The notes beneath the pieces are model-generated. The model worked only from the letters and a program-made list of their open reading frames with translations, did not search any database and was not told where the DNA came from. The position numbers were made by a program, and so were the translations under genes. A stretch of 64,000 nt of DNA from Anaerolinea thermophila (GTDB lineage: Bacteria; Chloroflexota; Anaerolineae; Anaerolineales; Anaerolineaceae). The number at the start of each line of letters is the position of its first letter. The stretch's first letter is position 1. Positions 1 through 64,000 of this stretch are shown here, piece by piece. The DNA is taken from assembly GCF_020723905.1 (NCBI RefSeq), contig NZ_DYHZ01000006.1, forward strand, positions 62,001 through 126,000. Direction: 5' to 3'.

Positions 1-879
1 GATCTGACCGAAAAGTTCTCCGACGCTGTATCTCAGGCAAGAAAAAAGCCCCAAACCCTCCAGACATTTCTGTATGAAGCGCAATCGCCTGATGGAGTAA
101 AAGTCAGTGTTGAATTCTGGGTCAAGGTTTTCCCTGGTGGGAGTGTGGCATGTTCTTTTCGTCCCTCCCAGACCGAAAGTCAAGCCCCTGAGCAAGATGT
201 TCACCGGCAAAATGTCTTCTACCATAACCTCATTGAAATTACCCGTCAACTTTTAGAAAATGCATCGCCATCTCGCTTCTGGCAGATCCTCACCGAATTA
301 ATTCATCAGCACATGGGATTGTACCTGACTCGAACTTACCTCTACCAGTCGGATAGTGAATCTCTTTCTCTTATCGCGGGTACCGGAGACGTAACCATCT
401 CGAGTCAGAGCACCCACCTGACCTTTTCCACCACCAGCCGTTATCCAGCCGTTCGAGCATTTAAACAAAATCAGGTTGTCCTGATAACTAACCCGGCTGC
501 AGAAACCGGTATCCCCCCTAATATCCTTTTGCCGGGTATTCAATTCCTTCTGGAAATTCCTATTGAAGGGGTAGGAGTCCTGGAACTTGCATCTGAGAAA
601 AGCCAGGCATTTGACAGGGATGAACAATTGATGCTTTCCTCTCTTGCACAAATGGTCCGAATGATATGGAAAGTTCTTATAGAAAAAGATGCTTTAGAAA
701 AGCAAAAAGAACTGTTTTTCCTGGAAAAAGAAATCAAAGAGCGCATTCAACAAACGAAAACCATTGACGAAGCCTTGCAGGTGACCTTACAGGAACTGAG
801 TAACGCCCTGGGATTTGAGCGCGCAGAAATCCGCTTAAATATCAACCCGGACAGAAAGGCAGCCTCTGGAAATGAATGA
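1..879 (+). CDS. GAF (probably PAS-GAF) domain signalling protein, 5' truncated by window edge
   Basis: Frame 1 is open from base 1 (DLTEKFSDAVSQARKKPQ...) into the listed 145..879 ORF; GAF-like sequence; stop overlaps next ORF. Confidence 0.65.
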   Translation, partial: DLTEKFSDAVSQARKKPQTLQTFLYEAQSPDGVKVSVEFWVKVFPGGSVACSFRPSQTESQAPEQDVHRQNVFYHNLIEITRQLLENASPSRFWQILTELIHQHMGLYLTRTYLYQSDSESLSLIAGTGDVTISSQSTHLTFSTTSRYPAVRAFKQNQVVLITNPAAETGIPPNILLPGIQFLLEIPIEGVGVLELASEKSQAFDRDEQLMLSSLAQMVRMIWKVLIEKDALEKQKELFFLEKEIKERIQQTKTIDEALQVTLQELSNALGFERAEIRLNINPDRKAASGNE

Positions 880-2014
880 GGGTATTTCCTCCCGGCTCGA
901 AGAGCGGTTGAAACGCCTGCTGGACGAGATAGACATTCCTCCACCTGTTCCAGAAAAGTCGGCTTCCGCTGGAACCATTCCCACACCTGAACCCTTCCCG
1001 CAGGAAATCGTTCGAACCTTTTACCCGGGTTTAAACCTCCTCATTCATTCTGAAATGCCTAAAACTTCCACGTTGCCTGCGGTTTCTATTCCTATTGCCA
1101 CTGAAGATCTTTACATCGGTAAAATTACCCTCTATAAAACGGATAAGCCCCTTCAGGAACACGAAAAGACCCTGATTGAAACGGTTCTCAAGATTCTGGC
1201 TTCTCATCTGGGAAAACTTGTCCGACAACCTGAAATGCTCAATGTGTCTGTCAGCACAAAGCAGGGAGAAAAACGCCCTTTTCCCAAGAGCATTATTGAG
1301 GAACGCGGGTATTCTTTCTGGAATCATGAAATTGCTCCCCTTTTATCTTCCATTCCTTCCACTCTAGACCCTCTTCTGACCTCCTTAGAATATCAGGATG
1401 ATCTGGCTGGACAAATCCATCTCAGTCTGCAAGGCATTCCGGACACACAAGAGCATGGTGAATTTTTGAGAGGGGTTTTAAGTACCCTGCAAGAGCATCT
1501 GATAAGTCTTTCTTATCAACAATTCTCCAAAAATCTTCTGGAACAACAACTGTCCTGGGAAAATGCATTAGAGAAAATTCTCCATGCCCGCTCCCCTGCG
1601 GATGTTCTTACTGTATTTTGCGAAATAATTTCCTCTACCGCAAAAGCGTATCTTCTACATTACATCGAGTCTTCCGGCTTCTTCGAAATCTCATCCCAGT
1701 GGAGTTCTCGACCTCAGTCTACATCAGGACTCAGACAAATTGTTGCTGACCCCATCCTTCAGGTAATTACCCATCCTGAAAAAATCCTGCAAATTTCATC
1801 AAATACTGAGACTCCCGGGGCATTAAGAGAATTGAAAAACTTTCTCAGCCCTGAAGAGCATTTGCTCGTCATTCCACTGATTTCAGGAGAAACGCCAGAG
1901 GGTTGCATTCTGCTAATGTCAACACAAAAACCAGTTATCTGTGAAGAAGACGAAAGAAAACTCCTTCACCTTGCCGGGGTGGCTTCGCTGGTATTACACC
2001 GCTTGACGGAGTAA
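872..2014 (+). CDS. GAF domain-containing protein
   Basis: 380 aa ORF, translationally coupled (ATGAATGA overlap) to the upstream GAF protein. Confidence 0.6.
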   Translation: MNEGISSRLEERLKRLLDEIDIPPPVPEKSASAGTIPTPEPFPQEIVRTFYPGLNLLIHSEMPKTSTLPAVSIPIATEDLYIGKITLYKTDKPLQEHEKTLIETVLKILASHLGKLVRQPEMLNVSVSTKQGEKRPFPKSIIEERGYSFWNHEIAPLLSSIPSTLDPLLTSLEYQDDLAGQIHLSLQGIPDTQEHGEFLRGVLSTLQEHLISLSYQQFSKNLLEQQLSWENALEKILHARSPADVLTVFCEIISSTAKAYLLHYIESSGFFEISSQWSSRPQSTSGLRQIVADPILQVITHPEKILQISSNTETPGALRELKNFLSPEEHLLVIPLISGETPEGCILLMSTQKPVICEEDERKLLHLAGVASLVLHRLTE

Positions 2015-2017
2015 ATG

Positions 2018-4123
2018 TCATTTCTTACCCGCCCAAAGCAGCCCCAGACTGAACAATGCAATCAGAAAAACCCCATATTGATATCGAAAATCGGAAGAAA
2101 TATTGACCAGCAGCATAATGGATGATTGCAGGATGGGAATCACCCCTACCATGAGTGCCCATCTCCATGAACGCCGTTGCAAGGAAGCCATCCCCCAAAT
2201 AATGAGAAACACGTAGAAAGCCCCGCCAGCGCTCCACAAGATACCCGCCCCGTGTGTAGAACTCCAGACAAGAAATCGCGCTAAGGGTAAGGTCAAATCG
2301 GGTAATACCGGTTGTTCCGTTACCCCATAAGGATTGTCATTAATCCAATGGACATTCCCATCAATGATCTCGATATTGTGATAGAGCGTGGTACACGAAA
2401 CGCACACCTGCCAGACCAAACCACTACTGCACGCCCAATGCTGAAGGTCTACTTCAGGATTGCGGAGCGCCAATCGAATAAACAGGGAAAGATGACGGGA
2501 ATGGTTTTGGGCAAACAATTCATGGTTAAAATGATCTGTGAAGTAGATAGGACTGACGTTACAGCAATAGTAAGGCCAGGAGTCCAACGGCATCAGTGCG
2601 TTAAGATAGGCTTTTTCTTCATCCGTAAGTGGGGTTCCTCTGGTGATATGGGCACCAAAATGATGAAGAAAAATGGTGTCTCCGAGGACATAACTGTTTC
2701 GCTCAACCTGAAAGACATCGTAGAGGGGACCCCGAATTCCCAGCCCCACTGCTGACCCAACAAGCACCGCAAGCCCAATCGTTTTCCAGTAATTCCGGTA
2801 CAGCGCTAGAAGCACAATGAACACAACGATAAAAATTGCAACGCCGTTATGTCGAAAAAGGAACACGACCGTTGCCATCAAAGATAACCCTAACCCATGA
2901 CGCTTTTCAGTCAGCCATTTTCCTTCTGATTCTGCAATCAATATACATATTAAGAACAATCCCGCCAGCCCATACGAGTAAGGGACATCCTTCCAGTGAG
3001 TGATGGCAAAAACAGGATTGGCAGGCACCAGTGCCAATAGAATGCTCATTCCCCAGCCAGCCCATGCCGAAAGCCCCAGAGATCGCAACTGTCCCACTCC
3101 CCATCCAATCAGCATACTGAACGCAATAATTTGCAGGAGCGTCATAGAGGCTGGTGAGTTCCACAATTTTGCCATTCCGGCAGTCAGGAGGGTGTAAATC
3201 GCAGGCGCCCAGTCATTAAATTGACCCGTCAAGACCTGGCGCCACTGATCAATAGAATCTTCCGAGAGAATTGCCGGGTAAAACGCCAGCCAGTAAATCA
3301 AACCCGTCAGAAAGGGTGGAATACTGTAACCAATCCAAGACAGGAAAGGTACCGGTTGTAACCAGGAATACCGCCGGTGAAGGACAGCATACCCCACCAA
3401 AGAAAGTACGCACCAGGTCAGTGCCACCCAGTAAGCCGCGAAAGCCAACCAGGATAATGGTCTGGCGAATGGCTGAGGATTTTCCAGTTTGACAATTATC
3501 TGTGAGACTTCTGAAGCATAGAGATTGATCTCACGACTCTGTCCATCCCACTGTACCAGCACTTTTCCGCCTTCCGGACCACCTCGAAACACCAGATACC
3601 CTCTATGAAGAAGCCTGCCATACCAGCGTAAACTTCCCGTGTTCCCGGCTGATAAAATCCACCCGTCGTCATTGCGTTGCCATCCTTCGCCCTGAAATTG
3701 ATGCAGAGGAATGCGATAGCGATTTCCGTCCGATAAGTACTCCATCCAGAGTTGAGAAGATGATTTGGAAGTTCCGTCCTGTGGGATTGGGGTAATCGTT
3801 AATTCATGCTTGGGGAAAAGGAAAGCAATCCATTCGGGGCGCATTGGAATGGCAACCATCAACCAGAGGGAAAACCCTGCAGCAAACAGTACCGCAAGAA
3901 CCCTCTGCCAGATGGGAATCCTTCGCAAAGCGGGGAGATAAATATTTTCCGTCAGAGATTGAGCAATGAATGTTCCCAAAGCGGTCAGGATCACTACAAC
4001 AAGCCCAAACTTCCAGCCAGAAAGGTCTAACTGGCGCAATACAAGAGCACATACAGTGATTGCAAAGGCTGTTCCTGTACCCAGCCAGATTCCTTGAAGA
4101 AGAATTTTTTTCCACCCGCGCAT
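2018..4123 (-). CDS. Multi-pass integral membrane protein (DUF6020-like, glycosyltransferase-like)
   Basis: 701 aa ORF with many hydrophobic segments; long uninterrupted frame. Confidence 0.6.
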   Translation of the reverse strand: MRGWKKILLQGIWLGTGTAFAITVCALVLRQLDLSGWKFGLVVVILTALGTFIAQSLTENIYLPALRRIPIWQRVLAVLFAAGFSLWLMVAIPMRPEWIAFLFPKHELTITPIPQDGTSKSSSQLWMEYLSDGNRYRIPLHQFQGEGWQRNDDGWILSAGNTGSLRWYGRLLHRGYLVFRGGPEGGKVLVQWDGQSREINLYASEVSQIIVKLENPQPFARPLSWLAFAAYWVALTWCVLSLVGYAVLHRRYSWLQPVPFLSWIGYSIPPFLTGLIYWLAFYPAILSEDSIDQWRQVLTGQFNDWAPAIYTLLTAGMAKLWNSPASMTLLQIIAFSMLIGWGVGQLRSLGLSAWAGWGMSILLALVPANPVFAITHWKDVPYSYGLAGLFLICILIAESEGKWLTEKRHGLGLSLMATVVFLFRHNGVAIFIVVFIVLLALYRNYWKTIGLAVLVGSAVGLGIRGPLYDVFQVERNSYVLGDTIFLHHFGAHITRGTPLTDEEKAYLNALMPLDSWPYYCCNVSPIYFTDHFNHELFAQNHSRHLSLFIRLALRNPEVDLQHWACSSGLVWQVCVSCTTLYHNIEIIDGNVHWINDNPYGVTEQPVLPDLTLPLARFLVWSSTHGAGILWSAGGAFYVFLIIWGMASLQRRSWRWALMVGVIPILQSSIMLLVNISSDFRYQYGVFLIALFSLGLLWAGKK

Positions 4124-4244
4124 GCACAGCCTCAGTTATGGGAAAGTCCTGTTGAGTATATCACAGGGGTGAAAATCTTCTGCTCAAGCGAAACAAATCG
4201 AAATTGTGGTATGCTTTTCTAAAAGAGATTGTAAAAGGTGGACT

Positions 4245-5180
4245 ATGATTGCAGATTTCGCCCGGCGGGTGGTAGAAAACATCCAAAAAACCTTTGTGGG
4301 CAAAGAAGAGACGATACGCCTGTTACTGGTTGCAGTATTGTGTGAAGGACATGTCCTCATCGAGGATGTACCTGGAACGGGAAAAACCACACTTGCCCGG
4401 GCGTTAGCAACATCACTGGGATGTACGTTCCGCAGGATTCAGTTTACTCCTGACCTTCTTCCCTCAGATATTACCGGCATTTCATGGTTCAACCAGAAAA
4501 CTCAGGAATTTGAATATCGCCCCGGTCCCATCATGACCCAGATTCTGCTTGCCGATGAGATCAACCGTGCCACCCCACGTACCCAATCAGCATTGCTGGA
4601 GGCAATGCAGGAACGTCAGGTTACTGCAGATGGAATCACCCGAAGACTGGAACGCCCCTTTCTGGTTCTGGCGACGCAAAACCCGGTCGAACTGGAAGGT
4701 ACTTTTCCCCTTCCTGAAGCACAAATTGACCGATTTTTCCTTCGCGTTAGTCTGGGATATCCCGATCCTTCTGAAGAAAACACCATCCTCACACGCTTTG
4801 GTTCCCATGACCCTGTGACGGATTTAAGACCTGTCACACAACCAGAAGAAATTTTCGAAATGATTGCGTTAAGACAGAAAATCCATGTAGAGGCTTCTGT
4901 TCAGGATTACATGGTAAAAATTGCAAGAGCCACAAGAGAAGAAGCCGATATCCTTCTGGGAGCAAGTCCACGGGCAACACTGGCTTTGTATCAAGCCTCT
5001 CAAGCCATCGCTGGAATACAGGGTAGAGATTATGTGATCCCCGACGATGTAAAAAGCGTCATCGCTCCTGTCCTGGCTCACCGGCTGGTCATTTCCCCTC
5101 AGGCGCAACTCCGCGGACGCAACGCTCAAGATCTGATTCATGAACTGGTCTCTCGACTTCCTGTGCCGGTTGAGTCATGA
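4245..5180 (+). CDS. MoxR family AAA+ ATPase
   Basis: EDVPGTGKTTLARALA Walker A, LLADEINRATPRTQSALLEAMQE Walker B; ATG at 4245 preferred over 4206. Confidence 0.92.
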   Translation: MIADFARRVVENIQKTFVGKEETIRLLLVAVLCEGHVLIEDVPGTGKTTLARALATSLGCTFRRIQFTPDLLPSDITGISWFNQKTQEFEYRPGPIMTQILLADEINRATPRTQSALLEAMQERQVTADGITRRLERPFLVLATQNPVELEGTFPLPEAQIDRFFLRVSLGYPDPSEENTILTRFGSHDPVTDLRPVTQPEEIFEMIALRQKIHVEASVQDYMVKIARATREEADILLGASPRATLALYQASQAIAGIQGRDYVIPDDVKSVIAPVLAHRLVISPQAQLRGRNAQDLIHELVSRLPVPVES

Positions 5181-6355
5181 ATCCCATCGCCTGGCTTCCC
5201 CTGCTTTTCTTCTTGTTCCTGATGGGGATTGCTCTCCAAGCCCAGTGGTTAATTTTTTTCAGCATGACCATTGTGGTTGTGTTTGGCATGGTCCACTACT
5301 GGACTACCCATGCGCTGGATCATGTTCATTACCGACGAAGTTTTCGGTACCGTCGTGGTTTCCCCGGCGAAGAGAGCCCTGTAAGCATCGAGATCAGCAA
5401 TCAGAAAGCCCTCCCTCTCTCCTGGCTTAAGACAGAAGACCCCTGGTCATTGCAGATTGCCCCTACCGATGAGGCTTTGCTGGCACCTTCCCCCATTGAG
5501 GGAGAAGGATGGCTCGTGAATGTTGCCAACCTGCGCTGGTTTGCAAAAGTCCGCCGCCAATTCTCAATGCGATTTGGAAAACGAGGAGTGTATTACGTAG
5601 GAGAAACACGCCTGTCATCCGGAGATCTCTTTGGCTTAAGCCAGATAGAACGAACCATTCCCAACCGGGAATATCTGACCGTGTTTCCAGCCCTTTTGCC
5701 ATTTGAAATGCTGGAACTCCAGGCAGAAGATCCATTTGGCGAGGCACGCACCAGGAACACCCTGTTTGAAGATCCGACTCAATTTGCCGGCATTCGCCCA
5801 TACCGTCCAGAAGACGGCTTTCGACGTATTCACTGGGCTGCAACAGCGCGAAGCGGAGAACTGCAGACAAAAATGCTTCAACCCGTCTCGGCGCACACGC
5901 TGGCAGTATGCCTGAATCTATCCACATCGGAGCAATTCTGGCTGGGATATTCTTCTCCATTACTGGAAAAATTAATCAGTGTTGCCGCCACGCTCTGTTA
6001 TTATGGGGTTCAGCACCGCTACAGTGTTGGACTGTATGCCAACGGCTGTCTTGCAAATTCAGATCAGCCATTCCGGATTCAACCCGGTGAGACCCAACAG
6101 CATCTTGCACATCTGTTAGAAGCCCTGGCAGGGATTACTCCCTACATCCCTCAACCATTTGAGGCATTCCTCACCGACTCCCTCCCTCAAATTCCATATG
6201 GCACAACGTTACTCATTATCACTGGAATATTGCCGGAGTCTCTGGTAGAAACCCTGATGCGACTCCGCACCATTCGTCGCCGCATTCTTCTCTACAAAAT
6301 TGGCAGTCCACCCCAGGTAAACATCCCGGGTATTCGAGCCATCCATGTGCCATAA
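5177..6355 (+). CDS. DUF58 domain protein
   Basis: FAGIRPYRPEDGFRRIHWAATARSGELQTKM motif; directly downstream of MoxR. Confidence 0.9.
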   Translation: MNPIAWLPLLFFLFLMGIALQAQWLIFFSMTIVVVFGMVHYWTTHALDHVHYRRSFRYRRGFPGEESPVSIEISNQKALPLSWLKTEDPWSLQIAPTDEALLAPSPIEGEGWLVNVANLRWFAKVRRQFSMRFGKRGVYYVGETRLSSGDLFGLSQIERTIPNREYLTVFPALLPFEMLELQAEDPFGEARTRNTLFEDPTQFAGIRPYRPEDGFRRIHWAATARSGELQTKMLQPVSAHTLAVCLNLSTSEQFWLGYSSPLLEKLISVAATLCYYGVQHRYSVGLYANGCLANSDQPFRIQPGETQQHLAHLLEALAGITPYIPQPFEAFLTDSLPQIPYGTTLLIITGILPESLVETLMRLRTIRRRILLYKIGSPPQVNIPGIRAIHVP

Positions 6356-6358
6356 GAG

Positions 6359-7837
6359 TTGATGTGTTACCAAAACCCTGCCATGAAAACGAAAATCTTC
6401 TCCCTGCGTCCGATGGAAATGTGGAAACACTTCCCCCTTTTGTTTCAGGGGGGAATGGAAATGGTTTGGGCATCGCTCTGGTACGCAGGGCTGTTTAGTG
6501 AGCAGGTTCGTATCCCCTGGTGGGGCATCTGGCTGATTTTCTGGGGCATCCTCCTCTTCAGTTATGGACTGAGAACCGCAATGATCCACGTCAAGCGATG
6601 GGAGATAGCATTTCAATCTGTTTTTCTACTCTGGGCACTCACTGCGGGTATCCTCTCGCTGAAATGGATTTTTTATTTTCAAGTTGGAATTGGATGGAAA
6701 CCTCTTCTTCTGTCTCCCTGGTATGCGTTGACAGGAGCAGAGGAAAGTTTCCTGCCCTTCTTTCATACCCTGATGATGCCTCTGATTATCCTGCGGGGCA
6801 TTGCCCTGGCAAATTCCATCCCGGAAATAAGCCAGGTTCTGGTGGATTTTCAAACCGGTCTTGTTGGCATTCTTCTCTTTGGACTGTTCTACCTGCCAGT
6901 ACAACCCGAATTATCGGCAACAGGGTTATTCCTGTACCTCTGGATCGGATTAGTCACCCTGAGCAGCACCCGTATCTATGGAGTTAGCGCCTTTCGGGGT
7001 GGAAAGTTATCCGCTATTAATCCTGCCTGGGTTTTGGGTTTGTTCGTCTTTTCAGGGCTGGTGATTCTTCTGGGATTGCTTTCAGGGGCTCTTTTTAGCA
7101 GTTATTTGGGGAAGTTCCTCCTCCAGATTATCATTATTTTGATCGCCATTCTGGGAGGACTGATCATTTTGGTTGCTTTTCCCCTCCTTATTGGAGTCAT
7201 GCGGCTTTTGATCTGGGTATTTGAACGTTTTGGAGGGCGAATGAACGAGATTCAAAACGCCATCCAAAAAGCACTGGAGCAAACCCAGGCTTATTCGGTT
7301 CAATGGATTGAAAGTCAGCAGAAAACCATCAGCACTTTGAAAATTGCCATTCCGCTGCTGGTGTTGCTTGCCGTTCTGGCAGCAGTATGGCTATGGCTCC
7401 GTCATCAGAGCCAGTCTCAAAATCTTCAGGAAGAAGAGGAAACCCAAAGCGAACGTCCAGGGCTATCCAATTTATTCTTCTCCAACCGAAAAAGCCGCCA
7501 GAAAAAGAGCCGGTTTTCCCCCCAACAATTACTCGCCATTGCCCGTATTCGTAGAATATACCACCAGTTTGAAACCCTGTGCGCACGGGCAGGAACCCCT
7601 CGCCCCACCAGCGCCACTCCGTTAGAATTTGCCGAGCAATGTAATGAACACTTCCCTGAAGTGAGAAAAGACGTCCAAATCATCACCCAGATGTATGTAC
7701 AGGTGAGATATGGTGAAATTCCAGAAACCCCTGAAGCATGGAAACAGGTACTGGAAGCATGGAAAAATGTTGAGCATTTTCTGAAAACAAAAAAGCCTGC
7801 TCGAGAGCAGGCTCTGAAGAGAAACACTATCTCTTAA
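6359..7837 (+). CDS. Membrane protein with C-terminal DUF4129-like domain
   Basis: Multiple TM segments; C-terminal RIRRIYHQFETLCARAGTPRPTSATPLEFAE...; MoxR-DUF58 context. Confidence 0.7.
   Translation: MMCYQNPAMKTKIFSLRPMEMWKHFPLLFQGGMEMVWASLWYAGLFSEQVRIPWWGIWLIFWGILLFSYGLRTAMIHVKRWEIAFQSVFLLWALTAGILSLKWIFYFQVGIGWKPLLLSPWYALTGAEESFLPFFHTLMMPLIILRGIALANSIPEISQVLVDFQTGLVGILLFGLFYLPVQPELSATGLFLYLWIGLVTLSSTRIYGVSAFRGGKLSAINPAWVLGLFVFSGLVILLGLLSGALFSSYLGKFLLQIIIILIAILGGLIILVAFPLLIGVMRLLIWVFERFGGRMNEIQNAIQKALEQTQAYSVQWIESQQKTISTLKIAIPLLVLLAVLAAVWLWLRHQSQSQNLQEEEETQSERPGLSNLFFSNRKSRQKKSRFSPQQLLAIARIRRIYHQFETLCARAGTPRPTSATPLEFAEQCNEHFPEVRKDVQIITQMYVQVRYGEIPETPEAWKQVLEAWKNVEHFLKTKKPAREQALKRNTIS
7794..7813 (-). 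terminator. Candidate intrinsic terminator for the minus-strand M20 peptidase gene
   Basis: AGCCTGCTC-GA-GAGCAGGCT perfect 9 bp inverted repeat; on the minus strand followed by a T-rich tract (TTTTTTG). Confidence 0.6.
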
Positions 7838-9195
7838 CCTTCCCCAAACGCCTTTAAAATTCGAGCAATGTGCATGGCGCCTTTCAGATACAGGTCCAGA
7901 CGGATATTTTCATTAGGCGCATGCGCCTGAGAACCGGGATGCCCAATTCCCGCCGTCACCACAGGCACATTTAATGTCTCAATAAAGACATGATTTGGTC
8001 CCGATCCGCCCACCATCGGAACAATTTGCATGGGTTGCCCATAAGGTTCAACCGCAGCATCCACAACCAGTTTGACGAACGGGTCATCGGGGTCTGTCAA
8101 AGCAGGAGACTCCCCACCGAGGAAGGTCACTTCTACATCCTCAAATCCTTCAGCGTCCAGGTGGGCGCGTAATTTTTCGAGAACTTCTTCAGGAGTCTGG
8201 TGAGGAACCAGGCGGAAATCCACTTTAGCACTGGCTCTGGCTGGCTGAACCGTTTTGGAACCAGGTCCCTGATAGCCGGAAGTCAGCCCGCAAATTGTGC
8301 AGGTAGGTTCATACACCTCAGCAATCTTTAACGGCGTTCCTCCGGTTATTCCTCTCAGAAAAGATTTGACCCCATAACGGGTTTTGTATTCTTCAGCAGG
8401 ATCGGGTAAGGCTTCCAGAAGAGCAATTTCTCGTTCTGTGGGTTGGCGCACATTGTCATAGAACCCACGGATACGAATGCGCTCGTCCGTGCCTTTCAAA
8501 GAATTGAGCGCCCACACCAGCCGCCAGGCGGCATTCGGCATAATCGAACCACCCAACCCTGAATGCATATCCTGGCTGGCAGTTTGAACGCTGAGTTCCA
8601 CATAACAAATCCCCCGCAAACCCAGATACTGCATGGGGACATCGCGGAAATCTACACCGCCGAACTCCCAGATACATGCATCAGCCTTAAGCAGATCAGC
8701 GTGTGAACGCACAAACGGCGCCAGATGGAGGCTGGAGGTTTCCTCTTCCCCTTCCAGAATAAATTTTACTGTACAGGGCAGTTCTCCTTCTTCCGCAAGG
8801 AGGGCATCAACGGCAAACAGCCGGCTGGTGAAGTGCCCCTTATCATCGCTAACGCCCCGTGCGAACAACTTACCCTCTCGAATGGTAGGCTCAAAGGGTG
8901 GAGTATCCCAGAGTTCCAAAGGTTCAGGGGGTTGAACATCGTAATGGTTGTAGAACAAAATGGTTTTGGGACTTTTTCCTTTGCGCTCCGCATAAACAAT
9001 TGGGGCGCCATCTGTAGGAAAAATTTTGACCTCAAACCCTCGCTTTTTCAACATCTCAGCAGTCATCTCTGCTGTTTCATGCAAACCCCAGTTTTGCGCG
9101 GAAACGCTCGGCTGAGCACAATACCGCGAGAGTTCCTCAATACTCTCATGCAGGTGATTCTGTAGATACAAATCAATTTGAGAAAAACGGGACAT
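7834..9195 (-). CDS. M20 family metallopeptidase (dipeptidase)
   Basis: LFYNHYDVQPPEPLELW, ARGVSDDKGH, LEGEEETSS motifs of M20 peptidases. Confidence 0.92.
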   Translation of the reverse strand: MSRFSQIDLYLQNHLHESIEELSRYCAQPSVSAQNWGLHETAEMTAEMLKKRGFEVKIFPTDGAPIVYAERKGKSPKTILFYNHYDVQPPEPLELWDTPPFEPTIREGKLFARGVSDDKGHFTSRLFAVDALLAEEGELPCTVKFILEGEEETSSLHLAPFVRSHADLLKADACIWEFGGVDFRDVPMQYLGLRGICYVELSVQTASQDMHSGLGGSIMPNAAWRLVWALNSLKGTDERIRIRGFYDNVRQPTEREIALLEALPDPAEEYKTRYGVKSFLRGITGGTPLKIAEVYEPTCTICGLTSGYQGPGSKTVQPARASAKVDFRLVPHQTPEEVLEKLRAHLDAEGFEDVEVTFLGGESPALTDPDDPFVKLVVDAAVEPYGQPMQIVPMVGGSGPNHVFIETLNVPVVTAGIGHPGSQAHAPNENIRLDLYLKGAMHIARILKAFGEG

Positions 9196-9231
9196 ACGAG
9201 CCTCCTTGATGAAACTTGGTTGTTTTGAGAC

Positions 9232-9771
9232 CTAGAAGGGGAGGAAGTTCAACAAACCTGCCCCTCCATATGCAAACAGGAGCATTTTCAACACTTTCCC
9301 AATCCAACAAAACAGCAGGAACCGCCACACCGGCATTCTTAACATTCCAGCAATGATTCCAGCCACATCAAATACCGGATTGGGAACGAAAGCCAGAACC
9401 AGCACCGTCCAAACCCCGTAACGCCGCATCCAATACACTAACCGATCATATACATCAGAGCGTTCAACCACGCCCCTGCCGCTGATACCCGCAAGATATC
9501 CGGAAAGTTCACCCAGCGCACTGCCCGTTCCTGCCACCACAGCCACCCAAAAGGGATGAAAAACAGCCCCCATTAGAGAAGTAAATAACACCCCCGGTAC
9601 TGGCAAAATCAGGGTGGCATTACTCAGCAATGAAACCAGGAACAAGCCCGGATACCCCAATCCGGCAAGTTGTTTTACCTGGTCACGATACAGGTAAATG
9701 GAAACCGAAAGGACGATTACGAGGAGCAATAAGAGAATTCGGACAATTCGTAATCGCGTCTCCGGTTTCAT
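9232..9771 (-). CDS. VTT-domain (DedA/SNARE-associated type) membrane protein
   Basis: YPGLFLVSLLSNATLILPVPGVLFTSLMGAVF... G-ELSGYLAG. Confidence 0.8.
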   Translation of the reverse strand: MKPETRLRIVRILLLLLVIVLSVSIYLYRDQVKQLAGLGYPGLFLVSLLSNATLILPVPGVLFTSLMGAVFHPFWVAVVAGTGSALGELSGYLAGISGRGVVERSDVYDRLVYWMRRYGVWTVLVLAFVPNPVFDVAGIIAGMLRMPVWRFLLFCWIGKVLKMLLFAYGGAGLLNFLPF

Positions 9772-10412
9772 TCAGCAGGCTGTTCCTCTCCAAGCAGTTT
9801 TTCGATTCGAGCAATCACCATATCGAGGGCAACAATGTTCATTCCCCCTTCAGGGATAATGACATCGGCATATCGTTTGGTAGGCTCCACAAACTCTAAA
9901 TGCATGGGGCGAACCGTTTCCAGATATTGACGAATTACTGACTCGGTTGTTCTGCCCCGTTCGACAATGTCCCGTTGTAATCGTCGAATAAAACGGATAT
10001 CGGGATCAGTATCCACAAATATTTTCACATCAAAAAGCGCGCGTAAAGCAGGTTCGTAGAAAATCAAGATTCCATCCACCAGAATGATCCGCCGCGGTTC
10101 AACCAGAATGGTCTCTTCAGTTCGGGTATGATGCGCAAAATCATACACCGGCATATGGACTGGCTGCCATTGTTTCAGTTGATGAATGTGCTGAATCAGC
10201 AAATCCGTCTCCAGCGAGTCCGGATGGTCAAAATTAACTCGCTGCCGTTCTTCCAGAGATAGATGAGTTAAATCCCGATAGTAAGCATCATGAGAGAGGC
10301 AGGCGATACGATGACTGCCAACCCGTTCAATGATGCTTTTCACAACAGTTGTTTTTCCAGAGCCGGTTCCACCGGCAATACCAATTACGAGGGGATTCAG
10401 GCGTCCTTGCAT
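9768..10412 (-). CDS. udk: Uridine kinase
   Basis: GIAGGTGSGKTTVVKSI Walker A; SHDAYYRDLTHLSLEERQRVNFDHPDSLETDLL. Confidence 0.93.
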   Translation of the reverse strand: MQGRLNPLVIGIAGGTGSGKTTVVKSIIERVGSHRIACLSHDAYYRDLTHLSLEERQRVNFDHPDSLETDLLIQHIHQLKQWQPVHMPVYDFAHHTRTEETILVEPRRIILVDGILIFYEPALRALFDVKIFVDTDPDIRFIRRLQRDIVERGRTTESVIRQYLETVRPMHLEFVEPTKRYADVIIPEGGMNIVALDMVIARIEKLLGEEQPAE

Positions 10413-10509
10413 AATCGAATTATAGCAAATGCTGAGGAAACTACGGGTAGGAAATTAAAAAATGGTCAAGAGTCGTGGTTTGATTGCCTTTTTATGTTAT
10501 ATTCTGGTT

Positions 10510-11775
10510 ATGCCCAGTTTGGATTATGAACTTTTATCGCATGGACGGGCTTCTGCAATTGCAGGAGAGAAAGAAATGGCGCGCCGCTATCTGGAACGCT
10601 TCTTGAGACGCTCACCCTCAGAAGAGGAGCGTCTCGAGGCTTTATACTGGCTGAGCGAAGTGGTTGACGACCTCAGGGAAAAACGAGCGCTATTAGAAGA
10701 AATTCTGGCAAGCAACATGGGAGATGTTCGCGCGCGCCGGAAATTAGCCATTCTGGATGGAAAAATTAAACCAGAGGAGATTGTTGATCCCGAACACCTT
10801 CCTGCTCCCGGGGAAATCCAAACCAATGGCACCCGTTCGTTTACCTGTCCTCAATGTGGCGGCAGGTTGACCTACGCACCTGATGGACAATCTCTGGTGT
10901 GTGAGTTTTGTGAAAGCCAGTCCCGAATTCGCCAGCAACGCCCCACAAAAGAAGATGATTTTCTTATTGCCATGGTCACCGCGAAAGCCCAGCGACATCC
11001 CATCCAGCACCACGTGGTGGAATGCAAAGGGTGCGGTGCTTCCTTCACGCTACCTCCCCAGGCACTCACCCATGTTTGCCCCTTCTGTCAGACTCCCTAT
11101 GCCATCGAACAAGTTGAAGTCCGGGAATTAGACGCCCCGGATAGCATCATTCCATTTAGAATTTCCAGGGAAGAGGCACGAAAAATTCTGGTTGCATGGC
11201 TACGCGAAAATTCGCCCGAAGAAAAGCCTTCCCTCAAATCCATGTCTGGAGTGTATTTACCGGCATGGGTATTTACCATCGGCGGGCAAATTGACTGGAA
11301 AGGCTGGATATTCAAAGAGAAAAAAACGGTGCCTGTTCAAGATCGCCAAATCCTTAACATTCCGGATATCCTCATCCCCGCAGTGAAGGACTTTACGGAA
11401 TCCCTGAAACCTGTATTTGATTCTTTTTCTCTAAGTGATTTGATTGCATTTGATTCGGGGTACCTCGCCAGTTTTCATGCAGAAACCTTTCAAATTTCCG
11501 CTGCCGATGCTTCCCTTCTCGCACGAGAGAAAGCCGTTGAATTGATTCGTGCAAATATTACTGCAAGCGCATTTTCTCAAATTCACGATCTGGCGGTCAA
11601 GACACCCAATATTATGGTTGAGTCTTACCGACTGGCTTTATTCCCCGTATGGATGGTGGTGCTTCGTACTGGCTCCACCCAATTCCGGGTGGCAATTAAT
11701 GGGCAAAACGGAAAATGCTACACAGAGCGGGGAAGCTCATCATCTCACTGGCTGAAAAAGTTACTGGGATTGTGA
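10510..11775 (+). CDS. Helical repeat plus double zinc-ribbon protein of unknown function
   Basis: CPQCGG...CEFC and CKGCG...CPFC zinc ribbons; N-terminal TPR-like helices; ATG 10510 likely start. Confidence 0.6.
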   Translation: MPSLDYELLSHGRASAIAGEKEMARRYLERFLRRSPSEEERLEALYWLSEVVDDLREKRALLEEILASNMGDVRARRKLAILDGKIKPEEIVDPEHLPAPGEIQTNGTRSFTCPQCGGRLTYAPDGQSLVCEFCESQSRIRQQRPTKEDDFLIAMVTAKAQRHPIQHHVVECKGCGASFTLPPQALTHVCPFCQTPYAIEQVEVRELDAPDSIIPFRISREEARKILVAWLRENSPEEKPSLKSMSGVYLPAWVFTIGGQIDWKGWIFKEKKTVPVQDRQILNIPDILIPAVKDFTESLKPVFDSFSLSDLIAFDSGYLASFHAETFQISAADASLLAREKAVELIRANITASAFSQIHDLAVKTPNIMVESYRLALFPVWMVVLRTGSTQFRVAINGQNGKCYTERGSSSSHWLKKLLGL

Positions 11776-13029
11776 CGAGAGATCATCCAGAATTTTACGG
11801 GCAAAAGCCTGGCTGAACGCCATGGTCTCTTCAAAACCCTTTTCCCCTCGCAATAAGGTATGATGTTCACCCGAAACGAAGTGAAACTCCAAAGGAGCCT
11901 TTATCAGGCGAGCCAGACGAGCAGTGACCTCAGGACGCACAACAGGATCATATCTGCCCTGAAGGATACAAACCGGCATGGACAAACGCGGCGCTGACCG
12001 CTTAACAGAGCGACTCAGAGCACGAAATTGCTCCAGAAATAATAAGGGTACCTGAATCTGTTGCACCATCTTTCGCAAAGAAGGCACATCTACCGGCACA
12101 TCCGGTGCTGCACGGCGAGCCTCGGCTTTTAACTGCTCAACCCACTGAGGGAAAAGGCGAAATGGATAAATTGCCTGTGGGAGAAACAGACGCACAATCC
12201 CGACCAGAAGGCGGATCCCCATGGATTCGGGAATCCAGAAAGGTGCCAGAAGAAGCAATCCATGTGGCTGAGATTTTTCCGCCGCCACAATCGACAACCC
12301 TCCCCCCATGGAAAAACCCGCCAGGAGCACTTTCCGCCCCTGGGTTTTGTAATAGGACACTTCCTGCACGATTTTATCTACCCATCTCTGTAACCCGTGC
12401 TGATACATGTTGGGCAACTCGGCTCCAAAACCCGGTAACAGCAGGGCTTTGACCGTCCATCCCTGTTGATTGAAAGCCATTGCCCACTCACGGACCTCAG
12501 CAGGTGTACCGGGAAAACCGTGAACCAAAACAGCAACCGGATCCCCTCCCTCCAGTATAAATTCCTGATGTTCATCCCCCTTAAGAATGCCTAATTCGGG
12601 GAAAACAATTTCCTCTCTGGGTACGTAAATGGCGTGCAAAGCATCAAAAAGCAGGAGGAAACCACCCTGCACCAGGATGCCCAGTCCCATACCACGCCAC
12701 CACTCATCTCCCCCGCTGGACATCATCCAAATCCCGCCCAAAACATAAAGCACATCCAGTCCTGTATTGACCCAGAGAAACTTTTGAAGACGGGAAGCAT
12801 CTCGACTGAAACCTTGAAAGTCTGGAGGCGTTTCAATTTTTTTATTTAAGCCGCGCAAGGCAAATAAGGCAATGGCACAATCAATCAATCCCCAGAGCGC
12901 ACTCTGGAAACCAAAGCCCTTCCAGAACAAAGCAGGGTGTAACAACCCCAAAACAGCGCCAGCAAGGACGCTCAAAGTACCCCAGGCAAACAGGCGATGA
13001 CTGAGAATTTTCTGGTAATAGTAGATCAT
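11761..13029 (-). CDS. Alpha/beta hydrolase with N-terminal TM region
   Basis: VLVHGFPGTPAEVREWA, LAGFSMGGGLS nucleophile elbow, GEHHTLLRG catalytic His. Confidence 0.85.
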   Translation of the reverse strand: MIYYYQKILSHRLFAWGTLSVLAGAVLGLLHPALFWKGFGFQSALWGLIDCAIALFALRGLNKKIETPPDFQGFSRDASRLQKFLWVNTGLDVLYVLGGIWMMSSGGDEWWRGMGLGILVQGGFLLLFDALHAIYVPREEIVFPELGILKGDEHQEFILEGGDPVAVLVHGFPGTPAEVREWAMAFNQQGWTVKALLLPGFGAELPNMYQHGLQRWVDKIVQEVSYYKTQGRKVLLAGFSMGGGLSIVAAEKSQPHGLLLLAPFWIPESMGIRLLVGIVRLFLPQAIYPFRLFPQWVEQLKAEARRAAPDVPVDVPSLRKMVQQIQVPLLFLEQFRALSRSVKRSAPRLSMPVCILQGRYDPVVRPEVTARLARLIKAPLEFHFVSGEHHTLLRGEKGFEETMAFSQAFARKILDDLSSQSQ

Positions 13030-13069
13030 CTGGTTTCAGCAAAAACCCAATTCAATCTGGCGATTCTTC

Positions 13070-13549
13070 TCAAGAACTCTCCGCGTTTAACGCATCCAAC
13101 AGGTTCAAAATGCTCTCGTTTGAAGGAATGTCCGCCATGGAGTCGCCATAATGGCTATACCGAATAACTCCCTGTTTATCAATCAGGAAAAGCGCAGGCA
13201 TCCTCCCGAATTTAAATAAACTGACTTCCTGATCATAACGATTGGCTACTCTGGAACGAAGATCGGCGCATCCCGGAAAAGGCATCTCATTCTCTTGCCA
13301 GTACTTCCGAAAAGCATTGGGACCATCGGGACCAATGGCAACAATTTCTGCCCCACGCTTGACAAACTCCGCATAATCCTGACGCAACTGCGCCAGATGT
13401 TGACGGCAATAGGGTCATATAAACCCACGCAAAAGCACCAGGACTACTGGCTTTTTCCCCCGGAAATCAGATAATCGAATAAGGTTTCCCTGTGTGTCGG
13501 TTAATTCAAAGTCAGGTGCTTCCATCATGCGAGACAATCGTTCAGCCAT
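13070..13549 (-). CDS. AhpC/TSA-type peroxiredoxin-like protein, candidate selenoprotein (in-frame TGA at 13415-13417)
   Basis: ORFs 13415..13600 (ends ...VVLVLLRGFI*) and 13070..13387 share one frame; readthrough gives MAERLSRMMEAPDFELTDTQGNLIRLSDFRGKKPVVLVLLRGFI-U-PYCRQHLAQLRQDYAEFVKRG...; start ATG 13549 has a GGAGGGG Shine-Dalgarno. Confidence 0.75.
13378..13406 (-). promoter_or_regulatory. Candidate bacterial SECIS stem-loop immediately 3' of the in-frame UGA
   Basis: RNA CAUCUG-GCG-CAGUUG (one U.U mismatch), apical loop starts with G, about 21 nt after UGA; weaker outer pairs extend it. Confidence 0.45.
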
Positions 13550-13565
13550 ATCCTTCCCCTCCATC

Positions 13566-14561
13566 CTATTGAAATTTATACCTGCCAAGAAATTCTTCAA
13601 CTGCTTTCAAAAACTGATCAGGGCATTCTTCCTGTGGAACATGGCCACAATTTGAAAAAACTACCAGTTGCGCCTGAGGAATTTCCTCAGCCAGTTTCAG
13701 GCTGAGCGATGTGGGTACGATACGATCATCATCCCCGGTCACGACGAGTACCGGCATGGTCAATTCAGCAAAACGGAGGGAGAGATCTTCACTACCGCTG
13801 CCTGCTTTGGTAAACTCCCACAAGGCGCGATCCCAGTTTTCCATATGAAGAGGTTTGCGATATCCTTCTATTACTTCTGGGGTTAATTTCGAAGGATCGT
13901 GCCAAGCCATTGAAATCAGGGATTGTCCCTGCTCGCCTGCAAAAGCAGATCTCAACAAATAAGGTCCAATGCGGTTCAATTGAGGAGTGTTCATGAGGGC
14001 ACGAATGAATGATGACTGAACTCCTCCACCCTGATAAATAGCGGCATCTACCAGAATTAACCCAGAAACTCGTTCGGGATGAGCCAGAGCCATCTGCATT
14101 GCCAGCCTGCCCCCCGCTGAGTTTCCAATCAGGATTGCCTGATTGACTCCAAGACGATCCATTAATCCAACCAAAAGAGAAATATTGCCTTCAACGCTGT
14201 ACGGATTTATACCCTGCCAGTCTTTGGGCATAGGACGGCTGGTCAACCCAAAGGCGGGGCGGTCGTAAGCAATGACCGTACCATGAACAGAAAGTGGTTC
14301 CACCACCTCCCGCCAGGAAAACGTACTGGCGCCAAACCCATGAAGCAAAATGATCGCGGGTTCACCGGCACCGTACTTCTTGTAGTGGACCTGAATACCC
14401 TGGATCTGGATGAACTGGCTGTCTGGGTCTTTTAATTCATTTACATTCCGGATGTCCTGCAAAGGGGGTACAGGCAAGATCAATGGGACAACCAGCAGTC
14501 CTGCCAGCAAAAGCAACAAAATCACCCCAATAACCCTCAATATCCCAGAAATCCGCTTCAT
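13566..14561 (-). CDS. Alpha/beta hydrolase
   Basis: IILLHGFGASTFSWREV, LIGNSAGGRLAMQ, CGHVPQEE. Confidence 0.9.
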   Translation of the reverse strand: MKRISGILRVIGVILLLLLAGLLVVPLILPVPPLQDIRNVNELKDPDSQFIQIQGIQVHYKKYGAGEPAIILLHGFGASTFSWREVVEPLSVHGTVIAYDRPAFGLTSRPMPKDWQGINPYSVEGNISLLVGLMDRLGVNQAILIGNSAGGRLAMQMALAHPERVSGLILVDAAIYQGGGVQSSFIRALMNTPQLNRIGPYLLRSAFAGEQGQSLISMAWHDPSKLTPEVIEGYRKPLHMENWDRALWEFTKAGSGSEDLSLRFAELTMPVLVVTGDDDRIVPTSLSLKLAEEIPQAQLVVFSNCGHVPQEECPDQFLKAVEEFLGRYKFQ

Positions 14562-15307
14562 AAATCCCCCTCTTTCATACGGGTTAAAAACTCAAGGATG
14601 GCTGACACCACCTGTTCTTGCTGCTGTTCGCGAGAAATCTGTGCGGGAAGATCGCCATTCTGATCACCATACCAGCCAAACTGAGCATGGTTCCCTCCGG
14701 CAATTTCCACCCAGAGGGTATCTGCCGGTAAAAGAGGGCGAGATGCCAGTACTTTTTCAGGTGTGGCAAGTCCATCCTGAGAAGCATATATGGAGAGAAC
14801 TTTGAGAGATGATATTTCCCGCAGGTTATCGCTGTTTGCCGGGTACGATGCCAGTAAAATCAGCCCTTCAACTTTATCCGGGTGTTGCTTGATGAAATGA
14901 GCCGCCATGGCACCACCCAGAGAATGTCCGCCAACCACCCAATGCTTTACATCTGGATAAGCCCGAATCACATCCAGGGCAACGTCCGGATCAAAAACCG
15001 CCAGATTTAAAGGCATGGAGGGAATCACCACCAGGTAGCCTTTCCCGGAAATACTCCGCGCAAGCGGCGCATAGGATCGGGGATCTACTCTGCCGCCGGG
15101 GTAGAAAATCAAACCCGTATCCGGTTCCCTCAAAAGCGGGGTGAAAACCAACCAAGATGACTCAGATACAGAAACCTGTTGATCAGACTGGAGTGCATTC
15201 ATCGCTTCTGGCACAGGCTGCGCAGGCGTGGACCCCCAAATGACAAAACTGCCAATGAACAGAACAAGAATGACCGGCAAAAGCCATAAAATTCGCAGTT
15301 TCTTCAT
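14558..15307 (-). CDS. Alpha/beta hydrolase with N-terminal signal/TM
   Basis: GLIFYPGGRVDPRSYAPLA, VGGHSLGGAMAA, GGNHAQFG. Confidence 0.85.
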   Translation of the reverse strand: MKKLRILWLLPVILVLFIGSFVIWGSTPAQPVPEAMNALQSDQQVSVSESSWLVFTPLLREPDTGLIFYPGGRVDPRSYAPLARSISGKGYLVVIPSMPLNLAVFDPDVALDVIRAYPDVKHWVVGGHSLGGAMAAHFIKQHPDKVEGLILLASYPANSDNLREISSLKVLSIYASQDGLATPEKVLASRPLLPADTLWVEIAGGNHAQFGWYGDQNGDLPAQISREQQQEQVVSAILEFLTRMKEGDL

Positions 15308-15374
15308 ATGAAGATTCTACGTCATCCACGGCTATTCGAGAAGATACGCTCTATACAAACCCTGTACAAATATC

Positions 15375-16223
15375 TTAGAAATGGATTTCTGCAACCTGAT
15401 CAAAATCAAAGGATAAGGTTTGCGATTCTTCTTCGTCTTCTTCCCAGTCCAGAAAATTCCCTGCTAAACCGCGATCACACAGGGAACGATACACACAGAA
15501 ACGACAACGCTTTTCTTCAGTGGTGGGAGGAAAGACATCATCCTGTTCAATCCAATCAATCAATTGAAGGATGTCTTGCCTGTCCTTTTCAAACTGTTCT
15601 TGAGAATACGGCAAATGCACACTTTTTTCTGGAGCACCAGCAAACCAGTAAATCATCTCCACATCTTGAGGTCTCGGAGATTCCGTTCCAAAAATATTTT
15701 TACCGGCTTCCACAAGCACATAGCGATACACGCGTGTTTGCCAGCGCTGTGACAGATGAATGACTTTGGGAACTTTCTCTCCAGTCTTCCAATCCCAAAT
15801 GATCCAGCGCAATGGATCGGTTTTCATTTGAATGAAATCAAAGCGGGCAAAGAGGCGGTATTGTCTGATCGGAAGACTGAGGGCAAACTCTACTTTTTTC
15901 ACCTGGCCTACATTCAGTGACGGGTACAGTTGCACAAAGTTATTCCACCACGTATACAAAAGGGGATCGCTCCCGGCAACCTTTTCCAGAAGCGCCAGGT
16001 CTAAGCCCACCAGTGCCTGTTGTGCCAGCCGATGAAACTGCTCGCCCAGCAAGCGATGCCTCTCATACTCTTCCAGCGGCTCCACAGGCGGGGCAGGCCA
16101 GGCAAGTTGCTCTAAATACCGAAGCCAGAACCGGCGCGGGCAATCGGCATAGTCCTGCAAACTGTGCTGACTGAAAACAAACGATTGTTGGTCTGCCAAA
16201 CGCTTAACAGGTTGGTTGAGCAT
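15375..16223 (-). CDS. PD-(D/E)XK nuclease, RecB/AddB-type with Fe-S-like Cys cluster
   Basis: SLQDYADCPRRFWLRY; WIIWDWKTGEK; C-x2-C-x5-C (RCRFCVYRSLC). Confidence 0.8.
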   Translation of the reverse strand: MLNQPVKRLADQQSFVFSQHSLQDYADCPRRFWLRYLEQLAWPAPPVEPLEEYERHRLLGEQFHRLAQQALVGLDLALLEKVAGSDPLLYTWWNNFVQLYPSLNVGQVKKVEFALSLPIRQYRLFARFDFIQMKTDPLRWIIWDWKTGEKVPKVIHLSQRWQTRVYRYVLVEAGKNIFGTESPRPQDVEMIYWFAGAPEKSVHLPYSQEQFEKDRQDILQLIDWIEQDDVFPPTTEEKRCRFCVYRSLCDRGLAGNFLDWEEDEEESQTLSFDFDQVAEIHF

Positions 16224-18519
16224 TTTGCCTCCACAACTCTTCCAGCGCCATCAAGGCACGCGCAGCATGGTACCGCCCTTTCCTGCCCGTGTTCCAGGTA
16301 ATCACCAGTTCCTGACGAGCCCGGGTAATACCAACGTAAAGAAGCCGTAATCGCTCTCTGGCATAATCCCGGCGGGCACGGAGGGTAGCAATTCCTTCGT
16401 GATACCATTCATACTCATCACGGGAGAAAAGAATGCGCAACTGTTCCAATAACTCCGCCGTTAAATTAAGGTGGTCACGGATAAACCAGTCTTCGGCAAT
16501 ATAGGTATCCTCCGGATCGCCGGCAGGAAAATCATAATTGTTCACTGACATCAGGTAAACCCGATCCCACTCCAATCCTTTGGCTTTATGCATGGTGGCA
16601 ACAACCACCTTGCCTTTGTAATCATCCGGGTTGAAGTTTAAGTCATCCTTGCTGAAGCCGGCAAAACGGCGCTCATTTTTCACAATTTTATCCAGTTCAT
16701 CCACATAATCCTTCAACTGCCAGCCCGGGTTCATCGATTTCAAAATATCCAGAGCCCCGGCAAGTTTATGGGCAACAGCCAGATCAGCCGGTGCGGTGAA
16801 CAGGTCCTGCGCAAGGGTTAGAATCAACTGGTCAATGGGCAATACCACTGCCATGCTCCATCGGCGAAGCAATTCCCGGAAATGACTGCATTCCTCAACC
16901 AGAGTGGGATCCGTACTGAGCAGTTTTTCATCGTCCAGAGGGTCTTCCCCGGGGAAAGGAAATACCCACTTTTCCAGCAGGGACTGGCGCTGAATCCATT
17001 TTGCCACTCGTTCAATCGTGGGTTTTTCATCCGCTGTGATGGCACGGGCGGATCTCCAGGTTTTGTACAACTCACTCAATTTTATAGCACTGGTTGGTGA
17101 AGCCAACCACTCCAATACCTTTTTCAACACCCTCGCGGCTGAGCGTGTCTGAGTGGTGGTTTTTAGCAAGGTATCTACCACCGGAATCTGGTATCTGTTG
17201 AGGAATTCAACAAAATCCATGGCTCTTTGATTGCGTGGTACAAGCACAGCCACCGTACGATTCTGATTGTTTTCATCTTCGAGCCATCTTTTGAGGGATT
17301 TCACAACTATCTCAAATTCTTGCTGGTCTTCTAACTCCTTCATGAAAAGTGTAATTCCTCGTGGAACATCCGGGGGATTGGGCTTGGGATCATCCGGCTG
17401 AGTAGGTTGAATCAGGGGTAGATCCAGACCATTTTTGAGGACATCTTCCTCATCCAGGGTTTGTGACCAGCAAATCAACAGATTCGCCAGGCGAATAATA
17501 TCAGGCGAAGAACGTCCTGACTCTGGCAATTCTCGTGGAATTACTCCCGGGAGTTTTCGGAAAGATTTCAGGAATTCCGGACTGGCAGTAGTAAAGGTTT
17601 CATAGATTGCCTGGTTAGGGTCGCCTACCCTGACCCAGTTTCCCGGGCTTCCCGCCAGTTTTTTGAGAATCTCTTCCTGTAAACGGCTGGAATCCTGGGC
17701 TTCATCCTCCAGAATATAGGGCCAGCGGTAACGCAGTTGCTCCAGAAAGACTTCATCTTGCTCAAGAATGGAATACGCCAGATAAATCAGGTCATCAAAA
17801 TCAACCGCTACACGATATTGAAGGGCTTTCTGGTATTCCGTATATAACTCGCAAGCCACCTCTGCCAGCGCTAACGGCATGGGCAACCTGTCCAGTTCGG
17901 TACGCAAACGCTGGGGGGTGATACCCTGGTCTTTACAATAACGAATGGCATTACGGGCTAAATTCGAAATCAGGCCAAAAACATGCTCCCGCATCACCTG
18001 TTCCACATCGCGAGGGCTTAAATCGGGCTTCAGATATCCCTCGACCCAGTCCATGTGACTACGAATCCAGAGGCGTGCAATTTCCATCAGGATCCGTTCC
18101 GATTCACCCTCATCGAGAATACGGTAATTTTCAGACAAACCCGCCAGCTCGGGGCATTCCCGGACAATGTCATTCGCCAGACCGTGAAGTGTGCGCACAG
18201 TGTAACCCATCCCGGGAATAGCCCCAGCCTCATGAATGAACGAGGCAATCCGGCTGGCAAAGTTATCTACAGCGGCATTCACCAGGGTAACTATCAGAAC
18301 TTCCTGATCATCATCCAAGCCGCCACTGAGGATCAGGTTTGCAGCCAGACGGGAAAGGGTAAAAGTTTTCCCCGCACCAGGCACGGCGGAAATCCCCATC
18401 CATCCCCCCTGATAATTCAGGATGGACTGTTGACTGAGGCGCAGACGAACTTCAGTCACGCCGACCTCCGTTAATGAGGACCCGGAAGAGCGCCTTGAGG
18501 AGTAATCCGCGCTGCTCAA
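16204..18519 (-). CDS. UvrD/Rep-type SF1 helicase
   Basis: AVPGAGKTFTLSRLA Walker A; ILEDEAQDSSRLQEEIL; VATMHKAKGLEWDRVYL; LLYVGITRARQELVITW; GTG near 18459 may be the real start. Confidence 0.85.
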   Translation of the reverse strand: MSSADYSSRRSSGSSLTEVGVTEVRLRLSQQSILNYQGGWMGISAVPGAGKTFTLSRLAANLILSGGLDDDQEVLIVTLVNAAVDNFASRIASFIHEAGAIPGMGYTVRTLHGLANDIVRECPELAGLSENYRILDEGESERILMEIARLWIRSHMDWVEGYLKPDLSPRDVEQVMREHVFGLISNLARNAIRYCKDQGITPQRLRTELDRLPMPLALAEVACELYTEYQKALQYRVAVDFDDLIYLAYSILEQDEVFLEQLRYRWPYILEDEAQDSSRLQEEILKKLAGSPGNWVRVGDPNQAIYETFTTASPEFLKSFRKLPGVIPRELPESGRSSPDIIRLANLLICWSQTLDEEDVLKNGLDLPLIQPTQPDDPKPNPPDVPRGITLFMKELEDQQEFEIVVKSLKRWLEDENNQNRTVAVLVPRNQRAMDFVEFLNRYQIPVVDTLLKTTTQTRSAARVLKKVLEWLASPTSAIKLSELYKTWRSARAITADEKPTIERVAKWIQRQSLLEKWVFPFPGEDPLDDEKLLSTDPTLVEECSHFRELLRRWSMAVVLPIDQLILTLAQDLFTAPADLAVAHKLAGALDILKSMNPGWQLKDYVDELDKIVKNERRFAGFSKDDLNFNPDDYKGKVVVATMHKAKGLEWDRVYLMSVNNYDFPAGDPEDTYIAEDWFIRDHLNLTAELLEQLRILFSRDEYEWYHEGIATLRARRDYARERLRLLYVGITRARQELVITWNTGRKGRYHAARALMALEELWRQNAQPTC

Positions 18520-20560
18520 AACCGGCTTCGTTTAAATCACTGTAAGCGATGAATACCTTTTTCCGGCAACGCCGCAACAACCCGAGCGAGATACGGTACA
18601 GGGAATTGCGATTGAGTTTGATTTCTTCTTCCGCAGTCCATTTTCTTGCAGGTTCCCAGCGCCGGCTCAACACAATCGGATGGGTTAAGGGCTGGAAAAT
18701 GCGTTCGTACCATGTTTTCGCCCCAATATCCAGCCAGAACTGATAGTCCACAATGTAATTGTTCATCAAAAAAGTATGAGCGGGTGCAATAAACACTGCG
18801 TTTTGCTCGGAGGGCTGCCAGTTCATCAAGTACAGGGCGGAGATTACACCCTCCTGAACCAGCAACAGGTATTCTTTGCCCAGAGGCATATCTCCGAGGC
18901 GATGCTGCACAGCCCGGCGGAACTTCTGGACGGATTCGATAAGATTAGCGGTCACCTGGGCAGCATCCAGGCGAGTGTGAAAGCCAAACCCGGGGCGTGA
19001 TAAAACCTCATCGAATAACCGGCTGAAGAAAAAGTCCAGTTCGTTTACCGGATGTTCTGCATATGCCTGCAACCACTCAAAAAGAATCTGATAGCGCTCT
19101 GCAATGCGATGGGTAATGCGTTCTCGCATGTCCATCTGGATTTTCTCTCCAAAGGGCTGTAAAGTCATGATGCCGTTTTGTCTCCGGTAACAGACTTCTA
19201 TCAGCAAGTGAGCGCGCGCCCAATCCAAATCTTCAATCGCCAGAAGAAGCGCTTTCTGCAAATCCTGCTTTTCCGGAAGCATCTCCCAGTGAGGATGGGC
19301 TAACCTGGCAAGAGTCAACAGACACTGTGCAGCAGGTTCGTCATTCAATGCCCGCGAGGGACGATGAGTCCGATAAGGAATTTGATGCCTTTCCAGCCTG
19401 TCAGCAAGCGAAAAACGCAGCGCATCAGATAAGATAGGCGCTAAAATGGCAATTTCTCCTGGTGGAACCCCCTGATTCACCAAAGTTACAACTTTTTCTA
19501 CTGTCCAGTCCAGCATTTGAGGGAAAAACCGCAGAGATTTTTCAGGCGGTTCGACCACTTCCCTGAAATTCGAGAAAGAAGCTCGGACTACCGGATGACG
19601 GGATTCTTTACGCTCTACCGAGTCCCTCATGTGAATTGCCAGATCACGCATCACCTGAGGAGCGGCAGAATATTGCTCAAAGCGGACATCCGTATCGCAA
19701 ACGGATGCCAGTCGCGCGGCGCTTTCCGGGTCCGCGCCCAGAAAAATGCGAAAACCGGCATCTGTATCCATAATCACCAGAGCAGAGTCTGCCTGAGGAA
19801 GCACTTCCAGCAGAAAATCATGTGCCAGAGGGATATCTTCCTCGACATTGTCCACAATCCAGTGGCGATATGAAGCCAGAAGGTATTCCCGACACAGAAG
19901 TGTCTTCCACAAATATCTGGAAAACACTTCAATTTGCAGTGAAAAATCCAGCAGGTTATGCTGAAGACAGTATTCTCGAAATTGATTAACGCAAACCTGA
20001 ACATCATCATAAACGTGCAATTGTTCAGGGGCACCACTCCAGGAAGATTTGAGGCGTTCTGCAATTTCTGTATGGGGAAAACCTGCCAGCGCAGCCTTAT
20101 TGAGATTATCCAAAATCTGGCTGTACAAACGCGCCCGCTCTACTTTCACTGTCTGGAAAAAGCCCTGATCCAGAAGCGGACGAACCAGAGAAGCCATAAA
20201 ATATTGAGCGTTTTCAAGCGTCAAGAATGTAGGTGATTGCTCTGGATGAGCAAAACCGGCATCCCTGGCGATCAGGGGCCAGAACAAGCCCACCATCCGT
20301 TGAGCCAGCCCGCTGAATGTGGAAACGGTGACCTCACTGCCATTCCCCTGAAATTGGTGCAAAGCCCGATAATAGGGAATACCCAGTGTCCGCTGGGGAA
20401 CCATGATCATGATGGTATGTCCAGGCACACCCGATTGCAATAAGGCATTCAATCGTTCTATCGCTGCAGTGGTTTTCCCACTGCCTGCAGGTCCCTCAAT
20501 GAAAGCACGGCAAAGAGGTAAATTAACAACGCGGGTTTGTTCAGAAGTAAGCGAAATCAT
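18452..20560 (-). CDS. Divergent SF1/AddB-like helicase-related protein
   Basis: FIEGPAGSGKTTAAIERLNALL Walker A; WIVDNVEEDIPL degenerate motif II; operon with helicase and nuclease. Confidence 0.65.
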   Translation of the reverse strand: MISLTSEQTRVVNLPLCRAFIEGPAGSGKTTAAIERLNALLQSGVPGHTIMIMVPQRTLGIPYYRALHQFQGNGSEVTVSTFSGLAQRMVGLFWPLIARDAGFAHPEQSPTFLTLENAQYFMASLVRPLLDQGFFQTVKVERARLYSQILDNLNKAALAGFPHTEIAERLKSSWSGAPEQLHVYDDVQVCVNQFREYCLQHNLLDFSLQIEVFSRYLWKTLLCREYLLASYRHWIVDNVEEDIPLAHDFLLEVLPQADSALVIMDTDAGFRIFLGADPESAARLASVCDTDVRFEQYSAAPQVMRDLAIHMRDSVERKESRHPVVRASFSNFREVVEPPEKSLRFFPQMLDWTVEKVVTLVNQGVPPGEIAILAPILSDALRFSLADRLERHQIPYRTHRPSRALNDEPAAQCLLTLARLAHPHWEMLPEKQDLQKALLLAIEDLDWARAHLLIEVCYRRQNGIMTLQPFGEKIQMDMRERITHRIAERYQILFEWLQAYAEHPVNELDFFFSRLFDEVLSRPGFGFHTRLDAAQVTANLIESVQKFRRAVQHRLGDMPLGKEYLLLVQEGVISALYLMNWQPSEQNAVFIAPAHTFLMNNYIVDYQFWLDIGAKTWYERIFQPLTHPIVLSRRWEPARKWTAEEEIKLNRNSLYRISLGLLRRCRKKVFIAYSDLNEAGFEQRGLLLKALFRVLINGGRRD

Positions 20561-21102
20561 AACTCGGGTTTACCGGCAGGACGCTCAATTTCTTCAATGG
20601 CTTCAAATGGCGTCACCCCACCAAAACTGACTCTTAGAATGCCTAAAAGGTAGCGATCCATGGTGCGCACGGCGGGGTAAATGGCGTTGCGAATATAGCC
20701 AGCCGTAAGTTCTTCTTCCATGAAATTCAAACTGCTTTTATAGCGTACCTCTCCATCGGCAAAATCCATTTCAAAGTTTCCAATACGCATTCCGTAATTT
20801 GCGCGGGTAATAAATTCTGCGACAGAGGGTCTTACCGCTTCTGGAACCCGAACTGGAGCAACGGCATAAAACAGTAATTCTTCCACATCCGGGACAATGG
20901 TGATAAAACAGCGCAAATCTCCATTTTCTCCCGTGTAGCCCATGGTGAAGGAGAATTTTCCTTCAATCCGACGAGGATGCCAGCCATCTTCCTCTAGAAA
21001 ATCCTGTAGCGTTTCGAAGGCTCTCAGCACATTGGGCGAAATGGGATTCTCTTCGGATGACTCTCCTGACCCTTGATAAGACACATTCCCTCCTTCAGGC
21101 AA
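20557..21102 (-). CDS. YbjN domain-containing protein
   Basis: EDGWHPRRIEGKFSFTMGYTGENGDLRCFITI...; ATG/stop overlap with downstream helicase-like gene. Confidence 0.65.
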   Translation of the reverse strand: MPEGGNVSYQGSGESSEENPISPNVLRAFETLQDFLEEDGWHPRRIEGKFSFTMGYTGENGDLRCFITIVPDVEELLFYAVAPVRVPEAVRPSVAEFITRANYGMRIGNFEMDFADGEVRYKSSLNFMEEELTAGYIRNAIYPAVRTMDRYLLGILRVSFGGVTPFEAIEEIERPAGKPEL

Positions 21103-21108
21103 TCTGCT

Positions 21109-22380
21109 CTAGTTTTGGGTGATGTACTGGATGGCGTACTCTGCATCCGCATACCCCGGGTGCTCTCCCAGGGCTTTTAAGAACATTTTATAGGCTTCTT
21201 CCCGTTTTCCCAAGCGATACAGCCCCCAACCTCGCCATAACATGGCTTCTTCCGAATTAGGAGTAATTTTCAAAGCATATTCGGTCAAAGTCATTAATTC
21301 GTCCAGACGAAAGTCGTGAAAATAAGCCATAAATGGACCAAACTGATAACGCAACATGCGTTGGGGCAAACCAATTTTGCGTGCCTGATCATATGCCTGA
21401 GCGGCTTCATGGTACCGGTCAAAGTAAACCAGATTCGTCCCTAGATTGAACCAGGCAAACGCATTGGATGGATCCTGACGGGTTTCACGCTCTGCCTGTT
21501 TCAGCGCGTTCATCCGGTTTTTATCCAGATCCCAATCCTCACCCAAAATTTCTTTGACCGTTTCCTCCTGCTCAGGATAATACAGCACAATATAGACGCG
21601 ATTAAAGGCTTGCCAGTTTTTATCCAGATCAGCGTACGCAACTTTTATATTAGGGCTGACAAAAGAATCTTGCGCAATAAAAATTTGTTGTTGATCATCA
21701 TAACCCGTCAATAACAGGTAATGTCCAGCCCAGCGATCATCATTGGGCCAGTAACTCTCCTCCATCATGAAGGTCTCTTCTATCATCACGGGAATGCCCG
21801 CAGCAATGAACTGGCGGAGACGATCAATACTCCCTCCTACACGGTATTGAAGCCGTAACCAGCCTACATTGTGAAGGGTATAAAGAGCCAGTTCCTCCAC
21901 ATTCACATTGCGGTCATCCCGCATGGGTTTCACTTCGCTGGCAATGTCTGCCTGAGTCCCTTTCCAACCAAAGAACTTCAAAGCCATTGCCAGAGTAGCA
22001 GGACCACAATTGTTAATATCCTGCTTCTCATATTCAGGCTCTGGCAAGAGAACCTGTGGAGGAATCGGTGTTGGGGTCGGGGTGATGGTTGGAGATGGCG
22101 TAAGAGAAACCGTTGAAGGAGTTACGAATGCCTGAGACCCCATAGAGGGTGTGGAAGTCCATTGAGGGGTAGCAGTCGGATTCGAAGCAGCCTGGACAAT
22201 CCGAGGAGTGGGAAGAGGTTTGACCGGATTAATGACCCCCCGCACATAGGCACGGGCAAAATCAAAACGCCAGCCATAACGTACACGAACTCCTGGCAAA
22301 TTCCATACAACAACCCCAAGGATGATCACACCAATAAAGATGGATAACCCAATAAAAAGGCTTCTCTGTTTAATGCTCAT
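21109..22380 (-). CDS. C39 family peptidase with TM anchor, Thr/Pro-rich linker and TPRs
   Basis: MSIKQRSLFIGLSIFIGVIILGVVVW TM; TPSPTITPTPTPIPP linker; NNCGPATLAMAL ... GHYLLLTGYDD; TPR C-terminus; start 22380 preferred. Confidence 0.8.
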   Translation of the reverse strand: MSIKQRSLFIGLSIFIGVIILGVVVWNLPGVRVRYGWRFDFARAYVRGVINPVKPLPTPRIVQAASNPTATPQWTSTPSMGSQAFVTPSTVSLTPSPTITPTPTPIPPQVLLPEPEYEKQDINNCGPATLAMALKFFGWKGTQADIASEVKPMRDDRNVNVEELALYTLHNVGWLRLQYRVGGSIDRLRQFIAAGIPVMIEETFMMEESYWPNDDRWAGHYLLLTGYDDQQQIFIAQDSFVSPNIKVAYADLDKNWQAFNRVYIVLYYPEQEETVKEILGEDWDLDKNRMNALKQAERETRQDPSNAFAWFNLGTNLVYFDRYHEAAQAYDQARKIGLPQRMLRYQFGPFMAYFHDFRLDELMTLTEYALKITPNSEEAMLWRGWGLYRLGKREEAYKMFLKALGEHPGYADAEYAIQYITQN

Positions 22381-22449
22381 GGGGCAAATTGTACCAGACT
22401 TCTCCTTATAGGTTTTCAAACCTTTTCGTGATAAAATGCTGTCAGACAT

Positions 22450-23436
22450 ATGCTCACCGATCCCCTTGGCAGAACCATCAGGTACCTGCGTATTTCGGTT
22501 ACAGACCGATGCAATCTGCGTTGTGTGTACTGTATGCCTCCTCAGGGCATTCCGCTGTCATCACATGACACTATCATGCGCTATGAGGAAATCCTTGAAG
22601 TCGTCAAAGTTGCCGCTGAGCAAGGCATCACTGCTATCCGTCTTACAGGCGGAGAACCACTGGCACGAATGGGAATCACCGAACTGGTTCGGATGATCGC
22701 CAGTGTTCCCGGCATTCACGATATCAGCATGACCACCAATGGACTCCTGCTGGAACGATTTGCTCAAGAACTCAAAGAAGCCGGTTTAAAGCGTATTAAT
22801 ATCAGTCTGGATACCTTAAAACCGGATCGATTCAGCCGCATCACCCGCGGGGGCTCATTTGAGCAGGTCTGGCGAGGAATTTTAGCCGCTGAAAAGGCCG
22901 GGCTAAACCCCATCAAATTAAATACCGTCGTCATGCGCGGGGTAAACGATGACGAACTGAGTGATCTTGCCAGCCTGACACTGGAACATCCATGGCATGT
23001 GCGTTTCATTGAGATGATGCCTGTAAACAACCAGGAAGCATGGGATGATGGCTTCCCACCCATCAATCAGATTTTTGTTGCCCTGTCGGAAATTAAACAA
23101 CGGCTTGCTGTGCTGAACCTAAAACCTGTTCAGGAGAAATCGGGCAATGGCCCGGCACGGGTATTTTCCATTGAAGGGGGGCAGGGCAAAATTGGTTTCA
23201 TCTCCCCCATCAGTGAGCATTTTTGCGGAGAATGCAACCGGCTACGCCTGACCGCCGATGGCAACCTGCGTCCATGTCTGCTGAGCGATTTGGAGATACC
23301 CCTGTTGCCCGCTCTGCGGAAAGGAGAAGACATTCTCCCTTTGCTTCAGCAAGCGGTTCAATTAAAACCCGAGGGACACACTCTCCAACAAAATCAACGT
23401 ACTTTTACCCGCTGTATGATACAGATTGGCGGATAA
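22450..23436 (+). CDS. moaA: GTP 3',8-cyclase MoaA
   Basis: RISVTDRCNLRCVYCMPPQG radical-SAM motif; LTGGEPLAR; CGECNRLRLTADGNLRPCL. Confidence 0.95.
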   Translation: MLTDPLGRTIRYLRISVTDRCNLRCVYCMPPQGIPLSSHDTIMRYEEILEVVKVAAEQGITAIRLTGGEPLARMGITELVRMIASVPGIHDISMTTNGLLLERFAQELKEAGLKRINISLDTLKPDRFSRITRGGSFEQVWRGILAAEKAGLNPIKLNTVVMRGVNDDELSDLASLTLEHPWHVRFIEMMPVNNQEAWDDGFPPINQIFVALSEIKQRLAVLNLKPVQEKSGNGPARVFSIEGGQGKIGFISPISEHFCGECNRLRLTADGNLRPCLLSDLEIPLLPALRKGEDILPLLQQAVQLKPEGHTLQQNQRTFTRCMIQIGG

Positions 23437-23460
23437 AGCGCTAATCAGAGTTTCCCGTGC

Positions 23461-23494
23461 AAAAATAAACCGCTCTTTCGAGCGGTTATTTTTA
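23461..23494. terminator. Bidirectional intrinsic terminator between moaA and upp
   Basis: AAAAATAAACCGCTC-TTTC-GAGCGGTTATTTTT. Confidence 0.8.
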
Positions 23495-24121
23495 TCCAGT
23501 GCCAAACTGGCGATCGCCTGCGTCCCCTAATCCAGGGACGATATACCCTTTTTCGTTCAAATGATCATCAATTGCCGCAAGGTGAATGGGAACATCAGGG
23601 TGATGTTTCTCCATCAAAGCAATTCCTTCAGGAGCGCCTATCAAGCCAACAAATTTGATTTTCTTCACCCCCCAGGTTTTCAAAATATCTGCAGTTGCCA
23701 CTGCCGATCCACCGGTTGCCAGCATGGGATCCAGAATCAGGCATACCTGAACGCGGGGCTCCACGGGGAGTTTGTTGTAGTACTGGACAGGTTTCAACGT
23801 CTTCTCATCCCGATACACTCCAATATGCCAGACTTCTGAAGAAGGCATGAGTTCCCAAACGCCTTCTACCATACCCAGTCCCGCCCTCAGAATAGGCACC
23901 AGCCCAATTTTTTCTTTGAGTTCACGACAATGGGCAATCGCCAGAGGCGTCTGAACGTCTACCGGCATCGTTGCCAGATCACTGGTTGCTTCATAAGTTA
24001 AGAGTGCTGCCAGTTCCCGGACCAGTTGGCGAAACTTTTTGGGTTCAGTATTGACATTTCTCAGAATGGAAAGTTTGTGCTGGACCAGAGGATGGTTGGA
24101 GATAATTACGGTCATTTCCAC
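23492..24121 (-). CDS. upp: Uracil phosphoribosyltransferase
   Basis: [51 protein letters not shown]. Confidence 0.96.
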
Positions 24122-24236
24122 CTCCCGGAATTTTTCCCATTATAACGTGAATTGGCAATGACAGGAAAAAGTTATTCATTTCCAGAGAGAAAGAGATGCC
24201 GAGATACCATTTGTAAGGATTGGTATAATAGAACCC

Positions 24237-25265
24237 ATGAGCGATACCAGCCAGCGATTTATTTCTCCCAATCCCATGCCAGATGAACCGGTAGATCCAG
24301 CCTTAAGACCGGTCAGGCTGCAGGATTTCATTGGACAAGACCAGATTCGGGAAAACCTTTCCATCCTCATCACCGCCGCCCGTCAAAGGAATGAACCGCT
24401 GGAGCATGTGCTTTTTTACGGTCCTCCCGGTTTGGGGAAAACCACCCTCGCCCACGTTCTCGCTAATGAGATGGGGGTGAACATTAAAATCACGGCTGGG
24501 CCCGCCATTGAAAAAGCGGGAGATTTAGCCGCCATTTTAACCAACCTGAAAGGGGGTGACATTTTATTTATTGACGAGATTCATCGCCTTGGAAAAGCCA
24601 TTGAAGAGGTGCTTTATCCGGCAATGGAAGACTTTGCGCTGGACATCATGATTGGAAAAGGCCCTGCCGCTCGTTCCATCCGGTTGAAACTGCCACGGTT
24701 TACGGTGATTGGTGCGACAACCCGACTTGCTCTCATCTCCGCACCACTGCGAGCCCGATTTGGAGCCGTGTATCGGCTGGATTACTACGATGTGAATGCC
24801 ATTGAAGCCATCCTTCAGCGGGCAGCCGGACGATTACAAATGAGCGTGGAGCCAGAGGGGTTTCGCGAAATTGCCCGCCGTGCTCGCGGCACTCCGCGAG
24901 TAGCCCTGAGATTGCTGCGCCGGGTCCGCGATTTTGCTCAGGTGCGCCATCAGGGTCTGGTTACCCAAGCCATTGCCGCTGAAGCATTGAACCTTTTAAA
25001 CGTCGATCCACTGGGGTTGGATGATGTGGATCGGCGGGTTCTTTCCACCATTATCCTGAAGTACAACGGCGGTCCTGTTGGATTAAATACCATTGCCGCT
25101 TCTATTGGCGAGGAACCTGATACCATTATGGATGTGGTAGAGCCGTATCTTTTACAGTTAGGGTTCCTGGACCGTACTCCTCAGGGCAGAGTAGCCACAC
25201 AACGCGCCTATGAGCACCTTTCAATTCCTTATTCTCAATCCCCCAATCAACCGGAGTTATTTTGA
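24237..25265 (+). CDS. ruvB: Holliday junction branch migration helicase RuvB
   Basis: [58 protein letters not shown]. Confidence 0.97.
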
Positions 25266-26281
25266 GAACCTCAGACTTTGACTACGAACTTCCTCCTGAA
25301 CGCATTGCTCAACATCCAGTTGAGCCTCGTCACGCCTCTCGTTTACTGGTTTTAAACCGCGCAGAGGATTCCATCGAACACACCATTTTCTGGAACATCA
25401 CCGAATACCTCCGCCCCGGTGATATTCTGGTGGTCAATCAAACCCGGGTGATTCCGGCACGGATTTACGCTCAAAAAGAAACGGGCGGAAAACTGGAAAT
25501 TTTGCTGTTGCGACGGGTAGATGAATGCACCTGGGAAGTGTTAATCGGAGGGAAACGCCCCCGCAAGGGTAAATCTTTTATTATCAACGAACAGTTAAGG
25601 GGAACCATCATCGAAGAACTGGAGGAGTCCCGCCGACTGGTGCAGTTCAATCAACCTGTAGAGCCCCACATTGAGAAAATCGGACAGATGCCTTTGCCCC
25701 CGTACATCCATGAGCCGCTGAAAGACCCGGAACGCTATCAAACGGTATTTGCCCGTCAGCCCGGATCTGCCGCCGCTCCCACCGCTGGATTACATTTCAC
25801 TCCAGAATTGATGGAGCGCATCATCCAGATGGGCGTACACATTGCTGAAGTCACTTTACATGTAGGATTGGACACCTTCATGCCCGTTCATGAAGAGAAT
25901 CCCACGGAGCACAAAATCCACACCGAGTGGTGTGAACTGACCAGAGAAACAGCGCAGAAAATCAACGCTGCAAAAAAAGAAGGAGGCAGAATTATTGCCG
26001 TGGGAACGACCAGCGTTCGCACGCTCGAAACTGCGGCAAAATTTGCTGGAGCAGGCGAATGGGTTGGTGCGGTATCGGGAGCCACGAATCTATACATTCT
26101 ACCCGGCTACACCTTCCGGGCTGTAGATGCCATGGTGACCAATTTCCACCTGCCTCGTTCGACCCTCATTATGCTGGTGAGCGCTTTTGCCGGCAGGGAA
26201 CGGATCCTGAACGCTTATAAAGTGGCAATCGAACAAGGGTATCGCTTTTATTCTTTTGGGGATGCCATGCTGATTTTATAG
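25262..26281 (+). CDS. queA: S-adenosylmethionine:tRNA ribosyltransferase-isomerase
   Basis: [58 protein letters not shown]. Confidence 0.96.
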
Positions 26282-26299
26282 ATATTGTTGTTAGAAACC

Positions 26300-26992
26300 A
26301 TGACACCTGAAACCGCTCTACAGGAACTCAATCAAACGCTCATTCAATGCAGACGTTGTGAGCGGCTGACGACCTGGCGAGAGTCCATTGCGCAAACCCG
26401 CAAAAGGGCTTACCAGAACGAAACTTACTGGGGAAAACCTGTACCGGGTTTTGGCGACCCTCATGCTGAGGTGATGATTGTCGGGCTTGCACCGGGAGCA
26501 CATGGATCCAACCGCACAGGCAGGATGTTTACCGGCGATTCTTCTGGACACTTTCTCTACGCAGCCCTGTACCGGGCTGGTTTTGCCAGCCAGCCTCACT
26601 CTCTGTCCATAACGGATGGATTATCCCTCCGTAGCGTTTATATCACTGCGATTTGCCGGTGCGCCCCGCCCAATAATAAACCCACCCCTCAGGAAATTCA
26701 AAACTGCCGTCCTTATCTGGAACAGGAAATTGAGTTATTCCCTCACCTGAAAGGATTTGTGGCGCTGGGAAATTATGCCTTTCAATGGCTTGTTCAATGG
26801 TACCGTCAGCATGGAGAAAACGGCACTCGCGAATGGGTATTTGCCCATAATGCCTTTTATCCATCCCAAAACGGACTTCCCTGGTTGCTTGCTTCCTATC
26901 ATCCCAGTCGGCAAAACACCCAAACCGGAAGATTAACCCAGCAGATGTTTGATGCAATCTGGCAACGGGTCAATGCTCTGCTCGGAGGATAA
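26300..26992 (+). CDS. Uracil-DNA glycosylase, family 5 (UDGb)-like
   Basis: CRRCERL...KPVPGFGDPHAEVMIVGLAPGAHGSNRTGRMFTGDSSG; ATG at 26300. Confidence 0.85.
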   Translation: MTPETALQELNQTLIQCRRCERLTTWRESIAQTRKRAYQNETYWGKPVPGFGDPHAEVMIVGLAPGAHGSNRTGRMFTGDSSGHFLYAALYRAGFASQPHSLSITDGLSLRSVYITAICRCAPPNNKPTPQEIQNCRPYLEQEIELFPHLKGFVALGNYAFQWLVQWYRQHGENGTREWVFAHNAFYPSQNGLPWLLASYHPSRQNTQTGRLTQQMFDAIWQRVNALLGG

Positions 26993-26997
26993 AATCC

Positions 26998-28176
26998 ATG
27001 CCTTTCTCTTACCTCTCCCATCTTGAATGCAGTGAATGCGGTCAGTCTTTTTCATCTCTGGAGCCACAAACCATTTGTCCAACCTGTCAAGCCCCTTTAT
27101 TTGCCAGATACGACCTGAAATCTCTCTCCGCAAAGGTATCTCCTAAAGAGATGGAGAAAATTGATGGGATGTGGTGCTGGCATGTGGTTTTGCCCGTGCT
27201 AAACCCTGAACATGTGGTTACCTTAGGTGAAGGGGGAACACCGATTCTCAAACTTCCGCAACTGGCACCAAGATATTCCCTCAAAGCCCTGTTCTTGAAA
27301 GACGAGGGTTTAAACCCTACGGCTTCGTTTAAAGCCAGAGGTCTGTCTGCGGCGGTTTCCAAAGCCAGAGAGTTCGGAATTCAGCGGTTGATGATTCCAA
27401 CTGCCGGAAATGCAGGAGGAGCCCTGGCGGCTTATGCCAGCCGGGCAGGGATGAGCGCATGGATCGCCATGCCCGAAGACACTCCTCAAGCCAATATCCA
27501 GGAAGCAGAAATCACCGGTGCTAAAATCAGTCTGGTACCGGGACTCATCAGCGATGCAGCAAAATTCTTACAATCTCATTCCTCGCATGAGGGATGGTTC
27601 GACGTATCTACCTTCAAAGAGCCATATCGGCTGGAAGGAAAGAAAACCATGGGGTATGAGATTGCCCGTCACTTTGATTGGGAATTTCCAGAGGTCATCC
27701 TCTATCCTACCGGCGGCGGTACGGGACTGGTTGGAATCTGGAAAGCCTATGAGGAACTGCTCGAATTGGGCTGGCTGAAGAACGATCATCCCCCACGCAT
27801 CTATGCGGTACAATCCGAGGGATGCGCCCCTGTAGTGAGAGCCTTTCAGAATGGAGAGTCTGATGTAAGGTTCTGGGAAAATGCCCACACACATGCCTCG
27901 GGTTTACGTGTACCGCGTCCATTTGCCGGCAAAGCCATTCTGCGTACCCTGAAAAACAGTCATGGTGGAGCCATCGCTGTCAGCGAAGAGGCAATCCGGA
28001 AGGCTCAAAAAGACCTTGCCCAATGCGAAGGAATCTTTACAGCCCCTGAAGGGGCGGCAACCCTTGCCGGACTGGAAAAACTGTTAGAGCAGGGTGAAAT
28101 TGATCCTGAAGAGAGGGTTTTATTGCTGAATACCGGAAGCGGGTTAAAGTATCTTGACGTCCTTCAAAAAGGATGA
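26998..28176 (+). CDS. thrC: Threonine synthase
   Basis: LFLKDEGLNPTASFKARGLSAAVSKA PLP-binding region; N-terminal C-x2-C zinc ribbon. Confidence 0.9.
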   Translation: MPFSYLSHLECSECGQSFSSLEPQTICPTCQAPLFARYDLKSLSAKVSPKEMEKIDGMWCWHVVLPVLNPEHVVTLGEGGTPILKLPQLAPRYSLKALFLKDEGLNPTASFKARGLSAAVSKAREFGIQRLMIPTAGNAGGALAAYASRAGMSAWIAMPEDTPQANIQEAEITGAKISLVPGLISDAAKFLQSHSSHEGWFDVSTFKEPYRLEGKKTMGYEIARHFDWEFPEVILYPTGGGTGLVGIWKAYEELLELGWLKNDHPPRIYAVQSEGCAPVVRAFQNGESDVRFWENAHTHASGLRVPRPFAGKAILRTLKNSHGGAIAVSEEAIRKAQKDLAQCEGIFTAPEGAATLAGLEKLLEQGEIDPEERVLLLNTGSGLKYLDVLQKG

Positions 28177-28186
28177 TTGGACTCTT

Positions 28187-29158
28187 ATGAAACAGGCAAC
28201 TGCTATTGCGCACCCCAACATTGCTTTCATCAAATACTGGGGAAACCGAGATCCAAACCTGCGGATTCCGGAAAACGGCTCGATTTCCATGAATCTGGCA
28301 GACCTTTCTGTGAAAACGACAGTTTCCTTTGGAAATGAAGAGGAAGACTGTCTTATCCTGAACGGTACCCCTGCCGATGCCAGCGCTTTGCAACGAGTCA
28401 GCCGTTTTCTGGATCTGATTCGTGGTTTAGCGGGAATCCATGAGCGAGCACGGGTGATCAGCGAGAACGACTTCCCGACCGGTGCGGGAATTGCTTCAAG
28501 CGCAGCGGCGTTTGCCGCGCTTGCCCTTGCCGCCACCGCCGCGGTTGGATTACATCTTTCGGAAAAGGATTTATCCCGTCTTGCACGCAAAGGTTCAGGC
28601 TCTGCCTGCCGTTCCATACCAGGAGGATATGTAGAGTGGCTTCCCGGTGAAACCGATGAGGATTCCTATGCTGTGTCCATTGCTCCTCCAGAGCACTGGG
28701 CGCTGACAGACTGTATCGCCATCCTCTCCACGCATCATAAACCGGTAGGCTCAACTGAGGGACATGCCCTTGCCTCTACCAGCCCTCTTCAATCTGCCCG
28801 TGTGGCAGACACTCCTCGGCGGCTCAATGTTGTCCGACGCGCTATTCTGGAACGAGATTTCCCCGCCCTGGCAGAAATGATTGAACACGACAGCAATCTC
28901 ATGCATGCGGTGATGATGACTTCTACCCCACCGTTGTTCTACTGGGAACCGGTTTCATTGACCATCATGAAAGCCGTCCGGGAGTGGAGAGCCTCAGGGT
29001 TACCCTGCGGCTATACTCTGGATGCCGGACCCAATGTGCACGTTCTGTGTCCTTCGGAATTTGCCGGGGAAGTCACCAACCATCTGAAAGCCATTCCCGG
29101 CGTACAGACTGTCTTACTAGCCAGTGCAGGTGGTCCTGCACGGTTGGTTAAGGAATAA
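28187..29158 (+). CDS. Diphosphomevalonate/phosphomevalonate decarboxylase family (GHMP)
   Basis: ATAIAHPNIAFIKYWGNRDPNLRIPENGSISMNL; PTGAGIASSAAAFAAL; LDAGPNVHVL. Confidence 0.85.
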   Translation: MKQATAIAHPNIAFIKYWGNRDPNLRIPENGSISMNLADLSVKTTVSFGNEEEDCLILNGTPADASALQRVSRFLDLIRGLAGIHERARVISENDFPTGAGIASSAAAFAALALAATAAVGLHLSEKDLSRLARKGSGSACRSIPGGYVEWLPGETDEDSYAVSIAPPEHWALTDCIAILSTHHKPVGSTEGHALASTSPLQSARVADTPRRLNVVRRAILERDFPALAEMIEHDSNLMHAVMMTSTPPLFYWEPVSLTIMKAVREWRASGLPCGYTLDAGPNVHVLCPSEFAGEVTNHLKAIPGVQTVLLASAGGPARLVKE

Positions 29159-29260
29159 GGTTAAACCCACCCTTTTTTCAGAGGAAAACCATCTTATAAT
29201 TAAAGTAAAGATTGCCTTTGTCATTGGGCGTCTTACATTGAAAGTACAGGTACAAACGAT

Positions 29261-30355
29261 ATGGATGTGACAGGATTACTCAAAAATATCGGGCAAATAC
29301 TGGAATTTGTCCTGGCTCTGGGAATTTTGATTTTTCTTCACGAACTGGGGCACTTCATTTTTGCAAGGTTGTTTAAGATAGAGGTACTGGAGTTTGGCTT
29401 TGGTCTTCCTCCCCGAATGGTCAAACTGTTCACCTGGAAAGGAACAGAGGTCACCCTGAACTGGATACCCTTCGGCGCTTTCGTTCGTCCCAAAGGGGAG
29501 AACGATCCTTCCATTCCAGATGGAATGGCTGCTGCCAATCCCTGGAAACGGTTTTTCATTTTACTGGGCGGACCATTAATGAACTTTGTCACTGCCATTG
29601 CTATTTTCAGCCTCATGTATATCCTGACAGGTGCTCCGGAAACTCAAAAGGTGCAAATTATTGAGGTCAATTCCGGAAGCCCTGCAGAAATGGCAGGCAT
29701 GATGCCCGGTGATCTGGTCCTTTCAGTAGAAGGCAGGTCTATCGACTCTATGCAGGCTCTCTCTGAAGCCATCCGCGCCCATCTGGGAGAAGAAGTATCC
29801 ATTGTGGTTTCTCGAGAAGGACAAATTCTTACTCTGAAGGCTACTCCGCGCCAAAATCCTCCAGAAGGACAGGGTCCACTGGGAATTGTGATGGGAAATC
29901 CCATACGCACCATTTCGGTTCCTGAGGCGCTCCCCTATGCCTTGAGAGACACCGCTTCGCAGGCGCGAACGTTGATCTCCTTACCGGTTCTTATTCTGCG
30001 CGGTGAAGTGAGTGGTGAACAAACCCGTCTCATTGGACCGGTTGGTATGGAACGAGTGTACCGGGAAGTCCGTCAAATGGATGTTCAGAGCCAGCAGGAA
30101 AACCCCAATAATGTCCCTATAAGGACCTTAATCCTTCTGGCAAGCATTTCAATTGGGCTGGGGGTAGCAAATTTATTCCCCATTCCCGCACTGGACGGGG
30201 GACGAATTCTCTTCCTGTTACCCGAAATCTTCTTTAAGAAACGCATCCCCCCTGAACAGGAGAATCTTGTTAATCTCATTGGGTTCACCGCACTGATTCT
30301 GCTGATGATTTTTATCACCACGCAGGATATTGTGAACCCGATTCAATTGCCTTAG
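29261..30355 (+). CDS. rseP: M50 site-2 protease RseP-type with PDZ domain
   Basis: FLHELGHFIFARLFKIEVLEFGFGLPP; PDZ SPAEMAGMMPGDLVLSVEG; FPIPALDGGRILFL. Confidence 0.92.
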   Translation: MDVTGLLKNIGQILEFVLALGILIFLHELGHFIFARLFKIEVLEFGFGLPPRMVKLFTWKGTEVTLNWIPFGAFVRPKGENDPSIPDGMAAANPWKRFFILLGGPLMNFVTAIAIFSLMYILTGAPETQKVQIIEVNSGSPAEMAGMMPGDLVLSVEGRSIDSMQALSEAIRAHLGEEVSIVVSREGQILTLKATPRQNPPEGQGPLGIVMGNPIRTISVPEALPYALRDTASQARTLISLPVLILRGEVSGEQTRLIGPVGMERVYREVRQMDVQSQQENPNNVPIRTLILLASISIGLGVANLFPIPALDGGRILFLLPEIFFKKRIPPEQENLVNLIGFTALILLMIFITTQDIVNPIQLP

Positions 30356-30369
30356 ATAGGACTGCAAAC

Positions 30370-31392
30370 ATGGCAAGAAAACCCATACCTTTTGATCACG
30401 TCATTAAAGCCCTGCTGGATGACAGTACCCCCTTTTCGCCTACGTATCTTCACCGCTTCAGCGATCTGGAAGAAGACGAACTGGACGCCCTCCAGCAGAT
30501 CTGGCATCAGATTCAACCCACACGAAGATTAGCCCTGCTGAGCGATTTGGAAGAAAATTCTGATGTAGATACCCTGGTATTCTTTGACAATGTTGCCCGC
30601 ATTGCATTGAACGACGAACATGGCGCGATTAGAGCCCAAGCCATTCGTCTGCTCTGGGCAAGCGACGATGAAAACCTGATTCCGTTGTATTTAAATTTTC
30701 TGAGCGACCCCGATGCTGAAGTAAGAGCAGAAGCAGCCGGCGCGCTGGGAAATTTCGTTTATCTTGGAGAACTTGAAGAATTGCCGGAAAATACCCTGCA
30801 TCAGATTGAGGATCGTTTGATTGACCTGGTTCGAGGAAAAGACGAAACCCTGGTACGCCGCCGGGCTCTGGAAGCACTGGGTTTTTCCAGCCGGAAAGAA
30901 ATTCCCGCGCTGGTAAGAGAAGCCTACCAGACAAACGATCCCGACTGGGTAGCCAGCGCGTTACTGGCAATGGGACGGTCGTATGATAAAGCGTACGAAC
31001 CGGAAGTCAAAAGGATGCTGAAACACCCCAAAGCCAATGTCCAGTTGGAAGCCATTCGTGCCGCCGGGGAACTGGAACTCGAATCAGCCCGACGCACCTT
31101 ACTGGATCTGTTAGAAGAGGAAGCCCAGGATTCCGAAATTCGTTACGCTGTGATCTGGGCGCTTTCACAAATTGGTGGAGAACAGGTGCGTGAGACTCTG
31201 GAAAAAATTGCCGACGAAACGGAAGATGACGAAGAACTGGAAATCGTTGAACAGGCGCTGGATAATCTTCAATTGAATGAAGAAATCCCCATGATGATGT
31301 TTGACTTTGACATTGAAGACGAAGAAGAACTCAAGAAATTCGGAAGGCAGGTAGATCTTTCCAAACCAGAAGAGGATGACGAGGAAGATTAA
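30370..31392 (+). CDS. HEAT-repeat protein with acidic C-terminus
   Basis: Repeated HEAT helices (DPDAEVRAEAAGALGNF, KANVQLEAIRAAGELE); EEDDEED tail. Confidence 0.85.
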   Translation: MARKPIPFDHVIKALLDDSTPFSPTYLHRFSDLEEDELDALQQIWHQIQPTRRLALLSDLEENSDVDTLVFFDNVARIALNDEHGAIRAQAIRLLWASDDENLIPLYLNFLSDPDAEVRAEAAGALGNFVYLGELEELPENTLHQIEDRLIDLVRGKDETLVRRRALEALGFSSRKEIPALVREAYQTNDPDWVASALLAMGRSYDKAYEPEVKRMLKHPKANVQLEAIRAAGELELESARRTLLDLLEEEAQDSEIRYAVIWALSQIGGEQVRETLEKIADETEDDEELEIVEQALDNLQLNEEIPMMMFDFDIEDEEELKKFGRQVDLSKPEEDDEED

Positions 31393-31397
31393 GGGGG

Positions 31398-32600
31398 ATG
31401 AGGATGAGACCTGGATGGCTCTTCCAGTGGCAAAGGGTTTTCCTGATGATGCTCCTTCCTGTCCTGATGATTGCAAATCGGGGATTTGCTCAATCAGGCA
31501 TTGCGTTTGAAAATGTCGCTGCCATTCCCGAATTTGGAAAGAGTATCACCTTTCAAGCCACAATTCGTTCGGAAGTGCCGGTAGAAGGGGTTGTTCTCGT
31601 CATCCAGAGCGATAAAGCACCGCCAGAAACTTTTCCAATGTCCCTTTCTGAAACCGGAGAAGCGGTCTATCGGCTTGAGACACCTCCACAGAAAATCCGC
31701 CCATTCACCCGACTGGAATATCAGTTGCGGGTACGATTACAAAGCGGCACTGAAATTCTCAGCCCAACCTATTCAGTGCTTTACGAAGATACGCGTTTCC
31801 CGTGGGAAATCACCTCCAGGGATCTCATCTCCGTTTACTGGTATGAACGCGAATCCGACTTTGGGACAACCGCGTTGAGCATTGCGGAGGAAGGATTGCG
31901 CTCCGCTCAGCGCTTGATTCCTGTAACGCTGCAATCTCCCATCACGATTTACGTTTACAATTCATCGCAGGACATTCGGGACGTCTTGCAATCATCCAAC
32001 CCCTGGATTGCAGGTCACGCTGCACCCGAACATAACCTTGTCCTTGTTTCGATTGCGCCGGGACTGGAAGAACGTCTGGAAATGGAGCGCCAGATACCCC
32101 ATGAGATCATGCACATTTTACAATATCAATTTCTGGGGGAGAAAATCACCCAGCAGCCTATCTGGTTAATCGAGGGACTGGCATCAGTTGCCGAACTGTA
32201 TCCCAATCCCGATTACCTTCAGGCGCTGGAGCAAAGCGCACTGGAAAACCGGTTAATCCCAATCAATTCCCTGTGCCAATCCTTCCCACGGGATGCTTCT
32301 GGCGCCTTTCTTGCCTACGCGGAAAGCGATTCTTTTGTGCGTTACCTCTATCGAAATTTTGGCGCTACCGGGCTGCAAAATCTGATGGAACAGTACAACA
32401 ACGGTCTGGAATGTGAAAAAGGGTTTGAGAAAGCATTTGCTTATACACTCACCCAAATGGAAACCCGCTGGAAACAGGAAGAACTGCGAGTGAGCCCGGA
32501 AGCGCTGATCTTTCGCAATCTCTCCCCGTATTTGATTGTGTTTCTGGTCTTATTTGGAGCCACCGCCGCCTCTGTCATTCTGGTCAAAACCAGAGGATAA
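31398..32600 (+). CDS. Secreted/membrane peptidase MA-like (gluzincin-type) protein
   Basis: Signal peptide; IPHEIMHILQYQFL HExxH; downstream LIEGLASVAE; C-terminal TM. Confidence 0.75.
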   Translation: MRMRPGWLFQWQRVFLMMLLPVLMIANRGFAQSGIAFENVAAIPEFGKSITFQATIRSEVPVEGVVLVIQSDKAPPETFPMSLSETGEAVYRLETPPQKIRPFTRLEYQLRVRLQSGTEILSPTYSVLYEDTRFPWEITSRDLISVYWYERESDFGTTALSIAEEGLRSAQRLIPVTLQSPITIYVYNSSQDIRDVLQSSNPWIAGHAAPEHNLVLVSIAPGLEERLEMERQIPHEIMHILQYQFLGEKITQQPIWLIEGLASVAELYPNPDYLQALEQSALENRLIPINSLCQSFPRDASGAFLAYAESDSFVRYLYRNFGATGLQNLMEQYNNGLECEKGFEKAFAYTLTQMETRWKQEELRVSPEALIFRNLSPYLIVFLVLFGATAASVILVKTRG

Positions 32601-32628
32601 CAGAAATTCCTGCTCAAAGGGAAAGACT

Positions 32629-32931
32629 ATGATGGAACAACCTGTTCGTCTGCACGCACTGGTCATCGGGCATGTTCAGGGAGTGGGCTTTCGGGCTTTT
32701 GTGTACGAGCGCGCTCAAGCCCTCAATTTGACAGGTTGGGTACGGAACACCTATGATGGGGATGTGGAAGTCACAGCAGAAGGTCCACGGGAAACCCTGG
32801 AGACCTTTTTGAACGACCTGCGCCGTGGTCCTCGCAGTGCTCACGTCATTGACGTGCGGGTCCAATGGGAACAAGCCACCGGACAATTCCCCAAATTCAG
32901 CATTCTTCCCACCTCTTACAGTTCGTTTTAA
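32629..32931 (+). CDS. acyP: Acylphosphatase
   Basis: LHALVIGHVQGVGFRAFVYERAQALNLTGWVRNTYDGDVEVTAEG; ATG 32629. Confidence 0.93.
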   Translation: MMEQPVRLHALVIGHVQGVGFRAFVYERAQALNLTGWVRNTYDGDVEVTAEGPRETLETFLNDLRRGPRSAHVIDVRVQWEQATGQFPKFSILPTSYSSF

Positions 32932-32959
32932 AGCCAGGTATCCCTGAAAAAAGGGAAAA

Positions 32960-32995
32960 GGGCTGTCCGTTATGATCTGGACAGCCCCTGTTTTT
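32960..32995. terminator. Bidirectional intrinsic terminator
   Basis: GGGCTGTCC-N10-GGACAGCCC then CTGTTTTT, A-rich on the other side; between convergent genes. Confidence 0.8.
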
Positions 32996-33008
32996 CTAAA
33001 CCGTCAAC

Positions 33009-33503
33009 TTATCGGTTACCGCCCATCATCCCCCGTCCGCCACGGAATACACCCGGATTTTGCGAAGTTCCCCATTGACCGCCCATCATCGGGCAACCAC
33101 CATTCCCGCCAGCGCGTCCACCACGACCCAACCCACGGGTTTTCATCCAATCAGCCTGTTCCTGGGTGATGACACCATCCGCAACCATGCGATCCAGTGC
33201 GGTTGTGCGGGCGTTAATCATCAAAGTACGAAATTCATCCACAGAAAGCCCCTTTTCCTGAGCAATCTGGTAAACGGTTTGCCCTTCGGAAAGACGCGTT
33301 TCAAGTTCTTCTTTTGTAAGACCTAACTGCTCTGCCAGGGCGGCATGCATGTACTCTCTCATGGTTTCCCGATACAAACCCGGAGTACCCGTACCCGGCG
33401 CAGGCGGTGTTGCCGTTTGGGCGTGAACCAGCGAAACTCCGGCAAGGGAAACAACCCCAACCAGCATCAAAATACTTAAGACCATCCAAACACTCTTTTT
33501 CAT
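33009..33503 (-). CDS. Small secreted protein, Met/Gly-rich C-terminus (DUF2680-like)
   Basis: MKKSVWMVLSILMLVGVVSLAGVSLVHAQ signal peptide; LAEQLGLTKEELETRLSEGQTVYQIAQEKGLS; GGCPMMGG. Confidence 0.7.
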   Translation of the reverse strand: MKKSVWMVLSILMLVGVVSLAGVSLVHAQTATPPAPGTGTPGLYRETMREYMHAALAEQLGLTKEELETRLSEGQTVYQIAQEKGLSVDEFRTLMINARTTALDRMVADGVITQEQADWMKTRGLGRGGRAGGNGGCPMMGGQWGTSQNPGVFRGGRGMMGGNR

Positions 33504-33615
33504 TTTGTTACCTCCAGATCTTTGAAGTTTCAGGAAATCATTTTCCTGTTGATCTGGATTGATCATACAAAAGAGTTTTGAAGAATTGATGAAGACGATT
33601 TGAAGAATGAATGAA

Positions 33616-35658
33616 TTATTCTTCTCCCGCAAGAAGACGGGCGCGCTGGAGAGGTGTCAAATCCGATTCCTCAACCAGTAGAGCCTTCAGTTCAAATACC
33701 TGATCACGTAAAGCGGCAGCCCGCTCAAACTCCAAATTGCGCGCGGCTTGTTTCATTTGTTTTTCCAACTCTTGAATCATGCGCTGGAGTTCATTTCTCG
33801 GCAAGCCGTGAGGTGTTCCAGTACGATACTCACCGCCCTTTTCAGCGACCATCTGAGGCTGTACGCCCATTTGTTGGGTGATGTCGTGAATGGCTTTTTG
33901 AATGCTGACAGGAATAATGCCCATTTTTTCGTTATACGCCATCTGCTTGGCGCGCCGACGATTGGTTTCCTCAATGGCAGTCCGCATGGCGTCAGTCACG
34001 TGATCTGCATACATGATCACCTTTCCATGAACATTGCGGGCGGCACGTCCAATCGTTTGAATCAGTGCCGTAGCGGAGCGTAAAAAGCCTTCCTTATCCG
34101 CATCCAGAATAGCCACGAGGGAAACTTCAGGTAAATCCAATCCCTCACGAAGCAGGTTAATCCCCACCACTACGTCAAAAACGCCAAGGCGAAGATCACG
34201 TAAGATACCCACCCGTTCCAGCGTTTCCACCTCCGAGTGCAGATAATGGACTTTAATGCCCAATTCCATGAGATACTCTGAGAGGTCTTCTGCCATGCGC
34301 TTGGTTAAAGTGGTGACCAGAACGCGCTCTCCAACCTCAACCCGCATGCGAATCTCACGTATCAAGTCGTCAATTTGTCCGACTGTAGGTCGCACCTCCA
34401 CTTCAGGATCAATTAACCCTGTGGGACGGATAATTTGTTCCACAACCTGTTCGGCTCTTGCCATTTCATATGGCCCGGGGGTCGCGGATGTGTAAATCAC
34501 ATACCCCATGTGCTGCTCAAATTCATCGAACTTCAATGGGCGGTTATCCAGCGCAGATGGAAGGCGGAATCCGTAATCCACCAGTACCTGTTTGCGGGAC
34601 CGGTCGCCGTTGTACATCCCTCGAATTTGCGGAATGGACATGTGAGATTCGTCAATGAACAACAGATACTCACTGGGAAGGTAATCAATCAATGTCCACG
34701 GGGGAGAACCCGGTGGACGCTGATCCAGGTGGCGGGAGTAATTCTCAATGCCCGAGCAATAGCCAACTTCCCTGAGCATTTCCAGATCGTAAAGCGTTCG
34801 TTGTTCAATGCGCTGGGCTTCGAGTAGTTTTCCCTGAGACTTGAAATAGGCAATCCGTTCTTGAAGTTCCTGTTCAATATCCTGAATGGCTTTTTTCAGA
34901 GATTCTTCTTTGGTGACATAGTGTTTCGCCGGGAAAATGCTGATTTGCGTAGGTTGTCCATAGACCTCTCCGGTGAGAGGGTTGAATTCCAGAATTCGTT
35001 CCACCTCATCGCCAAAGAATTGAATGCGGTACGCCCGGCGGTCTTCGTATGCCGGGAATACTTCGAGCGTCTCCCCACGAACCCGAAACACCCCTGGACG
35101 TAATTCCATGTCGTTTCTCTGATACTGACTCTCCACCAGTATCCGCAGCAAAGCATTACGCCGGTAAATGTGCCCTACTTCCAGAGTGACGGCTTTATTT
35201 CCGTACTCTTCCGGGCTACCCAAACCATAAATACAGGACACCGAAGCCACAATAATGACATCCCGTCGAGTCATCAACGCCGTCGTTGCTGAAAGTCGTA
35301 ACCGTTCAATTTCCTCATTAATGTCGGCATCTTTCTCAATATACAAATCCCGTTGAGGGACGTAAGCCTCGGGCTGGTAGTAATCGTAGTAAGAAACAAA
35401 GTACTCTACCGCATTTTCTGGAAAGAACTCTTTGAACTCAGCATACAATTGAGCCGCCAGCGTCTTGTTATGGGCAATGACCAGCGCCGGCATGTTCAAC
35501 CGGGCAATGATATTTGCCATCGTAAATGTTTTACCCGTTCCTGTCGCCCCCAGAAGCACCTGATGACGCATGCCCTTGCGGATTCCTTCTACAAGTTTCT
35601 CAATGGCTTCTGGCTGATCGCCCATGGGCTGGAAAGGCGCGTGAAGTTTAAAATCCAT
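33616..35658 (-). CDS. uvrB: Excinuclease ABC subunit B
   Basis: [59 protein letters not shown]. Confidence 0.97.
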
Positions 35659-35832
35659 TCTGCTCTCCTTAAGACTTTCCTATTTCAGAAAGCCTGTTCT
35701 ATTGTATAAAAAACCTGGGGAACCGTCAACGAGCAATTTTTTAAGTTAATAGGACTTAACGAATACTGTAAATCCTTCTTTGGTTAAGTGTTGCATTTCA
35801 GTAACACTTTTTCAAACTTCCTCTTGAGGATA

Positions 35833-35861
35833 TTGACTTTTAATTCTGCGGCGATTATGAT
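35833..35861 (+). promoter_or_regulatory. Candidate sigma-70-type promoter
   Basis: TTGACT (35833-35838), 17-nt spacer, TATGAT (35856-35861). Confidence 0.6.
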
Positions 35862-35867
35862 TCGAAT

Positions 35868-36040
35868 CGTAAAGAATTTTAGTAATTTGTATCTTTTTCA
35901 AACTCACGTTTGATTTTGAAAAAGTGGAGGCGATGACTCGAGGACTGTAAATTGGTCGCTTGCTCGAATTTTCGAGCAGAAGCCTCGATGAGCCAATGGC
36001 GAAACCGTCCACTTGACACCCGTCAGTGGGCTTTTTCTTT
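35868..36040 (+). ncRNA. Candidate structured leader (riboswitch/attenuator-like) upstream of glycan operon
   Basis: P1 AAGTGGA 35922-35928/TCCACTT 36008-36014; P2 TCGAGG 35938-35943/CCTCGA 35983-35988; P3 TGCTCGAA 35961-35968/TTCGAGCA 35971-35978; pseudoknot ATTGG 35951-35955/CCAAT 35993-35997; then terminator. Confidence 0.55.
36007..36040 (+). terminator. Intrinsic terminator at the end of the leader RNA
   Basis: GTCCAC-T-TGAC-ACCC-GTCA-GTGGGC followed by TTTTTCTTT. Confidence 0.75.
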
Positions 36041-36134
36041 ATTCCATAACGCCTTGCAGCATCCTCATGCCCACGGATGAGCGAGAGAGAACAACAGAAC
36101 AACGCCTTCCGTCAGGATAGAAAGGGAGAAGCAA

Positions 36135-37643
36135 GTGGCGTCCTTAACGAAAAAAACAGGAATTCCCACAACCGAAAAACACCAATTCCGCATTCTGCAC
36201 CAGATTGCCACCCCGCAGCAAAAGCATCAGTGGCGTGCGTTAACCATTGCTCTGGTGATTCTGGATGCAATCTCAATTGCTTCTGGTTTTCTGGTGGCTT
36301 ATCTCATCCGGTTTGAACTCAATCTCCCCATCTTCTTTTCCGTTGAAGAAAGTGTATCCTTGCGTTTTTACCTGTTTTTAGGGATAGTCCTGCTCCCTCT
36401 CTGGTTGGGGATTTTTGCCCTCCACGGACTGTACTCTCGCCCTAATCTACTGGGAGGAACCAAAGAGTATTCTCTCCTGTTCAACGCCACCACCATTTCC
36501 ATGTTTCTCATTATTACCGCAAATTTCCTGATACCGGATTTCATTCTGGCGCGAGGATGGTTACTCCTGACCTGGATTTTTGTATTCCTGTTCTCATTCC
36601 TTACACGCTTCCTTTTTCGACGGGCGATTTATTTTCTACGTCGAAAAGGTATGTTCATCAGCAATGCCATCATCGTAGGCACAAATGCGGAAGCCCAACT
36701 TCTGGCAAACCAGTTTGATCCACCAAATTCCTCTGGATTAAGAGTGGTAGGCCATATTGATTGCCCTTCCTCATCCTCCAGAGCAATCCCCAACGAAAGC
36801 ATCCTGGGAGATCTTAACGATATCGAGAAAATCGTCCACGAGAAAAATGTTGAAGAAATCATCATTACTTCAAGTGCAGTAAACGCACAGGATATTGTCA
36901 GTTTATTCAAATTGTTTGGGATTGCTGAGGGAGTCAACTTAAGACTTTCTTCGGGTGTGTATGAAATCATTACCACAGGATTGCAGGTTCAGGAAATTGC
37001 CTCGGTTCCCCTGGTCAAGGTCAACAAAATTCGGCTAACGGGTTGGGATCAGGTACTCAAAAAGGCTCTTGATCTGGGGCTCTCCTTGCTTTTACTGCCG
37101 TTGATTCTTCCCATCGGTGCAATCATTGCACTTTGGATTGCACTGGATTCCAGAGGCCCGGTGTTTCATCGCCGCCGGGTCATGGGGGTCAATGGGCGCA
37201 CCTTTGATGCATTCAAATTCCGCACCATGTATGTCAACGGGGATGCCATCCTGGATGCCTATCCAGAATTAAAAGCCCAACTGGCTCGAGAGCATAAGTT
37301 AAAAGATGATCCCCGGGTCACCCGGGCAGGCAGATTCTTACGCAAAACCAGCCTGGATGAACTCCCTCAAATCATTAATGTTATTAAAGGGGAAATGTCG
37401 CTGGTGGGACCAAGGATGATTTCCCCCGAGGAAATGGAGAAGTATCAGGAACATGGGATGAACCTGCTCACTGTGAAACCCGGCATTACCGGTTTGTGGC
37501 AGGTGAGCGGGCGTTCTGATGTCTCTTATGATCAGCGCGTCCAGATGGATATGTACTATATCCGAAACTGGAGCATCTGGCTGGATTTGCAAATTCTTTT
37601 CAGAACTATTCCGGCTGTCCTCAGCCGTAAAGGGGCATATTAA
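36135..37643 (+). CDS. Polyprenyl glycosylphosphotransferase (initiating sugar transferase)
   Basis: N-terminal TMs and CoA-binding-like domain; C-terminal [55 protein letters not shown] start with AAGGGAG RBS. Confidence 0.93.
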
Positions 37644-37666
37644 GCCGTTCCGATAGAGAGGTTATT

Positions 37667-38641
37667 GTGATTATCGTTCAATCTCCGCTTCGAATCAGTT
37701 TCTTTGGTGGTGGAACAGACTTTCCGGATTACTATCTTCAGGAAGAAGGCTGTGTCCTTTCGACTGCAATTGATAAATACATCTTTGTTGTCATTAAACA
37801 ACGGTATGACGATAAACTGCGTATTGGTTACACACGTACCGAAATGGTAGAGCGGGTGGATGAAATTCAGCATGAACTTATCCGTGAAGCCTTGAAGTTG
37901 ACGGGTATAGAGAAAGGCGTCGAAATTACCACAATGGGAGATATTCCTGCCGGATCCGGACTAGGATCGTCCAGCGCAGTCACGGTAGGCGCTCTTCATG
38001 CCATGTACACTTATTTGAATGAAAACATCCCTGCCGCTCGGCTTGCCAGAGAAGCCTGCGAAATCGAAATCGAACGATTGAAAAAGCCAATTGGGGTTCA
38101 AGATCAGTATATTTCAGCATTTGGTGGAATTCGATTCATTGAATTTAAGCGGGACGGTTCTATTCATGTGCATCCGGTTTCGCTGGACCCGGCTGTAAAG
38201 CGACACCTGAATGAGAGCCTGCTGATATTTTTCACCGGAGTCACCCGTCAAGCCGATTCGATTCTCACCGAACAACAACAGAACATTCAACAGCGCCTGG
38301 TAATCTTACGAGAAATGAAAGACATGGCAAAAACAGCCCGTCAGGAACTACTTCGTGGCAACGTGGATGTGCTGGGAAAACTGCTACATGAGAGCTGGCT
38401 GTTGAAAAAGCAACTTGCCAGCGGAATCAGCAATGGCATGATTGAGGAAGCCTACGAATCTGCCCGGTCTGCTGGCGCACTGGGCGGAAAAATCGCTGGT
38501 GCTGGAGGAGGTGGTTTTCTGTTGCTTTATTGTCCTTATGAAAAACGGGAAGCCGTGAGATATGCTCTCCGTTCGATGAAGGAACTGCCTGTCCAGTTAG
38601 AGCCGGACGGCAGTAAAGTGATTTTCAATTATCGTCGCTAA
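37667..38641 (+). CDS. GHMP kinase, D-glycero-D-manno-heptose 7-phosphate kinase-like
   Basis: [53 protein letters not shown]. Confidence 0.85.
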
Positions 38642-39198
38642 GTGCAAGATACCTGAGAACAGATATGAACCAGTGCTTCTGCCAGATTATCAAACGTATG
38701 GAAAGGAGGCAATTCCGCCACCTGCGGCAATTGGGACTGGTGGTTCCCTCTGCCAGTGCGCACCAGAATGGCTTCGCGAACCCCTGCCGCCCATCCTGCC
38801 TGGAGATCGCTCAACGCATCTCCCACCATAAAGGAACGCGACAAATCCAGGTTCATGGCACTGGCAGCTTGCAAGAGCAACCCGGGTTTGGGTTTTCTGC
38901 AGGAACAGTTCGCTTCTGGTGCGTGCGGGCACATCCACGTTCCATCTATGCGTCCCCCCATCACCTGGATATAGTCAATCACCCTGCGATTGATTTCCAG
39001 AGCCGCTTCCAGGGTAATCAACCCCCGCCCAACCGCAGATTGATTGGTAACCAGAACAATGCGCAACGGGGTGTCTCGAATGGAGCATAACGCATCGACT
39101 GCTGCCGGGATAAAGGCCACATCTTCCCAGCAGCGCACATACTGATCACGGTTTTCGATGATGACCCCATCTCGATCCAGAAAAATGGCCGCATCCAT
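38638..39198 (-). CDS. HAD-IIIA phosphatase, heptose 1,7-bisphosphate 7-phosphatase (GmhB)-like
   Basis: [46 protein letters not shown] Zn loop; listed upstream start (39552) overlaps the divergent CDS, so ATG 39198 preferred. Confidence 0.87.
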
Positions 39199-39273
39199 GC
39201 CCAAACTGTAGCATAAAAGGATACGGCTCGCAAGATCAAGGGGTTTCAAAAAACGAAAGGAAAAGCGTTTCCC

Positions 39274-39365
39274 GGAAAGGAAACCTTTCCTGTACGGACA
39301 TAAAAAGGAATTCGCTTCGACAAACAGATTGTCGAAAGGGCGGAGCGCGCCAGAAATCCTTTCTG
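39274..39365. repeat. Three tandem small inverted repeats in the divergent intergenic region
   Basis: GGAAAGG-AAA-CCTTTCC (39274-39290); TTCGACAA-ACAGA-TTGTCGAA (39316-39336); CAGAAA-TCC-TTTCTG (39351-39365). Confidence 0.6.
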
Positions 39366-39389
39366 AATTTGCTCCTGAAGTAGATTGAG

Positions 39390-40928
39390 ATGCTTGTTCA
39401 ACAATTTCTTGAAAAGAGCGCCGAACGGTTCCCAGAAAAAAACGCGCTGATTTGCGGTTATCAGAAATTGACCTACGCTGAGATAGAAGAGAAAGCCAAT
39501 CGGATAGCCAATGCCTTGATTTTCTCAGGATTTCGTCGGGGGGACCGCGCAATTCTGCACATTGGCAATACTACAGAAGCCGTTTTATGCATTTTTGGCA
39601 TCCTCAAGGCTGGCGGGGTGTTCACTGTCTTGCATCCTTCAACCCCACTGGAAAAAGTTGCTTTTATTCTCGAAGAAACTGAAGCAAAAGCGTTCTTTGC
39701 AGGCTCAAAACCCGGTGATATCCCACGTTTCTCCTTTGAAAAATATCGCCCATCTATTCTGATTCAGGTTCCCTCGCAAACCTCCCCCAATTTTGAACTT
39801 CAGGGATGGATTAAATTCCATGAATTACTGGGCTTTGATTCTGGACGCCCCGATATTCTTTGTATTGATCTGGACCTTGCCACCATTATTTACACATCGG
39901 GAAGCACGGGAGAACCAAAAGGGGTGATGTCTGACCATAGCAACGTAGATTTTGCCACCGATTCGATCATCTCTTATCTTCAAAACACCCCAGACGACAT
40001 TGTGATAAACTTCCTGCCCCTTTCTTTCGACTACGGATTGTACCAGTTGCTCATGACGTTTAAATTTGGTGGAACGCTCGTATTAGAAAAAAGTTTTGCT
40101 TTTCCCACAAACATTCTGGAAAAAATACAACGGGAGAAAGTGTCTGGATTTCCCGGAGTACCCACGGTTTATGCCACATTGCTCCAAATGGATTTATCCC
40201 CATATGACCTTACCAGTATTCGATACATGACCAATACGGCAGCAGCATTGCAAGTCAGCCAAATCCAGCAAATCCTGCAAAAGTTCCCCTGGGTCAGGTT
40301 CTATTCGATGTATGGTCTCACTGAGACGAAACGAACGCTTTACCTTCCCCCAGAGCAATTGAGTCTTCGTCCCAGGTCCGTGGGGATTCCTATCCCGGGA
40401 ACGGAAGTTTGGATTGTAGATGAACATGGAAACCGGCTTCCTCCCGGGGAGGTAGGGGAGTTAGTGGTGCGAGGGCGTCACGTGATGCGGGGATACTGGA
40501 AAGATCCTCAAGCCACCTCAGAGCGCTTTCGTCCGGGAATTTATCCCAACGAGCACGTCTGCTTTACGGGAGACCTGTTTACCTGCGATGAAGAAGGCTA
40601 TTACTACTTTGTAGCCAGAAAGGATGATGTTATCAAAAGTGGTGGGGAAAAGGTTGCCCCTCTGGAAATTGAAAGAGTCATTTCCCAAATTCCGGGCGTT
40701 GTTGAAGTCGCTGCCATTGGTGTTCCCGACCCCATCCTGGGACAGGCTATTGAGGTATACCTCGTATCTCAGAACCCCCACCTGACCAGTAAAGAAGTAT
40801 TACAGTATTGTGTCCAACATCTTGAGAATTTCAAAGTACCCAAAGAAGTGCATTTTGTACCCGATTTGCCTAAAACAAATAGCGGGAAGATCAATAAGCG
40901 AGCATTAAGGGGAGAAATCCCCGCATAA
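39390..40928 (+). CDS. AMP-dependent synthetase/ligase (acyl/aminoacyl adenylating)
   Basis: IIYTSGSTGEPKGVMSDHSNV; YGLTE; GELVVRGRHVMRGYWKDP; KTNSGKINKRALR. Confidence 0.9.
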   Translation: MLVQQFLEKSAERFPEKNALICGYQKLTYAEIEEKANRIANALIFSGFRRGDRAILHIGNTTEAVLCIFGILKAGGVFTVLHPSTPLEKVAFILEETEAKAFFAGSKPGDIPRFSFEKYRPSILIQVPSQTSPNFELQGWIKFHELLGFDSGRPDILCIDLDLATIIYTSGSTGEPKGVMSDHSNVDFATDSIISYLQNTPDDIVINFLPLSFDYGLYQLLMTFKFGGTLVLEKSFAFPTNILEKIQREKVSGFPGVPTVYATLLQMDLSPYDLTSIRYMTNTAAALQVSQIQQILQKFPWVRFYSMYGLTETKRTLYLPPEQLSLRPRSVGIPIPGTEVWIVDEHGNRLPPGEVGELVVRGRHVMRGYWKDPQATSERFRPGIYPNEHVCFTGDLFTCDEEGYYYFVARKDDVIKSGGEKVAPLEIERVISQIPGVVEVAAIGVPDPILGQAIEVYLVSQNPHLTSKEVLQYCVQHLENFKVPKEVHFVPDLPKTNSGKINKRALRGEIPA

Positions 40929-40965
40929 CATTCAGACATTTTTTGGTTAAATCAGGAGGTCCCCC

Positions 40966-41229
40966 ATGAATTCCATTGAAGAACAGATTCGATCATACAT
41001 TGCCCAGAATATTTTATTTTCCACAAATGGGTTCCCCTATCCAGATACAGCCTCGTTTCTGGAAAACGGCATTGTGGACTCAATGAATGTGCTGGAAATT
41101 GTGATGTTTGTTGAAGAAAAGTTTAGCATTAAAGTCGAAGATGCAGAAATCATCCCTGAAAATTTTGACTCGGTCGCCCAACTGGCATCCTATATCCGCA
41201 GGAAACAATCTCTGGTGCTCAATCAATAA
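40966..41229 (+). CDS. Acyl carrier protein-like
   Basis: ENGIVDSMNVLEIVMFVEEKF: DS phosphopantetheine motif; 87 aa between two ligases. Confidence 0.87.
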   Translation: MNSIEEQIRSYIAQNILFSTNGFPYPDTASFLENGIVDSMNVLEIVMFVEEKFSIKVEDAEIIPENFDSVAQLASYIRRKQSLVLNQ

Positions 41230-41246
41230 GGTGAGAAGGGGAACAT

Positions 41247-42734
41247 ATGAATACTGCTGATTATTTACTTGAACGGGGAAGAGATAATGATGTCGCTCTG
41301 GTTCTTCCAGAACACCGGTATACCTACGCTGACATTCGCCAGGGCAGTTCCCGCGTTCTGGCGGCATTGCTTCAATGCGGAGTACAACCGGGCGATCGGG
41401 TGGCAATACTGGGAGCCAATTCGTTTTTCTGGGTTTGTTCCTACCTGGCAATTTTGAAAAGTGGCGCAATTGCAGTCCCCCTTGCCACTACCCATACTCC
41501 TGAAGAAACTCAAAAATTCATAGCGTTTACTGGAACCCGAATAGTGCTTGCTGAAAAGCGCCTGTATCCAAAATTTCTTGCTTCTTTAGACGGACAAATC
41601 GGCACACTTTTCGAGGATATTCTTTCATCTTCCCAATCCGTTTGGGATGTACCTGACCTTCATTTCAACCTCGATCAGGATGCCGCTTTGATGTCCACAT
41701 CTGGCACTACTGCGCGTCCCCGTGCCGTCAGAGTAACCCACAGGAATATTCAAGCCAACACCAATTCAATTATTGAATACCTTGAACTGGATTCATCGGA
41801 ACGAATGATGGCAGTGCTCCCCTTTTACTACTGTTTTGGGACCTCCCTGCTCCATACCCATTTGAGGGTGGGTGCCTCTCTGGTCTGCGGTGGGTCATTC
41901 ACCTATCCAGAAACAGTGCTGGACTTGATGGAAGCAACCCAATGCACGGGATTTGCCGGAGTACCTGCCATTTATCAGACTCTTCTGCGTAATTCCAGTT
42001 TTCCGCGAAGAAAATGGACCTATTTGCGAAAACTCCAGCAAGCCGGAGGAAAACTGCAAAACATCTTGATACAAGAATTGATGCACGCCGTGCCTCACGC
42101 CAAAATTTTTGTCATGTATGGGCAGACTGAAGCCACAGCCCGATTGTCCTATCTTCCCCCCGATTTATTACCTCATAAACTTGGCTCTATTGGCAAAGGT
42201 ATTCCAGGGGTAACCCTGCGTGTCCTGAACGAGGAGGGTAAACCGGTAAAACCGGATGAGGTTGGAGAAATTTATGCGCGAGGCGATAATATCTGCCCGG
42301 GTTACTGGGATGATCCCGAAGCCACCGCAGAAAAATTTGTCAACGGAGAATTGAAAACAGGTGACTTGGCAACAGTAGATGCCGATGGCTTTTTTTACAT
42401 TGTGGATCGGAAAGCCGATTTCATCAAAACTTACGGGTATCGGGTCTCCAGCCAGCAAGTTGAAGCGGTGTTGATGGAAATTCCCGATCTGGTTGCCGCC
42501 GCAGTGATTGGCGAACCAGACCTTGTTCGTGGAGAAGCCATTTTAGCCTTTGTGGTTCTCCGGGATGGTGCCACGTTAAACGAAAAAGAGATTCTAACCC
42601 ACTGCGCAAAACGGCTACCCAATTACATGGTGCCCAGGGATGTGTATTTCGTGCCAGTCCTCCCAACCAATGCACATGGAAAAGTGGTTAAAACCGAGTT
42701 GCGTAAACAAATTAGTCGAAAAGAGACGCTGTAA
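41247..42734 (+). CDS. AMP-dependent synthetase/ligase, variant P-loop
   Basis: ALMSTSGTTARPRAVRVTHRNI; MYGQTEATARLSYLPP; GEIYARGDNICPGYWDDPEAT. Confidence 0.88.
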   Translation: MNTADYLLERGRDNDVALVLPEHRYTYADIRQGSSRVLAALLQCGVQPGDRVAILGANSFFWVCSYLAILKSGAIAVPLATTHTPEETQKFIAFTGTRIVLAEKRLYPKFLASLDGQIGTLFEDILSSSQSVWDVPDLHFNLDQDAALMSTSGTTARPRAVRVTHRNIQANTNSIIEYLELDSSERMMAVLPFYYCFGTSLLHTHLRVGASLVCGGSFTYPETVLDLMEATQCTGFAGVPAIYQTLLRNSSFPRRKWTYLRKLQQAGGKLQNILIQELMHAVPHAKIFVMYGQTEATARLSYLPPDLLPHKLGSIGKGIPGVTLRVLNEEGKPVKPDEVGEIYARGDNICPGYWDDPEATAEKFVNGELKTGDLATVDADGFFYIVDRKADFIKTYGYRVSSQQVEAVLMEIPDLVAAAVIGEPDLVRGEAILAFVVLRDGATLNEKEILTHCAKRLPNYMVPRDVYFVPVLPTNAHGKVVKTELRKQISRKETL

Positions 42735-44716
42735 TGTGTGGAATTGCCGGGGTCATTGCTTCTAACCCGAGCCCCCCTGTTCAACAGGATGTCCTGTTGG
42801 GGATGATTTCCATGATTAGCCATCGGGGACCGGATGAGTTTGGGTTGTACCTGAATAAACAGGTGGGGATGGGCAGTGCCCGGCTCAGCATTATTGACCT
42901 TAGTGGAGGGCAGCAGCCCATATCCAACGAAGACCAGTCCTTATGGATTGTGTACAACGGAGAGGTATTTAATTACCCGGAGTTGCGCGGACGTTTACAA
43001 GCCCTGGGACATACCTTTACCACCCGCACAGATACAGAAGTCATTCTGCACCTGTACGAGGAATATGGAGCGGACTGTCTGAACCTTTTGAACGGGCAAT
43101 TTGCCATTGCAATCTGGGACGAAAGGAATCGGTCTTTGTTTCTGGCACGGGACCGCCTGGGAATTCGCCCGCTGTATTACACCCAAACCCCTCAAGCCTT
43201 TGTGTTTGGCTCAGAAATGAAGAGCATTCTTGCATACCCCGGGATCAATGCTGAAATCAACCGGGATGCTCTTGTAGAGACATTTGTCTTCTGGAGTCCT
43301 CAACCGCCCCTCTCCACCTTTTCCAATATCTTCCAGATCCCGCCAGGGCATTTTCTTTTATACCAGGATGAAAAAATCCATCTTCAGCCTTACTGGAGTC
43401 TGAACTTCTCTGACAGAGACGAACCTCAGATTCCCATGAAAGTGGCTCTGGAAGAATTGCAACGCCTTTTGCTCGATGCCACCCTGATTCGTTTACGTGC
43501 AGATGTCCCGGTTGGAGCCTATCTCTCTGGAGGATTGGATTCCTCCCTCACCACCGCCCTGATTCGAAAATACTCTCAAAGCCGGCTTGAAACGTTCTCA
43601 ATTGCGTTCTCGGATCCCCAGTATGATGAGAGTGCGTTCCAAAAGAAAATGGCAGAAACCCTGGGAACGCATCACCATGTAGTCTATACCACTTACGAAG
43701 ATATTGGGCGAAAATTTCCAGAGGTGCTCTGGCACACCGAAACCCCCATCCTCCGAACTGCTCCCGTTCCCATGTACCTGCTTTCAGATCTGGTGCATCA
43801 ACATGGTTTTAAAGTGGTCATCACAGGAGAAGGAGCCGATGAACTCTTTGGCGGATATGACATTTTCAAAGAAATGATCATTCGCCGCTTTTGGGCGCGC
43901 AACCCGGAATCCACCCTGAGACCCAGATTACTGGGTACGCTCTACCCGGAAATTGCCGGACTTTCAGACTCCGCGAGAAATTTTTTCATGGCGTTTTTCA
44001 AGATGGACTTAACCGCGACCCAATCGCCTTATTATTCCCACATGATTCGATGGAAGAACGGGATGCGGCTTTTGCGATTCCTTCAACCTCAACCCGCCCA
44101 GGAATGGGTGTCACTGGCTCAACGCCTGCCTTTACCGGCAAGGTTCGATTCCTGGAACGCACTTTCAAAAGCCCAGTATCTGGAAATTACCACCTTTCTT
44201 TCTTCCTATCTGCTCTCATCCCAGGGCGATCGAGTAGCCATGGCGCATTCTGTAGAAGGCAGGTTTCCCTTCCTGGATTATCGAGTGGTTGAGTTTGCCA
44301 ATCAATTGCCCGCGGAATGGAAGTTATATGGATTGACAGAGAAATGGATTTTACGGCAAATTGCCCGTAACCTGTTGCCTGAGGAGATCTGGAAAAGGCG
44401 AAAGAAACCCTATCGCGCTCCCATCCATAAAAGTTTTTATCATCCCAACCCGCCAGATTACGTAACCGAGATAACCTCCCCCGAGTTCTTAGAGGAAACC
44501 AGCCTGTTTAATCCTCTGGCAGTAAACCAGTTATTTCAGAAAGCCTCTCGTGGGATTCCTCTCAGCGAAGTGGAAGACATGGCAATCGCCGGTATCCTTT
44601 CCACCCAATTGATTTACAGGCAATTTATTCAACATTTTCCTTCACCCCAAAGGAATCAGTTGCCATTAAACAAAATTAAAGTCATTCGCAGAAATTCAGA
44701 AGGGACTATTTTATGA
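42734..44716 (+). CDS. asnB: Asparagine synthase (glutamine-hydrolysing) family
   Basis: Met-Cys-Gly N-terminus MCGIAGVI; SHRGPDEFG; VPVGAYLSGGLDSSLTTALI. Confidence 0.92.
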   Translation: MCGIAGVIASNPSPPVQQDVLLGMISMISHRGPDEFGLYLNKQVGMGSARLSIIDLSGGQQPISNEDQSLWIVYNGEVFNYPELRGRLQALGHTFTTRTDTEVILHLYEEYGADCLNLLNGQFAIAIWDERNRSLFLARDRLGIRPLYYTQTPQAFVFGSEMKSILAYPGINAEINRDALVETFVFWSPQPPLSTFSNIFQIPPGHFLLYQDEKIHLQPYWSLNFSDRDEPQIPMKVALEELQRLLLDATLIRLRADVPVGAYLSGGLDSSLTTALIRKYSQSRLETFSIAFSDPQYDESAFQKKMAETLGTHHHVVYTTYEDIGRKFPEVLWHTETPILRTAPVPMYLLSDLVHQHGFKVVITGEGADELFGGYDIFKEMIIRRFWARNPESTLRPRLLGTLYPEIAGLSDSARNFFMAFFKMDLTATQSPYYSHMIRWKNGMRLLRFLQPQPAQEWVSLAQRLPLPARFDSWNALSKAQYLEITTFLSSYLLSSQGDRVAMAHSVEGRFPFLDYRVVEFANQLPAEWKLYGLTEKWILRQIARNLLPEEIWKRRKKPYRAPIHKSFYHPNPPDYVTEITSPEFLEETSLFNPLAVNQLFQKASRGIPLSEVEDMAIAGILSTQLIYRQFIQHFPSPQRNQLPLNKIKVIRRNSEGTIL

Positions 44717-45696
44717 ACCACGAAACCATGAAAGCATTTAGCCGACAGACACTGGATCTGGACGTTCCAATAGAAGTGGAACGAATCACCAAATTTTTAA
44801 AAGAAGAGGTTCTTCACCGATTAAGAAAACAGGGAGCCGTGGTGGGCATTTCCGGCGGGATCGACTCCTCGGTGGTGTTAGCCCTGTGTGTTCGGGCTTT
44901 TGGAGCCCAACGCGTGGTTGGAATTCTGCTGCCTGAAAAGGAATCCAGCCCGGAAAGCACAGAACTGGCTCACACACTGGCAAGACAGTTTGGAGTACAA
45001 ACGGTGACCGAGGATATATCTCCTGCACTCGAGGGCTTTGGGTGTTATCGCCGCAGAGATGAAGCCATTCAAAGAATCTTTCCTGATTTTGAGCCAAATT
45101 GGAAGTCTAAGATTGTCCTGCCCGGAAATCTACTGAAAGAAGATCGATTGAATGTGTTTTCCCTCACTGTCATCAAGCCTGATGGCACTGAGTTAACCAA
45201 ACGCTTACCGCTGCAGGAATATGCTCAAATCGTTTCGGCTTCTAATTTCAAACAAAGAACGCGGATGGCATTGCTTTATTACCACGCCGAACTGCGCAAT
45301 TATGCAGTCATTGGAACGCCAAATAAAAATGAGCATGACCTGGGATTTTTTGTCAAGTATGGAGATGGTGGTTCGGATGTGAACCCCATCGCACATCTCT
45401 ATAAAACTCAGGTTTATCAACTTGCCCGATATCTGGACATTCCCATAGAAATTCAGGAACGCACCCCAACCACCGACACATACCCGGCTGGGAGTACTCA
45501 GGAAGAATTCTTCTATCGCATTCCTTTCCACTTGCTGGACTTGATCTGGGCTGGGTACGAAAAACAGGTGCCGGTAAAAGAGATTGCCGAAGCGGCAGAA
45601 CTGACCGAAGAACAGGTTAACCGAGTCATTGCCGATATCGAACGTAAAAAACGCGCTACCCAATACCTGCGGGCTCACCCCGCCCAACTCGAGTAA
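44713..45696 (+). CDS. nadE: NAD+ synthase-like (ammonia-dependent type, no glutaminase domain)
   Basis: VVGISGGIDSSVVLALC PP-loop; VIGTPNKNEHDLGFFVKYGDGGSDVNPIAHLYKTQVYQLA. Confidence 0.87.
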   Translation: MNHETMKAFSRQTLDLDVPIEVERITKFLKEEVLHRLRKQGAVVGISGGIDSSVVLALCVRAFGAQRVVGILLPEKESSPESTELAHTLARQFGVQTVTEDISPALEGFGCYRRRDEAIQRIFPDFEPNWKSKIVLPGNLLKEDRLNVFSLTVIKPDGTELTKRLPLQEYAQIVSASNFKQRTRMALLYYHAELRNYAVIGTPNKNEHDLGFFVKYGDGGSDVNPIAHLYKTQVYQLARYLDIPIEIQERTPTTDTYPAGSTQEEFFYRIPFHLLDLIWAGYEKQVPVKEIAEAAELTEEQVNRVIADIERKKRATQYLRAHPAQLE

Positions 45697-45701
45697 ACCA
45701 T

Positions 45702-48506
45702 ATGAAACCTCAAAAGCATTTACTTTCACTCTATATACTTCTTGTCTTCATTCTGTTTTCAGGATGGATACCAGATATCTCTCCGGTGATGGCACAAAGC
45801 CGGGTCAACCGCTGGGAAATACCTCAGAACATCTCCAAATCCGGTGAAAGTTTGAATCCCATCCTGGGTGCCGATACAAACGGAGATCTCCATGTCTTCT
45901 GGGCAGATCCCCGTTCGGGGGTTTACTATGCCTACACTACCTCAGAAGGCTGGACTTCACCTAAGAAAGCCAGTTTTCCCATCCCTCGAGAGGTGATGAC
46001 TTCCAATCTGATGTTTCAACATGCCAGCCCAAGACTGGCGCGCAGTATTGGAACTCGTATGTATCTCTTCTGGAAGGATGAAAATTTTTTGGTGTTTAAC
46101 ATTGGCAATGTGAGTGCAGCGGATAAATTATCTTCCTGGTCAGCCACACGCCTGATTGCCCGCTTTGTGACCCATTATGACGTGCAAGTGGATGAGGATG
46201 GTATCGTGCACCTGGCATACCTGCAAGCCGAAGATTATGCCAACACGCCAGCAGGTATTTACTATACGCAATCATTAGACTTTGGGGGAACATGGTCACA
46301 ACCCATTTTGATTTCTGCTTCCAATTATTTTCGCAGTTTATTGCCGGTTATCCGTACCGGACTGGAACCTCCCCAACCTATCACCAATTCTGTGAACCTC
46401 TCGATTGCCCGCGTTGGGGAGCAGAAAATCGTATATCTGACATTTGACCAACAACCCAGAAAAAAAGTCTGGGTGGCTCAATCAACGGATGGCGGAAGAG
46501 GATGGAGCACACCGATGGAAGTTGATACGGCAAGCAGTTCAGGGGGGATTGCTTATCCAGAAAATATCCATGTGGCTTCCCAAGGCGAGAATGCCGTCCT
46601 GGTATGGCAGGTGAGGCAATCTGAAACGGTTTGCTTTACCTATTTCAAACAGACCGACGATGCAGGAAAAACATGGAGTAGCAATCAACGGTTGAACACC
46701 CCCTTCCTGACCTGTTCAGAAAAAATAGAAGTTCTGGAAGAACCCGATTCTTTACCCCTGATCTCTTTTTACACCCAAAAATTACTTTACTTTACAACAT
46801 GGGATGGAACACAGTGGAGTGAAATCATCAACGAGCCGAACGCTTTAAGTTTTACCGATCCAGAAACTTCTACCGGTGTTTCTTTAAACCTGTTTGATCT
46901 GATTGCCAGAACGCCCGGAGAAGTGGCACTTGCAGGCATTGACCTCAATGCCAACCATGATGTCTGGGTAAGGACGGGGGGTTTGAAAGATATTTCTTCC
47001 TGGCTACCGCAAAACCCGGGATGGAAGCCTTCTCAAATTCTTCAAACCACAGACAGCACGATTACCGATTTACAAATTATCGAAGATCAGCAAAAACGCT
47101 GGCATGCTTTCTGGCTTCAGGATGAGATTCTGGACATTCCTCCCGGCACACTGGTCAAACCATCAGCCAGAAGAATTGCCTATTATTCCTATCTCGAGGA
47201 CACACGCTGGAGTCTGCCTGTATCAATGTTTACCCCATCCTCAAACACAGCTCGTACCACTTCAAGAGAGGATGAACAGATTGCCCGATTAGCGGTGACC
47301 GTAGATGCAGAAAATCGTTTCTTCACCATCTGGAAAAATCAGATGGGCGGAGAAGTATTTTTCAGCTGGTGTGCAGGAAAGGCTCCCCTTTCCGTATTAG
47401 ACTGGTCTCCCCCACGCGTAGTGTACTCTATCCCTGTTGAAGCCACGGATCTATCCATTCAGATGGCTCCAGATCATTCCATCCAAATCCTTTACGCCAT
47501 CCCCATTAACGAAAACCGCGGGGTTTTCCTGGTTGAGTCAGGAGACATGGGAAAAACCTGGTCAGTGCCTTTGAGTATCCTCAATGGATCCACAAAAGGT
47601 TGGGATATTGTCTCTAAACCGGTACTGGTGTATGGTTCTGACGGCAGTTACCATGTCAGCGCAATCAATCAAACCGTTCTGGAAGGGAACCCGGCAAAAG
47701 GACTTTACGAAACCCACTCCTTCGACCAGGGAATCTCCTGGACAGAGCCGGAAAAAGTGTCATCCAATACCATTTTATGGCACACACTACTCCCCTACGG
47801 AAATAATCTTCATCGGCTCTGGGCAGAAAAAGACACCAGCGACAATGGCACTATCCTGCTCCACCAGATTTCTCAAGATGCCGGTCGCTCATATGGACGG
47901 GTTACACGCATCACAGAATGGAACAGTTCCTCTGCCGCCATTCAAGCCACGCTGGATGAAGCCGGTCAAGTCCATCTGGTATTCCTCAATCCACAGCCCT
48001 TAGGGAATGAGGAATTAAGATACATGGTGTGGAATGCTTCAGGTTGGGATGAGATTGATGCCCTCGATTTCGGTATCATTCAGGAAAAGAATCAGGACAT
48101 CCCGATTGATTTTAAAGTGCGAGAGGACGGGGTAGCAGGAGTTCTTCTGGGATTACCTCTTTACAACCCTGAGCAACAAAAAAGTATGACTACCCTTCTG
48201 GGGAGTTATCGGAAAGTTGACATTCCCTCTATCCCTATTCTGCCGACGACAGTCCCGATTACCCCTTCATTGCCTGCGCCTACTCCGACTCCGCTTGCTT
48301 TACTCACCATTGTTCCGACGTCCACACCGCCTCCTCCGGTTGAAACATCAACCTTAAATCCGAATACGCCTGTTCCGGGTTTAACGTCCCACAATACATA
48401 TCTGATGATTGGAGGAGCATTCTCTGGACTTCTCATTCTTGTCGTTCTGGTGATCGCCAGATTTCGCCGGTTAAACAAGGATAAACAGAATTCCAAAAAT
48501 AAGTGA
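45702..48506 (+). CDS. Secreted Asp-box (BNR) repeat protein with Pro/Thr-rich stalk and C-terminal TM
   Basis: STDGGRGWSTP, TDDAGKTWSSN, SGDMGKTWSVP, SFDQGISWTEP; C-terminal TM and basic tail. Confidence 0.8.
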   Translation: MKPQKHLLSLYILLVFILFSGWIPDISPVMAQSRVNRWEIPQNISKSGESLNPILGADTNGDLHVFWADPRSGVYYAYTTSEGWTSPKKASFPIPREVMTSNLMFQHASPRLARSIGTRMYLFWKDENFLVFNIGNVSAADKLSSWSATRLIARFVTHYDVQVDEDGIVHLAYLQAEDYANTPAGIYYTQSLDFGGTWSQPILISASNYFRSLLPVIRTGLEPPQPITNSVNLSIARVGEQKIVYLTFDQQPRKKVWVAQSTDGGRGWSTPMEVDTASSSGGIAYPENIHVASQGENAVLVWQVRQSETVCFTYFKQTDDAGKTWSSNQRLNTPFLTCSEKIEVLEEPDSLPLISFYTQKLLYFTTWDGTQWSEIINEPNALSFTDPETSTGVSLNLFDLIARTPGEVALAGIDLNANHDVWVRTGGLKDISSWLPQNPGWKPSQILQTTDSTITDLQIIEDQQKRWHAFWLQDEILDIPPGTLVKPSARRIAYYSYLEDTRWSLPVSMFTPSSNTARTTSREDEQIARLAVTVDAENRFFTIWKNQMGGEVFFSWCAGKAPLSVLDWSPPRVVYSIPVEATDLSIQMAPDHSIQILYAIPINENRGVFLVESGDMGKTWSVPLSILNGSTKGWDIVSKPVLVYGSDGSYHVSAINQTVLEGNPAKGLYETHSFDQGISWTEPEKVSSNTILWHTLLPYGNNLHRLWAEKDTSDNGTILLHQISQDAGRSYGRVTRITEWNSSSAAIQATLDEAGQVHLVFLNPQPLGNEELRYMVWNASGWDEIDALDFGIIQEKNQDIPIDFKVREDGVAGVLLGLPLYNPEQQKSMTTLLGSYRKVDIPSIPILPTTVPITPSLPAPTPTPLALLTIVPTSTPPPPVETSTLNPNTPVPGLTSHNTYLMIGGAFSGLLILVVLVIARFRRLNKDKQNSKNK

Positions 48507-48604
48507 AATTCTTCTCAAGGTAAAACCCATCCGCTACATATAATGAGGGTGATGGCGTTTTATGAAGTTTACTGGTGGTTTTCATTTTGATTAACAGAAA
48601 TCTA

Positions 48605-49909
48605 ATGAATAGACGACATTTTCTGAAAAAACTGACCTCTCTTTCTCTTTTCCCCTTGTTTCAGGCATTAGGGCTGATCACACTGGCTGGAGGAAATACA
48701 TCCTGTCAGCCTCAGGGTATAGAACCCGCCCGAGTAGATTCCCTCCCCCAGGACACTTCTATCCCTACACCTTTTCCAACTTCCTCACCACCCCCACCTC
48801 CCCTCGCCGTAACGCCAACACCTGTGCAAGTCATCACTGTGGAGGCTACCGTAACCCCTCCCCCGCCTGTCAAAGCCGATTTCGGGCGTCATGTCATTCA
48901 TGTACACAATTCAAAAGCCACTCACTGGAACAGCCAGAAACGTTACTGGGAATATGTAGACCAGCAAGTGGTTAACCAGATGATGGAGAAAGGGATCACA
49001 GCATTGACAGAAACCTCCACTCTGGAAGATGCCTGGAGAACATTACTTCCCGGTTATCAACCTGGAGATGCCATTGCCATCAAGTTGAATTTCAATAACA
49101 CAATCTGGGAAAACTGCAACGAGGAAAGCGGACAAATCAACGCCCTGCCGCAGCCGGTGAATGCAGTGATTGCAGGGTTGAAATCCATTGGCGTTGAGGA
49201 AAAAGATATCTGGTTGTTCGATGGAGTGAACAGGATTATTCCCCAATACTTTGTAGCGGGAATTGCATATCCCAACGTCCGCTACTTCGATCGCTGTCAC
49301 GAACCGGTCACCTACGATTCGCAAGCCGAATCGGCATTTGTGGCTTTTCATCCCCCTGATGGAGTCCAGATGCCTACCCGCCAGAAAATCGCTGATCTTC
49401 TGCTACAGGCACGCTACCTGATCAATATGCCCATCCTCAAAAGCCATGGATGTTCCAGCATCACTTTGGGGTTTAAGAATCATTTGGGCAGCATTGATAA
49501 TCCCGGGGGACTCCACAGCCATATTTTCCTGGTTTCGGCATGCGGAGGCGGCTTCACCCCTCAGTACAGTCCTCTGGTTGATTTATTCCTGAATCCCAAT
49601 ATTCGGGACAAGACCATTTTGACCATCGGAGACGGGTTGTTTGGGGGAAAAGGCAGTGAGGATACATTCCCCTCCACCTGGTCTACTTTTGGGGGTTCAG
49701 TTCCCAACAGTCTGTTCTTTTCAACTGATCCCGTTGCCATTGACAGTGTAATGGCTGACTTCCTGCGCGCAGAACCTGGCGCAGGAGTTATGAGCAAGGC
49801 TGATGAATATCTGTTCTTTGCTGAACAGGCAGGACTTGGAAACGCAGAACGAGGCATTCCATGGGGTAAGGGCTATCAGGACATCCTTTACCAGAAAGTC
49901 GAAGGATAA
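48605..49909 (+). CDS. DUF362 domain protein with Tat-like/lipoprotein signal
   Basis: MNRRHFLKKLTSLSLF; ILKSHGCSSITLGFKNHLGSI; DPVAIDSVMADF; aligns with 54204..55484. Confidence 0.82.
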   Translation: MNRRHFLKKLTSLSLFPLFQALGLITLAGGNTSCQPQGIEPARVDSLPQDTSIPTPFPTSSPPPPPLAVTPTPVQVITVEATVTPPPPVKADFGRHVIHVHNSKATHWNSQKRYWEYVDQQVVNQMMEKGITALTETSTLEDAWRTLLPGYQPGDAIAIKLNFNNTIWENCNEESGQINALPQPVNAVIAGLKSIGVEEKDIWLFDGVNRIIPQYFVAGIAYPNVRYFDRCHEPVTYDSQAESAFVAFHPPDGVQMPTRQKIADLLLQARYLINMPILKSHGCSSITLGFKNHLGSIDNPGGLHSHIFLVSACGGGFTPQYSPLVDLFLNPNIRDKTILTIGDGLFGGKGSEDTFPSTWSTFGGSVPNSLFFSTDPVAIDSVMADFLRAEPGAGVMSKADEYLFFAEQAGLGNAERGIPWGKGYQDILYQKVEG

Positions 49910-49914
49910 ACAGA

Positions 49915-51363
49915 ATGAACAAACGTCCTCACCCCCGCATTCTCAGGTTCCTTGTGCTGGTAGTGCTTCTTGGTGGCACGACTTTCATCAGCGGGATGCC
50001 CGTTTCTGGCATGATTCCCCCTTCAGCCCTTTCTCAGATAGATCAACCCTCAGGTCCAGTGGATGAAGGCATCCATACCAGTCCAGAAGCCATTCCGACC
50101 AGCGAGTGGGCGCAGGTACAACGCGATCCTCAACACACCGGCTATTATCCGGATAATCTTGGAACCAGTTTCCAGATCGCCTGGCGGTATGCTTTCCAAC
50201 CCGAAAAAGTGTTTCCTCAAGTACAGGCAATTGTCTCTGGAGGCAGGGTATTCGTAGGAACAGAGATGGGGAATATGTATGCCATTAACGCCACAACCGG
50301 ACAACAGGTATGGAAGACAAACATCGGCTCCCCCATCTTGAACAGCGTGGCAGTAGATGGAGGCAGAGTCTTTTTTGGAGCACTGGATGGCGCCGTTTAT
50401 GCCCTCAACGCTGCAGATGGTTCACAGGTCTGGAAAAATCAACTGTCTGACTTTCAGGGATTCTCTACTGCACCTGTGGTGGCAGATGGGAAAGTTATGT
50501 TAGGCGGACGGAACGGTGTGTTCTACGCGCTGGACCCGAATAATGGACAGGTGTTATGGTCCTATTCTGTGGGAAGTCCCATTCTGCAAACCGCGGCATG
50601 GAACAACGGGAAGGTGTATTTTGGCGCAATGGATATGCGCGTATATGCCATTCAATCCGCCAATGGCGTACTGGCCTGGAAAAGCGCTCAACTTCCTGGA
50701 ATGGCATTTAAGGATTACTGGCCCGTGGTTCTTAATGGCATGGTTTACATTCGACCGATGGGTTACGGGTATGTAGGAATCAGCGACCCGCCCGCACCCA
50801 ATCAGGCGTTAGACGCCACGATTCAGCAAAACATTCTGGCAGATTACGCCGCCAACCCGCAAAATTACTCGCCAACCCTGTTTCGTCTGTACGAAACAAA
50901 CGGTCAACAGGCCCCCATGGTCATTCACTATCACTTCCAGACCATGAACGGAGCAACCCCGCCTCCATGTGTAGACCGAGATGGTTATCTCATCATGTCA
51001 TCATGGACACCACAGGGAGGCTATTCCTCCGGCTGGGCGCGTTTAAATCCTACCTCCCGAATCATGGTGGATGCCCTGGTAGAAACCGGCTCCAGTGAAG
51101 GTAGGGGCAATCAAGATGAAACCATGAATGTGACCTGTTCCCGTAATCTCATTCTAGCCATGCACATTCAGGAAGAGAACGCCAATTTCACAGGCTATTT
51201 CAACCTGGATACTCGTCAATGGACTCAGATCCCCGCTGGGGCAACCAATCGTCAAATGCAAAACAACACCCAGGGGGGTGGCGGAAATCCTGCGTCAATT
51301 GCGAATGGATGGGTGTACCACATAACCTATTACGAACTGGTGGCACGGCGCACCCAGCCATAA
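49915..51363 (+). CDS. Secreted PQQ-like beta-propeller repeat protein
   Basis: Repeats: MYAINATTGQQVWKTNIGSPI, VYALNAADGSQVWKNQ, FYALDPNNGQVLWSYSVGSPI, VYAIQSANGVLAWKS. Confidence 0.87.
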   Translation: MNKRPHPRILRFLVLVVLLGGTTFISGMPVSGMIPPSALSQIDQPSGPVDEGIHTSPEAIPTSEWAQVQRDPQHTGYYPDNLGTSFQIAWRYAFQPEKVFPQVQAIVSGGRVFVGTEMGNMYAINATTGQQVWKTNIGSPILNSVAVDGGRVFFGALDGAVYALNAADGSQVWKNQLSDFQGFSTAPVVADGKVMLGGRNGVFYALDPNNGQVLWSYSVGSPILQTAAWNNGKVYFGAMDMRVYAIQSANGVLAWKSAQLPGMAFKDYWPVVLNGMVYIRPMGYGYVGISDPPAPNQALDATIQQNILADYAANPQNYSPTLFRLYETNGQQAPMVIHYHFQTMNGATPPPCVDRDGYLIMSSWTPQGGYSSGWARLNPTSRIMVDALVETGSSEGRGNQDETMNVTCSRNLILAMHIQEENANFTGYFNLDTRQWTQIPAGATNRQMQNNTQGGGGNPASIANGWVYHITYYELVARRTQP

Positions 51364-51371
51364 GGACCCTT

Positions 51372-54194
51372 ATGAAACTGCTCAATGTACTATTCAGCGT
51401 AATTCTCTCGATAAACCTGTTGCTTTCAGGCACGGGTTTGCATGCCTTTGCCATGCCCTCTTCTCAATCCCTGAGCCCATCCAACTGGCAAACGGGAGCC
51501 ACCGGATTGAAAACCACCCAGAATTCCAAAGGACAGACAGCAGGGCTGGGTTTCGTAATTACGAATGGAAACTGGCCCTCTTTAACCCTGCGGGGCGGGG
51601 TCATGAACGCGGATGCATCTTATGTAGGTCCACGACTGGCAGGACCAATTGGGATTCCACTGGGACAGATTCGAGTCACTGGCGCAAGCGGTTCCTTTAC
51701 TTCCCAAAGCACAGACTGGGCGCATAACACGTTAACCTATTCGTACAGCGGCGGAACGCTTCAATTAACTGCCAGCCGGATGAGTGCGGCGGTTGCTCTG
51801 CAATCTGGCGCCTCTTCTCTCACCCTTTTTACCGGTAATGTCTCTCGTTATGCATGGAACTCCACACAGGTCAATCGCTTATCCGATGCTCCCATCTATC
51901 CCAGGTATGCGGCTTACATCTCTGGTGGAACTCTGCAAGTCAAGACGCTGAGCACCACATCCACATCCCTGAGCGGGATGGAAAGTCAGTGGATGCTGAT
52001 CTGGTTCGGGAGCAACAGTCATTTTGTGGACAGCCGTAAGCCCCTTTCTTATGACTGGACTCTGCCTACCAGCGATGCGTATCAAGCCGATGCTCCCCTC
52101 CTGCTGGTCTTTCAAAACAAGCCAGCGGCAATTAAACATGCTTCAGGAGGAGGAATTGAACTGACCTTTTCTTCCGCTCTGGGCGCCATGAGCATTTTGC
52201 CCATTGACGGCAGGTTAACGCGCTCCTCTTCCGAAACAGAAGCCTGGGCAACCAGTTTCCCACAAGCCATGCGGGACAAGATCAATTTTTGGGCGCTGCG
52301 TTCCTGCGAGTTTCCATTGACGGCAACAGAGACTTACCAGTACACAGCCTCTTCAGATACCACAAAGATCACAGAAACCTTTACCTTCCTGCCCATTTGC
52401 TCGGGCGGTACAAGATTCGCCCCTCTGCCTCCATTCCTTGCCATTGCCATGAACCAGTTGCCCATTCAAATTTCTGCTACAGTCAACAGCAATGGCAACC
52501 TCAACACCGAGTTTGGTCCTATGATAGGCATTGACGGGGCTTCCTCGTATTCCTGGAGCATGAGCGGATTGAGAAAATACACCAATGAAACGCGCACTTA
52601 CCTGAATGGGAGTGTACCCAATGAACTGCGGCAAAAATTAGAAACTGAGGTCCAGAAAATAATTTCATCAGGTCATTACGCTCCATGGATCTTTCTGGAT
52701 GCTGTACCGGTGCATAAAAGCCGCGGCGATGTGTACTGGGCAAACCCGGCTGATGTCCTTCTCCATTTGATAGAAATTGCTGAGGCTGTAGACAACCCTT
52801 CTCTCAAGTCCCAGATACTTCAATATCTCCAAAGCGAACGGAATAATTATCCTCCAGAGACGGTTTACAACCTGAGCATTACCGCTGGAAAAAGGCGAGG
52901 ACCTTTTTCATACATGGATGGAACGATTCAATATTACTGGAACCCCAATGCCACTCAAGAGGATACCCGTCAAGACTCGTTTCTGAAAGATGTTCCGTTG
53001 TATTCATTCTATGCACTGGCACGCTATTACCAGTTCGCTCAGCAATCCTTACCTGCCAGCACCTGGCAAAAAGCCGTTGAAACCCTGGACCGCGATATGC
53101 GGGAACAGGATTGGGCTACGTTTTACTGGTTTGCCAACTATCAAGATCGGCGGGTTGCGGTTGAAAATGCGAACCGACACTTTGCAGGCATGATTGGGTT
53201 TATTCGTCTCGCCCAGATGTCGAAGGATAGCACCAGCGAGGAACTTGCCCGATGCCTGTTATTAAAAGCCGCTGTCCTGCGCTCGGCTATGGCTCACTAT
53301 CCCCGCTATCTGGGAAGTGTGGGATTATCCCAACTGCCCCCTTCCCCCACGTGGATGCCCACTTACCGGAGTCATCCATTTATCGGATACCTTTATAACT
53401 ACGATTGGCGCTCAGCCAACGATGACTCTCGACAGGTAATTTATCTGAATCAGTTTGCGGTGGACCTCAATGACTACAATTACCTTCAGGTGGTCTATAA
53501 CACGTTACGGGACAGAGATACCTTTACCTACCATGGACAGGATTCGCCCTACCTGGCCGCTTTTCGTGACATTACTCCAGAACTGGGCAGATACCTTAAG
53601 GACTGGAATTCTCAGGATGTTTCTGTCGTTCTCAACAAAGTAAAAGCCTTATACCCTCACTGGTTTGCCGCGTTTGCAGAAGGTACGCTGGGATGGGAAC
53701 ACAATTTATCTCATCCCATTGACTCCTTCCAGATATTTATGGCGCACGCATGGATTCTGGACACCCCGGGGAACACGCTCACCCGCTACACAGATATTTC
53801 ATGGCTTTCAGAAGGTGACTTCTTCTACATACAAAAACTTGCTGAAGCCGTGAAACAATATCGCGGGGTTCAATGGGGAAGTGCAGTCACAGTTCAGGCA
53901 TGGGCTGTCCCAGGCAACCAGAGTTTGCGATTATACTGGTGGGTTTACCCGGATGAAGATGATGGATATACATGGAGAATTGACATCAGCGGATCGGGTA
54001 GTCCCGCTCCGGTCACAGGGATCCCCTTCGCCAATAGAACTTACCTGTTTACAGGATTGTCCAACTATCAGACATATTCCATAACAGTTTCTCTGGTAAA
54101 TCCAGAAGGAACGATTATTGCCTTTTCACCTGCCATTCAGGTCATGCCCAGCGATTTAATGGTTAATTTACCGCTGGTGTTTAAGGCACCTTAG
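51372..54194 (+). CDS. Large secreted protein of unknown function, Fn3-like C-terminus ending NLPLVFKAP
   Basis: MKLLNVLFSVILSINLLLSGTGLHAFA signal peptide (ATG 51372 rather than listed 51219); YLFTGLSNYQTYSITVSLVNPEG near C-terminus. Confidence 0.7.
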   Translation: MKLLNVLFSVILSINLLLSGTGLHAFAMPSSQSLSPSNWQTGATGLKTTQNSKGQTAGLGFVITNGNWPSLTLRGGVMNADASYVGPRLAGPIGIPLGQIRVTGASGSFTSQSTDWAHNTLTYSYSGGTLQLTASRMSAAVALQSGASSLTLFTGNVSRYAWNSTQVNRLSDAPIYPRYAAYISGGTLQVKTLSTTSTSLSGMESQWMLIWFGSNSHFVDSRKPLSYDWTLPTSDAYQADAPLLLVFQNKPAAIKHASGGGIELTFSSALGAMSILPIDGRLTRSSSETEAWATSFPQAMRDKINFWALRSCEFPLTATETYQYTASSDTTKITETFTFLPICSGGTRFAPLPPFLAIAMNQLPIQISATVNSNGNLNTEFGPMIGIDGASSYSWSMSGLRKYTNETRTYLNGSVPNELRQKLETEVQKIISSGHYAPWIFLDAVPVHKSRGDVYWANPADVLLHLIEIAEAVDNPSLKSQILQYLQSERNNYPPETVYNLSITAGKRRGPFSYMDGTIQYYWNPNATQEDTRQDSFLKDVPLYSFYALARYYQFAQQSLPASTWQKAVETLDRDMREQDWATFYWFANYQDRRVAVENANRHFAGMIGFIRLAQMSKDSTSEELARCLLLKAAVLRSAMAHYPRYLGSVGLSQLPPSPTWMPTYRSHPFIGYLYNYDWRSANDDSRQVIYLNQFAVDLNDYNYLQVVYNTLRDRDTFTYHGQDSPYLAAFRDITPELGRYLKDWNSQDVSVVLNKVKALYPHWFAAFAEGTLGWEHNLSHPIDSFQIFMAHAWILDTPGNTLTRYTDISWLSEGDFFYIQKLAEAVKQYRGVQWGSAVTVQAWAVPGNQSLRLYWWVYPDEDDGYTWRIDISGSGSPAPVTGIPFANRTYLFTGLSNYQTYSITVSLVNPEGTIIAFSPAIQVMPSDLMVNLPLVFKAP

Positions 54195-54203
54195 GAGGCC
54201 TTT

Positions 54204-55484
54204 ATGGGTAAAAAAGTATCCAGAAGACGTTTTTTAGCCCTTGTTTCAACCGGGGCACTCTCCACGCTGGTTGGCCTGATGCACCTGAAAGACGAACTGG
54301 TTCATGGACAGGGCGGCGCAAACTCCATATTTCTGCCCCTCGTTCTGAAACCCAGCCAGCCAACAGTCACCCCGACACCGGTTACACCCAGCCCAACCCC
54401 AACGCCCAGCCCGACGAATACCCTGCCGCCGCCTGGAGGAGCGCGTGTCGTTCATGTGCGCCACACCTCAGTAACCAGCTGGACGGAAAGCCCTTATGAT
54501 TACTGGAATTACGTCAGTCAAGACAAAGTCGATCTCATGGTTGAAGAGGGATTAAAGACTCTGACCGGGCAGACCAATCTTGCCAGTGCGTGGCAGGTCC
54601 TCTTACCCAATTATGTGCAGGGGCAGGGGATTGCCATCAAAGTGAATTTCAACAATGCAATGCAAATGGCATGTGGAAATGAAACAGGACAAATTAATGC
54701 CTTGCCTCAAGTCATCAATGCCGTAATCAAAGGACTGAAAGCACGGGGGGTGGTAGAAACGGATATCAAAATTTACGATGGAGTCAACCGCATTTTTCCC
54801 CTATATTTTATTAACGCCATTCGCGCGAGATATCCGAATGTACAGTTGTTTCATGCCTGCGCAGATGACGCCCACAAAGTGACGTACAATTCCACCCAAT
54901 CCAGCGCTTCGGTTCAATTTTCACCGCCCTCCGGAGTACCCAGCCCTGCTCCCCAGAAAATCGCTGATGTGCTGGTAAACGCTTCTTATCTGATTAACAT
55001 CCCTATTCTGAAACATCATTCCTGTGCAGGAATTACTCTGGGTTTTAAAAATCACTTTGGCACCATCAGCAATCCGGGAGGAGTGCACAGTCATATTTTC
55101 TTGAATGATGACTGTGGAGGAGGCTTTTACACCGATTACAGTCCTCTGGTGGATATCTATAAAAATCCAAACATTCGAAACAAAACCATTCTAACCCTGG
55201 GCGATGGAATTTTCGGTTGTCTGGAAAGGGAAGATGCCACGCCTTCTTACTGGGCAAAAACATTTGGTGAAGGGGAGTTCCCAAAAAGCCTCTTTTTCTC
55301 CAGGGATCCGGTGGCAATTGACAGCGTGATGGCAGATTTTCTCCGTACAGAATCCGGGTATTTCCAGTATGCTGACAAATACCTGGATTTGGCTCAAGAT
55401 GCAGGACTGGGAACTTACGAACAAGGCGATCCATGGGAGAGTGGATACAGCCAGATTGATTACCAAAAAATCGTCCTGACCTGA
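54204..55484 (+). CDS. DUF362 domain protein with Tat signal and Thr/Pro linker
   Basis: MGKKVSRRRFLALVSTGALS; IFLPLVLKPSQPTVTPTPVTPSPTPTPSP; ILKHHSCAGITLGFKNHFGTI. Confidence 0.83.
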   Translation: MGKKVSRRRFLALVSTGALSTLVGLMHLKDELVHGQGGANSIFLPLVLKPSQPTVTPTPVTPSPTPTPSPTNTLPPPGGARVVHVRHTSVTSWTESPYDYWNYVSQDKVDLMVEEGLKTLTGQTNLASAWQVLLPNYVQGQGIAIKVNFNNAMQMACGNETGQINALPQVINAVIKGLKARGVVETDIKIYDGVNRIFPLYFINAIRARYPNVQLFHACADDAHKVTYNSTQSSASVQFSPPSGVPSPAPQKIADVLVNASYLINIPILKHHSCAGITLGFKNHFGTISNPGGVHSHIFLNDDCGGGFYTDYSPLVDIYKNPNIRNKTILTLGDGIFGCLEREDATPSYWAKTFGEGEFPKSLFFSRDPVAIDSVMADFLRTESGYFQYADKYLDLAQDAGLGTYEQGDPWESGYSQIDYQKIVLT

Positions 55485-55580
55485 CCTTCATTTTTCCTGA
55501 TTAATTATCTTTCCATCCTCTCCTGAACCCCGTTCAGGAAAAGATGGCTTTTTTGAATTCCTCCCAAAGGATTTTCTTCT

Positions 55581-56663
55581 GTGGCAAAAAGACTTTTCTG
55601 GCTCAACGGTATTGCCATTCTGGCTGTAGTCATCAACCATGCCATTGGGTGGGGTTTTACAGCAATGTTCTGGTGGACAGACCGATATCGGGACGTGGCT
55701 GTTCCCAATTTCGACGCCATGGATTCCCCCATGTACATCGTCATGGTCATCCTCAAGCAAATTACCCCTTTCAGTTTGCCAGCATTTGTTGCCGTTTCAG
55801 GCTACTTTATTGCCTTTGCATCCCGGAGTGGGTTGACCTGGAAGATGATCAGCGCCCGTCTCAAAGGAATTCTCATTCCCTATGCACTCTGGTCTCTGCT
55901 GGTCATGCTATTTGACCACCTTCTTTTAGATGCCCCACTGTCCTTCTCAGGCATCCTTACCAGACTGCTCACAGGGAGTGCCAGTCCAGTTTATTATTAT
56001 GTCCCTCTGATCTGTCAATTGTTCTTGCTCTCCCCATTGCTGGTTCGAGGCATTCGCAGTCCTGGCTGGAATAAAGTCCTTGCCGTGATGGGTGTTTTAC
56101 AGGGACTTACGATTGTCTGGAGTTATCTGGTCTTGTTCAAAGTGTTCCCCTGGAAACCGGAATGGTTCTTTGGAAACCTGGGGTTTATTTTCACGCTGAG
56201 CATTGCGTTAAACCTGCGCGCAGAAGAGATCATCCCCTGGCTCAAAAAATGGCGCAAAGTATGGCTTGGACTCCTGATTGTTTCCACTCCTTTCGCCATT
56301 GTTGAAACGGAATGGTTTTACCGTTCTTACGGAATTGACTGGCGTGGTGGGGTGGAGACGTTCTTTGCCACTGCCTTTACCCTCTCTCTTTTGCTTACAT
56401 TTCTGACTTACGATCACATTGCCCTTCCCCAGTCTGCCATCCTTTATAAACTTGGGCAAAAAGCCTTCGGTATTTACCTCATGCATCCTCTGGTACTGGA
56501 AATAACGGCAAAACTGGTCTATCACTTTGCCCCTTCCCTGCTTGGGATTCAGTGGATATTCCAGCCCTTATTGATTGCAACAGGGATCATCATTCCCTGG
56601 GTGAGTATGAAACTCATGAGCGCAACCCCATTGCGAAAAGGTTACGCATACGTGTTCGGTTAA
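55581..56663 (+). CDS. Acyltransferase 3 (OafA-type) membrane protein
   Basis: LFWLNGIAILAVVINHAIGW; multiple TMs; FGIYLMHPLVLE. Confidence 0.85.
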   Translation: MAKRLFWLNGIAILAVVINHAIGWGFTAMFWWTDRYRDVAVPNFDAMDSPMYIVMVILKQITPFSLPAFVAVSGYFIAFASRSGLTWKMISARLKGILIPYALWSLLVMLFDHLLLDAPLSFSGILTRLLTGSASPVYYYVPLICQLFLLSPLLVRGIRSPGWNKVLAVMGVLQGLTIVWSYLVLFKVFPWKPEWFFGNLGFIFTLSIALNLRAEEIIPWLKKWRKVWLGLLIVSTPFAIVETEWFYRSYGIDWRGGVETFFATAFTLSLLLTFLTYDHIALPQSAILYKLGQKAFGIYLMHPLVLEITAKLVYHFAPSLLGIQWIFQPLLIATGIIIPWVSMKLMSATPLRKGYAYVFG

Positions 56664-56675
56664 TCTAGAGGTGAT

Positions 56676-57620
56676 GTGATGCAAACGATACATGTTCAAA
56701 AACGAAAAAAACGGTTGGGTTCGTTGTTGCTGATCACAGGGGGACTCCTTGTCGTGATCTTTGTGATCCTGCTGGCTATCCGGATCGTTGGCGGGAAGCC
56801 GCTTGGGATTCGATCCTTTGTAGAAATTCAAATCTGGAAAGCCAGCGCGCTGGTTCGTTCTCTTCAATATTCTAAAGAAATTCAAAGCCTGAGCCAGGGA
56901 AATTACACCAATGTCATTTTTCTCCACCATTCCGTTGGCGATAACCTCATTCGGCAAACCGATTATCGAGACCGCCTGACACAGGCAGGACTTTCTTTTT
57001 GGGATCACGATTATAACTACTACGGGTTGAACGATCCCAACGGACAAAACCTGGGATTTCACTTTAACATTCCCAACGATGATACCGATCCACCGGGACT
57101 GGCAAAACTGTTCTCACAACCTGTATATCCACTGCCGATTAATGCAGTCAGTGGACTGATGCAGTACGAGGTTATCATCCTGAAATCCTGTTTTACGGGG
57201 AATGTTTTGCCTGATGATCAAAGCGTGGAAAAAACCCGAACGTATTATGAAGTAATGCATCGATTCTTCGAAAAACATCCCGAAAAACTCTTTATCCTCC
57301 TCACCACCCCGCCATTAAATTCTGCAGAAGCCGATGAAGCCATGGGCGCAAGAGCGCGCGAAATTGCAGAATGGCTCCAGTCGCCTGAATATTTACGCGG
57401 GCTACCCAATGTATACGTGTTTGATCTGTACAGTGCACTCGCAGAGAATGATCCATCTTCTCCCAATTACAATCGGCTCAGGGAAGACTATAAAGAGGGA
57501 ACCGACAATCATCCAACAATGAATGCCAATCAGGATATCGCTCCCGTACTGGCTGAATTCATTGTTGACTCGATTAACGATTTCCGAGCCAAACAAACCG
57601 GGGTTACATCCATTCCATAA
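56676..57620 (+). CDS. Membrane-anchored SGNH-hydrolase-like protein
   Basis: N-terminal TM; NVIFLHHSVGDNLI; VIILKSCFTGN; LFILLTTPPLN; DNHPTMNANQDIAPVLAEFI. Confidence 0.6.
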   Translation: MMQTIHVQKRKKRLGSLLLITGGLLVVIFVILLAIRIVGGKPLGIRSFVEIQIWKASALVRSLQYSKEIQSLSQGNYTNVIFLHHSVGDNLIRQTDYRDRLTQAGLSFWDHDYNYYGLNDPNGQNLGFHFNIPNDDTDPPGLAKLFSQPVYPLPINAVSGLMQYEVIILKSCFTGNVLPDDQSVEKTRTYYEVMHRFFEKHPEKLFILLTTPPLNSAEADEAMGARAREIAEWLQSPEYLRGLPNVYVFDLYSALAENDPSSPNYNRLREDYKEGTDNHPTMNANQDIAPVLAEFIVDSINDFRAKQTGVTSIP

Positions 57621-59077
57621 TGAAAACTAAATCCATTCAATTCTCTCTTTTTCTGATTGCTTTTCTGCTGTTCTGGAACAGTGGTTCGCAGGGCTCCCAC
57701 CCTGTCCACGCTCAGGGTAGTGCAGTTGCATGGGGAGAACCCATCCCCCTGTCAAATTCTTCCATTCAAGCCTGGCAACCAACCATTGCCGCCGACCTTG
57801 CCGGGAATGTCCACATCATGTGGTCCCAATCCACCCAACTGGAACGCCCGGTTGGTTATGGAGATACGCTCTATTACACCCGCTGGGATGGAAAAAAATG
57901 GATTACTCCTGTGGATGTACTTGTCTCCCCCGAGACAGGGCTTGGCGCTGAATTCCCGGAAATTACTGTAACCCCTGACGGGACGCTCCATGCAATCTGG
58001 GGAACTGGCGGCGTAAACAGTCGTCTGTACTATTCCAGAGCCCCTGCTTGCTGTGCCGAAGACCCACGAAACTGGAGCAAGCCCATCATGATTGGCATCG
58101 GGGTAAATGAAACCAGTGCTCTTCTTCATGACTCGGAGGGAAGGCTTTACGGAATGTATGCTTCACTGGATTTCAAAGAACCGGTTTTTCTCCGTTCCGA
58201 CGATGGCGGGAACACCTGGTCCAAGCCCATCCGAATTGTTTCAGGAATTCGACAAAACGACGAATATACAGCCTACCCAAGAATGGCACTGGATGGGCGC
58301 GGGGTTCTTCACGCGGTTTGGACGATCATGCCCTTTCCGGGAAGACGAATTGTTTATGTTCAGTCCCCGGATCGCGGAACGACATGGACTGAGCCCGTCT
58401 TCATTGACGAATACAGCCCCGAAAAATATCTGGACGGTTTTGGACCCTTTCTTATCGACGTAGAAGCCGTAGGAGAACAGGAGATTCATCTCACCTGGGA
58501 CGGTGCTCCGACTGTTGAACGACACCATGTCTGGTCCAAGGATGGCGGAAATACCTGGTCTGAGCCTGACACCTTCATTCCGGAACTGACCGGTGGTGGG
58601 CGTGCCCTGTGGAATGACATGGTAGCCGACAGTCAAAACACCCTCCACGCGGTATCCATCAAACAGCCATGGCATGTGCAATGGCTGGGAAATGGCTGGA
58701 CACCCTCCACTCCTATTGGACAGCGTGGTTTTGCCGAAAACATGCGCATTACTGTGAGTGAGGGGTATATCCTGCATGTCGTCTGGCTTGAGGTGGTGGA
58801 AGGCATTCCCAGTGTGGTTTACTATAACCGCGGAATCACCCAGGCGCCACCTCTGCCGAAACAGAATTTGCCCCTCTCTCTTCCCCAGAGCACCAAAACC
58901 ATTTCAATCTCTCCCACCCATCCATTCGTTGAGACTGTGATTCCAACAATGATCAGCCCTGTTCAGGCAAAACCTCTTGAAAACAACCCCGCGCTTGGAG
59001 CGTTTATCAGCCTTGGTGTGGTAGGTGTATTTCTTGCAGGAGCCGTTTACTGGATTTCCAGAAAAAGAGCAAGGTGA
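57620..59077 (+). CDS. Secreted Asp-box (BNR/sialidase-like fold) protein with C-terminal TM
   Basis: Asp boxes SDDGGNTWSKP, SPDRGTTWTEP, SKDGGNTWSEP; C-terminal TM and basic tail WISRKRAR. Confidence 0.82.
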   Translation: MKTKSIQFSLFLIAFLLFWNSGSQGSHPVHAQGSAVAWGEPIPLSNSSIQAWQPTIAADLAGNVHIMWSQSTQLERPVGYGDTLYYTRWDGKKWITPVDVLVSPETGLGAEFPEITVTPDGTLHAIWGTGGVNSRLYYSRAPACCAEDPRNWSKPIMIGIGVNETSALLHDSEGRLYGMYASLDFKEPVFLRSDDGGNTWSKPIRIVSGIRQNDEYTAYPRMALDGRGVLHAVWTIMPFPGRRIVYVQSPDRGTTWTEPVFIDEYSPEKYLDGFGPFLIDVEAVGEQEIHLTWDGAPTVERHHVWSKDGGNTWSEPDTFIPELTGGGRALWNDMVADSQNTLHAVSIKQPWHVQWLGNGWTPSTPIGQRGFAENMRITVSEGYILHVVWLEVVEGIPSVVYYNRGITQAPPLPKQNLPLSLPQSTKTISISPTHPFVETVIPTMISPVQAKPLENNPALGAFISLGVVGVFLAGAVYWISRKRAR

Positions 59078-59084
59078 AGTACCT

Positions 59085-60029
59085 ATGGATCTTTCGATTG
59101 TGATTCCGGTTTACAACAGTGAACACAGTTTACCCGAACTGATTCAGAGGTTAAATGCATCTCTCCCGGGAATGGCAGAACACTATGAAATTCTGCTGGT
59201 CAATGACGGCAGCAAAGATGGGAGTTGGGAAACCATTCAACGACTCTCTCAACAGTATCCATGGATACGGGGCATCAACCTGATGCGCAACTACGGACAG
59301 CACAATGCTCTCCTGTGTGGCATTCGAACAGCCAGGTATCCAATTACGGTAACCATGGATGACGATTTACAGCATCCTCCGGAAGAAATTCCCCTCCTGC
59401 TTGAAAAAATTCGGGAAGGATATCAGGTGGTCTATGGGCGCCCTGTAAAGGAACAGCACAATCTCTGGAGAGACCTGGCTTCTCAGGCAACCAAAATTGC
59501 CCTGCAAAGCGCGATGGGCGCAGAGACAGCCCGAAACGTGAGCGCTTTTCGGGCATTTCATACCCAGATTCGTCAGGCATTTTCTCAGTATCAGGGAGCC
59601 TACCCTTCAATAGACGTTCTTTTGACCTGGGGAGCCAATCGTTTTACTTCTGTCCCCATTCACTTTCAGCCCCGGCGTTATGGAAATTCTCAATATTCAT
59701 TTACCAAACTCGTCCGTCATGCGATGAATATGATCACCGGGTTCAGCATTGTCCCCCTGCAGTTAGCCAGTTTGATTGGATTTTCTTTTACTCTGTTCGG
59801 GCTTGGGGTACTGGTGTATGTGATAGCAAGATACATCGTTCAGGGCGGAAGCGTGCCCGGATTTCCCTTTTTAGCCTCCATCATTGCCATTTTCTCAGGT
59901 GCGCAGTTATTTGCCCTGGGGATCATCGGTGAATATCTTGCCCGTATGCACTTCCGCCTGATGGAACGTCCAACTTACACCATTCAGGAAATGACTGATT
60001 CGCAGGAGCATCTCCAGAATGAATCATGA
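59085..60029 (+). CDS. GT2 polyprenyl-phosphate glycosyltransferase (DPM1/ArnC/GtrB-like)
   Basis: MDLSIVIPVYNSEHSLPELIQRL; LVNDGSKDGSW; MDDDLQHPPEEIP; two C-terminal TMs. Confidence 0.92.
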   Translation: MDLSIVIPVYNSEHSLPELIQRLNASLPGMAEHYEILLVNDGSKDGSWETIQRLSQQYPWIRGINLMRNYGQHNALLCGIRTARYPITVTMDDDLQHPPEEIPLLLEKIREGYQVVYGRPVKEQHNLWRDLASQATKIALQSAMGAETARNVSAFRAFHTQIRQAFSQYQGAYPSIDVLLTWGANRFTSVPIHFQPRRYGNSQYSFTKLVRHAMNMITGFSIVPLQLASLIGFSFTLFGLGVLVYVIARYIVQGGSVPGFPFLASIIAIFSGAQLFALGIIGEYLARMHFRLMERPTYTIQEMTDSQEHLQNES

Positions 60030-60759
60030 GGATTCAGCACTGGTAGAATTCCTCCCATGGGATTCATCCTTCTTTCAGAAACGGATTGCCCGGATTATAC
60101 CAAACAGGCTCACCCCCTCCACCATTGAAAGGATCTTTGAGTGGGTAGCCAGCCATCAAATTGATTGTCTTTATTTTCTGGCAGATCCAGAAAGCAAAGA
60201 AACCACTGCACTGGCTGAACAAACCGGTTTTCACCTTACCGATATTCGGGTGACGCTGGAACGGCACATCTCAGGGGAAACAGAAATCCCAGCCATGGTA
60301 CGCCCCGCAGTGGAAAGTGACCTTCCCACACTGAAATGGATTGCCCGTCAGAGCCACCATGATTCCCGGTTTTATTACGACAACCATTTTGCAACGGAAC
60401 AATGCGATAAATTGTTTGAAATTTGGATTGAGAATAGTTATAATGGATTTGCTAATCAGACTCTGGTTGCTGATCTTAATGGTATTCCCACAGGGTACAT
60501 TACCTGCCAAGTAGAAGAAAAAGAGGGAAAAATAGGTCTTTTAGCGGTACATCCAGACCATCAGGGTAAAGCGCTAGGGTCTGCATTGGTCAATGTATCT
60601 CTGGGCTGGTTTGCGTCACAGGGGGTCAAAGAGGTTTCTGTTGTTACCCAAGGCAGGAACATCCGGGCGCAACGATTGTATCAGCGCTGTGGTTTCATCA
60701 CTCAATCCATCCAGATCTGGTATCACTGGTGGAACACCCCCAAGAGGCAGGAAACATGA
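60019..60759 (+). CDS. GNAT N-acetyltransferase, WecD/RffC-like
   Basis: EFLPWDSSFFQKRIARII N-terminus typical of WecD; LLAVHPDHQGKALGSALVNVSL acetyl-CoA motif. Confidence 0.78.
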   Translation: MNHEDSALVEFLPWDSSFFQKRIARIIPNRLTPSTIERIFEWVASHQIDCLYFLADPESKETTALAEQTGFHLTDIRVTLERHISGETEIPAMVRPAVESDLPTLKWIARQSHHDSRFYYDNHFATEQCDKLFEIWIENSYNGFANQTLVADLNGIPTGYITCQVEEKEGKIGLLAVHPDHQGKALGSALVNVSLGWFASQGVKEVSVVTQGRNIRAQRLYQRCGFITQSIQIWYHWWNTPKRQET

Positions 60760-61907
60760 GCATAACCTCGCAGAATATTGTGATTCCATTTAACCGCCTG
60801 ACCGTGGTGGGGAATGAACTTATCTATTTACAGGAAGCGATTGAAAGCGGACATGTATCGGGTGATGGAACCTTTACCAGACGTTGTCATGCTTATTTAG
60901 AACAAACTTTGGAAGTGCCAAAAGTACTGCTGACCACTTCCTGCACCCATGCCCTGGAGATGAGCGCGCTGTTGCTGGAAATTCAGCCGGGGGATGAAGT
61001 CATTGTTCCAGACTTCACATTTGTTTCTACCGTCAATGCTTTTGTGTTGCGCGGGGCAAAACCAGTTTTTGTGGACATCCGTCCGGATACCCTCAATCTG
61101 GACGAAAGCCTGCTGGAAGCAAAAATCACTTCGAAAACAAAAGCCATCATCCCTGTCCATTACGCCGGAGTCGGGTGCGAGATGGATAGCATCATGGAAA
61201 TTGCCAACCGGTACAGCATTGCAGTTGTCGAGGATAACGCTCACGGATTGTTTGGAAAATACAAAGGAAAGTACCTGGGCACATTTGGGCAACTGGCTAC
61301 TCAAAGTTTTCACGAAACCAAGAACTTTTCCTGTGGAGAAGGTGGCGCGTTATTGATCAACGATCCCCGGTTCATCGAACGTGCAGAAATTCTGCGAGAG
61401 AAAGGCACGAACCGGAGCCGTTTCTTCCGCGGGCAGGTGGATAAGTACAGCTGGGTAGATATTGGTTCAAGTTACCTGCCTTCAGACATGCTGGCAGGCT
61501 TCTTACTGGGGCAACTGGAAGCCCGGGAGTCCATACAATCAAGGCGTAAAGAAATCTGGGAAACCTATTATCAAGAATTGCAATCCTGGGCTGGGCGCAA
61601 TCAGGTCAGGCTCCCCATCGTACCGGAAACCTGTGAACAAGCCTATCACATGTTCTACCTGTTAATGCCTGATCTTGAAAGCCGGCAAGGGCTTATTCAA
61701 CACTTGAAAAGCCAGGGAATTCTCAGCGTTTTCCATTATCTCCCTTTGCATTTATCAGAAATGGGCAGGCGCTTTGGAGGACAACCGGGAGATTGTCCAG
61801 TTACCGAGGATATCAGTGACCGTTTGATCCGGTTACCTTTTTATTTTTCGCTCAGTTTAGAAGAGCAGGAAAAAGTCATTCAAGCCATTTTCGCGTTTCA
61901 AATATAA
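60756..61907 (+). CDS. wecE: dTDP-4-amino-4,6-dideoxygalactose transaminase (WecE/RffA family)
   Basis: IPFNRLTVVGNELIYLQEAIESGHVSGDGTFTRRC; TTSCTHALEMSALL; SFHETKNFSCGEGGAL. Confidence 0.92.
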   Translation: MSITSQNIVIPFNRLTVVGNELIYLQEAIESGHVSGDGTFTRRCHAYLEQTLEVPKVLLTTSCTHALEMSALLLEIQPGDEVIVPDFTFVSTVNAFVLRGAKPVFVDIRPDTLNLDESLLEAKITSKTKAIIPVHYAGVGCEMDSIMEIANRYSIAVVEDNAHGLFGKYKGKYLGTFGQLATQSFHETKNFSCGEGGALLINDPRFIERAEILREKGTNRSRFFRGQVDKYSWVDIGSSYLPSDMLAGFLLGQLEARESIQSRRKEIWETYYQELQSWAGRNQVRLPIVPETCEQAYHMFYLLMPDLESRQGLIQHLKSQGILSVFHYLPLHLSEMGRRFGGQPGDCPVTEDISDRLIRLPFYFSLSLEEQEKVIQAIFAFQI

Positions 61908-61944
61908 AACGAGGGAAGTGTACAAGAAAAAGGAGCGGAGTGAA

Positions 61945-64000
61945 ATGATACAAGTGAAATTACATAAAGTCATTACCGTTTTGACGCTGTTGGGGATTCT
62001 CATTTCAGGTTTGATGGGAATACCCAATCAAACGGTCAAAGCGCAAGCCACAGTTCAGCGGGCAGACGCTATTGTTCTGGTCAATTCCACCAGTGCCCGG
62101 TACTGGGAATTCCAGCAATGGGTTCAGCCTTACCTGGATCAATTCGGCGTTGCCTATACCCTGGTAGATATTTCTTCCTCACCGCTCCCCTCGCAAATTT
62201 CCGATTACGCCCTGATCATAATTGGGCATGGGCAACTGGATTTACAAGGCACCTATCTGGACGCATCCGAACACCAGTTGATCACCAATGCCGTCAGCCA
62301 GGGAACCGGACTGGTTAATTTTGATTCATTCCTCACCCAAAATGGCACAACCCCTCTCTATGGATTTATTCAGAACATCTTTTCCTTTGGGTACAACAGC
62401 GGGATCTCTTCCAACCAGGCTCAGGTGCAATCCCAAGCCTCAATTGGCTCCTATATTTTGCAAAATCAAAACACCAATGCTACCTACACCCTCTTTGGAA
62501 GCATTACTCCTCAAGGAATCATTCTGGGGACTAATACATCTGTTTTGCTCTCTCTTGGGAATCAACCGCTCTTAATAGCGGGAATTTATGGTCAGGGGCG
62601 AGCCATACAGTGGAGTTCTATAGCCTGGATGAATCCTAATATTTGGGGACCCCTGCAGGGATGGGACGATATAGTATGGCGAAGCATCGTCTGGGCTGCA
62701 AGAAAGCCTTTCGTGCTGCAAGCCCTTCCTCCATTCGTGACACTTCGCATTGACGATGTGGAAGGTCCTTTCCCATGGCTGGTTTCGACAGTAAACCAGG
62801 GGTTCCGCCCCTGGACAGGAATCTTCCTGGACACAATTACCGATGTGAACACTCTCCGTTCGCTGGCGAATACCGGATCGGTAACAGTATCGATCCATGC
62901 AAGAAGCCCCTGGGACTTCTTTTACTTCAACCATGAAGGGGGTGTAAACCTTCCTGACTCTGTGATTAACCAAAATTTTGCAGATGGCAGCGCATGGCAC
63001 ACCCTAAACCAGATTCCGATTTCAAAACTGGTAATCCCCCATTACTACGAAATCGGGACCAACGCATTTAATGGATTGAACAACTGGGGTGTGGAATTTG
63101 TAGGTGTCCCTATTCCGCCGGGCCGTTTATATGACGGCAATTGCCTCCAGGCTGGCCCTTATCGAAAATGGGCGGGTACAGATTGTATCGTCACCGACAA
63201 TCGTCCATTTTACTACGCTGACGATCTGACCATTTCGGGACACCCGGAATTGAATGGCGAATTCATGGTCATGATCAGTGAAATGCGCGGCATCCCTGCA
63301 TACGAATGGGCACCTGACAATAATGTTTCAGCAACCGTCACCCGCGGGGTAAACCAGATTTCCCGCGCCCTGAACAGTCTGGTACTGGCAACCTTATTCA
63401 CACATGAGTATTACATTCATAACATCTCATCCGGCAACTGGGACTCCATCCTGTCTGGAATTTATAATGGCGTTCAATTCTATAACCCCGAATTTGTGAC
63501 GCTGGACTATGCGCTCCAGTACGTCAGAGCACTGCATACCTCCCACATTTCCAGCAGCGTGATTAATCCGGTCAGTGGACTGCTTGAGACAACCTTAAGC
63601 GGGCGAACCGATCTGGAAACACGCTTTATGGTCTTCACAGAATCCAACGGACAAATCCAACGATGGTTCCTGCCTGTGCCGGTTTTTAATGGCAATATCA
63701 CCGTAAGTTATGATTTGGGAGTACCACCTCCCCCAACGGCTACGCCAACAACGATTCCGCTGACACCGACAGCCACTGCGGTTCAACCCACCCCGACATT
63801 TACCACACAACCCACCTCAACGCCGAATCCCACCCAGCAACCTACAGCCACCCCAAGCCCTACCCTTTCCCCCACCCCGATTCCCGGGCAACCCATACAA
63901 ATTAACCTCTATGAGGATCAGCATCAGGATCCAGTACTGGTTACCACTACAAACCTCAACGCGTTAAATGCTACCGATAACCAGTGGACAGAATTTCTCT
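61945..64000 (+). CDS. Secreted NodB/polysaccharide-deacetylase-like protein with Thr/Pro linker; 3' truncated
   Basis: ORF open from ATG 61945 to window end (absent from track because no stop); signal peptide; FVTLRIDDVEGPFPW; TPTTIPLTPTATAVQPTPTFTTQPTSTPNPT linker. Confidence 0.6.
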   Translation, partial: MIQVKLHKVITVLTLLGILISGLMGIPNQTVKAQATVQRADAIVLVNSTSARYWEFQQWVQPYLDQFGVAYTLVDISSSPLPSQISDYALIIIGHGQLDLQGTYLDASEHQLITNAVSQGTGLVNFDSFLTQNGTTPLYGFIQNIFSFGYNSGISSNQAQVQSQASIGSYILQNQNTNATYTLFGSITPQGIILGTNTSVLLSLGNQPLLIAGIYGQGRAIQWSSIAWMNPNIWGPLQGWDDIVWRSIVWAARKPFVLQALPPFVTLRIDDVEGPFPWLVSTVNQGFRPWTGIFLDTITDVNTLRSLANTGSVTVSIHARSPWDFFYFNHEGGVNLPDSVINQNFADGSAWHTLNQIPISKLVIPHYYEIGTNAFNGLNNWGVEFVGVPIPPGRLYDGNCLQAGPYRKWAGTDCIVTDNRPFYYADDLTISGHPELNGEFMVMISEMRGIPAYEWAPDNNVSATVTRGVNQISRALNSLVLATLFTHEYYIHNISSGNWDSILSGIYNGVQFYNPEFVTLDYALQYVRALHTSHISSSVINPVSGLLETTLSGRTDLETRFMVFTESNGQIQRWFLPVPVFNGNITVSYDLGVPPPPTATPTTIPLTPTATAVQPTPTFTTQPTSTPNPTQQPTATPSPTLSPTPIPGQPIQINLYEDQHQDPVLVTTTNLNALNATDNQWTEFL

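Follow-up and report, generated by a model that had tools for sequence, protein, structure and literature searches.

The intergenic region between uvrB and a surface-glycan operon of Anaerolinea thermophila carries a structured leader RNA, which raises the question of what class of RNA this is and in which direction it might switch the genes that follow. An initial annotation had treated it as a candidate novel riboswitch or attenuator of no recognizable class. Membership of the c-di-GMP-II riboswitch superfamily (Rfam clan CL00127) was judged by a covariance-model match above the curated cut-off. An Rfam scan of the window (the whole stretch of DNA analysed, 64,000 nucleotides), which the initial annotation had itself named as the check, gave one match above gathering, to the c-di-GMP-II-GAG family (RF03169; 51.6 bits against a gathering cut-off of 40) over the aptamer interval in Table 1. 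The match is complete over model positions 1–86 and was recovered again with the short stretch alone as the query; a further hit, to Ms_IGR-7 at 36000–36083 (16.6 bits against a gathering cut-off of 45), is noise. The leader is therefore a copy of a known riboswitch class, and the claim of novelty falls by the refuting condition that the initial annotation had set for itself, a significant Rfam hit to such a class; the list of classes excluded earlier contained c-di-GMP-I and omitted c-di-GMP-II. We conclude, with a probability of about 0.92, that the leader is a c-di-GMP-II riboswitch with a terminator platform and that it acts, as predicted here, as a transcriptional ON switch.

Table 1. Features of the leader and the adjacent genes (window coordinates)
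Feature	Positions	Strand	Basis
uvrB, divergent, upstream	33616..35658	-	PF12344, PF17757
Sigma-70-like promoter, TTGACT - 17 - TATGAT	35833..35861	+	Consensus scan 10/12; position fits
AU-rich hairpin before aptamer; 3' arm overlaps first P1 bases	35893..35924	+	-9.9 kcal/mol; window only
Aptamer, c-di-GMP-II (RF03169, CL00127), 102 nt	35917..36018	+	Rfam full-length match; RF01786 45.9 bits; covariation
P1 5' strand, pairs with 36009-36014	35922..35927	+	Both-side changes at all 6 pairs in relatives
GGC of 3-bp helix, with GCC 35992-35994	35929..35931	+	First pair covaries GC/UA/AU/CG
P2 5' strand, pairs with 35983-35988	35938..35943	+	94% paired cells; each of the 6 pairs changes on both sides
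Pseudoknot 5' strand GGUCGC, pairs with 35999-36002 and 36005-36006	35954..35959	+	100% paired
P3 stem-loop TGCTCG/CGAGCA, variable	35961..35978 (35961-35966/35973-35978)	+	Fold and alignment
A equivalent to A61 of canonical class II aptamer	35995	+	Invariant in 47 relatives; mapping by inference
AACCG, A69 A70 C71 C72 G73 ligand contacts, canonical A-A-G	36003..36007	+	AAG in 90/90 leaders
Intrinsic terminator, stem 36007-36031 then TTTTT; 5' arm is P1 3' strand and G73	36007..36036	+	Direct fold
Exopolysaccharide polyprenyl glycosylphosphotransferase (sugar transferase), predicted controlled gene	36135..37643	+	TIGR03025 421.5 bits (cut-off 295.55), PF02397
GHMP kinase, D-glycero-D-manno-heptose 7-phosphate kinase-like	37667..38641	+	NF049969 169.7 bits (below cut-off 600), PF00288/PF08544

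The RF03169 score, covariation in P1, the 3-bp helix and P2, and a pseudoknot of the form GG-NNNN/NNNN-AA-CC place the leader in clan CL00127. In an alignment of 47 aptamers from this and related genomes, 71, 93 and 94% of the cells are paired in P1, the 3-bp helix and P2, respectively, and 13 of the 15 pairs in these helices change on both sides in some relative. P1, P2 and P3 lie where the initial annotation had drawn them and all show compensatory changes, those in P3 being weak where the alignment is loose. The whole-structure covariation score is 0.394 against 0.150 in shuffles, none of 500 of which reach the observed value; relatedness alone can beat this control, but sliding the structure along the alignment, which retains relatedness, still separates the two, with scores falling to 0.07–0.16. 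The 186-nt leader is more stable than 198 of 200 shuffles (z = -2.39).

The class II core is formed by the pseudoknot between GG-UCGC (35954–35959) and GCGA-AA-CC (35999–36006), which is paired in every row with letters and shows a compensatory U-A to A-U exchange in locus L027. The same exchange is read from the sequence of L048 (GGACGC/GCGTAACC), the alignment row of which is misaligned. A different pseudoknot, ATTGG/CCAAT, had been suggested earlier, but only 76.5% of its cells pair, as in shuffled columns, and none of its pairs changes on both sides among the 47 relatives; its GG and CC serve the real pseudoknot and the 3-bp helix instead. The AU-rich hairpin preceding the aptamer was rejected as a conserved part of the switch, being absent from the leaders of L007, L046 and L083–L085.

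The canonical c-di-GMP-II family, RF01786, also matches the aptamer at 45.9 bits, below its gathering cut-off of 53.5, which is exceeded by three matches across 61 related genomes. By score the aptamer thus falls outside RF01786 proper and inside RF03169, whereas at positions 69/70/73 it has the A69/A70/G73 contacts of the former and A-A-G in place of the G-A-G of the latter. Helices and pseudoknot topology are likewise those of the RF01786 aptamer from C. acetobutylicum (PDB code 3Q3Z), but the pseudoknot is UCGC/GCGA where the RF01786 consensus has GCAC/GUGC. With RF03169, which gives the best sequence and structure score, the aptamer has in common the GG-UCGC pseudoknot and a GAGCC scaffold, but not the G69 of the high-scoring members. 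Positions 13, 37 and 61 were tentatively mapped by reference to the arrangement of the C. acetobutylicum aptamer. The contact list used for A61 is that published for the class II aptamer, which includes C68, A69, A70, C71, C72, G73 and A74 (PMC7288161).

Other readings of the RNA have to be weighed against this assignment. An unrelated novel riboswitch or attenuator for some other ligand (a sugar nucleotide used in glycan synthesis, for example) would suit the glycan-biosynthetic gene downstream, but is exceedingly improbable: the Rfam match spans the full model length, and the genes that follow the same RNA elsewhere encode response regulators (22 of 90 leaders), acyltransferases and secreted proteins, a range more in keeping with a second messenger than with a metabolite of one pathway. 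We also consider it very unlikely that the leader is a GAG-variant c-di-GMP-II aptamer, with an altered pocket and possibly altered ligand affinity or specificity. RF03169 is the best-scoring Rfam family, yet the window reads GCGA-AA-CCG where the RF03169 consensus is GCGA-GA-CCG and that of RF01786 is GUGC-AA-CCG, and its score is low among members (51.6 against up to 79.2 bits). All 90 leaders of the lineage carry A-A-G. By comparison, when the best RF03169 locus per genome was taken from a tool-drawn sample of 301 Chloroflexota genomes, 15 of the 29 high-scoring loci examined had G-A-G (the others being A-A-G in five, G-C-G in three, A-C-G in three and other combinations in three). We infer that 'GAG' in the family name refers to the identities at 69/70/73; the variant was reportedly defined in a 2017 NAR paper. 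The sub-label was rejected as a description of the pocket on nucleotide identity, the signature G69 being missing, and the leader appears to be a real, functional-looking c-di-GMP-II riboswitch whose pocket is predicted to be canonical, with the Rfam sub-label probably reflecting similarity of scaffold. The best-scoring sub-label can therefore name the wrong pocket variant, which matters when ligand specificity is inferred from a family name. Class II aptamers in the phylum sample (L163–L191) differ at 69/70/73, with GAG, GCG, ACG, AAG and a few GCC or GAC. The ACG type, which is not known to correspond to any Rfam variant name, may be either an additional pocket variant or an artefact of the alignment.

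The direction of switching is predicted from the terminator. The stem together with TTTTTCTTT folds at -13.9 kcal/mol and has 36009–36013 in common with the 3' strand of P1; an automated terminator scan of the region returned none, probably owing to a bulged U in the stem, and the direct fold recovers it. Nascent RNA up to position 36020 folds with P1, and once complete the terminator fold is the minimum, at -48.5 kcal/mol against -39.3 kcal/mol with the aptamer helices forced (both energies leave aside the pseudoknot, ligand and kinetics). The mutual exclusion of P1 and terminator noted in the initial annotation is conserved, as a terminator of -8 kcal/mol or better starting within the 3' strand of the pseudoknot occurs in 80 of 90 homologous leaders compared with 139 of 900 shuffles (15%) under the same rule, and the expression-platform logic of an ON switch ahead of a glycan gene is supported with it. 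The terminator takes its 5' arm from the 3' strand of the aptamer itself, with no anti-aptamer strand between, so that bound ligand can only counteract termination. The prediction is therefore an ON switch, which is how class II riboswitches behave in C. difficile (PMC11477304). This widely kept geometry makes an OFF switch, or action through translation and not termination, extremely unlikely, even though most relatives have a terminator that begins further into the pseudoknot strand than the G73/P1 start seen in the window, and GAG members with high scores from other parts of the phylum often appear by eye to have no obvious terminator and to lie near a start codon.

For a transcriptional ON switch, bound c-di-GMP would let P1 and the pseudoknot hold 36007–36014 and so block the hairpin 36007–36031, allowing RNA polymerase to read into the sugar transferase and heptose-kinase-like genes; with no ligand, the more stable terminator would form and transcription would halt at the T tract. 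In the sessile state, when c-di-GMP is high, more surface glycan would then be made. Most likely the leader lets the surface-glycan operon be transcribed when c-di-GMP is abundant, and high c-di-GMP probably turns on glycan synthesis. A false lead to a novel riboswitch is replaced by a testable prediction, namely that c-di-GMP turns on this glycan operon. The promoter-like site proposed earlier is present and may drive the leader, but is weak statistically (two sites of that quality in 600 bp against 0.8 expected). The sugar-transferase gene has a GTG start with AGGGAG upstream, and the GHMP kinase gene is probably the next gene of the same operon.

Similar arrangements are known from C. difficile, where class II aptamers precede the type IV pilin operon (Cdi2_4) and CD2831 (Cdi2_3). 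The class II switches of that organism govern surface and adhesion genes and raise expression with c-di-GMP, i.e. are ON switches (PMC11477304, PMC3649979), whereas in Anaerolineaceae the targets comprise glycan genes together with genes for response regulators and for secreted proteins. A group I ribozyme such as that of Cdi2_1 was not found in the Rfam scan of the window, in which the aptamer is the only match.

The genome, which is of Anaerolineaceae type, encodes 16 GGDEF and four EAL domains and contains three further copies of the riboswitch, making four with that of the window. One (L002/L005) lies upstream of an operon with an acyltransferase, a glycosyltransferase and GmhA-GAF; the other two are neighbours (L003/L004/L006), one before a secreted Pro/Thr-rich protein with a sortase and one before an OmpR-type response regulator. 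Of 61 related genomes, 33 contain the riboswitch family. Sugar-transferase homologues are preceded by leaders of this kind in L007, L046, L010/L085 (Longilinea arvoryzae, Anaerolineaceae), L083 and L084, as are acyltransferase homologues in L017, L058 and L079. The orthologous leader of Longilinea arvoryzae spans L085:2161-2263. Among the best 80 relatives of the sugar transferase, only three have the leader directly upstream, so the link of the riboswitch to this gene is lineage-limited; in two further relatives (L099 and L102) the leader is ahead of a response regulator adjoining the sugar-transferase gene.

The response regulators preceded by 22 of the 90 leaders belong to one OmpR-type family with an IGIDLDE-like N-terminus (L003, L011, L012, L022, L043, L045, L047, L054 and others). 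From its gene context, this family is predicted to be a recurrent riboswitch-controlled regulator in the lineage. A literature search limited to open-licence papers returned none joining Anaerolineae, c-di-GMP and riboswitches, and RNA-based c-di-GMP control in Anaerolineae seems little described. We give an even chance to a broader picture in which Anaerolineaceae-type bacteria have a c-di-GMP-ON regulon built from canonical-pocket class II aptamers on a GAG-like scaffold, beside Chloroflexota with GAG, GCG or ACG; in that case the phylum would form a natural series of pocket changes, and the regulon would have the riboswitch-controlled response regulator as a hub that recurs and glycan operons, that of the window among them, as its outputs.

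Several relatives carry class II aptamers in tandem, as pairs or triplets (L044:401-731, L047:3001-3393, L040:401-611, L073:401-623 and L082:3001-3257), and in some of these arrays (L044, L040) the leading aptamers seem to be without their own terminator. Heptose-like genes (window 37667–39195 and L005:7822-8964) lie close to or under two of the four copies of the riboswitch, comprising an HddA-like kinase, a GmhB-like phosphatase (minus strand) and a GmhA fused to GAF, with NCBIfam scores below the equivalog cut-offs; this suggests a c-di-GMP-controlled heptose-containing glycan. Further downstream (window 39390–44716), two acyl-CoA-ligase-like genes, a carrier protein and an asparagine-synthase-like amidotransferase resemble PEP-CTERM/exosortase-associated families. 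Two similar signal-peptide proteins (window 48575–49909 and 54204–55484; ..VIHVHNSKATHW.. and ..VVHVRHTSVTSW..) flank a PQQ-like repeat protein and large secreted proteins.
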